Assembly: GCF_013404595.1 (NCBI RefSeq)
Contig: NZ_JABVAX010000007.1
Location: forward strand, 62,001 to 126,000
Source: Jannaschia marina
GTDB taxonomy: Bacteria > Pseudomonadota > Alphaproteobacteria > Rhodobacterales > Rhodobacteraceae
DNA length: 64,000 nt
Direction of reading: 5' to 3'
In this document: positions 1-64,000 of the stretch, in pieces
How the letters are laid out: every line of letters begins with the position of its first letter
Numbering within the stretch: position 1 is the first letter of the stretch
Translations under genes and position numbers: made by a program
The notes under the pieces: generated by a model
Database searches by the model: none
What the model was told of the DNA's origin: nothing
The model's input: only the letters and a program-made list of their open reading frames with translations

Positions 1-373
1 TCAGCAGGCCGAAGAGCAGAAGGCCGTTGGCGGCGGCAAGCCCCCCGAGCAGACGCCACTCCTCGACCATCAGAACGTCGCCGAACCCGAGGGTCGTGAA
101 GACGACGAGGGAGAAATAGACCGCCGCCTCGAAGCGATCGAAGGCCCCCAGCAGCCAGAAGCCGATGGCCCAGATCCAGACCGCGACGGTCACCATGGCG
201 AGCGACCAGAGCATTGCCAGCGCCAGCGTGACCGTCAGCTTCAGGCCGTGGGGGCGGCGTGCGATCCAGGGCTGGACCCGGATCAGCATCGTCTCCAGCA
301 CCCACCAGCCGGGTGCCGTGGCGAGGGCGGTCAGAAGAATGAGAAGGCTTCCGAGGGCGAGCTGGACGAACAC
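1..373 (-). CDS. Ion channel, Ion_trans_2 type (C-terminus outside window)
   Basis: I translated this frame by hand from a GTG at 373; it stays open to the window edge, so the C-terminal end is missing. The 124 visible residues hold three hydrophobic stretches and, between the last two, the potassium-channel-like filter TTLGFGDV, as in the two-TM pore domain family. The protein would sit in the inner membrane and conduct small cations, probably potassium. The start lies 11 bp after the recN stop on the same strand, so the two may be co-transcribed. The GTG start is the best in-frame candidate but not certain; the gating partner, if any, is outside the window. Confidence 0.7.
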   Translation of the reverse strand, partial: MFVQLALGSLLILLTALATAPGWWVLETMLIRVQPWIARRPHGLKLTVTLALAMLWSLAMVTVAVWIWAIGFWLLGAFDRFEAAVYFSLVVFTTLGFGDVLMVEEWRLLGGLAAANGLLLFGLL

Positions 374-383
374 CGTCCCGCCC

Positions 384-2033
384 TCAGGCCGCCGCGTCCA
401 GAAGCGCCTGCGCGGCACCGCGGGCGGCGTCGGTGACCTGATCGCCGGCGAGCATCCGGGCGATCTCGTCCAGCCGGTCGGCCTCGGCGACGGGCATGAC
501 CGTGGAGCGCGTCGTCTCGCCCTCCACCCGTTTCTCGACCCGCCAATGATGCGCGCCGAGCGCCGCGACCTGGGGCGAATGCGTGACGACGAGCACCTGC
601 CCGCCGTCGGCCAGTGCCTTCAGGCGGCGGCCCACGGCGTCGGCGGTGGCCCCGCCGACGCCACGGTCGATCTCGTCGAAGATGAGCGTGCGCGCCCTGT
701 CCCCGCCCGTCAGGCAGACCTTGAGCGCCAGGAGAAAGCGGCTGAGTTCACCACCCGAGGCGATCTTGTCGAGGGGGCCTGCGGGGGCCCCGGGATTGGT
801 CGCCACCTCGAAGGCGACCTCGTCCACGCCGTCGGGCCCCGGCGTGCCGGGCGCGAGGCGCGTCGTGAAGATCGCGCGGTCCATCTTGAGCGGGGCGAGT
901 TCGCCGGCCATGGCCCGGTCGAGCCGCCGGGCGGCGTCGGTCCGGGTCGCGGTGAGGGCGGCGGCGGCGATGTCGTAGGCCCCCTGCGCCGCCGTCGCGG
1001 CCTTCACCAGCGCTGGCAGCCCCCCCTCCGCCGCGTCGAGCAGGTCGAGGCGGTCGCGCAGGTCGGCGGCGAAGGAAGGCAGGTCGTCGGGCGCGACGCC
1101 GTGCTTGCGGGCGAGCGCGCGGATCGCGAAGAGGCGTTCCTCGGTCTCCTCGAGGTCCGTGGGGTTGAAGGCGAGCTGGTCGAGGCAGCCCTCGACGCCG
1201 GCCTGCGCCTCGCCCAGTTCGATCATCGCGCGGTTCAGCGCGTCGATGGCCGGGGTCAGGGCTTCCGCCGCCTCGCCCGCGTCCTCCAGCCAGCGGGTCG
1301 CGTCGATCATCTGACCCTCGGCCCCCTGCGGCCCGATCGCATGGAGCGCCTTCGCCACGTCCTCCCGGATGCGCTCGGCCCCCTGCATCATGCGGCGGCG
1401 CGTGTCGAGCTCCGCCTCCTCGCCCGGTTGCGGATCGAGGGCGTTGAACTCGGCGACGGCGTGGCGCAGGAAGTCCTCCTCCGCGCGGGCCGCATCGCGT
1501 GTCGCTTCGGCCTCTTCGAGGGCGCGGCGGGCGGCGCGCAGGTCGCGCCAGGCGGCAGCAACCGGTGCAAGGTCGACGCCGGCGAAGGCGTCGAGCAGGC
1601 GGCGGTGGCCGCGCGTGTCGAGAAGGCCGCGGTCGTCGTGCTGCCCGTGGAGTTCGAGAAGCGTCTCCGATAGTGCGCGCAACACCTCGCCGGTCACGCG
1701 GGTGCCGTTGACCCAGGCCGTCTTGCGCCCGTCGCGGGCGTTGACCCGGCGCAGGAGCAGCTCGCCCTCCTCGGCGGCGATGGCCTGTTCCGCGAGGACC
1801 GCGTGGGCCGCGTGGCCGGGCGGCAGCGCGAAACTTGCCGTGACCTCGCCCTGCTCCGCGCCTTGCCGCACGAGATCGGCCCGCCCGCGCCAGCCGAGCA
1901 CGAACCCAAGCGAATCGAGCAGGATCGACTTGCCCGCGCCCGTCTCGCCCGTCAGCACGTTGAGCCCGGGCTGAAAGTCGAGCGACAGGTGGTCGATGAT
2001 AAGGAGGTCCCGGATGTCGAGGCTGCGGAGCAT
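384..2033 (-). CDS. recN: DNA repair protein RecN
   Basis: SMC-like ATPase of 549 residues acting in the cytoplasm in double-strand break repair with RecA. The Walker A motif GETGAGKS is at residues 29-36, the ABC signature SGGELS begins at 426, the Walker B strand LIFDE is at about 450, and VTHSP follows near 482; the middle is the predicted coiled coil. I chose the ATG at 2033 (MLRSLDIRDLLIIDH) because family members begin exactly here; an open extension to 2126 has no family resemblance. It follows bamD on the same strand after 124 bp that contain a small hairpin. Confidence 0.96.
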   Translation of the reverse strand: MLRSLDIRDLLIIDHLSLDFQPGLNVLTGETGAGKSILLDSLGFVLGWRGRADLVRQGAEQGEVTASFALPPGHAAHAVLAEQAIAAEEGELLLRRVNARDGRKTAWVNGTRVTGEVLRALSETLLELHGQHDDRGLLDTRGHRRLLDAFAGVDLAPVAAAWRDLRAARRALEEAEATRDAARAEEDFLRHAVAEFNALDPQPGEEAELDTRRRMMQGAERIREDVAKALHAIGPQGAEGQMIDATRWLEDAGEAAEALTPAIDALNRAMIELGEAQAGVEGCLDQLAFNPTDLEETEERLFAIRALARKHGVAPDDLPSFAADLRDRLDLLDAAEGGLPALVKAATAAQGAYDIAAAALTATRTDAARRLDRAMAGELAPLKMDRAIFTTRLAPGTPGPDGVDEVAFEVATNPGAPAGPLDKIASGGELSRFLLALKVCLTGGDRARTLIFDEIDRGVGGATADAVGRRLKALADGGQVLVVTHSPQVAALGAHHWRVEKRVEGETTRSTVMPVAEADRLDEIARMLAGDQVTDAARGAAQALLDAAA

Positions 2034-2117
2034 GAACCGAGTGTTACTGCGACGGTAGGGGGTTGGCGAGGGGGTGCATGAGGGTAGGACATGCCGACGA
2101 CCTCGCGCGAAACAGCA

Positions 2118-2134
2118 TTTGCCCAATGGGCAAA
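2118..2134 (-). terminator. Hairpin between bamD and recN
   Basis: TTTGCCCA and TGGGCAAA form a perfect 8-bp inverted repeat around a single base. It lies 24 bp past the bamD stop and 84 bp before the recN start, so it could attenuate read-through from bamD into recN. There is no clear T-run, so this is a weak terminator call. Confidence 0.35.
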
Positions 2135-2157
2135 CGCCGCAAACTGGCCATCCTTGA

Positions 2158-3000
2158 CTAGAGCCAGCGGCCCTGGATCGTCCTGCGGTAGATTTCGGCG
2201 AGCCAGCCGGTGCCGCGTGCCTCGGGCGACAGGCCCTGACCCGTCAGCTGGCGATAGGCGTCGTCGTAGAACGGCGAGGACTGGAAGTTGTAGCCGAGGA
2301 TGGCCCCCGCCGTCTGCGCCTCGTCGGTGAGGCCGAGCGAGAGATAGGCCTCGACCAGCCGCAGGAGCGCCTCGGGCGTGTGCGTCGTGGTCTGGAACTC
2401 CTCGACGACGGCGCGGAAGCGGTTGATCGCCGCGGGGTAGTGCTGCCGCTTGAGGTAGTAGCGCCCGATCTCCATCTCCTTCGCCGCGAGGTGGTCGAAG
2501 GCGAGGTCGAACTTCAGGATCGAGGATCGCGCGTATTCGCTGTCGGGATAACGCTCGATCACGGTGCGCAGGGACTGCAGGGCCTGGAAGGTCAGGCCCT
2601 GATCGCGGCCCACCTGATCGATCTGGTCGTAGTAGCTGAGCGCGAGGAGGTACTGGGCATAGGCCGCGTCCTCGTCGGCCGGATAGAAGTCGATGAACCG
2701 CTGCGCGGCGGCGCGGGCGTTCTCGTAATCCCGATCCTTGTGGTAGGCGAAGGCCTGCATGATGAGGCCGCGCTTGGCGAAATCGGAATAGGGGTAGAGC
2801 CGCTCGATCTCGGCGAAGAGAGCGGCCGCATCGTCGGCATCGCCACGAGCCAGCTCGAGCTCGGCCCGGGTGAAGATGGTCTCGGGGGCCGTATCCTCGA
2901 GATCGAGGTTGTCGGTGCCGCCACCGCAGGCCGTGAGTCCGCCGGCCAGGGCCATCACGGTCAGGAGCCTGCCGATGCGAAGAGGTTGCCGATCCGTCAT
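2158..3000 (-). CDS. bamD: Outer membrane assembly lipoprotein BamD
   Basis: 280-residue lipoprotein. A short signal peptide ends in the lipobox LTAC, with the lipidated cysteine at residue 25, followed by tetratricopeptide-like helices (for example the ELARGDADDAAALFAEIERL region) typical of BamD/YfiO. It works with BamA at the inner face of the outer membrane to insert beta-barrel proteins. The start at 3000 is chosen because it places the positively charged n-region (MTDRQPLRIGR) directly before the hydrophobic core; longer starts add a non-signal-like leader. It lies 94 bp downstream of lpxC on the same strand, an arrangement common in alphaproteobacteria. Confidence 0.94.
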   Translation of the reverse strand: MTDRQPLRIGRLLTVMALAGGLTACGGGTDNLDLEDTAPETIFTRAELELARGDADDAAALFAEIERLYPYSDFAKRGLIMQAFAYHKDRDYENARAAAQRFIDFYPADEDAAYAQYLLALSYYDQIDQVGRDQGLTFQALQSLRTVIERYPDSEYARSSILKFDLAFDHLAAKEMEIGRYYLKRQHYPAAINRFRAVVEEFQTTTHTPEALLRLVEAYLSLGLTDEAQTAGAILGYNFQSSPFYDDAYRQLTGQGLSPEARGTGWLAEIYRRTIQGRWL

Positions 3001-3094
3001 GCGTCCCATTCCTGCCCCGTGCCTGAACGGCATCTCGCGGCACCATAGTCGAGCCGCTCGGGGCTGTGAAGCGTCGGGACGGCGAAAAAGGGCG

Positions 3095-4009
3095 TCACAG
3101 ATGCGCGAAGACATCCCGCTCCAGACCGGCGCCGGGCAGAAGGCGGCAATCGGCGGCCGAAAGGGTGCGGATGCGATAGGCCAGCGGGTCGGCGAACAGC
3201 GCGCGCAGCAGCTTGTTCGTCATCGCGTGGCCCGCACGGACGCCGGTGTAACGCCCGAGGATCGGAGCCCCGGCCAGTGCCAGATCGCCCAGGGCGTCGA
3301 GCATCTTGTGACGCACGGCCTCGTCGGTGTGGCGGAATCCTTCGGGGTTCACGACGCGGGATCCGTCGACGACGACGGCGTTCGACAGCGAGCCGCCGAG
3401 TGCCTTGCCGGCCGCGTGCATCGCGTCGACGTCCGACTGGCGGCAGAACGTCCGGCTGTCGCAGAGCTCACGCACGAAAGTACCGTTCGAGAGGCGAAGA
3501 ACCTTGTGCTGCCGGCCGATCGCGGCGTCGGCGAAGTCGATCGAGAAGTCGATCTCCAGTTCATCGGCAGGTGTGAGCGTCGCCGAGGCGAGGCCGTCCT
3601 GCACGTGAACGCGGCGCAAAACCTCGATCGCGTGGACGGGCGCGTCGAGCCGGCGCACGCCGGTGGCGAGGAACTTCCGGACGAAATCGGCGGCCGAGCC
3701 GTCGAGGATCGGAACCTCAGGGCCGTCGATCTCGACGATCGCGTTCAGGATGCCGCAGCCCGAGAGCGCCGCCATGATATGCTCCACCGTCGAGACGGAC
3801 ACGCCCGCCTCGTTCACGAGAAGCGTGCAGAGCGGCGACGTCTCCACCGCGTCGTGGCGCGCGGGGATCATCGTGTTGCCGACGAGGTCGGTGCGGCGGA
3901 ACCAGATGCCGTGGTGCGCGGGCGCGGGATGAACGGACAGGCGCGCGGGTCGTCCGGCGTGAAGGCCGGTTCCCTGGAAGTGGACGATGTCCTTGATCGT
4001 GGTCTGCAT
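3095..4009 (-). CDS. lpxC: UDP-3-O-acyl-N-acetylglucosamine deacetylase
   Basis: Zinc hydrolase that carries out the committed step of lipid A synthesis. At 304 residues it is family-typical. The expected zinc ligands are visible at His77 (TVEHIMAAL), His234 and Asp238 (RHKMLDALGD), and the acid/base His261 follows (RAGHAMTN), matching the E. coli numbering with a small offset. It is the first gene after ftsZ on this strand; about 350 bp separate them, so it probably has its own promoter, and its leader can fold (see 4089-4128). Confidence 0.97.
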   Translation of the reverse strand: MQTTIKDIVHFQGTGLHAGRPARLSVHPAPAHHGIWFRRTDLVGNTMIPARHDAVETSPLCTLLVNEAGVSVSTVEHIMAALSGCGILNAIVEIDGPEVPILDGSAADFVRKFLATGVRRLDAPVHAIEVLRRVHVQDGLASATLTPADELEIDFSIDFADAAIGRQHKVLRLSNGTFVRELCDSRTFCRQSDVDAMHAAGKALGGSLSNAVVVDGSRVVNPEGFRHTDEAVRHKMLDALGDLALAGAPILGRYTGVRAGHAMTNKLLRALFADPLAYRIRTLSAADCRLLPGAGLERDVFAHL

Positions 4010-4088
4010 GATGCACCCCGCGGTTGCTGCCTATGGCGGCCCGTCTTGCACGGGCTCGTTGCCTCAACTCTCAGCTACGCGGATGGTC

Positions 4089-4128
4089 CCTGTCTCGCAA
4101 TTCAACCGCTGTTACGGGTTGAAACAGG
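4089..4128 (-). promoter_or_regulatory. Foldable leader upstream of lpxC
   Basis: Two nested inverted repeats: outer CCTGT/ACAGG and inner TTCAACC/GGTTGAA around a 9-base loop, with a 7-8-base bulge on one side. The element lies 80 bp before the lpxC start and would be in its 5' untranslated RNA or overlap its promoter. The pairing is visible; any regulatory role is inference. Confidence 0.35.
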
Positions 4129-4310
4129 CACCTTCGATGGATGAGCGGATTTTTGCTTACCACTCACTGTAAGGTCTCATTCATCAGGTTTTCAAAGCTT
4201 TGTCACATTCGACACGATCACTGAAGCCGGAAATCGGCGACCCGGATGTGAACGGAACGCGGCGTCATTTCGAGCGCGAAAAGGGCCGCGGACATCCGCC
4301 GCGACGGCAA

Positions 4311-4335
4311 ACGGCGGCCCTTGGGAGGCCGCCGT
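4311..4335 (-). terminator. Hairpin after ftsZ
   Basis: ACGGCGGCC and GGCCGCCGT form a perfect 9-bp stem with a 7-base loop, 33 bp past the ftsZ stop. On the minus strand it is followed by TTGCC rather than a long T-run, as is common in high-GC genomes. Likely ends the ftsA-ftsZ transcript. Confidence 0.6.
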
Positions 4336-4367
4336 CGCGTAGGTGTGGAAGGCTGCCGCGCGGGGCG

Positions 4368-5960
4368 TCAGTTGGCCTGACGGCGCAGGAAGGCCGGGAT
4401 CTCGATCCGCTCGTCCTCCTCGGGGGCCGCGGCCTGCGCCGGGGTCGGCGTCGGCTCGGCCGGGCGTTGAACCGGCGTGTCGGCGGCAGTGCCGGTCATG
4501 CGGTTGATGAGCGAACCGATCCCGAAGCGCCCTTCCCCGGCGGCCGGAGCGCGCGGCGGCTCGGCCGTGACGCTGCGCTCGCCCTTGGAGACGGCGGCGC
4601 GCAGGCGGTCCATCGCCTCGGGCGAGGGCGCGCCGGTTGGGCGCGGTGCCGTGAAACGGGCCTGCGGCGGCTCGGCGGCCGCAACGGGCTGTGGAGCCGG
4701 GGCCGGCGTATAGGCGGGCGGCGGAAGGTCGTCGGTGGCCTCGGTAGTCGGCGCATCGTCGAAGAAGCTCTGGGCGACCTCTGCCTCCTCGGCCTCCTGC
4801 TGATCCATGGCATCGAAGAAGTTCGGTGTCTCGGGCTCGGCGGGAACCTCGGCGACCGGCGCGGGCGCGGCGACCTCGGCGGCGGCGACGGGCGCTTCCA
4901 CAGGGGCCTCGACCGGAGCGGCGGCGACCGCCGGAGCCTCCGACGACATCCGGCGGCGCGGCATGGGCGCGGGCGTGGTCGCGGCGGAGGCGTCGATGCC
5001 CGTCGCCACGACGGAGACGCGCATGAACCCTTCCATCGACGGATCGAGGGTGGAGCCGACGATGATGTTCGCGTCCTCGTCCACTTCCTTGCGGATGCGG
5101 TTCGCGGCCTCGTCCATCTCGAAGAGGGTGAGGTCGTGTCCGCCGGTGATGTTGATGAGCACGCCCTTCGCGCCCGAGAGGCTGAGCTCGTCGAGAAGCG
5201 GGTTGGCGATGGCCTTCTCTGCGGCCTCGACCGCGCGGTCCTCGCCCTCGCCCTCGCCGGTGCCCATCATGGCCTTGCCCATCTCGTCCATCACCGAGCG
5301 GACGTCGGCGAAGTCGAGGTTGATCATGCCCGGGCGGACCATGAGATCGGTCACGCCTTTAACGCCTTGATAGAGTACGTCGTCGGCCATGGAGAAGGCC
5401 TCGGTGAAGGTCGTGCGCTCGTTGGCGAGGCGGAAGAGGTTCTGGTTCGGGATGATGATGAGCGTATCGACGACCTTCTGGAGAGCCTCCACGCCCTCCT
5501 CGGCCTGGCGCATCCGCTTGGAACCCTCGAACTGGAACGGCTTGGTGACGACGCCGACGGTCAGGATGCCAAGCTCGCGCGCGGCCTGGGCGATGATCGG
5601 AGCGGCACCGGTGCCGGTGCCGCCGCCCATGCCGGCGGTGATGAAGCACATATGCGCGCCGGCCAGACGGTCGACGATCTCCTCGATCGTCTCCTCGGCG
5701 GCGGAGGCCCCGACCTGCGGGCGCGCGCCGGCCCCCAGACCTTCGGTCACGCGGGCCCCGAGCTGGATCCGGGATTGCGCGGAATTCTGCGCGAGGGCCT
5801 GGGCGTCGGTGTTGGCGACGACGAACTCCACGCCCTCCAGGTCCTTCTGGATCATGTTGTTGACGGCGTTGCCGCCGGCCCCGCCCACACCGAACACGGT
5901 GATGCGCGGGCGCAGATCGACCTCCGGAGTCGTGCCGGGCATGGTGAGATTCAATGTCAT
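4368..5960 (-). CDS. ftsZ: Cell division protein FtsZ
   Basis: Tubulin-like GTPase that forms the Z-ring. The tubulin signature GGGTGTG is at residues 112-118 and the nucleotide-binding N-terminus [17 protein letters not shown] is at about 20-36. The protein is 530 residues because of a long Ala/Pro-rich variable linker (about 325-510), usual in alphaproteobacteria, ending in the conserved tail [11 protein letters not shown] that contacts FtsA. The ATG at 5960 (MTLNLTMPG) is preferred over one four codons upstream. It is separated from ftsA by 234 bp that contain a hairpin array. Confidence 0.98.
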
Positions 5961-6112
5961 AGCTCTGTCCACCTGTATTTGAGGCCCGCCTCAGGCCATG
6001 GTTCGCGGTTCCCGCGTTATTCCCGTCAGGCTAGCGCCTTTGATTCCGCGCGTCACCCCAAAATCGAATCGGGTCGGCGAAATACGGCAAAAATGCGGCA
6101 GGTGGTCGGAGC

Positions 6113-6187
6113 GAAGCTCTTTTGCGAAAAGAGCTTCCTGGAGTTTTCGCCGAAAACTCCCGCAAAAGGCTTCTCACGAAGGCTTTT
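6113..6187 (-). repeat. Tandem hairpin array A, after ftsA
   Basis: Three consecutive hairpins: 6113-6137 (GAAGCTCTTTT/AAAAGAGCTTC type arms), 6140-6160 (GGAGTTTTC-GCC-GAAAACTCC) and 6164-6187 (an imperfect AAGGCTTC-TCAC-GAAGGCTT). The array begins 8 bp after the ftsA stop. The second and third hairpins have near-identical copies in the array at 57652-57751. Arms differ, but the tips are TTC-N-GAA or close to it. Confidence 0.8.
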
Positions 6188-6194
6188 GTCCGCC

Positions 6195-7523
6195 CTACCA
6201 GTTGTCCTTGAACCAGCGCATCGCCCGGCGAAGCGACCGACCGGAGGTGCGCTCGGGCACGGCGTCGAAATCCCAGAACTCGTCCTGCGGTTCGGCCCCC
6301 TGCATGCAGAGGCCCACGGCGGCGGCGAAGGCCGGGCCCTTGGCCGCTTCGGGCAGGCCGTGGACGCGCAGCGGACGGCCGAGGCGCACCTGGTTGCCGA
6401 GGATGCGGCCCGCCAGCTGATCGAGGCCCGGGATCTGAGACGCCCCGCCGGAGAGCACGATGCGCTGCGACGGCAGATCGCCGAAGCCTGCGGCATCGAG
6501 GCGCGCGCGCGCGTCCTCCAGGATCTCCTCGACCCGGGGGCGGATGATGCCGATCAGTTCGGTGCGGGTGACGGAGCGACGGTCGTGGTGCCAGTCGCCG
6601 GTGTCGGCCTCGAGCGGGATGAGCTCCCGGTCATCCATGCCCGTCGCGTGGACCCCGCCGTAGCGGCACTTGATCATCTCGGCCATGTTCGCCGGGATCC
6701 GCAGCCCCTGGCTGATGTCGGAGGTTACATGCGCCCCGCCGAAGGGCACGGTGTCGGCGAAGACCATATGCTTGCGCATGAAGATGGAGATGCCGGTCGT
6801 GCCCGCCCCCATGTCGATGCAGGCGGCCCCGAGTTCCTTCTCGTCCTCGACGAGGGCCGATGTCGCGGCGGCATAGGGCGCGGAGGCCAGTCCCGCCAGC
6901 TCCAGGTCGCACCGGTGGATGCAGGTCAGCAGGTTCTCGATCGCGTGGGCGTCGACCGACAGAAGGTGCATGTCTGCGCGCAGCATCTCGCCGGTCTGGC
7001 CGCGCGGGTCGCGCAGGGTGGTGCGGTGGTCGATGCCGAAGTTCACGGGCTGCGCGTGCAGCACCTCGCGCCCCGGCCCGATGTCGGGCGCGTCGATCGA
7101 GGAGAGGACGCGGCCGATGTCGTGGACGGTGCAGGGCCCCGCGTCGAGCATCACCTCGCCCGCGAGCGGCCAGGATGTCGGACGCCCGCCGGAGAAACAG
7201 GCGATGACGTGGTCGACGCGCACGCCCGCCATCTTCTGCGCGCCCTGCACGGCGGTGCGGATCGCGCGCTCGGTCTCGGGCATGGCGTCGACCTCGCCCA
7301 TGCGGATCCCGCGCGAGCGGGTGGTCGTCGCGCCGATGACGCGGAAGTTCGACTGCCCCGCCATGTGGCCCACGCCCTCGCCCTGGGGCGTGTTCTCCTC
7401 GAAGCGCAGCACGAGGCAGGCCGTCTTGTAGCTGCCGACGTCGAGGATCGCGACGACACCGCGCTGCAGCGCGGCCTGGCGTTTGCGGCGCATGGCGCGC
7501 TGCGCGTGAAACAGGCGGCTCAT
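6195..7523 (-). CDS. ftsA: Cell division protein FtsA
   Basis: Actin-like ATPase that tethers FtsZ to the membrane and recruits late divisome proteins. The 442-residue protein has the phosphate-1 segment AILDVGSYKTACLVLRF near residue 25, the adenosine-binding VLSGGASQIPGL near residue 385 and a C-terminal amphipathic region (RAMRWFKDNW) fit for membrane binding. It is translationally coupled to ftsQ: its ATG overlaps the ftsQ stop by 4 bp. The N-terminal extension of about 22 basic residues before the actin fold is usual in this order. Confidence 0.97.
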   Translation of the reverse strand: MSRLFHAQRAMRRKRQAALQRGVVAILDVGSYKTACLVLRFEENTPQGEGVGHMAGQSNFRVIGATTTRSRGIRMGEVDAMPETERAIRTAVQGAQKMAGVRVDHVIACFSGGRPTSWPLAGEVMLDAGPCTVHDIGRVLSSIDAPDIGPGREVLHAQPVNFGIDHRTTLRDPRGQTGEMLRADMHLLSVDAHAIENLLTCIHRCDLELAGLASAPYAAATSALVEDEKELGAACIDMGAGTTGISIFMRKHMVFADTVPFGGAHVTSDISQGLRIPANMAEMIKCRYGGVHATGMDDRELIPLEADTGDWHHDRRSVTRTELIGIIRPRVEEILEDARARLDAAGFGDLPSQRIVLSGGASQIPGLDQLAGRILGNQVRLGRPLRVHGLPEAAKGPAFAAAVGLCMQGAEPQDEFWDFDAVPERTSGRSLRRAMRWFKDNW

Positions 7524-8425
7524 TGGGTCCCTTCCGAATGATCGAGTGAGAGGCGCTGCAGCTCCTGCAGGCCCTTGAGTTCCGAACGCGCCTCGGGCGT
7601 CAGGCGCAGGACCGGGCGCTCGGGGATGCGCAGGTCGACGACCTTGACGTCGCGGTCGAGGACGTCATGGGCGGCGTGCATGGCGAGCGCGCGATCGAGG
7701 GCGGCCACCGGAGCTTCCTCGGGCAGCGCGATCGACTGGCCGTTCGTCAGCACCACGTCCCAACGACGGTTGCCGATGCGCGCGAGACCGATGAAGCGGT
7801 CGTCGATCGGCCGGGCGGCCGCCACGAGCGTCAGGGCTTCGGGCACCGCCGTCTCGGCCCCCGCGCCCGCGATCAGCGGCAGCGCGCCGGCGGTGGCGAT
7901 GTTGTGGAGCGTGGCCACGCGGTGGCCGCCGGCGTCGAGCACCTCGATGCCCTCCTCCGTCTGCCAGGCGACGGCGGGCGTGCGCTCGGTCACCTTGAGG
8001 AGGAGGACGCCACCGGCCTTCACCCGCACCTCCGCGTCGAGGACGGGGTCGAGGCTCACGAGCTTCTCGCGCAGGGCATCCATGTCGAGCTTGAACTGGC
8101 TCAGCGGGAGGTCGATCGGAAGCGCCTCCTGGATGTCGTCCTGCAACTCGGCGCTCGCGCCCTCGATGCGCAGGAGCGAGACCATGAACTCGGGCCGGTC
8201 CTGCACCGCGCTGACCGCGTCTTCCCAGGTGTCGATGATCGCGGTCAGCCGCGCCTCGTCGTGGATGTACCAGGTGAAGGCGATGACGAAGCCGAAGCTC
8301 GGGATGCCGGTGCGCACCAGCGCCCGGAAGAGCGGCGTGAGCCAAAGGCGTTCCAGCCGGTAGCGCCACTTGCTCGGGGCCGGGTCGATGACCGGGCGGG
8401 ACGCGCGGGGGCTCACCGGTCGCAT
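7520..8425 (-). CDS. ftsQ: Cell division protein FtsQ
   Basis: Bitopic divisome protein of 301 residues: basic cytoplasmic N-terminus, one transmembrane helix around residues 36-56 (TGIPSFGFVIAFTWYI) and a periplasmic POTRA plus FtsQ beta domain that binds FtsL/FtsB. I chose the ATG at 8425 (MRPVSPRAS), which overlaps the end of ddl by 13 bp; a start 27 bp upstream is possible. It overlaps ftsA by 4 bp at the other end. Confidence 0.94.
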   Translation of the reverse strand: MRPVSPRASRPVIDPAPSKWRYRLERLWLTPLFRALVRTGIPSFGFVIAFTWYIHDEARLTAIIDTWEDAVSAVQDRPEFMVSLLRIEGASAELQDDIQEALPIDLPLSQFKLDMDALREKLVSLDPVLDAEVRVKAGGVLLLKVTERTPAVAWQTEEGIEVLDAGGHRVATLHNIATAGALPLIAGAGAETAVPEALTLVAAARPIDDRFIGLARIGNRRWDVVLTNGQSIALPEEAPVAALDRALAMHAAHDVLDRDVKVVDLRIPERPVLRLTPEARSELKGLQELQRLSLDHSEGTQ

Positions 8426-9336
8426 GAGGCATCCTCCACCAGGATCGCGCAAAGCTGCCCGAAGGTCAGGCCCGCCGCCTCGGCCTGTTCGGGCGTGAGC
8501 GACGTGGGCGTCATCCCGGGCTGGGTATTCGTCTCCAGCAGGATCAGGCCGTCCACGCCGCGCGTGTCGTCCCAGCGGAAGTCCGTCCGGCTGATCGCGC
8601 GGGCTCCGAGGGCGTCATGGGCGCGCAGGGCATAGTCCCGGCAGGCGGCGGTGATCTCTTCGGGGAGGTCGGCGGGCACCGTATGGCGGCTGCCGCCCGG
8701 CGCATACTTCGCCTCGTAGTCGTACCAGCCGTCCATATGGATCTCGGTCACCGGCAGGGCCCGGTCCCCCAGGACGGTACAGGTCAGTTCGCGCCCCGGC
8801 GCGTAGGTTTCGACCATGACGCGCGCGGGCATCGTGTCGGGCAGCGTCGGCCCGGTCGTGCCCTCGGTCACGATGTAGATGCCGACCGAGGAGCCTTCGT
8901 TGTTCGGCTTCACCACGTAGGGCAGCGGCAGGACGTGCCCGGCCGCGACCTCGGCCTTCGGAACGATCCGGCTCTCGACGACCGGCAGGCCGGCGATGCG
9001 GTAGGCGTCCTTCGTGCGCGCCTTGTCCATGGCGAGCGAGGAGGCGCGGACGCCGGAGTGCGTATAGGGAATCCGCAGCCATTCGAGCACGCCCTGCACG
9101 CAGCCGTCCTCGCCCCAGCGGCCATGCAGCGCGTTGAAGACGGCATCGGGCGCGACCTGTTGCAGGCGGGACACCAGCTCCGGGCCACCCTCGGCCCCGG
9201 CCTCCACCTCGGTGACGGTATAGCCCTCGCCGCGCAGCGCCTCCGCGCAGCCGCGACCGGTCGACAGCGAGACGTCCCGCTCCGACGAGGGGCCGCCCAT
9301 CAGGACGGCAACATGTTGGTAGGTCCTGCCCGACAT
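8413..9336 (-). CDS. ddl: D-alanine--D-alanine ligase
   Basis: ATP-grasp enzyme making the D-Ala-D-Ala dipeptide for peptidoglycan. It is 307 residues from MSGRTYQHVAVLMGG. The N-terminal GGPSSERDVSLSTG glycine-rich motif, the central KPNNEGSSVGI ATP-binding loop and the C-terminal LLETNTQPGMTPTSL substrate and metal loop are all present. An ATG two codons upstream (9342) is an alternative. It sits between murB and ftsQ, the standard dcw order. Confidence 0.96.
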   Translation of the reverse strand: MSGRTYQHVAVLMGGPSSERDVSLSTGRGCAEALRGEGYTVTEVEAGAEGGPELVSRLQQVAPDAVFNALHGRWGEDGCVQGVLEWLRIPYTHSGVRASSLAMDKARTKDAYRIAGLPVVESRIVPKAEVAAGHVLPLPYVVKPNNEGSSVGIYIVTEGTTGPTLPDTMPARVMVETYAPGRELTCTVLGDRALPVTEIHMDGWYDYEAKYAPGGSRHTVPADLPEEITAACRDYALRAHDALGARAISRTDFRWDDTRGVDGLILLETNTQPGMTPTSLTPEQAEAAGLTFGQLCAILVEDASCDR

Positions 9337-9415
9337 ACCCAATATCCTGCGCCTCGTGCCAGGGTCTTGCCGCCCCGGTGTCTGCTTTCCCCGGCCTCTG
9401 ACGGACCTTTCGGGG

Positions 9416-10333
9416 TTATCCGGGTTCTCCGACCCGCATGATTTCCCAGTCTAGCGTCAATCCGCTGGTCTCGAAAACCTTTTTCCGCACCTCCTCGCCC
9501 AAACCTTCGAGGTCCGCGGCCGTGGCACCACCGGCATTGACGAGGAAGTTCGAGTGTTTGGGGGACATGATCGCCCCGCCGCGCGTCGCGCCCCGCATCC
9601 CGGCGTCGTCGATCACCTTCCACGCCTTGAGGTCGTGGGTGTCATCCGCCCGCCCCGTCGAGCTGAACCCCGCGGGGTTGCGGAAGGTGGAGCCGGCGCT
9701 GCGGTCCTTCGTGGGCTGCGTGGCATCGCGCTTGGCGAGCTGCTCCGTCATCCGGGCCTCGAGCGCCTCGGGGTCACCGGGTTCGGCGCGGAACGTCGCG
9801 CGGGTGACGATGGTGCCCTCGGGGATCGCGCTCGACCGGTAGGCGAGCCTCAGGTCGGCCGCGGGGATCGTGACCACCTCGCCCGCCCGCGTCACCGCCT
9901 CCACCTCGACCAGATGGTCGGCGACGTAGCTGCCGTAGCAGCCCGCGTTCATTCGCACCGCGCCGCCGATGGAGCCGGGGATCGTGCGCAGGAACGTCAG
10001 GTCGCGCCCCGCCTGCGCCGCGCGCCGCGCGACATGGGCGTCGAGCGCCGCGGCCCCGGCACGCACCCGGTCGTCCTCGATCTCGATCGCGTTGAAGCCG
10101 CGCCCGAGGCGGATCACGACCGCCCGCAGCCCGCCGTCGCGCACGATGAGGTTGGAGCCGACGCCCATCGGGAAGACGGGCACCTCGGCGGGCAGCGCCC
10201 GCAGGAAGGCGCAGAGGTCGTCACGGTCGGCCGGCTGAAAGAGCGCATCCGCCGGCCCGCCCACGCGCATCCAGGTCAGGTCGGCCAGCGGCCGGTTCTC
10301 GGTAAGGGTGCCACGCACCTGCGGATAGGTCAT
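9416..10333 (-). CDS. murB: UDP-N-acetylenolpyruvoylglucosamine reductase
   Basis: FAD-dependent reductase forming UDP-MurNAc. The 305-residue product shows the FAD-binding [12 protein letters not shown] and [17 protein letters not shown] segments, the catalytic serine in [11 protein letters not shown] and the C-terminal [16 protein letters not shown] motif. The start at 10333 (MTYPQVRGT) overlaps the DUF2484 stop as ATGA, so translation is probably coupled; the longer open frame upstream is the other frame of that gene. Confidence 0.97.
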
Positions 10334-10569
10334 TTCACTTTCCCCCGGATCCAGCGGCCGAGATAGATCACCGGCCAGCGCAGCACCAGCGCCATGACGG
10401 CGACCCCGAGAAGCGCCCAGGGCCAGCCGAGCGAGAGCCCCAGCCAGGCGACGAGCGGCAGACCGAGTGCGATGAGCCCATAGGCCGCGGGCCAGCTCTG
10501 CTTCGCGGTCAGGACGATCTGCAGCAACCAGGCCAGGACCACCCAGAGGCACAGCGCGATCAGCGGCAC
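10330..10569 (-). CDS. Small membrane protein, DUF2484-like
   Basis: 79 residues with two or three hydrophobic segments (about 3-20, 28-47 and 48-62) and a basic C-terminus RWIRGKVK, so an inner-membrane protein. A DUF2484 gene between murC and murB is a recognised feature of Rhodobacterales dcw clusters; the function is unknown, though the context points to envelope synthesis. It starts with GTG. Its only good ribosome-binding site, AAGGA nine bases upstream, lies inside the 3' arm of a perfect 13-bp hairpin (10572-10599), so its translation may depend on ribosomes finishing murC. Confidence 0.8.
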
Positions 10570-10571
10570 GG

Positions 10572-10626
10572 GCGCATATCCTTCCCGAAGGATATGCGCG
10601 GCGTCGGATCGTTCCGGAACGATCCG
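10572..10626 (-). repeat. Tandem hairpin array C, between murC and DUF2484
   Basis: Two adjacent perfect palindromes: 10572-10599 (13-bp arms GCGCATATCCTTC/GAAGGATATGCGC, 2-base loop) and 10605-10626 (11-bp arms CGGATCGTTCC/GGAACGATCCG, no spacer). The array starts 2 bp after the murC stop and ends 3 bp before the next start codon. Tips are TTC-NN-GAA, as in the arrays near 6150 and 57700, although the arms are unrelated. Confidence 0.8.
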
Positions 10627-10627
10627 G

Positions 10628-12031
10628 TCACGCCGCGGCGAGGCGGTCGGGCAGCGCGTTGGCCCAGCCCGAGATCGTGCCCGCGCCGAGACAGACGACG
10701 ATGTCGCCCGCGCGCGCCTGTTCGCGCACGAGGCGTTCGAGGTCGGCCTCGTCGGTGACGGCGCGGGCGTGGCGATGGCCCGTGCGGATTAGGCCGGCGA
10801 CCAGATCGTCGCGCCCTGCCCCCTCGATCGGGTCTTCCCCTGCGGCATAGACGTCGGCGATCCCCACGACGTCGGCATCGTTGAAGCAGCCGCAGAAGTC
10901 GTCGAAGAGCGAGGCGAGCCGCGAATATCGGTGCGGCTGATGCACGGCGATGACGCGGCCGGTGTCGCCGATGGACTGCCGCGCGGCCTTGAGGACGGCG
11001 GCGATCTCGACCGGGTGGTGGCCGTAGTCATCGATGATCGGCACGCCATTCCACTCGCCCACGCGGGTGAAGCGGCGGTTGACGCCCCCGAAGGCGGCGA
11101 GGCCCTCGCGGATGACGTCTTTCGGCACGCCGAGTTCGCGGGCGACGGCGACGGCCGAGAGCGCGTTCGAGACGTTGTGGTCGCCCGGCATGGGCAGGCG
11201 GCAGCCCTCGATCACCGCCTCCTCGGCCTGAAGCTGGATGTCGAAATGGGCGACGCCCGCCTCGTAGGTCAGGTTCACCGCGCGGACGTCGGCCTGTGCG
11301 TTGAAGCCGAAGGTGACGACCCGGCGGTCGGTCACGCGGCCCACGAGCGCGCGGACCTCGGGATGATCGGTGCAGCAGACGGCGAGGCCGTAGAAGGGGA
11401 TGTTCGAGACGAAATCGGTGAACCCGCGGCGCAGGTTCTCGATGTCGCCCCAGTGCTCCATGTGCTCGGGGTCGATGTTGGTGACGATGGCGATCGTCGC
11501 CGGCAGGCGGTTGAAGGTGCCGTCGCTCTCGTCGGCCTCCACGACCATCCATTCGCCGCTGCCCTGCCGCGCGTTCGATCCGTAGGCGTGGATGATACCG
11601 CCGTTGATGACCGTCGGGTCGAGTTGCCCCGCGTCGAGGAGCGCGGCAACCATCGTGGTCGTCGTCGTCTTGCCGTGGGTGCCGGCGACGGCGACGTTCG
11701 ACTTGAGCCGCATCAGCTCGGCCAGCATCTCGGCCCGGCGCACCACCGGCAGGCCGCGGGCACGGGCCGCGTCGAGCTCGGGGTTGCCGGGCTTGATGGC
11801 CGAGGAGATGACGACGACCTCCGCGTCCTCGAGGTTCTCGGCCTTCTGGCCTACGAAGATGCGCGCGCCCTTCTCGCCGAGGCGATCGGTGATCGGTGAG
11901 GCCTTGAGGTCCGACCCCTGCACCGTCAGCCCGTTCGACAAGAGCACCTCGGCGATCCCGGACATGCCGATGCCGCCGATGCCGACGAAGTGGATCGGGC
12001 CCATCGAATTGGGAAGTTTGGTCGCGTTCAT
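10628..12031 (-). CDS. murC: UDP-N-acetylmuramate--L-alanine ligase
   Basis: First amino-acid-adding Mur ligase of peptidoglycan synthesis, 467 residues. Visible motifs are the N-terminal [20 protein letters not shown]-binding loop, the ATP loop [11 protein letters not shown], the [11 protein letters not shown] segment and the central [10 protein letters not shown] motif. Its start overlaps the murG stop by 4 bp, so the pair is coupled. Two hairpins follow its stop almost immediately. Confidence 0.98.
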
Positions 12032-13122
12032 AGGTCCTTGCTCGCAATATACTCGGCCAGATCGGCGAGGCGCGTGGCCGCGTCGGGCACGCCGACCGAA
12101 AGGGCCGCGCGGTGCATCTGCAACGCGCCGTCCGGGTTGGTGAGGATCAGCTCGATCTGATCGGTGAGCGTCTCGCGCGTGAGCTTGCCCTCGGGCAGCA
12201 GGATCGCCGCCCCCGCCTCCGAGAGGCCGCGCGCGTTGGCCGTCTGGTGATCGCCCGCCGCGGCGGCATAGGGCACCAGGATAGAGGGGCGGCCGATGAC
12301 GCTGAGATCGGCCACGGTGGAGGCCCCCGAGCGGCAGATGACGAGCTGTGCGTCGGCCATGCGCGTCGGCACGTCGTCGAAGAAGGGGGCGATCTCGGCC
12401 GAGATGCCCTCGGCCGCGTAGAAGGCGGTGACGCGCTCGATGTCCTCGGGCCGGGCCTGTTGCGCGACGCGCAGATGGCGGCGCAGGTCCTCGGGCAGCG
12501 TGGCGAGCGCGGCGGGCACTTCGTCGGAGAGGATGCGCGCGCCCTGGCTGCCGCCGATCACGAGGACCGTCATCGGGTAGTCGCCGGGCGTGATGTAGGG
12601 AGCCGCGGCGCGGGCGAGGATCGCGGCGCGTACGGGATTGCCCGTGTGGTGCCCCTCCACCCCGTCGGGCAGAACCGTGGGCCAGGTGCCGCAGGCGAAG
12701 GCATCGACGCGCGTGGCGAAGATCTGGTTCACGCGCCCGAGGATGCCGTTCTGCTCGTGGATGATGCGCGGCAGCTTCATCAACACGGCCGCCGCCATCG
12801 CCGGGATCGCGGGATAGCCGCCGAAGCCCGCCACGATCTGCGGTCGGTCGCGGCGAAACCCCATGAGCGCGCGGAACACGCCGCCCGTCAGCTTGGGCGC
12901 GACGCCGAGTTTCGCGGCGAGTCCCCCGCGGGCGAAGGTTGCGGAGGGGACGACCTCGATCTCCACCTCCTCGGGGAAGCCGCCGGCGTAGCGCGCGCCC
13001 CGGTCGTCGGTCGAGAGCTTCACCCGCCAGCCGCGGCTCAACATCTCCTCGGCGAGGGCCTGCGCGGGGAACATGTGGCCCCCGGTGCCCCCGGCGGCGA
13101 TGACGATCAGCGGGTCGGCCAT
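12028..13122 (-). CDS. murG: UDP-GlcNAc transferase MurG (lipid II synthesis)
   Basis: Peripheral inner-membrane GT28 glycosyltransferase that converts lipid I to lipid II. It is 364 residues with the N-terminal glycine loop [19 protein letters not shown], the second glycine loop [13 protein letters not shown] and the UDP-sugar site [14 protein letters not shown]. It lies 10 bp downstream of ftsW, so the lipid II maker and the SEDS polymerase are next to each other in one transcript. Confidence 0.97.
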
Positions 13123-13132
13123 GGCCCCTCTC

Positions 13133-14302
13133 TCAGCGGTATCCGTTCGACAGCAGGTGATCCCCGATCTCGGCCTGCGGCCGGGTCCGGGTGAAGCACA
13201 GCAGCATCCCGGTCAAGGCTCCCATCGCGATGAGCGAGGACCCGCCGTAGCTGACGAAGGGCAGCGTCATGCCCTTGGCGGGCAGGAGACGCACGGCGAC
13301 GCCGAGGTTGATGAAGGCCTGACTGGCGAGCAGGACCGTGAGGCCGGTGCCGGCAAGGCGGATGAAGGTATCGCGCTCGTGGCAGAGCCGTATGAGGCAG
13401 CGCGCCGAGATGAAGGCGAAGAGCGTGACGATGAAGAGCACCATCAGAAGGCCGTATTCCTCCGCGGCGACCGCGATGATGAAGTCGGTATGGGCGTCGG
13501 GCAGGATCCACTTCACGCGGCCCTCGTTCACGCCGGTCCCGAAGAAGCCGCCCTCGCGGATGGCGTCGATGGCGTAGCCCATCTGCGTGCGCGGGTCGAC
13601 GTCGGGGCTCAGGAAGCCGTCGATGCGGCGCGCGAAGTGTTCGGAGTTCTGGTAGGCGAAGACGCCGGCGAGGCCGACGCAGGCGACCACTCCGGTCAGG
13701 ATGGCAATCGGCGCGCCGGCGACGAAGTAGACGGCCGACCATGCCACGATCGTCAGCATCGCCTGCCCGAAGTCGGGCTGCAGCGCGAGAAAGGCCACGA
13801 TGACGACGAGGACGGCGAAGCTGATGGACTTGCCCGGCGGACCGTTCGGCTCGGCCGCGGAGGCCATGAGCCAGGCCGTCATGACGATGAAGACCGGCTT
13901 CAGGAACTCCGAAGGTTGCACGCTCGCGAAGCCGAGCGAGTACCAGCGCACGGCCCCCTTGCCGAAGTCGGTGCCGAGCACCGGCAGCAGCATGACGGCC
14001 GCCGCCGCGAAGAAGAACCCGATGACGCCGAGGCGGCGGACCATGTGGGGCGACATCATCGAGATGCCCAGCATCACCACGAAGGCGAGCCCGCCGAAGA
14101 AGGCCTGTCGATAGACGTAGTGGAAGGGCTGGAGGCCGTTGCGCTCCGCGAGGGGTACGGAGGCCGCGAAGCCGAGGAGGAGCCCCACGGCAAAGAGCAG
14201 GACCAGCGCGCCGAGCACGCCCTTGTCGATCGTCCGCCACCAACGGGAGACGATGGCCTCGCCCGGAAGGACGACGACCGCACCATGTGCGATTTCAGTC
14301 AT
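13133..14302 (-). CDS. ftsW: SEDS peptidoglycan polymerase FtsW
   Basis: Integral membrane protein of 389 residues with about ten hydrophobic segments; it polymerises septal peptidoglycan with FtsI. SEDS hallmarks are the central [20 protein letters not shown] region, [16 protein letters not shown] near the C-terminus and the acidic loop residues around [16 protein letters not shown]. It is the first gene of the minus-strand run murG-murC-DUF2484-murB-ddl-ftsQ-ftsA. About 117 bp separate it from the upstream SCO gene. Confidence 0.97.
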
Positions 14303-14327
14303 TGGACCGCCTGTACTGTTCTGCCCG

Positions 14328-14341
14328 CCCGGTTTTCCGGG
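14328..14341. other. Small hairpin upstream of ftsW
   Basis: CCCGG-TTTT-CCGGG, a 5-bp stem in the 117-bp gap between the SCO gene and ftsW. It may end the SCO transcript or lie in the ftsW leader; nothing else recognisable is in the gap. Confidence 0.25.
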
Positions 14342-14419
14342 TCTCGTCAGCCAGTGTAGCGCAGTGATTCGAATCGCGCCAGAGTCTTCGGTCCGCGCGT
14401 CGCCGCGCCGCCCCGCGCC

Positions 14420-15013
14420 CTAGCCCAGGACGCGGGTGATCTTGGCCTTGGCGCTCGCCGGATCCTCGCCATAGGAGATGAGGTCGACGACCTTGCCCTC
14501 CTCGTCGAGGACGAAGATCGACGCGTAGTGGTCCATCGTATAGTCGCCCTCCCCCAGAGGACGTTTTTGCCAGTAGACCCGCCAAGAGCGAGCCATGTCC
14601 CAGACGTCCTCCGGTTCGCCGGTGATGCCGAGGATACGGTCCGACTGCGGCTCCAGATAGTCACGCAGGAAGTCGGGCGTGTCGCGCTCGGGGTCGATGG
14701 TGACGAAATAGGCTCCGATCGCGTCCTCCTCGACCTGCAGATCGTCGAACCAGGTCTCCATGTCGTAGACCGTGGTGGGGCAGACGTCGGGGCAATGGGT
14801 GAAGCCAAAGAAGAGAAGGCTCGGCCGACCGGTGAAGGCGGCCTCCGTGATCGTGGCTCCGGTGTGGTCGGTCAACGCGAAGGGCGCGCCGAGATCGGTG
14901 GCGACGGTCGTCGCGACGGTGCGCGACTCCATCACCTGTCGCAGGGCGACGCCCCCGCCGAGGGCGAGGACGGCGACACCGAGGCCGAGGAGGAGCGTCT
15001 TCATCTGGGGCAT
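14420..15013 (-). CDS. SCO1/SenC-family copper chaperone
   Basis: Thioredoxin-fold protein of 197 residues, held to the inner membrane by an N-terminal helix (residues 5-24) with its domain in the periplasm. The copper-binding motif CPDVC lies in FFGFTHCPDVCPTTVYDM and the conserved third ligand histidine in YTMDHYAS. Such proteins deliver copper to, or reduce the cysteines of, the CuA site of cytochrome c oxidase. The ATG at 15013 is preferred because GGGAA lies 8 bases upstream; the next ATG is at 15004. It follows the PCuAC gene by 2 bp. Confidence 0.93.
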   Translation of the reverse strand: MPQMKTLLLGLGVAVLALGGGVALRQVMESRTVATTVATDLGAPFALTDHTGATITEAAFTGRPSLLFFGFTHCPDVCPTTVYDMETWFDDLQVEEDAIGAYFVTIDPERDTPDFLRDYLEPQSDRILGITGEPEDVWDMARSWRVYWQKRPLGEGDYTMDHYASIFVLDEEGKVVDLISYGEDPASAKAKITRVLG

Positions 15014-15015
15014 GG

Positions 15016-15534
15016 TCAGTTCCCGTGGTTGCCGTGGCCGTGATCGCCGCCGTGACCGCCCTCGGCACCCGTTGCCTCGCGGATCTCGCCCAGCGTCAGG
15101 ACGGGCGCGTCGAGCGTGATCTCGCCCGCGGTCTCGAAGGTCAGTGTGATCTCGTGGCTCTCGCCCGCGGTGAGCGGCTGGGCCAGACCCATGAGCATGA
15201 GGTGCAGGCCGCCGGGCATCAGTTGCACCGTCTCGCCGGCGGGGATCGGGATGCCGCCCTCGACCTGCGACATCTCCATGACGCCGTCGTTCATCGTCAT
15301 CGTGTGCAGCTGCACCTCACCCGCGATGGCCTCGGAGATCGCGGCGGCGACGAGCGTGTCGTCGGCATCGCCCCTATTCTCGATGGTGATATAGCCGCCT
15401 GCGACGGGCGCGTTCGGCGGCGTCGCGCGCAGCATCGGCGCGTCGAGGCTCAGATCGCCGAGCGTGACCGGCTCGGCGGCGGCGGAGAGGGGAAATACGG
15501 CGAGAAAAACAGCAAACGGAAGAGAAATGCGCAT
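15016..15534 (-). CDS. Periplasmic copper chaperone PCu(A)C
   Basis: 172 residues with a Sec signal peptide ending near AAAEP. The family copper site is recognisable: LHTMTMNDGVMEM followed about 20 residues later by LHLMLMG, giving His and Met ligands. An unusually His-rich tail (GGHGGDHGHGNHGN) may store or hand on extra metal. It takes copper in the periplasm and passes it to CuA or to the SCO protein encoded 2 bp downstream. The start at 15534 puts the signal peptide at the N-terminus; longer starts do not. Confidence 0.92.
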   Translation of the reverse strand: MRISLPFAVFLAVFPLSAAAEPVTLGDLSLDAPMLRATPPNAPVAGGYITIENRGDADDTLVAAAISEAIAGEVQLHTMTMNDGVMEMSQVEGGIPIPAGETVQLMPGGLHLMLMGLAQPLTAGESHEITLTFETAGEITLDAPVLTLGEIREATGAEGGHGGDHGHGNHGN

Positions 15535-15640
15535 GGAAATAGCTCCGGTTGACGTGCACCTGTCATCTGACATTGACGTCCGCGCTTTGGAAGACGGACA
15601 CGCCGTCGCACCCATCACATCGCCGCCATCGGGAACGAGG

Positions 15641-15672
15641 AAGGGGCGCTCCCCTCCCAAGAAGCGCCCCTT
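15641..15672. terminator. Terminator after the TRAP operon
   Basis: AAGGGGCGCT and AGCGCCCCTT form a perfect 10-bp stem with a 12-base loop, 25 bp past the dctM stop and 107 bp upstream of the PCuAC start. It most likely ends the dctP-Q-M transcript. Confidence 0.65.
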
Positions 15673-15696
15673 CGCAGCCCGCGCGAGAGATGACTG

Positions 15697-17145
15697 TCAG
15701 TTGCCGTAGGCGACCGAGGGCAGCCACGTCGTCAGCGCGGGAAAGAGGAACACGATCGCGAGGCCCGAAAGCTGCAGGATCACGAAGGGGATCACGCCGC
15801 GGTAGATGTGGCCGAGGTTCACGCCCGGCGGGCAGACGCCCTTGAGATAGAAGAGCGCGAAGCCGACGGGTGGCGTCAGGAACGATGTCTGTAACGTCAC
15901 CGCCACGAGGATCGCGAACCAGACGACCTGCGGGTCGCGCACCACTTCGAAGCCCGGCACCACCAGCTCCAGCCCCTGAATGATCGGCAGCATGAGCGGC
16001 ATGATGATGATCGTGATCTCGATCCAGTCGAGCAGGAAGCCCAGCAGGAAGACGATGAAGAGGATGAACAGCACGACCATGTAAGGGTTCTCGAAGATCC
16101 CGAGCACGTGGTTCTGCACGATTTCGTCCCCGCCGTAGCGACGCAGCACGAGGGCGAAGAAGTTCGCGGCGAGGAAGATGCCGACGATGTAGCCCGAGGT
16201 ATTGAGCGTCGAGCGCGCGACCTCCACGAAGACCTTGAAGTTGAGCTTGCGGTTGGCGAGCGCCAGCAACGTCGCCCCCATCGCGCCGAGGCCCGAGGCT
16301 TCGGTCGGCGTGGCGAGACCCGCGAAGATCGAGCCGAGCACCAGCAGGATCAGCAGAAGCGGCGGCACGACGGCGAGCAGCACTTCTTTCACCACCGGCC
16401 AGCCGACGTGTTCGCCGTGATCGGGCGCGGGCATGGCGTCGGGCTTGATGAAGCCGTAGATCACGATGAAGCCGATATAGAGCCCGCCGAGGATGAGCCC
16501 CGGAAAGAGCGCCCCCATGAAGAGGTCGCCGAGCGAAATGGCGAGCTGGTCCGACATGATGACGAGCATGATCGACGGCGGAATCAGGATGCCGAGCGTC
16601 CCCGCGGCGGCGATCGTGCCGGTCGAGATGGGCTTCGAGTAGCCCTGTTTCATCATCTGCGGCAGCGCCATAACGCCAAGGAGCGTGACCGAGGCCCCGA
16701 TGACCCCGGTCGAGGCCGCGAGGATGATCCCGATCAGCAGGACAGTGAGCGCGAGGCCCCCGCGCAGCCCCCCGAAGAGACGCTGCATCGAGACCATCAT
16801 CCGCTGCGCGACGCCCGACTGGTCGAGCATCAGCCCCATGTAGATGAACATCGGCAGCGCCACGAGGACGGGGTTCTGAACGATATTGCCGAAAAGCCGG
16901 TTCGAGAGGACCGAGAGCCGCTGGTAGTCGATCCCGGTGCGGTCGAATTCGATGATGTCGTCGAAGGCCCTGCGGTACGGGTCGAGCAGGATTTCGGCGA
17001 AAAGCGCGTAGATGAGCGACACGCCCACGAGCGCGAAGGCCACCGGGATGCCGCGGAAGAGCATCCAGATGAAGCTCAGGAACATCACGAGCACGACGAG
17101 CTCGTTCAGGGTCATCACCCGACCGACGAGTTCCAGGATGAACAT
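15697..17145 (-). CDS. dctM: TRAP transporter large permease (DctM)
   Basis: Inner-membrane protein of 482 residues with about 12-13 hydrophobic helices, the ion-coupled channel of a TRAP uptake system. TRAP-typical stretches include ALPMFIYMGLMLDQSGVA and the C-terminal TPPVGFALFYLKGV. Its ATG shares a base with the stop of the small permease (TGATG), so the two membrane subunits are translated together. The transported compound cannot be read from the sequence; the binding protein points to an organic acid. Confidence 0.94.
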   Translation of the reverse strand: MFILELVGRVMTLNELVVLVMFLSFIWMLFRGIPVAFALVGVSLIYALFAEILLDPYRRAFDDIIEFDRTGIDYQRLSVLSNRLFGNIVQNPVLVALPMFIYMGLMLDQSGVAQRMMVSMQRLFGGLRGGLALTVLLIGIILAASTGVIGASVTLLGVMALPQMMKQGYSKPISTGTIAAAGTLGILIPPSIMLVIMSDQLAISLGDLFMGALFPGLILGGLYIGFIVIYGFIKPDAMPAPDHGEHVGWPVVKEVLLAVVPPLLLILLVLGSIFAGLATPTEASGLGAMGATLLALANRKLNFKVFVEVARSTLNTSGYIVGIFLAANFFALVLRRYGGDEIVQNHVLGIFENPYMVVLFILFIVFLLGFLLDWIEITIIIMPLMLPIIQGLELVVPGFEVVRDPQVVWFAILVAVTLQTSFLTPPVGFALFYLKGVCPPGVNLGHIYRGVIPFVILQLSGLAIVFLFPALTTWLPSVAYGN

Positions 17146-17999
17146 CAGGCCGTCTCCTCGGACTTGTCACGCAGCACGTAGGCCGCGGCGATCAGCAGGA
17201 CGGTCAGGATCAGCGTGACGAGCACGGTGATCTTCATCTCCTGGTTCAGGGGCAGTTCGATCGTATCGAAGATCCAGTGCCGCTGCGCCTGCCGTGCGGT
17301 CGTCCCCTCCTCCGAGGTCATCAGGACCACGCCGAGCGCGGCATAGTAGAAGGCCAGGTTCACCACGAAGGCGACGCCCGGGAAGGCATAGAGCAGCTTG
17401 CGCCACCAGAGCGGCTGCATGAGTTGCGACAGCATCCGGACGTAGGCGAACCAAGTGGCGAGTGCGATCAGCAGGAAGGCGAGGTTCACGAAGCTCTTGA
17501 GATAGTAGAGCCCGTGCAGGCCGTTCGGGGAGCTCGAGCCCTCGTTCGCGGCGATGGATTGAAGCGCATAGGCCAGCGTCACATCCCAGCAGAGAATCGT
17601 GAACGGCAGAAAGAGCCAGGCCAGACCGAAGATGTCGATCTTGCGCTGCTTCCGGGTGGAGAAGCCGTCGTAGAAGATGTCGACGCGCACGTGGCTGTTC
17701 GTCGTGACCGCATAGGCCACGCCGATCAGGACGGCCGCGCCGTAGAGCCACCACTGCAGGTCGTCGAGCCAGGCCTGGTTGCCGGGCCCCACACCCATGC
17801 GCCCGAAGTTGCGCAGAAGTACCTGCACCACGATTGCGACCATCAGGATGGGAAAGAGCCAGGAGAAGAGATTCGAGACGGCGACGACGAAACGATCGCC
17901 GCGATTGTGAGTAGCGCGCCCGACCTCGCCCGGGTCGGTAATGGCGACGATCGCGCCGCCGGGCCCGCCCTCGACGGTCTCTTCCGGTATCTGGCTCAT
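17145..17999 (-). CDS. dctQ: TRAP transporter small permease (DctQ)
   Basis: Membrane protein of 284 residues with the four-helix DctQ core. It is longer than the usual 160-180 residues: a soluble N-terminus of about 35 residues and extra loops, as seen in the TakP-type TRAP branch. The start at 17999 (MSQIPEETVEGG) is the first ATG with a plausible upstream AG-rich stretch (GGGAGCAGCC). It pairs with DctM, with which it overlaps by one base. Confidence 0.9.
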   Translation of the reverse strand: MSQIPEETVEGGPGGAIVAITDPGEVGRATHNRGDRFVVAVSNLFSWLFPILMVAIVVQVLLRNFGRMGVGPGNQAWLDDLQWWLYGAAVLIGVAYAVTTNSHVRVDIFYDGFSTRKQRKIDIFGLAWLFLPFTILCWDVTLAYALQSIAANEGSSSPNGLHGLYYLKSFVNLAFLLIALATWFAYVRMLSQLMQPLWWRKLLYAFPGVAFVVNLAFYYAALGVVLMTSEEGTTARQAQRHWIFDTIELPLNQEMKITVLVTLILTVLLIAAAYVLRDKSEETA

Positions 18000-18100
18000 G
18001 GCTGCTCCCTTCCCCCAGTTGGCGCATCGCTCTCGTGCGGTGGCACCGTTCGTGGGGCCGGGCGATCCGCGCCGCCCGTGCCCCGATCTCATGCCGATGA

Positions 18101-18126
18101 CCGGCCGCGCCCCCCGACGCGGCCGG
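18101..18126 (-). terminator. Intercistronic hairpin between dctP and dctQ
   Basis: CCGGCCGCG and CGCGGCCGG form a perfect 9-bp stem with an 8-base loop in the 141-bp gap, 15 bp after the dctP stop. Hairpins here commonly let the binding protein be made in excess over the permeases, by attenuation or by shielding the dctP mRNA end. Confidence 0.5.
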
Positions 18127-18140
18127 TGGCCGTCAGGCGA

Positions 18141-19193
18141 TCACTCGCCGCGCGGGCGCGGCAGGTAGATCGTGTCGCCCCAGGTCTTGTAGCCGGCGCG
18201 GAACTCCTGAAGGTCGTCCCAGACCTCCTTGAAGTAGGCGTCCTCGGCGGCCAGCTCCTCGGCGACGGCGATCCAGTTCTCCTCGAAGGCCGCGAGCATC
18301 TCGGGCGACCAGGTCTTGATCGTCACGCCATTCTGCTCGGTGTTCTCGACCATGGCCTGGAAGTTGGTGGCCTCGCCCTCGGCGTAGTTCGTGGTGATGT
18401 TGGCGAGGCAGGCCACTTCGATCTGCTTCTGGCTGCGCTCGTCCAGATCTTCCCAACGGTCCTTGTTGATGAGCAGCTCGAACATCGTCGCGGGCTGGTG
18501 CCAGCCGGGGAAGTAGTTGTACTTGGCGATCTGGTGGAAGCCGAGACGCGCGTCGATGCGCGGCATCGAGAACTCGGTCGCGTCGATGGCACCGCGCTCG
18601 AGCGCCGGGAAGATGTCACCGCCCGCCAGAAGCGAGGTCGAGACACCGAGGCGCTGCATCACTTCGGCACCGAGGCCGAAGAAGCGCATGTTCAGACCCT
18701 CCAGATCCTCGAGCGAGTTGATCTCGGTCTTGAACCAGCCCGAGGTCTCGGGCGCGATGATGCCGCAGGGCAGGACGTGCACGTTGTAGCCGTTGTCGTC
18801 GTACATGCGCTGGAACATCTCCGCGCCGTCGTCGTAGAGCATCCAGGCCAGAAACTCGCCGGCCTCGGGGCCGAAGGGCACGGCGGCGAAGAGCGAGGCC
18901 GCGGTGATCTTGCCCTGCCAGTAGCCGGCGGTGGTGTAAGCGGCGTCGACCGAGCCGTTGGAGACCGCATCGAGGGCCTCGAGCGTCGGCACCAGCTCGC
19001 CCGGATCGAAATGCTCGAACTCGACCTCTTCGGAGATGCCGTTGATCTTCTCGACGAAGTCGACGCCGGCGGTGCCGAGGATGGGCAGGTTCTTACCGAA
19101 GGCGGAGGTCATCTCCAGCACTTCCTGGGCGTTCGCGGCGCCCGTGGTGGCAAGCGCGGCGGTGGTGGCAAGCGCGATGGCTTTGAGTTTCAT
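18141..19193 (-). CDS. dctP: TRAP transporter substrate-binding protein (DctP/TakP-like)
   Basis: 350-residue periplasmic binding protein. The signal peptide MKLKAIALATTAALATTGAANAQ is probably cut near residue 23. The region GGDIFPALERGAIDATEF followed by KYNYFPGWHQPA matches the TakP-like branch that binds 2-oxo acids and related carboxylates; the arginine that normally grips the carboxylate is likely the one in MPRIDARLGF. This is the promoter-proximal gene of dctP-dctQ-dctM. An inverted repeat lies 72 bp before the start and could be its operator. Confidence 0.93.
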   Translation of the reverse strand: MKLKAIALATTAALATTGAANAQEVLEMTSAFGKNLPILGTAGVDFVEKINGISEEVEFEHFDPGELVPTLEALDAVSNGSVDAAYTTAGYWQGKITAASLFAAVPFGPEAGEFLAWMLYDDGAEMFQRMYDDNGYNVHVLPCGIIAPETSGWFKTEINSLEDLEGLNMRFFGLGAEVMQRLGVSTSLLAGGDIFPALERGAIDATEFSMPRIDARLGFHQIAKYNYFPGWHQPATMFELLINKDRWEDLDERSQKQIEVACLANITTNYAEGEATNFQAMVENTEQNGVTIKTWSPEMLAAFEENWIAVAEELAAEDAYFKEVWDDLQEFRAGYKTWGDTIYLPRPRGE

Positions 19194-19264
19194 GTGACAG
19201 TCTCCCTATTATTCCCCCACGACCCGCAACGGCGGGCCGGAGCGACGCCCCCTCCCGGGCCGTC

Positions 19265-19292
19265 TGGTCAAGATTTCTTACCGATTTGACCA
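19265..19292 (-). promoter_or_regulatory. Inverted repeat upstream of dctP (candidate operator)
   Basis: TGGTCAA-N14-TTGACCA, perfect 7-bp half-sites spaced by 14 bases, centred about 85 bp before dctP. The right half reads TTGACC on the minus strand and could also act as a -35 element. The shape fits a dimeric regulator; which one is unknown, and no regulator gene lies beside the cluster. Confidence 0.4.
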
Positions 19293-19372
19293 TTGAAGGC
19301 CAGCGGTTATTCGGCGCATGAGGCCGCTGTTAGCGAAAACAAATCTCCTTTCTTGTCCGAAAGTGGCGCTTT

Positions 19373-20173
19373 CTACCCAAAAGTGGGTAGCGGTTTCCGC
19401 GGACCATTCGAGAGGATCCAGCTCTCCGGGCCGGACTGCGGAAAGAGATCGCGCACGAGCGGGTCGTGGCCGGGCACGATGAGTTCCGGGGCCGAGGCGA
19501 GTCGGTTCAGCGTGGCGAAACCGTCCAGCATCTCGGCCACGTCGGCGACGATGGGGAAGGGTTTTCCGAGAGCCATGTTCTCATAGAAATGCGTGGCGTC
19601 CGACGCGAGGCAGAGCCAGCCCGCCGCCGTGCGCACCCGCACCACCTGCAGGCCCTTCGAATGACCGCCGATGCGATGGACCGTCACGCCCTCGGCCACC
19701 TCCGCGTCGCCTTCGGCGAAGACGACCCGGCCCGCGTAGAGCCGGCGCACCGCTTCGCAGATATGCTCCCCGGTGAAAGGCATCCGGAGCGCGTCGTGGC
19801 ACATGCAGGGGCCTGTGGCATAGGCCATCTCGCTCGCCTGCATGTGGAGCGTCGCGTTCGGAAAGAGGTGCAGCCCGCCCGCGTGGTCGTAGTGCAGGTG
19901 CGTGACGATGACGGTGCCGATGTCTTCCGCCACGAGGCCGTGGGCGGCTAGCGCCTCGCGCGGATCGATCAGGATCGGACGGTCCCGGCGCGCGCCCTCC
20001 GAGGCGTCGTAGCCGGTATCGACCAGGATCACCTCCTGCCCCCGCCGCAGGAGCCACATGAAGTAGTCCATCGGATGCGGTGCCGCGTGGTCGTCGTCGA
20101 AGATGAAGCTGTCGCCGCGCACCCTTGCATTGCGGTCGGCGTAGCGCAGGGCAAGGACCTCCCAGTCGGACAC
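19373..20173 (-). CDS. MBL-fold hydrolase, N-acyl-homoserine-lactonase-like
   Basis: 266-residue metallo-beta-lactamase-fold hydrolase. The dinuclear metal site is intact: H92-L-H94-Y-D96-H97, then His171 (GGHSKG), Asp192 (LASDATHF) and a late His in VPGHDP. Overall layout resembles AHL-lactonase-type enzymes, which open lactone rings, but many relatives act on other esters. It lies 4 bp from the ABM gene on the same strand and 179 bp from dctP, so it may serve the same catabolic route. A hairpin (CTACCCA-N4-TGGGTAG, 19373-19390) straddles its own stop codon. Confidence 0.85.
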   Translation of the reverse strand: MSDWEVLALRYADRNARVRGDSFIFDDDHAAPHPMDYFMWLLRRGQEVILVDTGYDASEGARRDRPILIDPREALAAHGLVAEDIGTVIVTHLHYDHAGGLHLFPNATLHMQASEMAYATGPCMCHDALRMPFTGEHICEAVRRLYAGRVVFAEGDAEVAEGVTVHRIGGHSKGLQVVRVRTAAGWLCLASDATHFYENMALGKPFPIVADVAEMLDGFATLNRLASAPELIVPGHDPLVRDLFPQSGPESWILSNGPRKPLPTFG

Positions 20174-20177
20174 GCGC

Positions 20178-20465
20178 TCAGCCCTCGACGACGGAATAGG
20201 TGCGCACCTGCTTCGAGGCGATCATGTCGGAGGTCAACCGGTCGAAGGTCTTGTAGTGCGGGGTCGCCAGATGGGCCTCGAAGCCGGCCGCGTCGTCGTA
20301 GAGTTCGTAGAGGAAGATCTCGTCCGGTCGGTCCGGGTCGGTCGCGACGTCGAAGCGGTGGCAGGCCGGCTCGCCGAGCGAAGCGCGGGCGTTCTCGATC
20401 ATGGCCGGCTTGAAGTCCGCCATGCGGCCGGGGGCGACCTCGATGGTGACGACGACTGCGAACAT
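20178..20465 (-). CDS. Small ABM-domain protein (putative quinol monooxygenase)
   Basis: 95 residues forming one ferredoxin-like alpha+beta barrel of the antibiotic-biosynthesis-monooxygenase superfamily: VVVTIEVAPGRMADFKPAM, then LYELYDDAAGFEAHLATPHY. Members such as LsrG and YgiN oxidise or isomerise small carbonyl or quinol compounds without cofactor. It is promoter-proximal to the MBL hydrolase and divergent from the dehydrogenase at 20526, with only 60 bp between, so the two directions probably share control. A GGAGGGG ribosome-binding site precedes the ATG. Confidence 0.85.
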   Translation of the reverse strand: MFAVVVTIEVAPGRMADFKPAMIENARASLGEPACHRFDVATDPDRPDEIFLYELYDDAAGFEAHLATPHYKTFDRLTSDMIASKQVRTYSVVEG

Positions 20466-20525
20466 GCTTCCCCTCCGAAGATTTGCTTTCTATTGATACT
20501 GTCAACAGACGCGAGGAATATCAAA

Positions 20526-21593
20526 ATGTCCAAGACTTTCGAAATTGCCGTCTTCCACGGGGACGGCATCGGGCCGGAGATCATGGCCCCGACGCTGGAC
20601 ATCCTCCGCGACCTGTCGCCCAACTACGACTTCACGTTCGTCGACTGCCCCGCCGGCGCGCGCAGCTATCTCGACATGGGCTCCGACCTGCCCGAGACGT
20701 CGCTTGCCGCGGCGCGCAAGGCCGATGCGATCCTGCTCTCGGCACTCGGCGACCCGGCGGTGCGCTACCCCGACGGCACCGAGATGACGCCGCAGATCGA
20801 CATCCGGATCGCGCTGGACCTCTACGCCGGCGTGCGCCCCGTCCGCATCGTGCCGGGGATGCGCACGCCGCTGAACCTGCCCGAGGGCCGGAGCGTCGAT
20901 TTCGTCCTCGTGCGCGAATCGACCGAAGGTCTATTCCACACGCAGGGCAAGGGGCACGTCGAGGACGACCTCGCCGAGGAGACGCTCCGCCTGACGCGCG
21001 CGACGACCACCAAGGTCTGCGACTATTCCTTCCGGCTCGCCCGTGACCGCATGGCGATGGGCCACCGGGGCCGCGTCACCAGCGTCGACAAGGCGAACGT
21101 CTTCCGCGCCTTCGCCTTCTGGCGCGAGATCTTCGACGAGGTAGCCATGGGCTACGACGACCTGACCGCCGATCACGCCTATGTCGACGCCATGGCGCTC
21201 TGGTTCGTGCTGAAGCCCTGGGAGTGGGACGTGATGGTCACCGAGAACATGTTCGGCGACATCCTCTCGGACCTCGGCGCGGGGCTCATGGGCGGGCTCG
21301 GCATGGCCCCTTCCGCCGACATCGGCGACGACCACGCCCTCTTCCAGCCCTGCCACGGCTCGGCCCCCGATATCGCAGGGCAGGGAATCGCCAACCCCTT
21401 CGCGATGATCCTCTCGGCGGGCATGATGCTCGACTGGCTCGGCCGGCGGCACGAGATGCCCGCCATGGTCGCCGACGCGGCGCGCCTGCAGGCCGCCGTC
21501 GACGCCTGCCTCGCCGCGGGCGAGGTCACCGGCGATCTCGGCGGATCGCTCGACTGCGCGGGGGCCGGAGCCGCCGTGAAGGCGCGGCTGTGA
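20526..21593 (+). CDS. Isocitrate/isopropylmalate dehydrogenase-family enzyme
   Basis: 355-residue beta-hydroxyacid oxidative decarboxylase. It shows HGDGIGPEIM at the start, VRESTEGLFHTQG, DNMFGD-like ENMFGDILSDLGAGLMGG, and CHGSAPDIAGQGIANPFA, all family signatures. VREsTEG is closer to tartrate and homoisocitrate dehydrogenases than to LeuB, so this is probably a catabolic enzyme for a tartrate- or malate-like acid rather than leucine synthesis. The ATG at 20526 follows GAGGAAT. It overlaps the next gene by 4 bp (GTGA). Confidence 0.87.
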   Translation: MSKTFEIAVFHGDGIGPEIMAPTLDILRDLSPNYDFTFVDCPAGARSYLDMGSDLPETSLAAARKADAILLSALGDPAVRYPDGTEMTPQIDIRIALDLYAGVRPVRIVPGMRTPLNLPEGRSVDFVLVRESTEGLFHTQGKGHVEDDLAEETLRLTRATTTKVCDYSFRLARDRMAMGHRGRVTSVDKANVFRAFAFWREIFDEVAMGYDDLTADHAYVDAMALWFVLKPWEWDVMVTENMFGDILSDLGAGLMGGLGMAPSADIGDDHALFQPCHGSAPDIAGQGIANPFAMILSAGMMLDWLGRRHEMPAMVADAARLQAAVDACLAAGEVTGDLGGSLDCAGAGAAVKARL

Positions 21594-22603
21594 GCGCCCC
21601 CCTGCGCGTCGGTCTGCTCGGCGCGGGCTACTTCGCGCGCTTCCACGCGGAGGCCTGGACGCGGATGGCGGAGACCGACCTCGTCGCCACCTGCGATGCC
21701 GACCCGGAGAAGGACGCGACCTATACGACGCTCGACGCGATGCTCGCCGCCGAGACCCTCGACATCCTCGACATCGCCACGCCGCCGCCGAGCCACGCCG
21801 CCGCGATCCGCGCCGCCCTGCCCCACGCGCCACGGGCGATCATCTGCCAGAAGCCCTTCTGTACCGCGCTCGAAGAGGCGGAAGCGGTTACCGCCGAGGC
21901 CGAAGCCGCGGGCGTGCCGCTGATCGTGCACGAGAACTTCCGCTTCCAGCCCTGGTTCCGGGCGATGAAGGCGGCGCTCGACGCGGGGCGGATCGGCCGG
22001 CCCCTCAACCTCACCTTCCGGATGCGCACGGGCGACGGGCAAGGCCCCTATGCCTATCTCGCGCGCCAGCCCTATTTCCAGACCATGCCGCGCCTTCTGA
22101 TCCACGAGACGGGGGTGCATTACATCGACACGTTCCTTTACCTGCTGGGGCCACCGGATGGCGTCTACGCTGACCTGCGCCGCCTCAACCCGGCGATCCG
22201 GGGCGAGGACGCGGGACATGTGATCTTCGACTACGGCACCGGCATGCGGGCCGTGCTCGACGGCAACCGGCTCCTCGACTTCGACACCGACGACACGCGC
22301 CGTACCTTCGGCGAGGCCCTCCTCGAGGGCGAGGACGGCGCGATCACACTGACGGGGGACGGGGCCGTGCGGCTGCGCGCCCACGGCAGCCGCGAGACGG
22401 AGGAGCTGCTGGCCCCGCGCGACTGGCCCAATTTCGCGGGCGATTGCGTCCACGCCCTCCAGGCGCATGTGGTGGCGGCCCTGCGCGGAAAGGGAGTATT
22501 CGAGAACCCCGCGCGGGCCTATCTGCGGGTCATGCAGCTCTCCGAGCTGACCTATGCCAGCAGCGCCGCCAAGAGCAGGCTTCCGTTCAATTCGAACGAT
22601 TGA
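21590..22603 (+). CDS. Gfo/Idh/MocA-family oxidoreductase
   Basis: 337 residues: an N-terminal Rossmann domain (VGLLGAGYFARFHAEAW) and the C-terminal Gfo/Idh fold. The usual EKP lysine is kept in CQKPFC and the catalytic-site HETGVHYIDTFLYLLG is present. Such enzymes oxidise sugar or cyclitol hydroxyls with NAD(P). It starts with GTG inside the stop region of the preceding dehydrogenase, so the two are translated together; with the TRAP system and lactonase they look like a pathway for a sugar acid or similar hydroxy acid. Substrate unknown. Confidence 0.87.
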   Translation: MSAPLRVGLLGAGYFARFHAEAWTRMAETDLVATCDADPEKDATYTTLDAMLAAETLDILDIATPPPSHAAAIRAALPHAPRAIICQKPFCTALEEAEAVTAEAEAAGVPLIVHENFRFQPWFRAMKAALDAGRIGRPLNLTFRMRTGDGQGPYAYLARQPYFQTMPRLLIHETGVHYIDTFLYLLGPPDGVYADLRRLNPAIRGEDAGHVIFDYGTGMRAVLDGNRLLDFDTDDTRRTFGEALLEGEDGAITLTGDGAVRLRAHGSRETEELLAPRDWPNFAGDCVHALQAHVVAALRGKGVFENPARAYLRVMQLSELTYASSAAKSRLPFNSND

Positions 22604-22721
22604 GGCGGGCGGGACCGGACCGCATTTACGATGCGTCAATCGCTCTGCGCTACGAGGGGCGCGGGAGGCATAGCTTCCGTCACCCGCCGCGCGACGGCGG
22701 ACCACTCTGAAAGGGTTGCCC

Positions 22722-22856
22722 ATGACGTCCGACCTTCGACGCCGGCGCACGCATATCGCCTATCTGCTGCTCTTCATCTCGGCCGTCGTGGCGCTCGCCC
22801 CGTTCGACCCCGGGCAAGCGGCGATGACGGCGGCTCCGACCGCGCAGGCCGACTGA
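22722..22856 (+). CDS. Possible 44-residue membrane peptide
   Basis: Short frame beginning MTSDLRRRRTHIAYLLLF: a basic N-terminus, one hydrophobic helix (residues 12-27) and an Ala-rich tail. GAAAGGG lies eight bases before the ATG, a fair ribosome-binding site. It resembles a membrane anchor or an uncleaved signal. I do not recognise a family. It is convergent with rpe, 5 bp away. Confidence 0.45.
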   Translation: MTSDLRRRRTHIAYLLLFISAVVALAPFDPGQAAMTAAPTAQAD

Positions 22857-22861
22857 CGGCG

Positions 22862-23560
22862 TCAGCCCCGCGCGGCCTCGGCGGCCGCGCGGATCTCGGC
22901 GATGTTGGTGCCGTAGGCTTCGGGCGCATCGACCGATCCGCCGCGGAACACCGCCGACCCGGCGACCAGCACATCGGCACCCGCCGCCGCGACGAGTGGG
23001 GCGGTCGATGGATCCACACCGCCGTCGATCTCGATATGCACGGGCCGGTCACCGATTGCGGCGCGCAGCGCGGCGACCTTTTCGACCTGCGAGCGAATGA
23101 AGGATTGCCCGCCGAACCCCGGGTTGACCGTCATCACGCAGACGAGGTCGATGTCATCCAGAAGCGGCAGCGCCGACTCGGCCGGCGTGCCGGGGTTGAG
23201 CGCGAGACCCGCCCGCATCCCCGCGCCGCGGATGGCCTGCAGCGTCCGATGGATGTGCGGCCCGGCCTCGACATGTGCGGTCAGCACGTCGGCCCCCGCC
23301 TTGGCGAAGGCCTCGATGTAGGGATCCACCGGCGCGATCATCAGGTGGACGTCCATGACCCCCTTGATGTGCGGGCGGATGGCCGCGCAGGTGGCCGGCC
23401 CGAAGGTGATGTTGGGCACGAAATGCCCGTCCATCACATCGACATGGATCCAGTCCGCCCCCTGCCCCTCGACGGCCGCGCATTCCGCCCCGAAGGCAGC
23501 GAAGTCGGCGGCGAGAATCGACGGCGCGATCTTGATGGAACGGTCGAATATCTCGGTCAT
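22862..23560 (-). CDS. rpe: Ribulose-phosphate 3-epimerase
   Basis: 232-residue TIM barrel interconverting ribulose-5-phosphate and xylulose-5-phosphate in the pentose phosphate and Calvin cycles. Motifs: KIAPSILAADFAAFG, the metal-binding WIHVDVMDGHFVPN, VMTVNPGFGGQSFI and the phosphate loop at EIDGGVDPSTAPLVAAAGAD (split here across residues 175-195). Length and all metal ligands (two His, two Asp) are family-typical. It lies 28 bp downstream of the cyclo-ligase on the same strand. Confidence 0.96.
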   Translation of the reverse strand: MTEIFDRSIKIAPSILAADFAAFGAECAAVEGQGADWIHVDVMDGHFVPNITFGPATCAAIRPHIKGVMDVHLMIAPVDPYIEAFAKAGADVLTAHVEAGPHIHRTLQAIRGAGMRAGLALNPGTPAESALPLLDDIDLVCVMTVNPGFGGQSFIRSQVEKVAALRAAIGDRPVHIEIDGGVDPSTAPLVAAAGADVLVAGSAVFRGGSVDAPEAYGTNIAEIRAAAEAARG

Positions 23561-23588
23561 GTCTTCCCCCTGAGATCTGAACGCGGGC

Positions 23589-24158
23589 TTACGCCGTCCC
23601 GCCCGGTGCGTGAACCCCCGCGTCGGTTACGATATAGGGCAAGCGAACATCCGTCGGCTCCTGCGGGAGCGCCTCGACCCGTTGCGCCTCGAGCGCGAAA
23701 CCCACCACGAGCGCATCGCGGAGCCCCGCGAGCGTGCGGTCGTAGAAGCCGCCGCCGTAGCCGAGCCGCGCCCCCGTCGCGTCGAACCCCACGAGCGGAA
23801 CGATCACGACATCCGGCACGCGCCATCCGCCCTCGGTCGGAACCGAGACGCCGAAGGCCCCGGTCTCGAGCGGACAGCCGGGCCACCATTCGCGAAACCG
23901 CAAGGGCGCGCCGCGCGCCGTCACGACCGGGACGCAGACACGGTTGTCCTTGGCCAGCACGCGCATCGCATGGGTCGGATCGGCCTCCGACCCGATCGGG
24001 AGGAACCCCGCAATCGTCCGCCCCCGCAAACCCATCAACCGGGCGTAGAGCCGTGTGCCCGCCATCGCGCGCCGCCCGGCCGGCACGGCGTCGCGGGCGG
24101 CAAGGCAGCGGCGGCGCAGTTGCGCCTTGTCGGCGGTCGGACTAGAGCCTTTCCCCAT
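23589..24158 (-). CDS. 5-formyltetrahydrofolate cyclo-ligase
   Basis: 189 residues from MGKGSSPTADKAQLRRRC. The enzyme turns 5-formyl-THF into 5,10-methenyl-THF with ATP. It carries the N-terminal basic KAQLRRRCLAARDAV helix, the central FREWWPG segment and the glycine-rich ATP/folate loop RLGYGGGFYDRTL. Its ATG (24158-24156) shares the sequence CATG with the start of the divergent VOC gene, so each gene's upstream control lies in the other's coding sequence. Open sequence continues upstream but without family similarity. Confidence 0.92.
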   Translation of the reverse strand: MGKGSSPTADKAQLRRRCLAARDAVPAGRRAMAGTRLYARLMGLRGRTIAGFLPIGSEADPTHAMRVLAKDNRVCVPVVTARGAPLRFREWWPGCPLETGAFGVSVPTEGGWRVPDVVIVPLVGFDATGARLGYGGGFYDRTLAGLRDALVVGFALEAQRVEALPQEPTDVRLPYIVTDAGVHAPGGTA

Positions 24159-24756
24159 GCTCGCCTTTGACCACTTCGCCGTCTCCGCCGCAACGCTGGA
24201 AGAGGGCACGGCCCATGTCGCCGCGCATCTCGGGCACGATATGGGCCCGGGCGGCGAACATACGCGCATGGGCACGCACAACCGTCTCTCGGGCCTCGGG
24301 CCGGGCGAATATCTCGAGGTCATCGCGATCGACCCCGCCGCGCCGGCCCCGCCCCACCCCCGCTGGTTCGACCTCGACCGCCGGTCGGGCTCGCCGCGCG
24401 TCGGCAACTGGATCGCCCGGACGGACGCTCTCGACACGTTCGTCGCGGCCTTCCCGGATGCAGGCCGGCCGGTCGACTTCGAACGCGGCCCCTACCGCTG
24501 GCGCATGGCGGTGCCCGACGACGGGATCCTCCCTTTCGACGGCTGCTTCCCGGCGGTGATCGAATGGCTGTCTCCGGCCCCGGAGTTCCCCGAAAGCAGC
24601 CTGCGCCTGACCGCGCTGGACCTGCGGCACCCGGACCCGGCGGTTCCGGGCGTCATCGCGCAGTTGATCGAGGATCCAAGGATCACCGCCACCAACGGCC
24701 CGCGGCGGATCACGGCCCGGCTGGACACGCCCGACGGCCCGCGCGAGATTGCATGA
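24157..24756 (+). CDS. VOC-superfamily protein, glyoxalase-like domain
   Basis: 199 residues beginning MLAFDHFAVSAATLEEG, the typical opening of the Glyoxalase_3-type VOC fold, with a second half (SSLRLTALDLRHPDP) that repeats the beta-alpha-beta-beta-beta unit. No substrate can be named. Its ATG overlaps that of the divergent cyclo-ligase by two bases. It is coupled to the zincin gene by an ATGA overlap, so these two are an operon. Confidence 0.82.
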   Translation: MLAFDHFAVSAATLEEGTAHVAAHLGHDMGPGGEHTRMGTHNRLSGLGPGEYLEVIAIDPAAPAPPHPRWFDLDRRSGSPRVGNWIARTDALDTFVAAFPDAGRPVDFERGPYRWRMAVPDDGILPFDGCFPAVIEWLSPAPEFPESSLRLTALDLRHPDPAVPGVIAQLIEDPRITATNGPRRITARLDTPDGPREIA

Positions 24757-25139
24757 TCGCCCCGGACCTCGACGACTTGCGACGGATCGCGGAGGACACC
24801 CGCGATGCCTTCCCCGCGCCCTTCGCCGGGCTTGCCGCTGAGGTTCGCCTCGTGGTCAGCGACTGGCCCGACGACGACCTGCTCGACGAGATGGAGATCG
24901 AGAGCGCCTACGAGTTGACCGGCCTCTACGACGGCGTTGCCCTCACCGAGCGCGACCCCTCGCAGCCCGAGCCGCCCTCGACGGTCCATCTCTTCCGCCG
25001 CCCGATCCTCGACGAATGGGCCGAGCGGGGCGACGTCACCTTCGCCGCGCTCGCCGCCCATGTGACGGTGCATGAATTCGCGCACCACTTCGGCTGGTCC
25101 GACGCGGATATCGCGCGCATCGACGAATGGTGGACCTGA
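24753..25139 (+). CDS. Metallopeptidase family protein (Zincin_1-like)
   Basis: 128-residue zincin: H107-E-F-A-H111-H112 followed by Asp117, the pattern HExxHHxxxxD of the DUF1025/Zincin_1 family. It is short, without a signal peptide, so cytoplasmic. No substrate is known for the family. It starts inside the last codon of the VOC gene (ATGA overlap) and is followed by a strong bidirectional hairpin shared with carD. Confidence 0.87.
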   Translation: MIAPDLDDLRRIAEDTRDAFPAPFAGLAAEVRLVVSDWPDDDLLDEMEIESAYELTGLYDGVALTERDPSQPEPPSTVHLFRRPILDEWAERGDVTFAALAAHVTVHEFAHHFGWSDADIARIDEWWT

Positions 25140-25146
25140 CATGAAA

Positions 25147-25167
25147 ACGGGGCCGCGCGGGCCCCGT
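25147..25167. terminator. Bidirectional terminator between the zincin gene and carD
   Basis: ACGGGGCC and GGCCCCGT form a perfect 8-bp stem with a 5-base loop between two convergent genes. On the minus strand it is followed by TTTTCAT, so it should end carD efficiently. Confidence 0.8.
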
Positions 25168-25188
25168 CGGTCCGGATGACTTTTGCCG

Positions 25189-25704
25189 TCAGGCCGCGGC
25201 GGAGGGACGCGACGAGAGCACGTCGTCCACGGCCTTGAGCGCCGCGTCCTCGTCCATGTCCTTGTTCACGGCGGCAAGCTCGCGCGTCAAGCGGTCGAGC
25301 GCGGCTTCGTAGAGCTGACGCTCGGAGTAGGATTGCTCGCGCTGCTCGTCGTTGCGGTGCAGGTCGCGCACCACTTCGGCGATGGCGATCAGGTCGCCCG
25401 AGTTGATCTTGGCTTCGTACTCCTGCGCGCGGCGCGACCACATGGCCCGCTTCACGCGCGCCTTGCCCTTGAGCGTTGTCATCGCCTTCTCGACCACGTC
25501 GGGCGACGACAGCGACCGCATACCCACATCGGCCGCCTTGTTGGTCGGCACGCGCAGCGTCATCTTGTCCTTGACGAAGTTGATGACGAAGAGCTCCAGC
25601 TCCAGGCCCGCGACCTCCTGCTTTTCGATGCTGACGATCTGACCCACGCCATGGGCGGGGTAGACGACGAAATCGTTGGGGCGGAATTCGGGCTTCTTGG
25701 ACAT
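25189..25704 (-). CDS. carD: CarD-family transcriptional regulator
   Basis: 171-residue RNA-polymerase-binding protein. The N-terminal Tudor-like RNAP interaction domain (FVVYPAHGVGQIVSIE) is followed by a helical DNA-contact domain with RMSRRAQEYEAKI-like basic helices (RAMWSRRAQEYEAKINSGD). CarD stabilises open complexes, in particular at rRNA promoters. The start is decided by the ribosome-binding site: AAAGGA lies 7 bases before the ATG at 25704, but abuts the ATG two codons upstream. Its neighbours fdxA and the SUV3-like helicase are conserved in alphaproteobacteria. Confidence 0.95.
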   Translation of the reverse strand: MSKKPEFRPNDFVVYPAHGVGQIVSIEKQEVAGLELELFVINFVKDKMTLRVPTNKAADVGMRSLSSPDVVEKAMTTLKGKARVKRAMWSRRAQEYEAKINSGDLIAIAEVVRDLHRNDEQREQSYSERQLYEAALDRLTRELAAVNKDMDEDAALKAVDDVLSSRPSAAA

Positions 25705-25857
25705 GGGCATCCTTTCGATGTCTCGTGCGCTTGGCCCTCGGGCCGCAGAAAGCGCCGACCACGGACCGGAACCCGTCGCCTGCGTCCTTGCGCATCTCTG
25801 TTAGGCCATGAGGACGGGAGCAACCCCGTCCCGGGGCCATGTAGGTGGCAGTCAGAC

Positions 25858-25875
25858 CCGGGCCCCAAGGCCCGG
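25858..25875 (-). terminator. Terminator after fdxA
   Basis: CCGGGCC and GGCCCGG form a 7-bp stem with loop CCAA, about 83 bp past the fdxA stop and before carD, followed on the minus strand by TCTGACT. It separates the ferredoxin and carD transcripts. Confidence 0.5.
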
Positions 25876-25957
25876 AATGACACTTACCATATCACAAAAT
25901 GCGCATCCCCGAAAGGGACACGGTAACTGACCCATCCGACATCGCGTCGCTCGCGGC

Positions 25958-26293
25958 TCAGCCGCCCTCGCCCGGCGCTTCGGAGAAGAGCTCCATCTTG
26001 CCCTCCTTGCCGTCCATCTCCTCGGCGGTCGGCAGCGGATCCTTCTTGGTGATGATCACCGGCCAGAGCTCCGAGTACTTGCGATTGAACTCGACCCACT
26101 TTTCGGTGTCCGGCTCGGTGTCGGGGCGGATCGCGTCGGCGGGGCATTCGGGCTCGCAGACGCCGCAGTCGATGCATTCGTCGGGGTGGATGACCAGCAT
26201 GTTCTCGCCCTCGTAGAAGCAATCCACGGGGCAGACTTCGACGCAGTCGGTATATTTGCAGGCGATGCAGGCATCGTTGACGATGTAGGTCAT
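25958..26293 (-). CDS. fdxA: Seven-iron ferredoxin FdxA
   Basis: 111-residue electron carrier with a [3Fe-4S] and a [4Fe-4S] cluster. The first site is [18 protein letters not shown], where the second cysteine position is altered in the FdxA manner, and the second is [12 protein letters not shown]. The long C-terminal extension after residue 60 is standard for the Azotobacter-type FdxA. It lies 51 bp downstream of the S4 gene on the same strand. Confidence 0.95.
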
Positions 26294-26344
26294 GAGCGGG
26301 AGTCCTCGCTGGGCGTCACGCGCGGTCTATCGGGGCCGTCCGGG

Positions 26345-26728
26345 TCATTCAAGCGGGCCGGGCCCGGTTCCGGCCCGCGCTCTCATTCGCGTGATCTCCC
26401 GGTCGAGCTTGCGCCGGTCACGGCCCGTCGGGCGCGGCCCGCTGCGGGGCACAGGTGCGGGCGACTCGTCGTCGTAGAGCGTCTGCGCCTCGCTGGCCGG
26501 CCCCCTGCGTGTCGGCAGGCCGCGGACGATGACCACGCGGATGCGGTCCCCCTGCGGGAAGGTGAGCGCGTCGCCCGGGCCGACCGTCGCCGACGTCTTC
26601 GTCACATGCACCCCGTTGAGGCGAACGCGCCCGTCCGAGACGACCCGCGCGGCAAGCGTGCGAGTCTTGAAAAAGCGCGCCTGCCAGAGCCACTTATCGA
26701 TCCGCTGCTTCGCTGCGGACCCGGTCAC
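26345..26728 (-). CDS. S4-domain RNA-binding protein (Hsp15-like)
   Basis: 127 residues. The S4 domain occupies residues 8-55 (RIDKWLWQARFFKTRTLA, GRVRLNGVHV), as in Hsp15/HslR, which binds stalled 50S-nascent-chain complexes; a basic C-terminal tail follows. It begins with GTG overlapping the stop of the helicase gene by 4 bases, so two RNA-handling proteins are translated from the same message. Confidence 0.88.
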   Translation of the reverse strand: MTGSAAKQRIDKWLWQARFFKTRTLAARVVSDGRVRLNGVHVTKTSATVGPGDALTFPQGDRIRVVIVRGLPTRRGPASEAQTLYDDESPAPVPRSGPRPTGRDRRKLDREITRMRARAGTGPGPLE

Positions 26729-29568
26729 TGATCCTTCAGCGCGGCAAGCGCCGCGAAGGGATTGTCGGGATCAACAGGCTTATCGCGCTTGGGCTTCGCT
26801 TCGTAGGTCTTCGGCCCGCGGTCGCCGCCCGGCTTGCCCTTGCCCTTCGCGCCGCCCTGGCGCGGTCCGCCCTTACCCTGCGGCTTGCGACCCTTGCCCG
26901 ATTGATCGCGACGCGGCCCCCGGCCCGCCCCGCGGCGCGGGGCCCAGGTGAAGGTATAGAAGATCTCCATTTCGGGGCCTTCGGCAGGCTCGATCGCAGC
27001 ATCGGACTGAACCGGGGTCTCCTGTGGCTGCTCGCCCGGCACCTCGGTCGGCGGCGGGGCCGGAGCCTCCTGCGGTTCTTCCACCGGGGTTTCGGCAGGC
27101 GGGGTTGGCGGGGTTTCGGCCGGCGTGTCCGGGGTGACAGGGCTGTCCGGGGTCTCGGGCGTGCCGGGCGTGCTTGCTTCGGCCGGGCGCTGCTTCTCGC
27201 GCTCACCCTTCTCCGCAGTGTAGCCGAGGCCACCCATTAGGTCGGCGAATTGCTCCAGCGTCATGCCCGTGATCGACAGCATGTCGGCGGTCGCCTCGAA
27301 CCCTCCGCGCGAATCGGCGGGGCGCAGCAGATCGGCCAGCCGCTCGAGCATGTCGATCCGGATCGCCCGTGCGCCGGCAAGGCGGTAGCCGGCCATCGTG
27401 TAGTAGCCCTTGGGCGCGCCCTCCGAGGCCGGAACGGTCACGAGGCCCGGCGGCGGGGCCTCGGGGAACTCCGACAGATCGTTCCACAGCGACCAGAGCA
27501 CCAGACGGAGCCGCGTGGGAGCAGGCTTCAGGAGCATCTGCTGGAAGATCGTGAACTGGCCGAAGCGGACGCCATGCTTGCGAAGCTGGCCGCGCGCCTC
27601 CTGGTCGAGCTCCTTCACCTCCTGCGCGACCTCGTGACGCGGCAGGACGCCGAAGCCTTCGAGCAGGCGGAAGGCGAAGCCGCGCGCAAGGCCTGTCACC
27701 GTCTCGTCCTTCGACATGGCGATGAGCGGCTCCATCGCGGCGGCGACCTTGCGGTCAATGAAATGCTGCAGTCGGCGCGTGACCTTCTGCATCACCTCCG
27801 GGCCGGCCTCCTCATCGACGAAGGCCTCCACCGCCGGCTTGAGCGCATCCGCGCCCTTCACAAGCTTGCCCACCGCCTGGTCGCCCCACATCAGGCCGCC
27901 CTGCTCGGTGAAGTCCATCTCGGTGTCGGGCGCGTTGTAGAACCGGTCGGCGCGCAGATGGAACTCGGGGCGCAGCGCTTGGGTCGCGGCCTGACGCACG
28001 GTCTTCGCCTCGTCCGGCGTGGTGGTGACGGTCTGGTGGAAGCGGAAGCCCTCGAGCCGGCCGAGCGCCTCGCCCTCGACGGTGACTTCACCCTTGTCGT
28101 TGATGTCGGCCAACAGGCCCTCCTTCATCTTCAGCCGCCTGAGCAGCACGCTGGTCCGCCGGTCGACGAACCGGTTCGTCAGAGCATCGTGGAGCGCGTC
28201 CGAGAGACGGTCTTCCACGGCCCGCGTGGCATCGCGCCATTCCGCCTCGTTGTCCACCCAGCCCTTTCGCTGCGCAACATACGTCCAAGTGCGGATATAT
28301 GCCAACCGCTTGGAGAGCGTGTCGATGTCGCCCTGCGTCCTGTCGATACGCTTGATCTGACGGGCGAACCAATCACCGTCCACGCAGCCCCGTTCGTGCA
28401 GAAATCCGAAGATCCGGGCGAGGAGGTTGGTATGCTCGCCGTGGCTGATCCCCTGGAAGTCGGGGATGCGGCAGACATCCCAGAGCAGGCGCACGTCGCG
28501 CGCGTCCCGCAGCCGGCTGGCCACGCCCTCCAGCTCATGGAGCGTCTTGAGCGACGACAGGTCGTCGGCCTCCCGCCCGCGGGCCAGCATCGGCTCCGCG
28601 CTCGGGGCCTCGAGCGAGGCGACGAGCGCCGGGACGCTGCCGAAATCGAGCCGGTGGTTGCGCCACATCAGACGTTCGATCGGCTTGAAGCTGTGGGTCT
28701 GGATCGCCTCGACCTCGCCCTCGTCGAGCGGCCCCGCCTCGCCCGTCACCCCGAAGGTGCCCGGTTGCGTGTAGCGGCCCGCGCGGCCGGCGATCTGCGC
28801 CAGCTCGTGCGGCATGAGCCGGCGGATGCGCTGACCGTCGAATTTGGAGGTGGCCGAGAAGGCGACGTGCCGGATGTCGAGGTTGAGCCCCATCCCGATC
28901 GCATCCGTCGCCACGAGGTAGTCGACGTCGCCGTTCTGGTACATCTCCACCTGCGCGTTGCGCGTCCGGGGACTGAGCGCACCCATGACGACGGCCGCGC
29001 CACCCTTCTGCCGCCGCAAGAGCTCGGCGATCGCATAGACATTATCGACCGAAAACCCGACGATCGCGGTACGTCCGGGCATCCGGCTTATTTTTTTCGA
29101 ACCTGTATAGGTCAGGTCGCTGAATCGCTCCCGCCGCGCGAACTGCACCTTCGGGACGAGCGCCGCAATCGCGCGCCGCATGGTGTCGGACCCCATGAAG
29201 AGGGTCTCGTGCAGGCCGCGCATGTTGAGGAGCCGGTCGGTGAAGACATGGCCGCGTTCGGGGTCGGCGCAGAGCTGGATCTCGTCGATGGCGACGAAAT
29301 CCGTGCCCATCCCCTGCGGCATCGCCTCGACCGTACAGACCCAATAGGCCGCCCGCGCCGGCACGATCCGCTCTTCCCCGGTGACCAGCGCCACGACCGA
29401 CGGCCCCCGCAGCGCGACGATCCGGTCGTAGACCTCCCGCGCGAGCAGACGCAGCGGCAGGCCGATCACCCCCGTGCGATGCGACAGCATCCGTTCGAGC
29501 GCGTAATGCGTCTTGCCGGTGTTCGTCGGCCCGAGAACCGCCGTCACCCGTCCGAGGTTGCTGTCCAT
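26725..29568 (-). CDS. SUV3-like superfamily 2 RNA helicase
   Basis: 947 residues. Motif I GPTNTGKT is at 13-20, motif II is DEIQ at 95-98, and the second RecA lobe runs to about 330 with QIAGRAGR; a SUV3 C-terminal-type region follows. The last 190 residues are low-complexity: a Pro/Thr/Glu-rich linker (about 770-855) and then a very basic Gly/Lys/Arg tail that should bind RNA. The eukaryotic homologue works in mitochondrial RNA decay. TGATG overlap with the upstream TPR gene and GTGA overlap with the S4 gene make one coupled unit. Confidence 0.9.
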   Translation of the reverse strand: MDSNLGRVTAVLGPTNTGKTHYALERMLSHRTGVIGLPLRLLAREVYDRIVALRGPSVVALVTGEERIVPARAAYWVCTVEAMPQGMGTDFVAIDEIQLCADPERGHVFTDRLLNMRGLHETLFMGSDTMRRAIAALVPKVQFARRERFSDLTYTGSKKISRMPGRTAIVGFSVDNVYAIAELLRRQKGGAAVVMGALSPRTRNAQVEMYQNGDVDYLVATDAIGMGLNLDIRHVAFSATSKFDGQRIRRLMPHELAQIAGRAGRYTQPGTFGVTGEAGPLDEGEVEAIQTHSFKPIERLMWRNHRLDFGSVPALVASLEAPSAEPMLARGREADDLSSLKTLHELEGVASRLRDARDVRLLWDVCRIPDFQGISHGEHTNLLARIFGFLHERGCVDGDWFARQIKRIDRTQGDIDTLSKRLAYIRTWTYVAQRKGWVDNEAEWRDATRAVEDRLSDALHDALTNRFVDRRTSVLLRRLKMKEGLLADINDKGEVTVEGEALGRLEGFRFHQTVTTTPDEAKTVRQAATQALRPEFHLRADRFYNAPDTEMDFTEQGGLMWGDQAVGKLVKGADALKPAVEAFVDEEAGPEVMQKVTRRLQHFIDRKVAAAMEPLIAMSKDETVTGLARGFAFRLLEGFGVLPRHEVAQEVKELDQEARGQLRKHGVRFGQFTIFQQMLLKPAPTRLRLVLWSLWNDLSEFPEAPPPGLVTVPASEGAPKGYYTMAGYRLAGARAIRIDMLERLADLLRPADSRGGFEATADMLSITGMTLEQFADLMGGLGYTAEKGEREKQRPAEASTPGTPETPDSPVTPDTPAETPPTPPAETPVEEPQEAPAPPPTEVPGEQPQETPVQSDAAIEPAEGPEMEIFYTFTWAPRRGAGRGPRRDQSGKGRKPQGKGGPRQGGAKGKGKPGGDRGPKTYEAKPKRDKPVDPDNPFAALAALKDQ

Positions 29569-30164
29569 CAGAGGGCCCGATCGCCTGTCTGCAGCTCCAG
29601 CCGCTCGATGGCGCGGTTCACGTTCTCCTCGGCCGGATGCACCGCGGCGGCCGCCTTGAGGGCCTTGAGGGCCCCCTCCTCGTCACCGAGCTGCTCGAGG
29701 ATGATGCCGAGACCGGCAAGCGCCCCGAAGTGGCGCGGCTCGAGGATCAGAACCTGCTCGATATCGGAAAGCGCAGCCCCGTACTCCTCGAGCATGAAGA
29801 AGGCCGTCGCGCGCTGGTTCCATCCCTCGGCGAAATCCGGCGCATGATCGGTGAGCGCCGTCAGATGCGACACCGCGCGAGTATACTCACCCGCTTCGAT
29901 GGCGTCCGAGCCGCGCCGCAGAAGGAGATCGAGCGCCGAGCTGCCGGAATGGGTCCACCGCTCGAGGATCTCTGCGGCAAGCCGGTTCGCCTCGCCCGCT
30001 TCCTCCTCCGAGGTCAGCGTGCCGAGGCGATCGAGCAGCACCTGCGCATCCTCCGACAGGATCTCACCGTCCCCGAGAGGGGCATCCTGCGCGAGCGAAA
30101 ACGTGGCGTAACAACAGGCCAGCAGAACCGCGAGGGCCTTGAGAGTGACGCGAAGGTCAATCAT
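29568..30164 (-). CDS. Exported tetratricopeptide-repeat protein
   Basis: 198 residues: a signal peptide (hydrophobic 8-24, cleavage near SLAQD) and several TPR units, clearest at GWNQRATAFFMLEEYGAALSD and HFGALAGLGIILEQLGDEEGAL. Probably a periplasmic scaffold; no partner can be named. Its stop overlaps the helicase start (TGATG). The 52 bp upstream is a divergent promoter shared with the SCP2 gene. Confidence 0.85.
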   Translation of the reverse strand: MIDLRVTLKALAVLLACCYATFSLAQDAPLGDGEILSEDAQVLLDRLGTLTSEEEAGEANRLAAEILERWTHSGSSALDLLLRRGSDAIEAGEYTRAVSHLTALTDHAPDFAEGWNQRATAFFMLEEYGAALSDIEQVLILEPRHFGALAGLGIILEQLGDEEGALKALKAAAAVHPAEENVNRAIERLELQTGDRAL

Positions 30165-30216
30165 CTTGTCGGGAACCCCATCCGCCGTTCCGGCGATCAG
30201 TATTCAAAGGATGAAC

Positions 30217-30501
30217 ATGAGCGACATCATCAGCGAAGCCGTCACGCAGCTTTCCTCGAAGATTGGCACCTTCGACGGCAGCGTCAAGTTCGTGATCGAG
30301 GGCGAAGGCGCGATCATGGTCGATTCGGACGGCGTGCGCGCCGGCGACGAAGAGGCCGACTGCACCATGACCGCCGATGCGGAAACCTTCCGCGGCATCC
30401 TCGACGGCGACGTGAACCCGACCGCCGCCTTCATGACCGGCAAGCTCTCGGTCGACGGCGACATGGGCCAGGCCATGAAGCTCGGGGCCTCGCTCTCCTG
30501 A
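30217..30501 (+). CDS. SCP2 sterol-binding-domain protein
   Basis: 94 residues that are a single SCP2 lipid-binding fold: KFVIEGEGAIMVDSDG, CTMTADAETFRGILDG and AFMTGKLSVDGDMGQAMKLG. It should bind fatty acyl or similar hydrophobic ligands in the cytoplasm. The ATG at 30217 is chosen because AAAGG is six bases upstream; the ATG at 30211 abuts it. It lies 10 bp before a lysophospholipase-like hydrolase, suggesting lipid handling. Confidence 0.88.
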   Translation: MSDIISEAVTQLSSKIGTFDGSVKFVIEGEGAIMVDSDGVRAGDEEADCTMTADAETFRGILDGDVNPTAAFMTGKLSVDGDMGQAMKLGASLS

Positions 30502-30511
30502 GCGAACCGGC

Positions 30512-31447
30512 ATGACGGCCCTCGCCGACGCTCCCTATCACGCAGACGTCGCCGCCGGCCCACCGGCGGCGCGTGCATTCTGGGCCACGACCGCCGACGG
30601 CGTCCGCATCCGTGTTGCCGCCTGGACCGAGGGGACGACGGGCACGGTGCTCCTTTGCCCCGGCCGCACCGAGTACATCGAGAAGTACTCCGACGCCGCC
30701 CGGCATCTCGCCGCCCGAGGGTTCGCCACGGTGGCGATCGACTTTCGCGGGCAAGGCCTTTCGCCGCGTCCCCACCACGACCGGCGCGTTGGCCATGTCA
30801 ACGGTTTCAAAGAGTTTCAGAACGACGTTGATGCGGCCCTCGCGCTTTGCGCGAATCTTGATCTGCCGCGCCCATGGCACATCCTCGGCCACTCCATGGG
30901 CGGGCTCATCGCGCTTCGGGCGACGATGCGGCTGTCCGCCTTCGAGCGGGCGGTGTTCTCCGCCCCGATGTGGGGCCTGCAGGTGGAGCCGCATCGCCGG
31001 GCCGTCGCCTGGGGGCTGAGCTTCCTCGGCTCCACCTTCGGCTTCGGCGAACGCCTCACGCCGAACTCCGGCAAGGTCGCCGACCCGGCCGGCGCGCCGT
31101 TCGAGGGCAACCTCCTGACCCGCGACGCGGAAATGTTCGCCTGGATGAAGCGGCAGATCGCGACCCATCCGGATCTCGCGCTCGGCGGCCCGTCGCTCGG
31201 CTGGCTCTGGGCCGCGCTGCGCGAGATGCACGCCTGTGCCCGCCTGCCCGCCCCCGACCTGCCGGCGCTCACCCTTCTCGGCACCGAGGAGGCCATCGTC
31301 TCGCCCGATGCGATCCACGTGCGGATGGGGTCGTGGCCGCGCGGACGGCTCGAAATCCTCGATGGGGCCCGTCACGAGGCGCTGATGGAGGACGCGCCGC
31401 TTCGCGCCGATCTCTACGACCGGATCGCGGCGCATCTGAGGGGTTGA
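30512..31447 (+). CDS. Alpha/beta hydrolase, lysophospholipase-like
   Basis: 311 residues with the nucleophile elbow GHSMGG (Ser128), an oxyanion segment around LLCPGRTEYIEKYSD and the catalytic His in DGARHEALME. The position where the family usually has the acid (GxxDxxV) reads GTEEAIV, so Glu may replace Asp. This is the PldB/monoglyceride-lipase-like branch. No signal peptide. It follows the SCP2 gene by 10 bp and is convergent with lolD. Confidence 0.86.
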   Translation: MTALADAPYHADVAAGPPAARAFWATTADGVRIRVAAWTEGTTGTVLLCPGRTEYIEKYSDAARHLAARGFATVAIDFRGQGLSPRPHHDRRVGHVNGFKEFQNDVDAALALCANLDLPRPWHILGHSMGGLIALRATMRLSAFERAVFSAPMWGLQVEPHRRAVAWGLSFLGSTFGFGERLTPNSGKVADPAGAPFEGNLLTRDAEMFAWMKRQIATHPDLALGGPSLGWLWAALREMHACARLPAPDLPALTLLGTEEAIVSPDAIHVRMGSWPRGRLEILDGARHEALMEDAPLRADLYDRIAAHLRG

Positions 31448-31503
31448 GGCCTCTTCGCCGCTCTCCCGTCCCGTCATGTCCGTCCTCATCGGACGCCGGC
31501 GGC

Positions 31504-32178
31504 TTAGACCAGCTTCCCCTGTTCGAGCCGCACCGTCCGGTCCATCCGTGCGGCAAGGTCGAGGTTATGCGTCGCGATGAGCGCGGCCATCCCCGTCTCG
31601 CGCACGAGCGCCATCAGCGCATCGAACACAGTGTCCGAGGTCCCCGGATCGAGGTTGCCGGTCGGCTCATCGGCCAGGAGCAGGCTCGGCCCGTTGGCAA
31701 GCGCACGGCAGAAGGCGGTGCGCTGCTGCTCGCCCCCCGACATCTCGGCCGGGCGATGGTCGAGCCTGTGATCGAGCCCGACGCGCCCGAGCAGATCCTC
31801 CGCACGGGCGCGGGCCGCGGCCGGGGCGACACCATTGGCCAGTTGCGGCAGCACGATGTTCTCGGCGGCCGTGAACTCCGGCAGGAGGTGGTGGAACTGA
31901 TAGACGAAGCCCACCCGCTCCCGGCGGGCCCGCGTCCGGGCGCGGTCGGACTGCCCCGTCAGGTCGTCGCCCGCCATGGTCACGCGGCCCGCGTCCGGCG
32001 TATCGAGGAGGCCGGCGATATGCAGGAGCGTCGACTTGCCCGCGCCCGAGGGGGCCACGAGCGCCGTCACCTGCCCCGCCGGCACGGCAAGGTCCACCCC
32101 GTTCAGCACCCGGATCTCGTTCGGCTGTCCGAGGTTGTAGCCCTTCTCGATGCCACTCAGGCGCAGCGCGTCACTCAT
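31504..32178 (-). CDS. lolD: Lipoprotein-releasing ABC transporter ATPase LolD
   Basis: 224-residue ABC ATPase driving release of outer-membrane lipoproteins from the inner membrane to LolA. Walker A APSGAGKST at 42-50, signature MSGGEQQ at 146-152 and Walker B LLLADEPTGNLD from 166 are all intact. Its start overlaps the end of the permease gene by 8 bp. Confidence 0.95.
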   Translation of the reverse strand: MSDALRLSGIEKGYNLGQPNEIRVLNGVDLAVPAGQVTALVAPSGAGKSTLLHIAGLLDTPDAGRVTMAGDDLTGQSDRARTRARRERVGFVYQFHHLLPEFTAAENIVLPQLANGVAPAAARARAEDLLGRVGLDHRLDHRPAEMSGGEQQRTAFCRALANGPSLLLADEPTGNLDPGTSDTVFDALMALVRETGMAALIATHNLDLAARMDRTVRLEQGKLV

Positions 32179-33439
32179 AGCGCAGGGCCTCCACTGGGTT
32201 CATCCGGGCGGCCCGCCGCGCGGGGAAGATCGTCACGAGGAACGAGAGCGTCAGCGACAGCACGACCGCCGAGAGCACGTCGGCCAGCTCCAGACGCGCC
32301 GGCAGGGCCGAGATGAAGCGGATCGACGGGTCCCAGACGCCACCACCCGCGATCCAGTTCACGAAGCTGAAGATCGGGTCGATGTAGATCGCGAAGAGGC
32401 ACCCCAGCACCACGCCGATCACCGTGCCCACCACGCCGATGGACGCCCCGCAGAGGAAGAAGACGCGCAGGATCGTCCCCTCGCTCAGACCCATCGTGCG
32501 CAGGATGCCGATGTCGCGGCCCTTGTTCTTGACCAGCATCACGAGGCCCGAGGTGATGTTGAGCGTGGCGATCAGCACGAGGATCGAGAGGATGACGAAC
32601 ATGATGTTGTCCTCCATCTTGAGGGCGCGCAAAAAGGCCCCGGCGTTGTCTCGCCAGGTAAAGAGATAGGCGTTCTCGCCCGCCGCAGCCGCGAGCGCGG
32701 GCGAAAGCGCCTCCACCCCCTCCGGGTCCTCCGTGACGACATGCACCTGATCGGCGACGCCCTGCCGGTTGAAGAAGAGCTGCGCCTCCTCGAAGGGCAT
32801 GTAGACGCGGATGCGGTCGATGTCGTAGCGGCCCACGCGGAAGACGTAGGCCACCTCGTAGACCTTGATGCGCGGGCTCGTCCCCATCGGCGTGCGCTGC
32901 CCGTCGGGCGAGATGAGGCGCACCTTGTCACCCGCCGTCACCCCCAGGTCGCGCGCGAGCACCGCGCCGAGGGCGATACCGTTCTCGAAATCGTCTAGCG
33001 CCCCGGCGCTCTCCTCGGGGTTCGCCACGAGATCGACGGCACGCAGATCCTCGCCCGTGACGCCCAGCACCTGGACGCCCGCGTTGCGCCCATTCGCGGT
33101 CGCCATGACCTGCCCCTCGACCACCGGCATGGTGGAGACGACACCCGGTACCGAGGCCAGTCGCTCTGAGAGGGCGTCGAACTCTGTGATGGTGCGGGTC
33201 TGGCGGCCGTCGGGTAGCGTCTCCCCGTAGGAGTAGACCGTCACATGGGGGTTCGCGCCGACGATGGTGCCCACAAACTCGTGGCGGAAGCCCGAGCGTA
33301 CGGCGAGCGTCGCGATGAGCGCAAAGACGGCCAGCGCGATCCCGATCAGGCTGATCCAGGTCATCACGCTGATGCCCCCTTCGGAGCGGCGCGCGCGCAG
33401 GTAGCGCCAGGCGATCATCCATTCGAACCGTTTGAACAT
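32171..33439 (-). CDS. Lipoprotein-releasing ABC transporter permease LolC/E
   Basis: 422 residues with the MacB/FtsX layout: one helix near residue 25-45 (MTWISLIGIALAVFALIATL), a large periplasmic domain, then three helices toward the C-terminus, ending RMNPVEALRYE, the conserved tail. Alphaproteobacteria usually have a single LolC/E-like permease acting as a homodimer with LolD, and only one is here. The second of two adjacent ATGs (33439) is used because GGAGAG lies at better spacing. proS lies 36 bp upstream on the same strand. Confidence 0.93.
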   Translation of the reverse strand: MFKRFEWMIAWRYLRARRSEGGISVMTWISLIGIALAVFALIATLAVRSGFRHEFVGTIVGANPHVTVYSYGETLPDGRQTRTITEFDALSERLASVPGVVSTMPVVEGQVMATANGRNAGVQVLGVTGEDLRAVDLVANPEESAGALDDFENGIALGAVLARDLGVTAGDKVRLISPDGQRTPMGTSPRIKVYEVAYVFRVGRYDIDRIRVYMPFEEAQLFFNRQGVADQVHVVTEDPEGVEALSPALAAAAGENAYLFTWRDNAGAFLRALKMEDNIMFVILSILVLIATLNITSGLVMLVKNKGRDIGILRTMGLSEGTILRVFFLCGASIGVVGTVIGVVLGCLFAIYIDPIFSFVNWIAGGGVWDPSIRFISALPARLELADVLSAVVLSLTLSFLVTIFPARRAARMNPVEALRYE

Positions 33440-33475
33440 CATCTCTCCGGTCTGCCGCGCCTGCGGCTCCAAAGG

Positions 33476-34816
33476 TTAGAGGTGGGCCGCGTAGATGTCC
33501 TTCACCCGCGCGACGGCGGCTTCCGCGGACATCTCCTCGCTCTCGCCGGTGCGCCGCGAGGTCAGCTCGACCACGCCGTTGCCGAGGCCCCGCGGGCCGA
33601 CGGTGATGCGCCAGGGCAGGCCGATCAGGTCCATCGTCGCGAACTTCGCGCCCGCCCGCTCCTTGCGGTCGTCGTAGAGCGCCGAAAGCCCCTGTGCGGC
33701 GAGCGCACGATAGAGCCCCTCGCAGGCCGAATCCGTCGCGACGTCGCCCTGCTTGAGGTTCACGATCCCGACGTTGAAGGGCGTCACGCCCTCGGGCCAG
33801 ATGATGCCCTTGTCGTCGTGGCTCGCTTCGATGATCGCGCCCAGCAGGCGGCTCACCCCGATCCCGTGGGACCCCATGTGGACGGGTACGGGCTTGCCGT
33901 CGGGGCCCTGCACGGTGGCCCCGAGCGGCTCCGAGTACTTGGTGCCGAAATAGAAGATCTGGCCGACTTCGATGCCCCGGGCGGAGCGGCGCCGCTCTTC
34001 GGGCACCTGGGCAAAGACGGCCTCGTCGTGGGTCTCGTCGGTGCGGGCATAGCGGGAGGTGAACTCCTCGAGGATGCCTTGGCAGTCGGCAACGTCGTCG
34101 TAGTCGATGTCCCGGTCGCCGAAGCTCAGGTCGGCGACCTCCGCGTCGTAGAAGACCTCGCTCTCGCCGGTCTCGGCCAGCACGAGGAACTCGTGGGTAT
34201 AGTCGCCGCCGATCGGTCCGCCGTCGGCGCGCATCGGGATCGCCTGCAGGCCCATGCGCTCGTAGCTGCGCAGGTAGCTGACGAGATGACGGTTGTAGGC
34301 GTGCAGCGCATCTTCCTTGGTCAGGTCGAAATTATACCCGTCCTTCATCAGGAATTCGCGACCCCGCATCACGCCGAAGCGCGGCCGCATCTCGTCCCGG
34401 AACTTCCACTGGATATGATAGAGCGTCAGCGGCAGATCCTTGTAGGACGATACGTGCGACCGGAAGATGTCGGTAATCATCTCCTCGTTCGTCGGTCCGT
34501 AGAGCATGTCACGGTCCTGCCGGTCGCGGATGCGCAGCATCTCGGGGCCGTAGGCATCGTAGCGCCCCGATTCCTTCCAGAGATCCGCGGGCTGCAGCGT
34601 CGGCATCAGCATCGGAATGTGGCCCGCGCGCTGCTGCTCCTCATGCACGATCTGTTCGATACGCCGGAGCACGCGGTAGCCGAGCGGCAACCACGAGTAG
34701 ATGCCCGCCGACGACTGCTTGATCATGCCGGCCCGCAGCATCAGGCGGTGGCTGACGATCTGAGCCTCGGCGGGCGTTTCCTTGAGAACAGGCAGGAAGT
34801 AGCGGCTGAGGCGCAT
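33476..34816 (-). CDS. proS: Proline--tRNA ligase, short alphaproteobacterial type
   Basis: Class II synthetase of 446 residues: motif 1/2/3 regions are seen in the catalytic core (for example [20 protein letters not shown] and [19 protein letters not shown]) followed by the anticodon-binding domain. It lacks the 180-residue editing insertion found in the E. coli enzyme, as expected for alphaproteobacteria. It is the first gene of a proS-lolC/E-lolD run, an arrangement common in the order. Confidence 0.96.
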
Positions 34817-34960
34817 GGGCGGGCTCCGGGCGGGCGTCAGGGTTGCAGAGCGCTACCAACGGGCGCGCACGGGGGCAAGACGCGCCCGCACGATCCCGCC
34901 CATCGGGCGGCGGCCCGAAGATCACCGGATCGAGCCCCACCCCGGCGCGTGCCTCTTCCT

Positions 34961-34998
34961 GCCAGAAATACTCCGGGGGTCCGGGGGCTCGCCCCCGG
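34961..34998 (-). repeat. REP-like element after ppx
   Basis: A short AT-rich GAAATACTCC segment, a GGGGGTCC link and then the perfect stem CCGGGGGC-TC-GCCCCCGG, 16 bp past the ppx stop. From memory, near-identical palindromic elements recur between genes throughout Rhodobacteraceae genomes; only one is in this window. It probably also acts as the ppx terminator, since the minus strand then reads an AGTATTTC tail. Confidence 0.55.
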
Positions 34999-35013
34999 CC
35001 CGCCCTGCCGCCG

Positions 35014-36561
35014 CTAGGGCCGCACGACCTTCACCTTCGGCGCGCAGTTCAGGCTGCTCGCCAGCGATTTGAACCGGGCCTCGGCGACCTCGCCGAAGAG
35101 CGCCTCCCCGTCGCCCTTGGGCAGCGACAATTCCAGCTCCGCCTTCTTGGGATAGAGCTTCAGCCGCCCCATGAGCGACGGATCCTGCGCCGAGAACATC
35201 GCCCCGAAGCGCATGGCCTTGCCCGCGACTTCCGCCTGCAGTGTATCCGCCTCGTCGAGAAGCGGCGCGAGCCGCTCGAAGGGGGTGCCCTCGCGCTTGT
35301 TGCGGTAGCGGTGCAGGAGCGCGAGACCGAGATAGACCCGCTCGGAATGGGTCAGCCCGCCGAGGTTGGCCCGGGTCGCGTTGTCGAAGCAGATTTCCGC
35401 GCGGTAGTCGGGATGGGCCCGCCAGCTGACGTCGTGGAGAAGGCAACAGGCCCGGATCAGACGTCGACGGCGATCCTTCTCGCGGGCAAAGAGCGGCTGG
35501 ATGAACTTGTAGAGCACCCGCCCGAAGCCCGGCAGCCGCGCCGACGCCGCCTCGGAGGCGCGACAGCTCTCGATCAACGGATCGCGGGCGCGCAGCACCT
35601 CGGGCATCTGCTCGTAGAGGAGCCCCTCGCGGATGCCATAGCTGGAGATCGCGATCTCCTTCGGCTTTACCGTCTTGACCACCCGGTCCAGCACCTCGCA
35701 GGCCATCGGCACGAGCGACATGCGCGCCATGGAGGTCGAGGTCCGCAGGCGCAGATCCTCCAGATCCTCATCCGCGATGAATTCCAGCGTCGCGCGCAGG
35801 TCCTTCGGGGTCATCTTGTACTCGTGCAGCACGTGGAGCGGGTAGCCGCGCCGCTCCATGTCGACACGGGCGATCGCGCGCCAGCTGCCACCGACGAGAT
35901 AGAGCCGGTCGAAGCGGGCTTGGCCGAGGGTTTCGGTCATACGTCCGATCCCGGCGTCGATCTCCTTGCGGCGCGCGCCCTTGCCCTTCACGGCCTGCAG
36001 CTTGAGCGGCCCGAGCTTGCCCGAGACGGTCGCCCCGACCGCGCCGCCGTCGAGCACCGCGAACTCCATCGAGGAGCCACCGATGTCGCACATGAGCCCC
36101 TGCGCCTCGGGCCAACCGAGCAGCACCCCCTGCCCCGAGAGCCGGGCCTCCTCCGCACCGTCGATGACCCAGAGCTTCAGGCCCGTCCGCTCCATCACCT
36201 CGGCCTCGAAAGCCGGGCCGTCCTCGGCCTCGCGCACGGCGGCGGTGGCGACGGCGGTGAGCGAATTGACCTCCATGCCCCGCGCCAGGATCGAGAAGCG
36301 CCGGAGCGCGTCGAGAGCGCGCACCCGACCCTCGGCGTTGAGACGTCCGGTCTCAGAGAGGCCCGCGCCCAGACCGCAGAGGATCTTCTCGTTGAAGAAA
36401 TAGGCCGGCGAGCGCGCGGCCCCGTCGAACACCACGAGCCGGACCGAGTTGGAGCCCACGTCGATCACGCCGACCCGGCGCAGCGCCCGCGCCTCCGGCC
36501 CGTCGAAGAGCGGCGCGCCGAAGGGCCCGAACTCCTCGGCGTCGATCGCTTTGCTGATCAT
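35014..36561 (-). CDS. ppx: Exopolyphosphatase / GppA-family phosphatase
   Basis: 515-residue member of the actin-like Ppx/GppA superfamily. The phosphate-1 motif VIDVGSNSVRLVVFD lies near residue 31, the second signature GLMCDIGGSSMEFAVLDGG near 150, and an HD-like helical region (LLHDVSWRAH) follows, as in full-length Ppx. It degrades polyphosphate or pppGpp. Its partner ppk is directly upstream on the same strand, 67 bp away, so synthesis and breakdown of polyphosphate are encoded together. Confidence 0.93.
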   Translation of the reverse strand: MISKAIDAEEFGPFGAPLFDGPEARALRRVGVIDVGSNSVRLVVFDGAARSPAYFFNEKILCGLGAGLSETGRLNAEGRVRALDALRRFSILARGMEVNSLTAVATAAVREAEDGPAFEAEVMERTGLKLWVIDGAEEARLSGQGVLLGWPEAQGLMCDIGGSSMEFAVLDGGAVGATVSGKLGPLKLQAVKGKGARRKEIDAGIGRMTETLGQARFDRLYLVGGSWRAIARVDMERRGYPLHVLHEYKMTPKDLRATLEFIADEDLEDLRLRTSTSMARMSLVPMACEVLDRVVKTVKPKEIAISSYGIREGLLYEQMPEVLRARDPLIESCRASEAASARLPGFGRVLYKFIQPLFAREKDRRRRLIRACCLLHDVSWRAHPDYRAEICFDNATRANLGGLTHSERVYLGLALLHRYRNKREGTPFERLAPLLDEADTLQAEVAGKAMRFGAMFSAQDPSLMGRLKLYPKKAELELSLPKGDGEALFGEVAEARFKSLASSLNCAPKVKVVRP

Positions 36562-36605
36562 GCGGCGCTGTTCCCCGGCAACTTGTTGCCGAAAGGTGTG
36601 GCATC

Positions 36606-36619
36606 CCCCCCGCGGGGGG
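36606..36619 (-). terminator. C6-GC-G6 hairpin between ppk and ppx
   Basis: CCCCCCGCGGGGGG palindrome 10 bp after the ppk stop and 45 bp before the ppx start. It may attenuate read-through or protect the ppk mRNA end. Confidence 0.35.
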
Positions 36620-36628
36620 TCAACGCCG

Positions 36629-38830
<2,202 letters not shown>

Positions 38831-38911
38831 CATGGGAGGGATCTAGGGGCCATCTGTATCGGGAGGATGACAGCCTATGACCCGCCCCGACAAAGGTCCA
38901 GCAGGCGGGGG

Positions 38912-39592
38912 TCAGTCGGCGGTGCCCTGCTCCGCCTCGAGGACGGCACGCGCCAACCCCTGGTTGATCGGAACGCCGCGCGCGAGCGACTCGGCATCGA
39001 GCCGGGCGACCATGCCGCGCGCGGCGACGAAGCTGCGCTCCATCCGCGGCAGCAGGTAGCCAAGGAGCGCGGGCTTCACCTGCAGCTGCCGATCCGCGAA
39101 GAGCTTCAGGAGGACGACCGACAGCAGCATGTCGTCCGGGTCGCCCAGCGTCGCCGGCGTGAGCGAGGCGAGGCGGCTGCGCAGATCGGGGAGCTTCACG
39201 GGCCAGTCCGACGGCTGCCCCCGCCCCGTCAGCAGAAGTCCCCGCCCCGCCTGTGCCGCGGCGTTCCAGAGGTGAAAGAGCGCCTCCTCGGCTACGGCAT
39301 CCCCCGCGACGCGGTCCACGTCCTCGACCGCGAGCGGGCCCTCCGCCAGCGCCGCCACCTCCGCCGCGTCGAGGGTCGCGGCCGACACGACACGCGCGCC
39401 GGTTTCCCCGGCCCAGACGGCCACCAGATGCGACTTGCCCGCCCCCTCCGGCCCGACGAGGGCGAGGCGGCCGTCGGGCCAGTCCGGGAAGCGGTCGACC
39501 AGGGCCACGGCCGTCGCGTTCGAAGTCGAGACCATGAAGTCGTCGCGCCCCTGCGCATCGAGGCGCGGCAGGTCGATCGAAAGCTGTGTCAT
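38912..39592 (-). CDS. DnaA-related protein, Hda/HdaA-like
   Basis: 226-residue AAA+ protein without the DnaA DNA-binding domain. The N-terminal TQLSIDLP is a plausible sliding-clamp-binding motif and Walker A is GPEGAGKSH near residue 47; the sensor region LRSRLASLTPATLGDPDD is also clear. Such proteins bring the clamp to DnaA and stimulate ATP hydrolysis, limiting re-initiation of replication; in Caulobacter the homologue is HdaA. It lies 4 bp after the AI-2E permease gene, a usual alphaproteobacterial pair. Confidence 0.9.
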   Translation of the reverse strand: MTQLSIDLPRLDAQGRDDFMVSTSNATAVALVDRFPDWPDGRLALVGPEGAGKSHLVAVWAGETGARVVSAATLDAAEVAALAEGPLAVEDVDRVAGDAVAEEALFHLWNAAAQAGRGLLLTGRGQPSDWPVKLPDLRSRLASLTPATLGDPDDMLLSVVLLKLFADRQLQVKPALLGYLLPRMERSFVAARGMVARLDAESLARGVPINQGLARAVLEAEQGTAD

Positions 39593-39596
39593 CGGA

Positions 39597-40694
39597 TCAG
39601 GCGTCGTCCGCCGGCTCGGTCTCTTCGGGCAGGAGCGTGCCGCGCTCGCGCCCCCGGTAGAGCATGCTGTCCTTGTATTCGGCGACGACGTGCCGCGTCA
39701 CGACGCCCAGCGCGGCAGCCACGGGGACAGCGACGAGCATCCCGACGAAACCGTAGATCGACCCGAAGGCCGAGAGCGCCAGCAGGAGCCAGACGGGGTG
39801 CAGCCCGACGCTTTCGCCCACGAGCTTCGGCGTGAGCACGTTGCCTTCGAGGAACTGCCCGGCCGCGAAGATCGCGGCGACGAGGCCGATCGCCGTCCAG
39901 TCGCCCCAGAACTGGAAGAGCGCCAGCCCGATGGCGAGCCCCCCTCCGACGAGCGCACCGACGTAGGGAATGAAGGTGATGAGCCCGGCGATCGCCCCGA
40001 CCACGAGACCGAACTGGAGCCCGACGAGCATCAGGCCGGCGGAATAGAACGTCCCGAGGATCAGGCAGACGGTCAGCTGCCCGCGCACGAAGCTCGCGAG
40101 CGTCGCGTCGATCTCGGCGGCGATGCGGCGGATGCGGCCCACGTGGTCGCGCGGCAGCAGATCGTCGATGCGCGCGACCATGTTGTCCCAATCGAGGAGG
40201 AGATAGAAGGCCACGACCGGCACGACCACGATGAAGACGACGGCGTTTACCACGCCGAAGACGTAGGTCAGCGCCTGCTGCGCCAGCTGCCCCCCGCGCG
40301 ACCGGATGAGCTCGGCAAGGTCGGCCAACCCGGTCTGCACGATCCCGCCTTCGGCCACTATCTCGGGGAACCGCGCGGTCAGCGTGGACCGCAACGCGGC
40401 GAAGTATTCCGGAGCCACCCGCACGAGCGCATTCGTTTGTTGCACCAGAAGCGGAATGAGCACCGCCACCGCGATCACGAGGATCAGAACGCCAACGAGG
40501 GTAATCACCGACGTGGCCGCCGCCCGCGGCAGGCCCATCAGTTCCAGCCGATCGGCCAGCGGGTCTAGGATGTAGGCGATGGCCGCCCCCACGATGAACG
40601 GGAGCAGGATCGGCCCGAGATACCACAACAGCACAAGGAAGGCCGCGGCGACGAGGCCCCAGTAGATCATCTGTTGCCGAACGGGCAGCGCCAT
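39597..40694 (-). CDS. AI-2E/PerM-family membrane protein
   Basis: 365 residues with eight hydrophobic helices and the family segments LPFIVGAAIAYILDPL and ITFIPYVGALVGGGLAIGLAL. The family includes transporters and permeases of unknown or varied substrate, so no function is assigned. The start at 40694 (MALPVRQQMIYWG) is the family-typical one; more upstream starts would run through the divergent promoter region. Co-transcribed with the hda-like gene. Confidence 0.9.
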   Translation of the reverse strand: MALPVRQQMIYWGLVAAAFLVLLWYLGPILLPFIVGAAIAYILDPLADRLELMGLPRAAATSVITLVGVLILVIAVAVLIPLLVQQTNALVRVAPEYFAALRSTLTARFPEIVAEGGIVQTGLADLAELIRSRGGQLAQQALTYVFGVVNAVVFIVVVPVVAFYLLLDWDNMVARIDDLLPRDHVGRIRRIAAEIDATLASFVRGQLTVCLILGTFYSAGLMLVGLQFGLVVGAIAGLITFIPYVGALVGGGLAIGLALFQFWGDWTAIGLVAAIFAAGQFLEGNVLTPKLVGESVGLHPVWLLLALSAFGSIYGFVGMLVAVPVAAALGVVTRHVVAEYKDSMLYRGRERGTLLPEETEPADDA

Positions 40695-40816
40695 GGATGT
40701 CTCCCAAATGTTTCGCTCTAGATGCCCGTCCGCCGACGGCGGTTCAAGGCATTGCAACGGGCCGCGGCCTCGTCCTAGGCTTCGCGTCGATTGCAACGAA
40801 ACGTCTCCGGTTAACG
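40695..40816. promoter_or_regulatory. Divergent intergenic region, permease/metalloprotease
   Basis: 122 bp between divergent starts. A GGTTAACGAT half-site resembling half of a CtrA box ends at the metalloprotease ATG; without the second half it is not a confident site. No other motif seen. Confidence 0.3.
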
Positions 40817-41998
40817 ATGCGATACCTGTTCCGCTCCGCGCTCTTCGTCCTCCTTCCCCTTGCGACCATCCCTCCCGCCGCCTTGGCGCAGGACAGCTGC
40901 GGCATGGGTGGATGCACCGCCGGGGAACGAACCGAGACCGCACCGATCTCCGAGACCGAACGGCGCCTGAGCGAGCAGGAGGTCTTCGTCATGGCTTCGG
41001 AGATCATGGCCGTGACGGGGCTGCGCAACACGTTCAAGATCGAAGAGACGATGGACGTCTACAACGCCGCCGCCTACCTCGAGGACCAGGAACGCTGGAT
41101 CGGCTTCAACCCGCTCTGGGTGCGGCAGTTCAAGGATCTGCCGACCGACGACCGCTGGCCGCTCTATGCGGTGATCGCCCATGAAATCGGGCACCATCTC
41201 ATGGGCCACACCATCCTGCCCGGCGGCTCGCGCCCGGCGACCGAGCTGGAGGCGGACGAATACGCCGGCTTCGTGCTGCACGCGCTCGGGGCCGACCTCG
41301 AGGATGCGCAGCGCCTCTGGCATGACTTCAGCGCCGAGGCGTCGGCCTCGCATCCGGGGCGAGGACAACGTCTTGCAGCCGTATCCGAGGGGTGGCATCG
41401 CTCAGCGGGCCGCGCCGGGCTCGCCCTGCCCGTGGCCACCGCACCGGCCCCGGATGCCGACAGCCCGCAGTCGATCCGGCAGCGCGACGAAGCCGCGTCG
41501 GAAGCACCGAGCCGCGCCACCGACGTGATCGCCGAAACCCGCAGGCCAGAACTGCCCGGTCAGGCTGTCTGCGCCCCGCTCCCGAAGGGGGGCCTGCGCG
41601 GTCGGCTCTGCGCCTCCTCGGCCGTGGCGGTCGATCACGTGGCCCGGCTGACCGACGGCGACCGCCGCGCCCCCTGGACCGAGCAGGACCCCGGGGCCGG
41701 GGCCGGCTCTCGCCTTCTCTTCGAATTCGCCCGCCCCATCTCGGCGCAGCAACTCACGATCGTGAACGGCGACAACAGCGACGAGAAGGCCTTTCGCCGC
41801 AACGCACGGCTGGAAGGCATCACCCTGCGCGGGTCGAACGGCCACTCGCGCGTCATCGTCGTGCGCGACAACCGGCGCGAGCAGAGCTGGACGCTCGCCG
41901 GCTTCGAGGGCGTGGAGTGGATCGAGGTGACGGTCGACAGCGTGATCGAGGGCCGACGCTACGACACGCTTGCCGTGTCGCGCCTGCGGATCGAATAG
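40817..41998 (+). CDS. Exported metalloprotease with glycan-binding-like C-terminal domain
   Basis: 393 residues. A signal peptide ends near AALAQD (residue 25). The zinc site H122-E-I-G-H126 with the downstream E143-L-E-A-D147 is M48-like. A Pro/Ala/Arg-rich linker (about 200-245) leads to a domain at 250-393 that resembles the NADase-type glycan-binding (discoidin-like) fold: LTDGDRRAPWTEQDPGAG, LTIVNGDNSDEKAFRRNAR and VIVVRDNRREQSWTL. This suggests a periplasmic or secreted protease directed to a carbohydrate. The start at 40817 places the signal peptide correctly. Confidence 0.82.
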   Translation: MRYLFRSALFVLLPLATIPPAALAQDSCGMGGCTAGERTETAPISETERRLSEQEVFVMASEIMAVTGLRNTFKIEETMDVYNAAAYLEDQERWIGFNPLWVRQFKDLPTDDRWPLYAVIAHEIGHHLMGHTILPGGSRPATELEADEYAGFVLHALGADLEDAQRLWHDFSAEASASHPGRGQRLAAVSEGWHRSAGRAGLALPVATAPAPDADSPQSIRQRDEAASEAPSRATDVIAETRRPELPGQAVCAPLPKGGLRGRLCASSAVAVDHVARLTDGDRRAPWTEQDPGAGAGSRLLFEFARPISAQQLTIVNGDNSDEKAFRRNARLEGITLRGSNGHSRVIVVRDNRREQSWTLAGFEGVEWIEVTVDSVIEGRRYDTLAVSRLRIE

Positions 41999-42007
41999 AC
42001 CCGCGCT

Positions 42008-42466
42008 TCAGCCCGCGTTCAGGCGGTCGCGCACCGACGGCCCGACCGCGCCGAAATCCATCTGCCCGGTGTACTTCGACTTCAGCACGCCCATGACCTT
42101 GCCCATGTCGCGCACCGAGCTCGCGCCCGTCTCCGCCACGGCCGCGTCGATCGCCGCCGCGACCTCCTCGTCCGACAGGCGTTTGGGCAAGAACTCCTCG
42201 ATGATCTCGATTTCCTCGGTCTCGGCCTCGGCCAGTTCGAGCCGCCCGGCCTCCTCATAGGCGCGGGCCGATTCCTGCCGCTGCTTGACCATCTTGGCCA
42301 TTGTCGCCGTGGCCTCGGCATCGCCCACGGTGCGCCCGTCGGCCCGCAGCGCGATGTCCTGATCCTTCAAAGCCGCGTTGATGAGGCGCAGCGTGCCCAC
42401 GCGCCGCGTGTCCTTCTCGCGCATCGCCTCCTTGAGGCGTGCGTTGAGCCGTTCCCGCAGGTCCAT
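42008..42466 (-). CDS. GatB/YqeY-domain protein
   Basis: 152 residues, entirely the YqeY fold: MDLRERLNARLKEAMREKD, then SARAYEEAGRLELAEAETEE and EFLPKRLSDEEV, with DMGKVMGVLKSKYTGQMD near the end. The same domain forms the tail of GatB, where it contacts tRNA; the free-standing form has no proven function. Divergent from carA and convergent with the metalloprotease. Confidence 0.93.
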   Translation of the reverse strand: MDLRERLNARLKEAMREKDTRRVGTLRLINAALKDQDIALRADGRTVGDAEATATMAKMVKQRQESARAYEEAGRLELAEAETEEIEIIEEFLPKRLSDEEVAAAIDAAVAETGASSVRDMGKVMGVLKSKYTGQMDFGAVGPSVRDRLNAG

Positions 42467-42655
42467 CCGTCTTCCCCGGACTGTTTCCTAAGGGATCAGC
42501 CCTAGCCGATGCCGGGCAGTGCCGCAAACCCTTCTCGGCCGCAGGCGCGCGCGCCTGCCGAAACGTCACCGTTCGGGGGCCGCGCCGGTGTTGACCGCCT
42601 CGGCCGCGCTCCGTATGACCCCGAAAGTTTGCCAAATCACCTGCCGGAGCGCCCC

Positions 42656-43801
42656 ATGCCCCAGACGCCGACCGCCTGCCTCGCCCTTGCCGACGGGACG
42701 ATCTTCATGGGCCGCGGGTTCGGGGCCACGGGTGTCTCCGTCGCCGAACTCTGCTTCAACACCGCGATGACCGGCTACCAGGAGATCATGACGGACCCGT
42801 CCTATGCCGGACAGGTCGTCACCTTCACCTTCCCGCATATCGGCAACACCGGGGTCACCCCCGAGGACGACGAGACCGCGGAACCGGTCGCCGCAGGCAT
42901 GGTCGTCAAGTGGGATCCGACCGATCCGTCGAACTGGCGCGCCGTGCAGGATCTCGAAAGCTGGCTCGCCGCGCGCGGCCGCATCGGGATCGGCGGCGTC
43001 GACACCCGCCGGCTCACCCGCGCCATCCGGCAGCAGGGCGCCCCCCATGTGGCCCTCGCCCACGACCCCGAGGGCAACTTCGACATCGAGGCGCTCGTGG
43101 CCCAGGCCCGCGCCTTCAAGGGCCTCGAAGGCATGGATCTCGCCCGGGACGTGACCTGCGCGCAGTCCTACCGCTGGGACCAGACGAAATGGGCCTGGCC
43201 CGACGGATACGGCACGCAGGACGCGCCACGGCACAAGGTCGTCGCCATCGACTACGGGGCCAAGCGCAATATCCTGCGCTCGCTTGCCTCGGTCGGCTGC
43301 GACGTGACCGTTCTGCCCGCGACGGCGACGGCCGAGGACGTGAAGGCGCTGAACCCCGACGGCGTCTTCCTGTCGAATGGCCCGGGCGATCCGGCGGCGA
43401 CCGGCGAATACGCCGTCCCGATGATCCGCGACATGGTCGACACGGGCCTGCCTGTCTTCGGGATCTGTCTCGGCCACCAGATGCTCGCCATGGCGCTCGG
43501 CGCGAAGACCGTGAAGATGAATCACGGCCACCACGGGGCGAACCATCCCGTGCAGCGGCGTGCCGACGGCAAGGTGGAGATCACCTCGATGAACCACGGC
43601 TTCACCGTCGACGCACAAAGCCTCCCCGAAGGTGTCGAGGAGACGCATGTGTCGCTCTTCGACGGCTCGAATTGCGGCATCCGTCTCTCGGGCAGGCCGG
43701 TCTTCTCGGTGCAGTATCACCCCGAAGCGAGCCCCGGCCCCCACGACAGCGCCTATCTCTTCGACGAATTCGCAGCCGCGATGGAGGCCGCGAAGGCCTG
43801 A
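42656..43801 (+). CDS. carA: Carbamoyl-phosphate synthase small (glutaminase) chain
   Basis: 381 residues. The N-terminal domain (GFGATGVSVAELCFNTAMTG) is followed by a class I glutaminase with nucleophile Cys271 in FGICLGHQ and His355 in YHPEASPGP. It supplies ammonia to CarB for arginine and pyrimidine synthesis; carB is not in the window, as is frequent in this order. A 189-bp divergent spacer separates it from yqeY. Confidence 0.97.
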   Translation: MPQTPTACLALADGTIFMGRGFGATGVSVAELCFNTAMTGYQEIMTDPSYAGQVVTFTFPHIGNTGVTPEDDETAEPVAAGMVVKWDPTDPSNWRAVQDLESWLAARGRIGIGGVDTRRLTRAIRQQGAPHVALAHDPEGNFDIEALVAQARAFKGLEGMDLARDVTCAQSYRWDQTKWAWPDGYGTQDAPRHKVVAIDYGAKRNILRSLASVGCDVTVLPATATAEDVKALNPDGVFLSNGPGDPAATGEYAVPMIRDMVDTGLPVFGICLGHQMLAMALGAKTVKMNHGHHGANHPVQRRADGKVEITSMNHGFTVDAQSLPEGVEETHVSLFDGSNCGIRLSGRPVFSVQYHPEASPGPHDSAYLFDEFAAAMEAAKA

Positions 43802-43813
43802 GTTGTCCGGGTG

Positions 43814-43828
43814 TTAACCGGCAATTAA
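43814..43828 (+). promoter_or_regulatory. Perfect CtrA-type box upstream of the glycosyltransferase
   Basis: TTAA-CCGGCAA-TTAA, exactly the TTAA-N7-TTAA full site bound by CtrA in alphaproteobacteria, 13 bp after the carA stop and 43 bp before the glycosyltransferase ATG. At about 70 percent GC such a site is expected by chance only about 0.02 times in 64 kb. This supports a promoter controlled by the cell-cycle regulator. Confidence 0.65.
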
Positions 43829-43871
43829 GAAATGACAGGCAAGGGTGGTGCGTACCTTTACCGAGTATGCC

Positions 43872-45902
43872 ATGTCTTCGCTTGCGGCTTTCCGTTCCCC
43901 CGTTCCCGACCCCGAGGACAGAGCCGCCACGCGCAAGGGCCTCTGGAAGGCGCGGGAGGATCGTCGCAAGACCGCGCCCGAGCCGGAGGCTTCCTCGGTC
44001 GGCACTCCGGCGCGAATGCGCCCCAAGCTCGGGGAAGTTCTTCTCGATATGGGCGCGATCAGCGGGTCCGACCTCGCCCATGCGCTCACCCTGCAACGGC
44101 GTATGTCCGCGCGGCTCGGTGACGTGCTCCTACGGGGCGAGATCGTGGATGCCGAGACGCTGGCCGACGCGCTCGCCCGGCAACGCGGCATCGGTCGCGC
44201 CGGTCCCGCGCCGCGCGGCGACGCGGCGGCGGATGCGCTCGCGCGCAGGATGCCGCTCGACATGTCCGTCTTCTTTCGCGCGATCCCCTGGCGCAAGGTC
44301 GGCAGCCTGACGCTTGTTGCGACGGCCCGGCCCGAGGCGATCGACACGCTCGCGGACCTGCTCCCACCGCTCCTCGGCCCCTGCCTCTTCTCGGTCGTGA
44401 CCGACGCCGCCTTCGACGATCGCCTGACCGAGATCCATGGCAAGACCCTCGCGCGCGCCGCCGAATGCGAGGTGCCGAAACCGATGAGTTGCCGCAGCTG
44501 GCACCCGAGTGGCCTTCTCAACCCGCTCGCGCTCCTGCCGGCGCTCCTGATCGTCGCGGCGATCGCCGCGCCGCTCACCTTCCTCAAGATCGCCACGGCG
44601 CTCGGCCTCCTCGTCATGTGCTCGAACCTCGGTCTGCGCATCGCGGCCCTGCTCGCGGCCCGTCGTACCCCGACGAAATCCCCGCCCCCCGAAGGCGCGG
44701 CCGCGAAGTTGCCGTCCGTCTCGCTGCTCGTACCCCTGCACCGCGAGCCGGAGATCGCCGCGTCACTGACCCATCGTCTCTCGCGCCTCGACTACCCGAA
44801 GGAGCTCCTCGACATCTGCCTCGTGGTCGAGGCGGATGACTTCGTCACGCGCAACGCGCTCGAAAAGGCCCGGCTGCCGGCGACGATGCGCGTCATCACG
44901 GTGCCCGACGGCTCTCCGCGCACCAAGCCGCGTGCGATGAACTACGCACTCAACTTCGCCCGCGGCGAGATCGTCGGCATCTACGACGCCGAGGACGCGC
45001 CCGCGCCCGACCAGATCATGCGCGTCGCCCGGCGTTTCCAAGAGGTGCCGGAGGACGTCGCCTGCCTGCAGGGACTGCTCGACTACTACAATCCGACGCG
45101 CAACATCATGTCGCGCTGCTTCACCATCGAATACGCGACCTGGTTCCGTCTGGTCCTGCCCGGCCTCTCCCGCCTCGGTCTCGCGGTTCCCCTTGGCGGG
45201 ACGACGCTCTTCTTCCGGCGCAAGGCCCTCGACCGTATCGGCGGCTGGGATGCCCACAACGTCACCGAGGACGCAGATCTGGGCATACGCCTCGCGCGGC
45301 TCGGCTACCGCACCGAGATCATCCGCACGACGACCCTGGAGGAGGCGAACGCCCATCCGCTCGCCTGGATCAAGCAGCGCTCCCGCTGGATCAAGGGCTA
45401 TGTGCTGACCTGGGCCGTGCACAGCCGCCGGCCGCTCAAGCTGCTGCGCGAACTCGGGCCCCGGCGCTGGATCGGCTTTCACCTGCTCTTCATGGGCTCG
45501 GTCCTCAATGCGCTGCTCATGCCCTTTCTGTGGTCGACAGCCGTGATCCTCTTCGGCCTCCATCACCCCGTCCTCGATTGGCTGCCCGGCGAGAGCCCGG
45601 CCGTCCTGGCAGGTCTCCTGATCGGCGGCACGCTGACCTCGATGGTGATTTCCTGGTTCGGCTGCGCGACCCCGCACCACCGCCCCCTGCGCCCCTGGAT
45701 CCCTCTGATGGAAGCGTATTTCTGGCTCGCCACACTCGCGGTGATGAAGGCGCTGGCCGAGATCGTCTTCCGTCCGTTCCACTGGGACAAGACGACGCAC
45801 GGCACCTTCGGCGGCACCGATGGCTCCGACTTCTCGCACCTGGAGACCGCCGCGCAGACCGTCGACGTCGATCCGGTCGGCCACATCGGCCAGCGCGGCT
45901 AG
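43872..45902 (+). CDS. GT2 glycosyltransferase with N-terminal MshEN-like c-di-GMP domain
   Basis: 676-residue inner-membrane protein. Residues 52-75 and 81-104 are two 24-residue motifs fitting the MshEN pattern RLGxxLLxxG...LxxxLxxQ, with exactly five residues between; deviations are Lys52 for Arg, Ala62 for a larger aliphatic, and Glu90 for Gly in motif 2. Helices at about 215-260 lead into a processive GT2 domain: DxD-like DAEDAP at 372, TEDAD at 465 and QRSRW at 502-506. C-terminal helices span 535-635. It probably polymerises an extracellular polysaccharide under c-di-GMP control. Its stop shares CTAG with the convergent GntR gene. Confidence 0.85.
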   Translation: MSSLAAFRSPVPDPEDRAATRKGLWKAREDRRKTAPEPEASSVGTPARMRPKLGEVLLDMGAISGSDLAHALTLQRRMSARLGDVLLRGEIVDAETLADALARQRGIGRAGPAPRGDAAADALARRMPLDMSVFFRAIPWRKVGSLTLVATARPEAIDTLADLLPPLLGPCLFSVVTDAAFDDRLTEIHGKTLARAAECEVPKPMSCRSWHPSGLLNPLALLPALLIVAAIAAPLTFLKIATALGLLVMCSNLGLRIAALLAARRTPTKSPPPEGAAAKLPSVSLLVPLHREPEIAASLTHRLSRLDYPKELLDICLVVEADDFVTRNALEKARLPATMRVITVPDGSPRTKPRAMNYALNFARGEIVGIYDAEDAPAPDQIMRVARRFQEVPEDVACLQGLLDYYNPTRNIMSRCFTIEYATWFRLVLPGLSRLGLAVPLGGTTLFFRRKALDRIGGWDAHNVTEDADLGIRLARLGYRTEIIRTTTLEEANAHPLAWIKQRSRWIKGYVLTWAVHSRRPLKLLRELGPRRWIGFHLLFMGSVLNALLMPFLWSTAVILFGLHHPVLDWLPGESPAVLAGLLIGGTLTSMVISWFGCATPHHRPLRPWIPLMEAYFWLATLAVMKALAEIVFRPFHWDKTTHGTFGGTDGSDFSHLETAAQTVDVDPVGHIGQRG

Positions 45903-46534
45903 ATCCGCAGCGCCTCCTCGCGCAGGCGCGTCTCGAACGCCTCGCTCAGATGCCGGCGCAGCGCCTCGGCCGCGGCATCGCCGTCACGTGCCTCGATCGC
46001 CTCGACGATCGCCAGATGCTCGGCGAGCGCCGTCTCGCCGCGCCCCTCCGCCGCGAGCGAAGTCGTCGCCATAAGCGCCATCGAGCGATGCACCATTCCG
46101 AGCTGCTGTACGAGGTAGCGGTTGTGAGAGGCGAGGTGGATCTGCCCGTGGAAGCGCCGGTTGGCCCGCGACAACGCGCGCGCGTCGCCGAGATAGGCGC
46201 GGTCCTCGTCGACCATGCGCCGCAGCACGCGGATCTCCTCGCGCGCCGCATGCTGCGCGGCAAGCCGCGCCGCCAGCGCCTCGAGTTCGGTGCGGACGGC
46301 ATACAGCTCCGCCATCTGGTCGTGGCTCAGCGTCGCGACGATCAGCGAGCGTCCGTCTCGCACCAGAACCGACTGGGTCTCGAGGCGTTGCAATGCCTCG
46401 CGCACCGGCGTCCGCGAGACGCCGAACCGCTCCGCCAGTTCGCTCTCGACCAACCGGTCGCCGGGGCGAAAGTCGCCCCGGTCGATCGCGTCGAGGATCA
46501 ATCCATGGGCATCCTTCTGCCCCGCCTGCGCCAT
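45899..46534 (-). CDS. GntR-family regulator, FCD type
   Basis: 211 residues: an N-terminal winged helix with RPGDRLVESELAERFGVSRTPVREALQRLE (split, residues 22-52) and a C-terminal FCD effector domain with the three His/Asp-type metal-ligand positions (DARALSRANRRFHGQIHLASH and EHLAIVEAIEARDGD regions). Usually binds a small carboxylate and represses a catabolic operon. No obvious target is adjacent; a 341-bp region without genes lies upstream. Confidence 0.93.
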   Translation of the reverse strand: MAQAGQKDAHGLILDAIDRGDFRPGDRLVESELAERFGVSRTPVREALQRLETQSVLVRDGRSLIVATLSHDQMAELYAVRTELEALAARLAAQHAAREEIRVLRRMVDEDRAYLGDARALSRANRRFHGQIHLASHNRYLVQQLGMVHRSMALMATTSLAAEGRGETALAEHLAIVEAIEARDGDAAAEALRRHLSEAFETRLREEALRI

Positions 46535-46875
46535 CGGACCCTCCCTTCTCCGGTCGCGCCCTAGCTAGGCCGCGCGCGCGCAAATGACCAGTCGCTCGGG
46601 ATGCCACCCCACCTCCGGGAGGGAAACGCCGCGCGGCGCGACGGACCGCGGCACCGGGCCGGCAAGATCCGATCGTCCCGACCGCGTCCGACGGCCCCGA
46701 TACCGGCGAGCGGAGCGATCGGGCAACCGTCGCCCACGCGCCCGCACGCGGGTCGGACCGGCAGCGAGCCGCCGGGTCGCAAGAACCGACCGCCCGGCCC
46801 CACGGGTCCGCCGCCGGTCGCGCGCGCCGTCATCCGCCGCTTGACCCCTGCACGCGGCGCAGTCACACCGGCCCC
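46535..46875. other. 341-bp gene-free region upstream of gntR and the HAD gene
   Basis: Very GC-rich with short palindromes (CCTAGCTAGG near 46561-46570) and no codon-like pattern or good ribosome-binding site in any frame. It must carry both divergent promoters. I see no clear operator or -10/-35 pair. Confidence 0.5.
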
Positions 46876-47538
46876 ATGTTATCGACCGTCATCGCCGACT
46901 GGAGCCACGTCCGCACCTGGGTCTTCGACCTCGACGAGACGCTCTATCCGCCGAGTGCGCCGCTCTTTCCGCAGATCGAGGCGCGCATGGTCGACTGGAT
47001 CACGTCGGCGCTCGGCGTCGGGCGCGGCGAGGCCGACCGGCTGCGCGCCGAGTGGTGGGCCACCCATGGCACCACGCTCGCGGGGCTCATGCACGATCAC
47101 GGCGTCGCGCCCGAGCCGTTCCTGACCGAGGTGCACGATATCGATTTCTCGGTCCTGACTCCCGATCCGGACCTGCGGGCGGCGATTGCCGCCCTGCCCG
47201 GCCGCAAGGTCATCTTCACGAACGGCACCGCGCCCTATGCCCTCGACGTGTTGCGCGCGCGCGGGCTCGACGGCCTCTGGGACGCGATCCACGGCATCGA
47301 ACATGCGGGCCATGTGCCGAAGCCCGCGCCGGCCGCCTTCGACCGCGTCTTCGCCCGAGATGGCCTCACCCCGCGCGCGGCCGCCATGTTCGAGGACAGC
47401 GCGCGCAACCTGCGGGTTCCGGCGGAGCGCGGCGTGACGACCGTTCATGTCGCCCCGACCCCGGCACCGGCACCGCACATCCATCACCACACCGCCGATC
47501 TGACCGCGTTCCTGCGCGGCATCCTGTCGACTGGCTGA
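46876..47538 (+). CDS. HAD-superfamily pyrimidine 5'-nucleotidase
   Basis: 220 residues, SDT1/Phm8-like. Motif I is WVFDLDETLYP, motif II is IFTNGT, the lysine is in HVPKPAPAAF and motif III is MFEDSARNL, so the phosphatase should be active. The family dephosphorylates UMP/CMP or related nucleotides in the cytoplasm. It lies 28 bp before the monooxygenase on the same strand. Confidence 0.9.
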   Translation: MLSTVIADWSHVRTWVFDLDETLYPPSAPLFPQIEARMVDWITSALGVGRGEADRLRAEWWATHGTTLAGLMHDHGVAPEPFLTEVHDIDFSVLTPDPDLRAAIAALPGRKVIFTNGTAPYALDVLRARGLDGLWDAIHGIEHAGHVPKPAPAAFDRVFARDGLTPRAAAMFEDSARNLRVPAERGVTTVHVAPTPAPAPHIHHHTADLTAFLRGILSTG

Positions 47539-47566
47539 GCACGCCGGCGCGCCCTACCTTCCGATC

Positions 47567-48748
47567 ATGGACTTCGATACCGATATTCTCATCGCCGGCG
47601 GGGGCCCCGCGGGCCTCTCGGCCGCCTGTGTTCTGGGCAGCGCCGGCCATCGCGTCACCCTCGTCGACCCCGCGCCGCCGGCCAGCGGCGAGGAGGCCGC
47701 CGACGCGGACCTGCGGACGACGGCGCTTCTGCAACCGGCCCGCGATCTGCTCGAAGCCGCCGGAGCCTGGGACGGGATCGCAGCCCACGGAACCGAACTC
47801 TGGACGATGCGCATCGTCGATGCAGCCGCGGAACCGCCCGTCACGCGCGACTTCGAGGCGCGAGACATGGGCGATGCGCCCTTCGGCTGGAACGTCCCGA
47901 ACCCCGCCCTTCGCGAGGCCCTGCTCAGCCGGGCCGAGGCGCTCGAAACGGTCGATCTGCGCTTCGGCACCGCCGTCACCGGCCTTCTGCAACGCACGAG
48001 CGGCGCGCGGGTCACACTCTCGAACGGCACCCGCCTGCGCGCGCGGCTCGTCGTCGCCTGCGACGGGCGGCAGAGCGCGCTGCGCCGTCTCGCCGGTATC
48101 GGGGCGCGCCGGGTGGACTACGGTCAGACGGCCCTGGTCTTCGCCGTGGCACACGACGCTCCGCACGGGAACGTCTCCATCGAGGTGCATCGGACCGGCG
48201 GCCCCTTCACGCTGGTTCCCCTCGAGGACAGGGACGGTCGCCCCTGCTCCGCCGTGGTCTGGATGGATGACGCGCGCGCGCAGAAAGATCGCATGACGCT
48301 CGAAGACGCCGCCTTCGCGGCGGAGGTGAACGACCGCTCCGCCGGGGTCCTCGGACCGCTCACGCCCATCACGGACCGTGCCGCCTGGCCGATCACATCG
48401 CAGCTCGCCGACCGCCTGCACGGCCGCCGCCTCGTCCTCGCGGCCGAAGCCGCCCACGGAATGCCGCCGATCGGCGCACAGGGGCTCAACACCTCGCTGC
48501 GCGACATCGCGACGTTGCGCGATCTCTGCGCGCGCGGCGATATCGGCTCGGATGCGATGACGGCCGCCTATGCCCGCGCGCGGCGCGGCGATGTCACGCT
48601 GCGGATGACGGGTATCGACATCCTGAACCGCACCTCCATCGCCGCGATGCTGCCGGCGCGGGCCCTTCGGGCAAGGGGCGTTGCGGCACTGCACGATATC
48701 GCGCCGGTGCGCCGCGGATTGATGCGACTCGGGCTCGGTGTTTCGTGA
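47567..48748 (+). CDS. UbiH/UbiF-family FAD monooxygenase
   Basis: 393-residue flavoprotein hydroxylase. The dinucleotide fold ILIAGGGPAGLSAACVLG is at residues 9-25, the DG motif VACDGRQSALRR near 165 and the GD-type FAD ribityl motif LAAEAAHGMPPIGAQGLN near 295, where the usual GDAAH reads AEAAH. It likely hydroxylates the ubiquinone ring; which of UbiH/F/I/L cannot be decided from the sequence. Confidence 0.9.
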   Translation: MDFDTDILIAGGGPAGLSAACVLGSAGHRVTLVDPAPPASGEEAADADLRTTALLQPARDLLEAAGAWDGIAAHGTELWTMRIVDAAAEPPVTRDFEARDMGDAPFGWNVPNPALREALLSRAEALETVDLRFGTAVTGLLQRTSGARVTLSNGTRLRARLVVACDGRQSALRRLAGIGARRVDYGQTALVFAVAHDAPHGNVSIEVHRTGGPFTLVPLEDRDGRPCSAVVWMDDARAQKDRMTLEDAAFAAEVNDRSAGVLGPLTPITDRAAWPITSQLADRLHGRRLVLAAEAAHGMPPIGAQGLNTSLRDIATLRDLCARGDIGSDAMTAAYARARRGDVTLRMTGIDILNRTSIAAMLPARALRARGVAALHDIAPVRRGLMRLGLGVS

Positions 48749-48862
48749 CGGGAACCAATCGGATAGGCTAGTTTCGTCGAAATCGCCCGAAATCGCTCAA
48801 CCGCGACGTGACGCCAACCGTCCCGTGCCTATCATCTCACGCGGGCAATCAGGAGAATCGCC

Positions 48863-49960
48863 ATGAACGGTCAGATCGTCGTCACCGGTGCGAATATCCT
48901 GCGCGATCCGTCGGTTAACACCAATTCCTCCGGCGGCAACGACGGTCAGGGCACGATCCGGATCCAGAGCGGCCAGCAGGTCTTCGACAGCGACGACATC
49001 GTGGTTTTCGACGTTCAGAACGTGACGGCCGACGGCGAGGTCTCGGGGGCCTCCGGCTTCTTCGGCATCACCGTCTACGACAGTGCCGCCGATTTCGCCT
49101 CGGGCACGACGAAATTCACCTACGGGCCGCAAAACCCGGGCCAGACGGCCAATGTGCAGTCGGACCTGAGCGGGCTCGGCGACGGCTACGTCCGGTTCAA
49201 CGCCAACGTCCTCGTCAGCAGCGACCCCGGCGCGCCGACCTTCAATCAGCTCATCGTCGCCGGCGGGCGCGACCTCGTCTCGGAGATCGCAAGCGGCCCG
49301 GTGCTCTTCGACCGCAATCAGGATTTCGACTTCGACGGCGACGGCATGATCGACGTCGGCACGATCGAGGAGGGCAACAACCTCTATGCCCTCGGGACGG
49401 GCGTAATGATCTGCTTCGCCGAGGGCGCCCCGATCCTGACACCGGACGGATACAAGCCGGTCGAGGCGCTCGAGGTCGGGGACCGGGTCGTCACCCGCGA
49501 CCACGGCGCACAGCGCATCCTCTGGATCGGGGCGCGCGAGGTCGCAGGCACCGGAGACCTCACTCCGATCCGCTTCGCACCCGGCGCGATCGGCAACACC
49601 TGGGCCTTCCGCGTCTCGCCCAACCACCGGATCCTCGTCTCCGGACCGTCGGCGGAGCTCATGGCGGGCCTGCCGGAAGTGCTCGCCCCCGCGAAGCATC
49701 TCGTCAACGACACGACCATCCGTCCCGCGCCCTGCGCGGCGGTGACCTATCACCACTTCCTGTGCGAGAGCCACGAGATCGTGGACGTGGCCGGTTGCCT
49801 CGCCGAAACGCTGCACCCCGGGGCCGAAGCGCTCGACATGATGGGCGAGGCCGCGCGAGCCGAAGTGCTCGCCCTCTTCCCCGAACTCGAGACGGCCGAG
49901 GCCCGCCCCCTCGCCCGCCCGGCGCTGCGCGCGGGACAAGCCGCCGTGCTGAAGCTCTAG
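48863..49960 (+). CDS. Hint-domain protein, probably exported
   Basis: 365 residues with no signal peptide. Residues 1-180 are acidic, Gly/Asn/Ser-rich and beta-prone, with a calcium-loop-like FDFDGDGMIDV at 156-166. A Hint_2-type domain starts at Cys184 (MICFAEGAPILTPDGY) and keeps NHRI and the HHF/ESHEIV block. Such proteins are abundant in Rhodobacteraceae and often leave the cell through type I secretion. No extein follows the Hint domain, so splicing is impossible; autoproteolysis at Cys184 is conceivable. Preceded by AGGAG. Confidence 0.85.
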   Translation: MNGQIVVTGANILRDPSVNTNSSGGNDGQGTIRIQSGQQVFDSDDIVVFDVQNVTADGEVSGASGFFGITVYDSAADFASGTTKFTYGPQNPGQTANVQSDLSGLGDGYVRFNANVLVSSDPGAPTFNQLIVAGGRDLVSEIASGPVLFDRNQDFDFDGDGMIDVGTIEEGNNLYALGTGVMICFAEGAPILTPDGYKPVEALEVGDRVVTRDHGAQRILWIGAREVAGTGDLTPIRFAPGAIGNTWAFRVSPNHRILVSGPSAELMAGLPEVLAPAKHLVNDTTIRPAPCAAVTYHHFLCESHEIVDVAGCLAETLHPGAEALDMMGEAARAEVLALFPELETAEARPLARPALRAGQAAVLKL

Positions 49961-49969
49961 ACTCCGCTT

Positions 49970-51100
49970 CTAGTCCGGAAACACCTGATCGACGACACGT
50001 TTCAGCCGGGCGACGGTGCCGTCGACATCCATGAGCTTGTCGAGCCCGAAGAGGCCGATGCGGAAGGTCGCGAAGTCGGCCGGCTCGTCGCATTGCAGCG
50101 GCACGCCCGCGGCGATCTGCATCCCGTGCGCCATGAAGGCCTTGCCGGTCTTCACCTCGTCCGACGGCGCGTAGCTGACGACGACGCCCGGCGCACCGAA
50201 CCCCTCGGCCGCGACCGACCGGACACCTTTCGCCGCGAACATCGCGCGTACCTTGTCGCCCAGCTCCCATTGCGCGCTCTTCAACCGGTCGAAGCCGTAG
50301 TCGCGGGTCTCCTCCAGCGTGTCGCGGAACGCACGGAGCGCATCGGTCGGCATGGTCGCGTGGTAGGCGTGGCCCCCGCCGAGGTAGGCCTCCATGATCT
50401 GCGTCCACTTCTTCAGGTCGATGGCAAAGCTGTCTGAACTCGTCGCCATGACGCGGGCGTGGGCCGCCTCCGACATCATCACGAGCCCGGCGCAGGGCGA
50501 GGCGCTCCACCCCTTCTGCGGGGCCGAGAGCAGCACGTCGACGCCCGTGGCCTTCATGTCGACCCAGACGCAGCCCGAGGCGATGCAGTCGAGCACCATA
50601 AGCGCGCCGACCTCGTGTGCGGCCTCGGCGAGCGCGGCGATATAGGCGTCGGGCAGGATGACACCGGCGCTCGTCTCGACGTGAGGTGCGAAGACGACGT
50701 CCGGTTTCGTCTCGCGGATGCGGGCGACGACCTCTTCCACGGGCGCGGGCGCGAAGGGGGAGCGGCTGTCGTTGCCGGCCTGCCGCGCCTTCAGCACCTC
50801 GACCCCTTCGGAAAACGCCCCGGTCTCGATGATCTGCGACCAGCGATAGCTGAACCAGCCGTTGCGGACGACGAGTGCCTTCGCGCCCTGCCCGAACTGC
50901 CGCGCGACGGCCTCCATCCCGAAGGTACCGCCGCCCGGGACGATCGTGACGTGATCGGCGTTGTAGACCTCCGCGAGTCCGGCGTGCAGGTCGCGCATGA
51001 CCCCCTGAAACCCCTGCGACATGGAGTTGAGGGAGCGGTCGGTGAAGACGACCGAGAATTCTTCGAGCCCCTGCGGGTCGACGGTACCGAGTAGTGCCAT
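49970..51100 (-). CDS. Class V aminotransferase (PLP), alanine--glyoxylate-like
   Basis: 376 residues. The PLP lysine lies in LLSAPQKGWSASPCAG and the cofactor Asp in MVLDCIASGCVWVDM; the start PGGGTFGMEAVARQ gives the phosphate site. It belongs to the alanine/serine-glyoxylate or 2-aminoethylphosphonate type; substrates cannot be set from sequence. Convergent with the Hint gene and divergent from the HAD gene with 113 bp between. Confidence 0.88.
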   Translation of the reverse strand: MALLGTVDPQGLEEFSVVFTDRSLNSMSQGFQGVMRDLHAGLAEVYNADHVTIVPGGGTFGMEAVARQFGQGAKALVVRNGWFSYRWSQIIETGAFSEGVEVLKARQAGNDSRSPFAPAPVEEVVARIRETKPDVVFAPHVETSAGVILPDAYIAALAEAAHEVGALMVLDCIASGCVWVDMKATGVDVLLSAPQKGWSASPCAGLVMMSEAAHARVMATSSDSFAIDLKKWTQIMEAYLGGGHAYHATMPTDALRAFRDTLEETRDYGFDRLKSAQWELGDKVRAMFAAKGVRSVAAEGFGAPGVVVSYAPSDEVKTGKAFMAHGMQIAAGVPLQCDEPADFATFRIGLFGLDKLMDVDGTVARLKRVVDQVFPD

Positions 51101-51213
51101 GGTCGTATCCTCCTGTCTCGCGCGACTGTTTCATGGCTGGCAGGGCGCCGCAAACACATGGCGCGACGTTCGGCAGCGGTTCTTCGACGCGGCTCCCTGC
51201 GCTATGCTCGGGC

Positions 51214-51834
51214 ATGATCACCGCGAACGTTCCCCTGCGCGCCGTCCTCTGGGATTTCGACGGCGTCCTGAACGACAATGCGCCGCAGGGGCGGTTTCTC
51301 TGGACGGACGACTTCGAGGGCACCTTCGGGCAGCCCCTCGACGGCTTCGTCGACGCGGTCTTCTGCAACCTCGAATCCGTTCTGACCGGACGGGAAGACC
51401 TGCTCGACCGGATCGGCCGCTGGATCGAGACAAGTGGGGCGGAGACGACGCCGGAGACGGTCGCAACCCACTGGCTCGAAAAGGACTTTCACCCCAACAC
51501 AGCGGTTCTGGACGCCGTGGCCCGCCTTGCCCGGCAGGGCTATCGCCAAGCGATCCTGACGAACGCGGACCTGCGGCGGGCCGCGTGGGTCGAGGGGATC
51601 GCAGAGCGCATCGACGGGATCGAGGCGGTCTATGCCTCCGCCCGGCTGGGCCATGCGAAACCCGACGCGACGGCCTTCCGAAAGGTGCTCGACGACATGG
51701 GGCTCTCGGCGGGCGAAGTGCTCTTCGTCGACGACGATTCCACCAACGTGAACGCCGCCGCAGCGCTCGGCTTCCGCACCTTCCGCTACAGCCGCCTTGC
51801 CCACGACGCGCTGGAGTGGAGCCTGCCGCGCTAG
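51214..51834 (+). CDS. HAD-superfamily hydrolase (IA type)
   Basis: 206 residues: motif I LWDFDGVLND, motif II ILTNADL, lysine in GHAKPDATAF, motif III LFVDDDSTNVNAA. A helical cap sits between motifs I and II, so the substrate is a small phosphate ester. The ATG at 51214 is favoured over an upstream extension that would cross the divergent promoter. Its stop shares CTAG with the convergent Lrp gene. Confidence 0.88.
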   Translation: MITANVPLRAVLWDFDGVLNDNAPQGRFLWTDDFEGTFGQPLDGFVDAVFCNLESVLTGREDLLDRIGRWIETSGAETTPETVATHWLEKDFHPNTAVLDAVARLARQGYRQAILTNADLRRAAWVEGIAERIDGIEAVYASARLGHAKPDATAFRKVLDDMGLSAGEVLFVDDDSTNVNAAAALGFRTFRYSRLAHDALEWSLPR

Positions 51835-52280
51835 AGCGGACCCGGGAGTTTTTCTTCCGATAACAAGACGTTGGCCTCCATTTCCCCGACACCGGGGAGC
51901 GCCATGATCCGCCGGCGCAGCACGCGTTCGAAATCCGGGAGGTCGCGGGCGGTGATGCGCAGGCGGTAGTCGTAGCGGCCGAGGACGTGCTCGACGCGGC
52001 GCACCTCGGGGATTGCGGAGACGGCGCGCTCGAAGTCCTCGAGGCTGACGCGGCCCTTGGTGGCGAGCTTGATGCCGAGGAAGACGGTGACGCCAAACCC
52101 CAGTTTTTCAAGGTCGAGATGCAACTCGCGCCCTCTGACGATGCCCGCGTCGCGGAGACGGCGCAGGCGCCGCCAGGCCGCGGGCTGGGACAGGCCGACG
52201 GCACGTCCGACGGCCCCGGCGGAAAGGGTGGCGTTGGCCTGCACGACGCGCAGGATGGCCCTGTCCGTGTCGTCGATCAT
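51831..52280 (-). CDS. Lrp/AsnC-family regulator
   Basis: 149 residues with an N-terminal helix-turn-helix (SAGAVGRAVGLSQPAAWRRL) and a C-terminal RAM ligand domain (VEHVLGRYDYRLRITARD). Probably feels an amino acid and forms octamers on DNA. A second, different Lrp gene lies 57 bp upstream on the same strand, next to ilvC. Confidence 0.93.
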   Translation of the reverse strand: MIDDTDRAILRVVQANATLSAGAVGRAVGLSQPAAWRRLRRLRDAGIVRGRELHLDLEKLGFGVTVFLGIKLATKGRVSLEDFERAVSAIPEVRRVEHVLGRYDYRLRITARDLPDFERVLRRRIMALPGVGEMEANVLLSEEKLPGPL

Positions 52281-52337
52281 CGCGAATTGAACGTTTTGTA
52301 CATATCCGGAACACCCCTTTGCGCGTTTTGTACAAAC

Positions 52338-52793
52338 TCAGATCGGCAGCGTCTGGTCGGTCTTCACCGTCGCGACGTGCATCAGCGCCTCGATCTCGGC
52401 GATGTGCGGCAGCGTCAGGATGCGGTCGCGGTAGAGATGCTGCCAGTGGCTCATGTCGCGGGCGATGACGTTGAGGCGGAGGTCGACGCGGCCGAGGAAC
52501 GTCTGCAGCTCGGTGACCTCGGGCACCTTGCGGGCTTCCGCCATGAAGCGGTCGAAGGCGCCGCGCGCGGTCTTGTCGAGCTGGATGCGCAGGGAGACCT
52601 CGACGCCGTAGCCGAGGACGGTCCAGTCGATGACGGCCCCGACCCCGCGCAGGATGCCGGCCTCGCGAAGCTTGTCGATGCGACGCGACACGCGGGCGGC
52701 CGGCAGGTCGAGCGCGGCGGCGAGTTCGGGCGGCCCCATTTCGGGGTCGCTCTGCCAGAGGCGGAGGATGCGGCGGTCGAGGTCATCGAGCAT
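52338..52793 (-). CDS. Lrp/AsnC-family regulator, divergent from ilvC
   Basis: 151 residues: helix-turn-helix at PPELAAALDLPAARVSRRID and RAM domain with LQTFLGRVDLRLNVIARD. It shares only the fold with the neighbour at 51831, so they are not a recent duplication. It is divergent from ilvC with 135 bp between and is the obvious candidate to control it in response to branched-chain amino acids. Confidence 0.93.
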   Translation of the reverse strand: MLDDLDRRILRLWQSDPEMGPPELAAALDLPAARVSRRIDKLREAGILRGVGAVIDWTVLGYGVEVSLRIQLDKTARGAFDRFMAEARKVPEVTELQTFLGRVDLRLNVIARDMSHWQHLYRDRILTLPHIAEIEALMHVATVKTDQTLPI

Positions 52794-52859
52794 GGATTCG
52801 TCACTGAATAGTATGTGAAAGAATGATTATTCGCCGAATATCCGAAAATCCATCGCTGA

Positions 52860-53951
<1,092 letters not shown>

Positions 53952-53971
53952 GCCGCGACTTGACGGAATGG

Positions 53972-54003
53972 AAAAGGGCCCGCGCTTCGCGCGGGCCCTT
54001 TTT
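53972..54003 (+). terminator. Terminator after ilvC
   Basis: AAAAGGGCCCGCG and CGCGGGCCCTTTT form a 13-bp stem with a short TTCG-type loop, ending in TTTTT. The clearest intrinsic terminator in the window. Confidence 0.92.
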
Positions 54004-54023
54004 CGTCTGCGATCTCCGGCCGG

Positions 54024-54233
54024 TCAGCTTTGGGAGGCGACGCGGTGGGGATCCGTCACGTCGCGATCCGGCGTGAAGCGCGGATCCGGTTCCTTCCGGG
54101 CCAGCGGCGACGGCTGCGCCGGGCGATCTTTCTCCATCATCCGTTCCGTCCGCGTCTTGCTCCAGACGGCGAAGGCGATGGCGGCAAGCAGGGTGACCAG
54201 GAACAGGCCACCGATCAGGGTTTCAATGCCCAT
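54024..54233 (-). CDS. Small membrane protein, 69 residues
   Basis: One hydrophobic helix (residues 5-24, LIGGLFLVTLLAAIAFAVW), then a charged Pro/Arg-rich tail, so a single-pass protein with a cytoplasmic C-terminus. A strong ribosome-binding site, AAAGGAG eight bases before the ATG, supports that it is real. I recognise no family. Confidence 0.65.
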   Translation of the reverse strand: MGIETLIGGLFLVTLLAAIAFAVWSKTRTERMMEKDRPAQPSPLARKEPDPRFTPDRDVTDPHRVASQS

Positions 54234-54320
54234 GGGGTGTCTCCTTTCGTTTCGGGTCTTCGCTGCGTCAACGCCGCGGGGTGCGATGATGTTCCCTGCA
54301 AAGGCCGCGCCGCACCGCCG

Positions 54321-54452
54321 TCAATCGCGGGAGAGGATCGCCTTGTCGGCATAGAGCGTCCGGACCTTGCGGTTGGCCCGGTGAAGCGCGGCGATCACGA
54401 CGGCGAGGAAGATGCCCAGCAGGCAGACGACGATCCAGTCGGAATAATGCAT
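54321..54452 (-). CDS. Small membrane protein, 43 residues
   Basis: MHYSDWIVVCLLGIFLAV starts a single transmembrane helix (6-22), followed by a basic stretch HRANRKVRTL. GGAG lies seven bases before the ATG at 54452. It is 87 bp upstream of the 69-residue gene on the same strand. No family recognised. The 284 bp between it and the EamA gene hold no convincing gene and must carry both divergent promoters. Confidence 0.5.
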   Translation of the reverse strand: MHYSDWIVVCLLGIFLAVVIAALHRANRKVRTLYADKAILSRD

Positions 54453-54736
54453 GGGGTGGCTCCGCGCAGATGGTGGTGTGAGGGCAGATAGGCGCGCGCA
54501 GCCGTCTGCCAAGCGGCGGGGACGGCATGGTGGCGCAAAGCCGCCTTCCATGGCGCTGCATAGTCCCGACAAGGAAGACGGTGCTTGCGGTCCCGCTCGC
54601 CGTCACGGACGGGCCCGCGCCGGCGAAACGCGCCGCCGCGGGCTGTGACGACCGCACCAGGCGTCGGCCGCGCCGACGATCATCCCGGCAGGCGAATGGG
54701 CTGTCGGTCGCGGGTCGGGCGCGCTAGACCGCCGCC

Positions 54737-55654
54737 ATGGCACAGACCACGGATACTCCCGTTTCACAGCCGACCCTCGGCAACTACGCATCGGTCATCG
54801 GGCTCGGCCTGATCTGGGGCGGCACGTTCATGGTCGTCGCGGTGGCCCTGCGCGGCTACGGCCCCGTGACGGTCGCGGCGGCGCGGACCGGGCTCGGTGC
54901 GCTGGCGCTCCTGTCGCTCGTGCTGGCGATGGGGCGGCCCCTGCCCCGGCTGTCCGGGCTTCTGGCCTTCTACGTCGTGGTGCTGGGGGTGCTGACGACG
55001 GCGGCCCCGTTCATGCTCCTGTCGTGGGGGCAGCAGCACGTGCCCTCGGCCTTCGCGGGCCTCTCGATGGCGGTGCTGCCCCTCTTCGTGCTGCCGCTGG
55101 CGCATTGGTTCGTCCCGGGCGACCGGCTGACCCTGCGCAAGGCCGGCGGCTTCGGGCTGGGGCTTCTCGGCGCGCTCGTCCTCCTCGGGCCCGGGATCAC
55201 GGCGGCGGGGGGCGGCGACCTCGCGGCGCTCGGGCGGCTCGCCTGCATCGCGGCGACGGTCTGCTATGCCGTCGGCTCGATCCTGACGCGGCGCTGCCCG
55301 CCCATCGACGGCATGTGGCTCTCGGCGCTCACGCTGGTCGTGGGGGCCGTCATCCTGATGCCCGCGATGCTCTGGGTCGAAGGCCTGCCCGGGGTCGCGG
55401 ACCCGCTCGTGATGGGGGCGATCGTGTTCCTCGGCCTCGTCCCCACGGCCTTCGCGGCGCTCCTGCGGGTGCAGGTGATCCGCTCGGCGGGGCCGAGTTT
55501 CATGACGCTCGTGAACTATCAGGTGCCGGTCTGGTCGATGCTCTTCGGCGCGCTCGTGCTGGGCGAGGACCTGCCCGGCCGCTTCTATCTTGCGCTCCTG
55601 CTGATCGCCACGGGCCTTGCCGTGTCGCAATCGGGCCGCCGCCGCGGCCATTGA
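54737..55654 (+). CDS. EamA/DMT-family transporter
   Basis: 305 residues with ten hydrophobic helices in two EamA repeats; the family ends PVWSMLFGALVLGEDL and LIWGGTFMVVAVALRG near the start are visible. Drug/metabolite-type exporter of unknown substrate in the inner membrane. It lies 31 bp before the potassium transporter gene. Confidence 0.9.
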   Translation: MAQTTDTPVSQPTLGNYASVIGLGLIWGGTFMVVAVALRGYGPVTVAAARTGLGALALLSLVLAMGRPLPRLSGLLAFYVVVLGVLTTAAPFMLLSWGQQHVPSAFAGLSMAVLPLFVLPLAHWFVPGDRLTLRKAGGFGLGLLGALVLLGPGITAAGGGDLAALGRLACIAATVCYAVGSILTRRCPPIDGMWLSALTLVVGAVILMPAMLWVEGLPGVADPLVMGAIVFLGLVPTAFAALLRVQVIRSAGPSFMTLVNYQVPVWSMLFGALVLGEDLPGRFYLALLLIATGLAVSQSGRRRGH

Positions 55655-55685
55655 CACCGTCGCCCGCCCGCCCGACACCGATCTG

Positions 55686-57134
55686 ATGCTGGACCTGCGC
55701 CCTGTCGGATATGTGATCGGCCTTCTCCTGATGGTTCTCGGGGTCGCCATGGCGCTGCCGCTCCTCGCTGATCTCGTCGCCGAGAACGGCCATTGGCCGG
55801 TGTTCCTCGAATCGGGGATGATCACGGGGCTCGTGGGCATGTGCCTGTCGCTCGCCTGTTCGAACGCGGTGCGCGACCGGCTGTCGCTGCAGCAGACGTT
55901 CCTCGTGACCTCGGGCGTCTGGGTCGCGCTGCCGGTGTTCGCGGCACTGCCGATGGTCCTCGGGGCGACGGGGCTCAGCTACACGGACGCCTTCTTCGAG
56001 GCGATGTCGGGGATGACGACGACGGGCTCCACGGTGATCTCGGGGCTCGACGATCTGCCGGCGGGGATCCTGCTGTGGCGGGGGCTGCTGCAGTGGTTCG
56101 GGGGAATCGGGGTCATCGTCATGGCGATGGTCTTCCTGCCGGAGCTGCGCGTGGGCGGGATGCAGATCTTCAAGTCGGAGGCCTTCGACACGATGGGCAA
56201 GGTGCTGCCGCGCGCCGCGGAGATCTCGGCCCAGATCTCGACGATCTACGTCGGCATCACCGTAGCCTGCGCGCTGGCCTACGGCGTCGCCGGGATGGGC
56301 ACCTTCGATGCGATGGTCCACGCGATGACGACCGTTTCGACCGGAGGCTTCGCCAACTACGACGCGAGCTTCGGGGCCTTCCAGGGCGTGCACGAATACA
56401 TCGCGACGGTCTTCATGCTCTCGGCCGCCCTGCCCTTCGTGCTCTACGTGCAACTGGCCAACGGCGAGGGTCGGCCGCTTCTGCGCAACAGCCAGGTGCG
56501 CGCCTTCTTCGGGACGGTCGCCACCCTCGTCGCGGTGGTCACGGTGACGCTCGTGGTCGTGGACGACTTCGGCCCGGAGCGGGCCCTGCGCGAGGCGCTT
56601 TTCAACATCGCCTCGATCCTGACGGGCACGGGCTATGCCAGCGTCGACTACATGGCCTGGGGCGGTTTCATCATCACGATCTTCTTCTTCTGCGGTCTCA
56701 TCGGGGGCTGCGCCGGCTCGACCTCCTGCTCGGTCAAGATCTTCCGCTACCAGATCCTCTTCGCGGCGCTGAAGGCGCAGTTGCGCCAGATCCATTCGCC
56801 CCACGGCATCTTCCGCCCACGTTACGACGGGCGCACGGTCAGCGAGGACGTGCTGTCCTCGGTCATGGCGTTCTTCGTCCTCTTCGTGGTGACGCTCGGC
56901 GTCTTCGCGGTGGCGCTCGCGCTCACGGGGCTCGACTTCGTCACCAGCGTCTCGGGGGCCGCGACGGCGGTGGCGAACATCGGGCCGGGCCTCGGGCCGA
57001 TCATCGGGCCCGCGGGCAACTTCGCCCCGCTCAACGATACCGCGAAGTGGTTGCTTGCGGCGGCGATGCTGATCGGGCGGCTGGAGCTCGTGGTCGTCTA
57101 CGTCCTCTTCACGCGGCGCTTCTGGCTCGCCTGA
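55686..57134 (+). CDS. trkH: Potassium uptake protein TrkH
   Basis: 482 residues, about ten hydrophobic helices and the four re-entrant P-loops of the Trk/Ktr channel, clear at AMSGMTTTGSTVI, AMTTVSTGGFANYD and SILTGTGYASVDY and in ANIGPGLGPIIGPAGNF; each filter has the key glycine. It works with a TrkA gating subunit, not in the window. Convergent with the NUDIX gene, 6 bp apart. Confidence 0.96.
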   Translation: MLDLRPVGYVIGLLLMVLGVAMALPLLADLVAENGHWPVFLESGMITGLVGMCLSLACSNAVRDRLSLQQTFLVTSGVWVALPVFAALPMVLGATGLSYTDAFFEAMSGMTTTGSTVISGLDDLPAGILLWRGLLQWFGGIGVIVMAMVFLPELRVGGMQIFKSEAFDTMGKVLPRAAEISAQISTIYVGITVACALAYGVAGMGTFDAMVHAMTTVSTGGFANYDASFGAFQGVHEYIATVFMLSAALPFVLYVQLANGEGRPLLRNSQVRAFFGTVATLVAVVTVTLVVVDDFGPERALREALFNIASILTGTGYASVDYMAWGGFIITIFFFCGLIGGCAGSTSCSVKIFRYQILFAALKAQLRQIHSPHGIFRPRYDGRTVSEDVLSSVMAFFVLFVVTLGVFAVALALTGLDFVTSVSGAATAVANIGPGLGPIIGPAGNFAPLNDTAKWLLAAAMLIGRLELVVVYVLFTRRFWLA

Positions 57135-57140
57135 CGGGCC

Positions 57141-57632
57141 TCAGATCAGCTGGAACTCTCCCGTCGCGCGGAACCGGGCGTAGGCGGCGAAGATCGGGCG
57201 TTCCGGCGCGACCATGGTCTCGAGGTCGATGTCGTCCGGGGCCACGAAGCGCAGCTCGGTCGCCTCGCCGTCGACGGGCCGCAGGTCTCCGGGCACGAGA
57301 TGCGCATGGAACATCAGCGAGACCGACTGGACCCGATCGCCGTTCGGATAGGTATAGCGCTCGATCTCCGGGTCGGACGACAGGCCGAAGGGCGTCAGGT
57401 CGCGCAGCATGGCGTTGGCCTCCTCCCGCGCCTCGCGGTGGGCGGCGTCGCTGAGCGACTCGCCGAGCTCCATGCTGCCGCCGATCACGCCCCAGAGGCC
57501 GTTGTCGGCGCGGCGGATGAGGAGGAAGCGGCCCGCCCCGTCATCGACGAGGACGCGGATGCCGACGGAGATCAGCGGCACGGAGCCCATCGCCGCGCGC
57601 AGGCGGCCGAGATAGCTGTCGGCGAAGCTCAC
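57141..57632 (-). CDS. NUDIX hydrolase
   Basis: 163 residues. The Nudix box GGSMELGESLSDAAHREAREEA fits GX5EX7REUXEE (the following Gly is Asn here), so metal binding is kept. It cleaves an unknown nucleoside diphosphate derivative. The start is GTG at 57632; a hairpin array lies just upstream. Confidence 0.9.
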   Translation of the reverse strand: MSFADSYLGRLRAAMGSVPLISVGIRVLVDDGAGRFLLIRRADNGLWGVIGGSMELGESLSDAAHREAREEANAMLRDLTPFGLSSDPEIERYTYPNGDRVQSVSLMFHAHLVPGDLRPVDGEATELRFVAPDDIDLETMVAPERPIFAAYARFRATGEFQLI

Positions 57633-57651
57633 CGGCGATCCCGGAATGCAT

Positions 57652-57751
57652 GAAGAGCTTTCGGCGAAAGCTCTTCCCCAAGTCTTCGCGGAAGACTTGG
57701 GCAGCGGGAGTTTTCAGCGAAAACTCCGGGAGAAGCCTTCAACGAAGGCTT
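57652..57751 (-). repeat. Tandem hairpin array B, after the pseudo-protease gene
   Basis: Four perfect hairpins in a row: 57652-57676 (GAAGAGCTTTC-GGC-type tip), 57677-57701 (CCCAAGTCTTC-GCG-GAAGACTTGGG), 57707-57727 (GGAGTTTTC-AGC-GAAAACTCC) and 57733-57751 (AAGCCTTC-AAC-GAAGGCTT). The array starts 15 bp after the stop of the gene at 57766. The last two copies match array A near 6150 closely, 51 kb away. Confidence 0.85.
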
Positions 57752-57765
57752 TTCGCGGTGTGCGA

Positions 57766-59514
57766 TCATTCCCAGCAGCTGACGAGGACGGTCATGCCGA
57801 CCGCGCGCGTCGTCAGGTCCTCGGGCGCGATCGGGGCCGCGGTCGCCGCCGTCCGGGCCGAGACGCCGGCCTCGGCCAGAACCTCGGTCAGCGCGCGCGC
57901 CTTCGCCGCGAAGGTCACGTCGGCCGGCAACGCCCGGCTGTCGTCGACCGGATCGGGCAGCAACATGCCCGCCACCCGGCCCGACTGGTCGAGGACGGGG
58001 CCACCCACGTCGCCGTCGCGCGCCTCGAGCGACAGGCGGATCACGTCCTCGTCGCCCTCCAGGTCGCGCACGTCCTCGAGCGTCCCGAAGGAGAGCGTCG
58101 CGGCCCCGAGCACGCCGCCGAAGGGGAAGCCGCCGACCGATACGGCGGAGCGCAGGCGGCCCTCGGTGGGGGCGAGCGCGGCGACCTCGACAGGCGCCAG
58201 GCGCGCGACGGGTTTCAGGACGGCGACACCGTCGCGGCTCAGCGCGACCTCGGCCTCGTGCAGCCGGTCGAGCGTGACGCGGCTGCAGCCGGCGACGGTC
58301 TCGGCAGCGGTCACGACCGCGCCGTTGCCGTCGACGAAGAAGCCGGAGGCGGCGCGCAGCGGACGGCGGACCTCGAGGCCCGAGACCATGTCGAAACTCT
58401 GCTCGGCGGCCTCGAACCCGGCCTCGGGCGGCAAGGGCGCGCCGGAGGACGCCAGCGTGCGGTCCATCTCGGGCAGCGCGCGGGCGGCGAGGCCATCCTG
58501 CGTCTCGGGCCAGGAGAGGATGTAGCCGACGATGTGGCTGCCATCGAGCTTGGCGTAGACCTGCGTGGTACGATCGGGCTCGACCCCGGTGATGCGGAAC
58601 TCGTCGCGCGACTTGGAGCGGTCGCCCTCGGTCGGGACGATCTCGAGCGTCTGCAGGATCTCGTAGAGACCGCCGAGCACGGCGCGGTCACCCGACTGGC
58701 TGATGAGCGACAGGCGCACGCCGCTGTCGCCGTTCGGGGCGTAATGCACGAAGGGGGCCTCGATGCGGTCGAAGGCCACGAGGCCGAGCGGCGCGATCAG
58801 GGAGACGCCCGCCTCGGCCACCGTCACGGGTTCGAGGCCGAGTTCCTTCTGCGAGGTCGCGTATTCCTCGAGGAGGCGCGCGCGCTGCCGCGTGGTCAGG
58901 ATGCCCGTGACCTCGGCCACGCCGGCGGCGGTCTGCCAGGCGGCCATGGAGTTGCGCGTGCCGCGGCCGTAGCTGCCGTCGATGGCGGCCGTGTAGAAGC
59001 CGAACCACTGGAGCGCGCGCTGCAGCTCCATCTTCTCGTCGCGCGACAGAAGCTGCTCGGAGCGCTGCGCCTCGCGCCGCGTCTCCTCGGGCTGGAGGAG
59101 CGGCGCGGGGGCGGCGATGTCGTCGCCGTCGGTCGTCGGGGTTTCGACGTCCGCTGCGGGCGCGCTCGGCAGCGGGGGGGCCGCGGCCCCTGCCCCCACG
59201 GGCCAGAACCGGTCGCGGTAGCTGCGCCCGTCCGAGATGTAGCTGTCACGCGGGATCAGCCCCTCGCGCCGCAGGCGGCGCAGGGTCGCGTTGGCGGTGG
59301 CCGCGTCGTAGGGGCCGAGGGCCAGCGCGTACCAGCGTCCGCCCATCGCGAAGCCGTTGATGTCGGAGACGATCGAGCCGTAGGCGCGTGCGCGGGACGT
59401 GGCCTCCCCGAGGTTCGGGTGCGCCTCGATCTGGACGAAGACCTGCTGCGCGGCAGCGGGGGCCGCGAAGCCGATCAGGGTGGAAAACACACAAACGAAA
59501 AAAGCGAAGCGCAT
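57766..59514 (-). CDS. SPOR/peptidoglycan-binding protein with inactive protease-like domain
   Basis: 582 residues. A signal peptide ends near AAAQQ (22). A SPOR-like repeat occupies about 24-100 and a PG_binding_1 domain about 155-215 (LQRALQWFGFYTAAIDGSYG). Residues 386-555 follow the trypsin/Deg plan, but the His position reads TAAETV (Glu405), the Asp position GVAVL (Gly429) and the Ser position DGDVGGPV (Val503), so it cannot be a serine protease. It is likely a periplasmic cell-wall-binding protein that uses the fold for binding. The start at 59514 gives the signal peptide. Confidence 0.85.
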   Translation of the reverse strand: MRFAFFVCVFSTLIGFAAPAAAQQVFVQIEAHPNLGEATSRARAYGSIVSDINGFAMGGRWYALALGPYDAATANATLRRLRREGLIPRDSYISDGRSYRDRFWPVGAGAAAPPLPSAPAADVETPTTDGDDIAAPAPLLQPEETRREAQRSEQLLSRDEKMELQRALQWFGFYTAAIDGSYGRGTRNSMAAWQTAAGVAEVTGILTTRQRARLLEEYATSQKELGLEPVTVAEAGVSLIAPLGLVAFDRIEAPFVHYAPNGDSGVRLSLISQSGDRAVLGGLYEILQTLEIVPTEGDRSKSRDEFRITGVEPDRTTQVYAKLDGSHIVGYILSWPETQDGLAARALPEMDRTLASSGAPLPPEAGFEAAEQSFDMVSGLEVRRPLRAASGFFVDGNGAVVTAAETVAGCSRVTLDRLHEAEVALSRDGVAVLKPVARLAPVEVAALAPTEGRLRSAVSVGGFPFGGVLGAATLSFGTLEDVRDLEGDEDVIRLSLEARDGDVGGPVLDQSGRVAGMLLPDPVDDSRALPADVTFAAKARALTEVLAEAGVSARTAATAAPIAPEDLTTRAVGMTVLVSCWE

Positions 59515-59668
59515 CGAATCTCTCGGGTCGGGGAAACTGTCGTTCCGCCCTTTGTTCCCGACGGGGCACCGAAAGTTAAGGCCGTGGCCCGGCGGCACCG
59601 CTCCCACCCCGCGTTGACGGGCCAAGTGTTGCCGCATAGACGCGGTGCGACGTCGACCCGAGGATGCC

Positions 59669-60604
59669 ATGACCAGAGCCGAGACGCCCCAGAGCTTCCA
59701 GGAGATCATCCTGCGCCTGCAGACCTATTGGGCCGGCAAGGGCTGCGCGGTGCTGCAGCCCTACGACATGGAGGTCGGCGCGGGCACGTTCCACCCGGCG
59801 ACGACGCTGCGCGCGCTCGGGGGCAACCCCTGGGCGGCGGCCTACGTCCAGCCCTCGCGCCGCCCGACCGACGGGCGTTACGGCGAGAACCCGAACCGGC
59901 TGCAGCACTATTACCAATATCAGGTGCTCATCAAACCGTCGCCGCCCGACCTGCAGGAGCTCTACCTCGGCTCGCTCGACGCCATCGGCATCGACACGGA
60001 GATCCACGACATCCGCTTCGTGGAGGACGACTGGGAGAGCCCGACGCTCGGGGCCTGGGGCCTCGGCTGGGAGGTCTGGTGCGACGGGATGGAGGTGAGC
60101 CAGTTCACCTATTTCCAGCAGGTCGGCGGGCATGATTGCCACCCGGTTTCGGGCGAGCTGACCTACGGGCTCGAACGGCTGGCGATGTATGTGCTGGACG
60201 TCGATCACGTCATGGACATGCCGTTCAATGACCCCTCCGCGCCGATCCCGCTGACCTACGGCGACGTCTTCCGCCAGACCGAGGAGGAATACGCGCGCTG
60301 GAACTTCGACACGGCGGACACGGCCGTGCTCCTCGATCACTTCGAGGAGGCGGAGCGGCATTGCGCCGAGATCCTCGCGCGTCCGGCGGAAGATCCGAAG
60401 ACCGGCAAGCGCATCGTCATGGCCCACCCGGCCTACGACCAGTGCATCAAGGCGAGCCACATCTTCAACCTGCTCGATGCGCGCGGCGTGATCTCGGTCA
60501 CGGAGCGGCAGGCCTACATCGGCCGTGTCCGCGCGCTCGCCAAGGCCTGCGCGGACGCCTTCGTCGAGACCCGCGCCGGCGGTTGGCAGGGCGATGCCGC
60601 CTGA
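59669..60604 (+). CDS. glyQ: Glycine--tRNA ligase alpha chain
   Basis: 311-residue class II catalytic subunit of the tetrameric alpha2beta2 enzyme. Typical sequence: [40 protein letters not shown] and [20 protein letters not shown]. It makes the glycyl-adenylate, while the beta chain (62256) binds tRNA. GAGG precedes the ATG at 59669. Unlike most bacteria, two genes lie between it and glyS. Confidence 0.98.
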
Positions 60605-60712
60605 GGCCGCGCCAGAGGATCCACGCGCCCCTTTTCTGCCATCTTCCTGCGGCATGACCGCCGCGGGCAACAATCGGTCCGGATCGTTTCCGGGCGACGG
60701 CAGGGGCATGGC

Positions 60713-61639
60713 ATGACGGACGGCACGGACAAGATCGACGCGGTGGAGGCGATCGGGACGGAGGAGCCGCTCACGCGCCGCAGCGTCAGCCTGACGGCCG
60801 AGCACCGGCAGGTCCGCAAGCGGATGCACCGCAAGTTCGGCGACGCGCGCGGGGCCGACCTCGTCGCGCGGGCCAATGCGATGACCCGCAGGCTCGGCCT
60901 CGGCCCGCACCGCTGGCATCACGACGCCGAGGCCGATCTCTACGCCGTGGAGGACGCGGGGCGCGCGCACTGGATTTCGTCGCCCGCACGCCTCTGGACG
61001 CAGTTTCACGGCCGTGCCGTGCGGGCGGGCTACCTCGCCGACCAGTACCTCCTCGACGCGGTGCCCCTCGCCCCCGGCGATTGGGTGGTCGACGTCGGTG
61101 CGAACACGGGCGACCTGTCGCTCTGCTTCACCGACCTCGACGGGCCCACCGCCTGCGAAGGCCTCAATATCGTGGCCTTCGAGCCCGCCCCGGGCGAATT
61201 CGCGGCGCTCGAGCGCAATCTCGCGGGCAACCCGGGTCTCGGCTCGGCCGAATGTCACAACCTCGCGCTCTGGTCGGAGGCCAAGGAGGCGCTGACCTTC
61301 TACCTCAAGCCCGACAGCGCGGATTCCTCGCTCGTGCCGATCGCCGGCGCGACCGGGCAGATCGAGGTGCCGACGGCGCGGCTCGACGCGGTGCTGCCGG
61401 CGCGGGATTACAAGCTTCTGAAGCTCGAAGCCGAGGGGGTGGAGCCCGAGATCCTGCAGGGCGCGGCCGGCATCCTGCACCGCTTCGCCTATGTCACGGC
61501 GGACGTCGGTTTCGAGCGAGGCGCGCGCGCCGCCTCGACCCTGCCGCAGGTCGTGAACACCCTGACGGCGGCGGGCTTCGAGGTGGTGGGCTACAACGGC
61601 GGCCGGCACATCCTGCTCTTCCGCAACGCACGGACCTGA
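60713..61639 (+). CDS. FkbM-family methyltransferase
   Basis: 308 residues. SAM-binding VVDVGANTGDLSL is near residue 125, followed by VAFEPAPGEFAALERNL and the downstream KLLKLEAEGVEPEILQGA, the FkbM signature. It probably methylates a hydroxyl of a saccharide or lipid. It lies in the glyQ-glyS operon 108 bp after glyQ; why is unknown. Confidence 0.88.
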   Translation: MTDGTDKIDAVEAIGTEEPLTRRSVSLTAEHRQVRKRMHRKFGDARGADLVARANAMTRRLGLGPHRWHHDAEADLYAVEDAGRAHWISSPARLWTQFHGRAVRAGYLADQYLLDAVPLAPGDWVVDVGANTGDLSLCFTDLDGPTACEGLNIVAFEPAPGEFAALERNLAGNPGLGSAECHNLALWSEAKEALTFYLKPDSADSSLVPIAGATGQIEVPTARLDAVLPARDYKLLKLEAEGVEPEILQGAAGILHRFAYVTADVGFERGARAASTLPQVVNTLTAAGFEVVGYNGGRHILLFRNART

Positions 61640-61716
61640 CGCGCCGGAGGGCCCTGCCTTGCCCCCGTGGGGGCGGCGGTGTAACCCGCCCGGGCACCGC
61701 AGCCGCCGGGGATCCC

Positions 61717-62256
61717 ATGGGCAAATTCGTCGTCATCGCAATCCTTCTGAGCGCCGCGCTCGCCGGCGGCGGGCTGTGGTACGCGCAGACGCGCGGCTAC
61801 TATGCTCCGGTCGAGGGTCCGGTGACGCTGACGCTGGCCGAGGGCGACGCGCTGACAACGCTGCCCGTCGAGGAAGTTGAGGCGATCGCGTCGTCGTCGT
61901 CGCCGCTCGGGTTCCGCGCGTGCTTCCGCCACGGGCTCGACCTCGCCGCGGTCGGCGACGAGATCCCGGCGGAGACGATGAACGATGCCGCGCCGACGAT
62001 CGCGCCTGACTGGTTTCCCTGTTTCGACGCGGCCCGGGTGGGCGAATTGCTGGCGACCGGCGAGGCGCGGGCCTTCGTCGCCTACAAGAACGCGGCCTAC
62101 GGCGTGGACCGCGTCGTCGCGCTGACGGCAGACGGGCGCGGCTGGGCCTGGCACCAGCTCAACGACTGCGGCGACAAGGCCTATGACGGCACCGTCGTGG
62201 GCGAGGAATGCCCGGCCCGCGAGACTTTCGAACCCCTGACCGAGGGACAGCTTTGA
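61717..62256 (+). CDS. Membrane-anchored protein, DUF6446-like
   Basis: 179 residues: an N-terminal helix ([20 protein letters not shown]) then a periplasmic domain with four conserved-looking cysteines (CFRHG, PCFDA, NDCGDK, EECPAR). I recall this family placed between glyQ and glyS in Rhodobacterales but am not sure of its DUF number. Its stop overlaps the glyS start (TGATG), so it is co-translated with a tRNA synthetase subunit. Function unknown. Confidence 0.75.
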
Positions 62257-64000
62257 TGCCCGACCTTCTCATCGAACTCTTTTCCGAGGAGATCCCGGCG
62301 CGGATGCAGCGCCGCGCCGCCGACGACCTGAAGGCGCGCGTGACCGACGGCCTCGTGGAGGCCGGGCTGACCTATGCGGGTGCGGTCGCGCATTGCACGC
62401 CGCGCCGGCTCGCGCTCTCGGTGCAGGGGCTGAGCGGCGAGAGCCCGACCACCACCGAGGAGCGGAAGGGCCCGCGCGTCGACGCGCCAGAAAAGGCGCT
62501 CGAAGGTTTCCTGCGCTCCACCGGGCTCGCGAAGGACGACCTGACGATCGCGGACGACAAGAAGGGCCAGGTCTACATGGCGCGCATCACCCGCGCCGGC
62601 CGCCCGGCCCTCGCGATCGTGGCCGAAGTGCTCGAAGGCGTGATCCGCAATTTCCCCTGGCCGAAGTCGATGCGGTGGGGCGCGGGCAGCCTGCGATGGG
62701 TCCGGCCCCTGCGCTCCATCCTTTGCATCCTGACGCGGGAGGACGGGGCCGAGGTGGTGGCGCTCGACGTGGACGGGATCGTCGCGGGCGACACGACGGA
62801 AGGGCACCGTTTCATGGCCCCCGGGCGCTTCGCGGTTACCTCCTTCGACGACTACGAGGCCAAGTTGAAGCGCGCGAAGGTCGTGCTGTCGTCCGAGGAA
62901 CGGGCGGAGGCGATCTGGCAGGATGCGACGAACCAGGCCTTTGCCGCGGGCCTCGAGGTGGTCGAGGATGCCGGGCTTCTGGCCGAGGTCGCGGGCCTCG
63001 TCGAATGGCCCGTCGTCCTCATGGGCGAGATCGGCGCGGACTTCCTCGGCCTGCCGCCCGAGGTGCTGCAGACCTCGATGAAGGAACATCAGAAGTTCTT
63101 CTCCGTCCGCGACAAGACGGGGGCCATCGTGCGCTTCGTGACCGTCGCCAACCGGGAGACGGCGGACGACGGCGCGACCATCCTCGATGGCAACAACCGG
63201 GTGCTCTCGGCCCGGCTCGCCGATGCGAAGTTCTTCTGGGAGAACGATCTGCGGGTCGCGAAGGCCGGCATGGAGACCTGGACCGAGGCGCTCGCAAACG
63301 TGACCTTCCACGCCAAGCTCGGGTCACAGGCGGAGCGGATCGAGCGCATTGCCGCGCTGGCCCGCGAGCTTGCCCCGGCGGTGGGCGCGGACCCGGACCT
63401 CGCGGAGCGCGCCGCGCGGCTGGCCAAGGCCGACCTGTCGTCCGAGATGGTCTACGAGTTCCCCGAGCTGCAGGGCCTGATGGGCCGCTACTACGCCGAA
63501 GCCGCGGGCGAAGACCCGGCGGTCGCGCGGGCGGCGGAAGAGCATTACTCGCCGCTCGGCCCCTCCGACAACGTGCCGACCGCGCCGGTGTCGGTGGCTG
63601 TCGCGCTGGCCGACAAGCTGGACACCCTCGCGGGATTCTGGGCCATCGACGAGAAGCCGACGGGCTCGAAGGATCCGTATGCGCTCCGGCGGGCGGCTTT
63701 GGGGGTTATTCGGTTGGTGCTGGAGAACCAGTTTGAAGGTTCGATGATCGAGATGCTGAGGCTTGCAGCAGCAAAGGCATTCTCCGCGGACATGCTAACC
63801 TCCGTCCGCTACATCTTTGACGCCAACGAAGACATGGACATTGCACCCTTTGAACAGGCCTTTTCCGAGCCGAGCGGTTGGAAAGATGAAGAGTTGGCGG
63901 TCCGCTACGAGTCGGCCATTGCTGACTACTCTTCATATGGATCCTCGCCGGCTGAGTATGTCCTGCAACGCGGGCGGAGCCTTCACGATCCTGACGGAAC
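62256..64000 (+). CDS. glyS: Glycine--tRNA ligase beta chain (C-terminus outside window)
   Basis: The frame opens with [18 protein letters not shown], and stays open to the window end (581 codons visible). The N-terminal and HD-like middle ([52 protein letters not shown]) are classic. After about residue 480 (near 63,700) the resemblance to GlyS as I know it stops, and base composition falls from about 70 to about 54 percent GC. The frame is not broken. The anticodon-binding part lies outside. Confidence 0.93.

Follow-up and report, generated by a model that had tools for sequence, protein, structure and literature searches.

The closest known counterparts of the promoter considered here are the fla2 promoters of Rhodobacter sphaeroides, which are activated by CtrA and drive flagellar genes; their mapped transcription starts fall on a purine 23-24 nt past the CtrA box, A being invariant at -11 and G present at -4, and are followed by 12-33 nt up to the start codon (PMC6180460). 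In the signaling pathway, an influence of c-di-GMP on CckA, and through CckA on CtrA, has been reported (PMC9756655, PMC6473078), and an account of Dinoroseobacter shibae states that no PilZ-type c-di-GMP receptor could be identified there (PMC6473078). Among synthases, NfrB of Escherichia coli is described as a c-di-GMP-activated exopolysaccharide synthase that joins an MshEN domain to a processive GT2 domain with DxD, TED and QxxRW motifs (PMC8669469). CtrA promoters and MshEN-glycosyltransferase fusions are both kinds of element already known (PMC5013675, PMC8669469, PMC6180460), and the comparisons below point to no novel type of system; what they suggest as new is a family-wide member of the CtrA regulon, itself well known.

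The window, which is the whole 64-kb stretch of DNA analyzed here, carries a perfect CtrA full site, TTAA-CCGGCAA-TTAA (TTAACCGGCAATTAA), at 43814-43828 on the forward strand, identified by pattern search and by its conservation in orthologues. It is the sole TTAA-N7-TTAA match in the window, whether no mismatch or up to one is allowed. Upstream lies carA (42656..43801, forward strand), encoding the carbamoyl-phosphate synthase small chain and recognized by the Pfam domains CPSase_sm_chain and GATase in a translation scanned from 42659, without its Met; this gene served as the synteny anchor. Its TGA stop codon (43799-43801) is separated from the box by 12 nt, and a further 43 nt separate the box end from the ATG (43872-43874) of a gene for a 676-residue MshEN-GT2 glycosyltransferase (43872..45902, forward strand). 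A sequence-only reading of this DNA had described just such a box, immediately past the carA stop and 43 bp ahead of the ATG, and both the site and its placement are borne out. The same reading had put the number of chance matches per window at about 0.02, which agrees with the 0.023 expected from base composition (64 kb, 68.8% GC) and with the absence of the box from all 100 dinucleotide shuffles of the window. The background of the whole genome is milder, with 18 TTAA-N7-TTAA places in 3.83 Mb (34 contigs) against 8 for the reversed pattern, or about 0.13 per 64 kb. Some of the 18 boxes must therefore be chance matches, and a single box is suggestive, moderate evidence, for which conservation decides. 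That the box arose by chance in the AT-richer gap between the two genes is a negligible prospect, refuted by that conservation, as the box occurs in 97 of 110 real upstream regions but in only 10 of 19,400 letter-shuffled upstream pieces.

The sequence-only reading had proposed looking for the box in orthologous promoters, and there it is present, with a perfect TTAA-N7-TTAA upstream of the gene in 101 of the 115 family orthologues compared, a one-mismatch site in 12 and neither in two (L128 and L239), so that 113 of 115 have the box with at most one mismatch. The gene itself is present in 200 of 219 genomes of the family sample, and the 115 orthologues comprise 30 first loci, 80 further loci and five from nine additional stretches. 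For the first set, 60 genomes were searched, 46 gave gene matches and the best 30 of these, own genome included, were used; all 30 have a perfect box, which stands between carA and the synthase gene in 29, the contig ending too soon to show carA in the remaining one (L037). The second set, made up of the first 60 new rows and the 20 last rows among the matches listed, contains 67 loci with a perfect box, 12 with a one-mismatch site (L125 among them) and one with neither. Where carA is visible, a perfect box stands after it in 63 of 76 loci, and the total of 67 is reached with L110, where the box overlaps the end of carA, and with L065, L074 and L100, where a perfect box occurs at loci without carA. 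The nine further stretches yielded five family orthologues, four with a perfect box and one without. Similarly, the best 80 of at least 574 relatives, a sample that overlaps the other sets, gave 68 perfect boxes, 10 one-mismatch sites, one locus with none and one too short to judge. A perfect box was absent from the homologues outside the family (G039, G044 and G053) and from a second, non-carA copy in G032, and we therefore restrict the claim to the carA-type gene of the family. At one locus (G008:C1:2845039-2850284) the match to the synthase gene is broken into two pieces with about 3.4 kb between them, which looks like the result of an insertion, and the box is intact.

The distance from the box to the gene is conserved as well, with 38-54 nt between box and start codon in 86 of 97 perfect-box regions (median 46, start codons having been chosen mechanically). 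Because a like site stands at a near-constant distance in most of the relatives compared within the family, it is very probable that the synthase gene belongs to the core targets of CtrA. A comparison within the genus Jannaschia, covering the own genome and 19 relatives, points the same way: a perfect box precedes the synthase gene in 20 of 20 genomes, radC in 12 of 18 and a control gene, by resemblance probably idi, in 0 of 20. Two genomes were left out for radC, as the best match there resembled a second radC copy, and the 18 that were compared have 12 perfect boxes, five one-mismatch sites and one locus with none. Within the genus the box at the synthase is thus kept better than that of radC, and on this measure the synthase appears to belong to the core of the CtrA regulon in the family.

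The sequence past the box resembles the R. sphaeroides promoters in having, besides the CtrA site, an A at the corresponding place (PMC6180460). An A occurs 12-14 nt past the box in 93 of the 97 perfect-box regions (counted as an A at position 26, 27 or 28 from the box start), with about 53% expected; once the box itself is set aside, together with the C's that come after its halves, the most pronounced columns are A at 27 (63%) and at 28 (59%). Expectation maximization returned a weak -10 motif, CGCAAgGt, about 23-31 from the box start, and the single-position count of A is clearer. Placed by the R. sphaeroides architecture (PMC6180460) and by the sequence, the predicted transcription start is the G at 43852 (43852..43852, forward strand), 24 nt past the box end; the putative -10 region, marked by the conserved A, then spans 43840..43848 on the same strand, with A 43841 at -11, G 43848 at -4, G at +1 and the box itself from -38 to -24. 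The leader would be 20 nt, within the range of the fla2 promoters. The two systems differ in that the fla2 promoters drive flagellar genes from mapped starts, whereas here the gene is that of a polysaccharide synthase and the start is a prediction (PMC6180460).

The predicted geometry also bears on the direction of control, for CtrA might bind the box yet repress, the synthase then being made only as CtrA activity falls. Caulobacter CtrA is known both to activate and to repress, and repression would suit sticking after swimming; however, the repressing sites described in that organism are half sites over the -10 region, and its activating sites lie near -35 (PMC6180460). The site here is a full one that ends 24 nt ahead of the predicted start, like those of activated R. 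sphaeroides promoters (PMC6180460), and phosphorelay mutants of Phaeobacter are reported to show predominantly down-regulation (PMC12363192). We consider repression improbable and continue with activation as the preferred reading.

A conserved TTAA-N7-TTAA could also belong to another factor, to the core promoter or to a terminator element of carA, and the spacing of the halves and the carA loci that lack the synthase speak to this. The first 30 loci, 143,853 bp in all, contain 33 N7 sites, every one upstream of the synthase gene, and not a single site with a spacing of 5, 6, 8 or 9 between the TTAA halves. Likewise, among the best 80 of at least 574 relatives, spacing 7 was seen 73 times and each of the spacings 4-6 and 8-11 only 0-4 times. 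Nineteen genomes have no synthase gene; 15 of these yielded a carA locus, of which 14 are informative. A perfect box occurs at one of the 15, on a contig that stops 57 bp past carA, and no perfect box follows carA in any of the 14 informative loci, two of which (L142 and L150) have one-mismatch sites near the gene. Since CtrA too is missing from 11 of these 14 genomes, just three loci form a clean control (L137, L141 and L144, with CtrA present and the synthase absent), and these show not even a one-mismatch site near carA. In favor of a role independent of CtrA, three genomes (G025, G207 and G235) keep both the gene and the box without an intact CtrA match. Two of them have recognizable parts of CtrA, as after damage (G025:C58:48175 and G235:C3:464793), and G207 has no match at E<=1e-60. 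With the N7 spacing so far above all others, two of the three exceptions retaining parts of CtrA, and no perfect box after carA at the informative loci where the synthase is missing, we regard a factor other than CtrA as very improbable, and CtrA remains the preferred candidate for the binding protein.

The own genome encodes that regulator and parts of its phosphorelay. CtrA is found at C28:423269-423940 by a profile match of 426 bits (cut-off 350), a ChpT-type HPTransfase domain at C28:321045-321392 exceeds its cut-off, and a CckA-like kinase, read from a truncated locus, scores below the cut-off of its model. With CtrA and phosphorelay genes in the own genome, the proposal of the sequence-only reading that the synthase belongs to the CtrA regulon is supported jointly by the conservation of the box, its near-constant distance, the conserved A, the control at carA loci and the presence of a CtrA gene. 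Several of the other 17 boxes of the genome stand ahead of plausible targets (loci L003, L005, L006, L007, L008, L012, L055 and L056 of G000), among them flagellin, a chemotaxis receptor, a response regulator, presumably ChvI-like, and radC, as well as luxR with luxI, the CckA-like kinase and PAS-domain signaling proteins, one of them a PAS kinase; some of the remaining boxes have no obvious link. One PAS protein, which we take to be DivL-like, starts about 46 nt from its box. Two further perfect boxes (L016 and L017, at G000:C31:198405 and 200148) lie 1.7 kb apart near a contig end in DNA of 45-50% GC; they may be chance matches, and the low-GC stretch is perhaps plasmid or mobile DNA.

Across the 219 family genomes, CtrA and the synthase occur together in 197, neither in 14, CtrA alone in five (one of them the genome of L138, where the contig ends) and the synthase alone in three, G025, G207 and G235. 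Striking as it is, this co-occurrence is not counted as proof, because the test that allows for relatedness was not significant: the carA tree was poorly resolved, with 4 of its 101 inner branches starred, and on it the independent-pairs test could use a single pair (p of 1).

The glycosyltransferase carries at its N-terminus the 53-residue c-di-GMP motif of an MshEN domain (residues 52-104; 44025..44183, forward strand), for which the NCBI model NF053729 gives 48.6 bits against a curated cut-off of 38 and an alignment over 53 of 53 positions, comprising two 24-residue motifs and a 5-residue spacer. Pfam MshEN scores 16.4 bits in the window protein, below its cut-off of 23.1, and is found at E<=0.1 in 27 of 27 aligned orthologues. 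The earlier description of the gene as a c-di-GMP-type glycosyltransferase is upheld by the profile match above cut-off, though K52 stands in place of the motif I Arg and E90 in place of the motif II Gly of the published motif form (PMC5013675). These replacements would suit a reading in which the box works but c-di-GMP does not gate the enzyme, MshEN being a structural relic in this lineage, as would the detection of the c-di-GMP motif at E<=1e-4 in 23 of 27 orthologues against the box in 27 of 27. On the other side stand the score above the curated cut-off, the retention of the two Gln residues along with the 5-residue spacer, and the presence of K at the same place in 10 of 27 orthologues. 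A relic domain is, in our judgment, a somewhat unlikely reading, and we keep gating by c-di-GMP as the preferred one; the difference in retention suggests that control by CtrA may be conserved more strictly than control by c-di-GMP. At four loci (L031, L043, L044 and L046) the box is kept and the c-di-GMP motif looks degraded by eye; in a separate count, the motif model misses four of 27 orthologues.

The processive GT2 catalytic domain (residues 281-511; 44712..45404, forward strand), located by profile, alignment and structure model, has DAED, TED and QxxRW motifs. Its E374, D375, T465, E466, Q502, R505 and W506 are invariant in 27 of 27 rows and D467 nearly so, and the DxD-type acidic residues, TED and QxxRW are accompanied by membrane helices and a synthase fold. 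The structure model (mean pLDDT 84.5) shows long helices and that fold, and a profile search against solved structures returned the N-terminal domains of MshE, PilF and PilB together with cellulose synthases among the relatives. By Foldseek, the nearest solved structure is the cellulose synthase 4p00 (E 3.5e-14), and the GT2 and membrane-part fold is shared with BcsA, although the TM-score is just 0.45 and the window protein falls far below the cellulose synthase cut-offs. BcsA has a PilZ domain at the place where the window protein has MshEN. The NfrB model matches its MshEN part to residues 41-151 of the window protein with 42.5 bits, far from the equivalog cut-off of 1170, and the synthase has carA and a GntR-type gene as neighbors rather than nfrA/ybcH. 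The domain order is also reversed relative to NfrB, MshEN coming first in the window protein (PMC8669469). NfrB may be the nearest known functional counterpart.

Taking promoter and protein together, we consider it highly likely that the box serves CtrA as a working operator, with CtrA directly activating the gene and c-di-GMP gating the enzyme. Phosphorylated CtrA would bind 43814-43828, overlapping the -35 place, and recruit RNA polymerase, so that a transcript starting at about 43852 would be made for an inner-membrane polysaccharide synthase. The N-terminal MshEN would bind c-di-GMP and turn on the processive GT2 domain, which would presumably secrete a polymer with a possible role in attachment. 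Such double gating would mean that the synthase is made in the CtrA-active, flagella-making state and works once c-di-GMP rises. Given the reported action of c-di-GMP on CckA (PMC9756655, PMC6473078), the circuit would be one of load and trigger. More tentatively, and with rather less than even confidence, we suggest that this holds family-wide: CtrA would pre-load a silent synthase in swimmers, and c-di-GMP would then fire the enzyme and lower CtrA through CckA, stopping the production of new synthase and flagella, with the synthase as the missing c-di-GMP effector. If true, a CtrA-driven MshEN synthase would provide the c-di-GMP signal with an output and connect motility and quorum sensing with the surface polymer, and CtrA control of the synthase may link swimming to sticking.

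In a literature search over titles and the starts of abstracts, the synthase gene was not named as a CtrA target; published tables and further papers on CtrA in R. sphaeroides and R. capsulatus, which lay outside that search, may contain it. The word part "glycosyl" was likewise absent from the main text, tables excluded, of the CtrA papers on this bacterial group that were searched.

The window also contains an open reading frame at 48863-49960, the middle of which presumably resembles a Hint-type domain.
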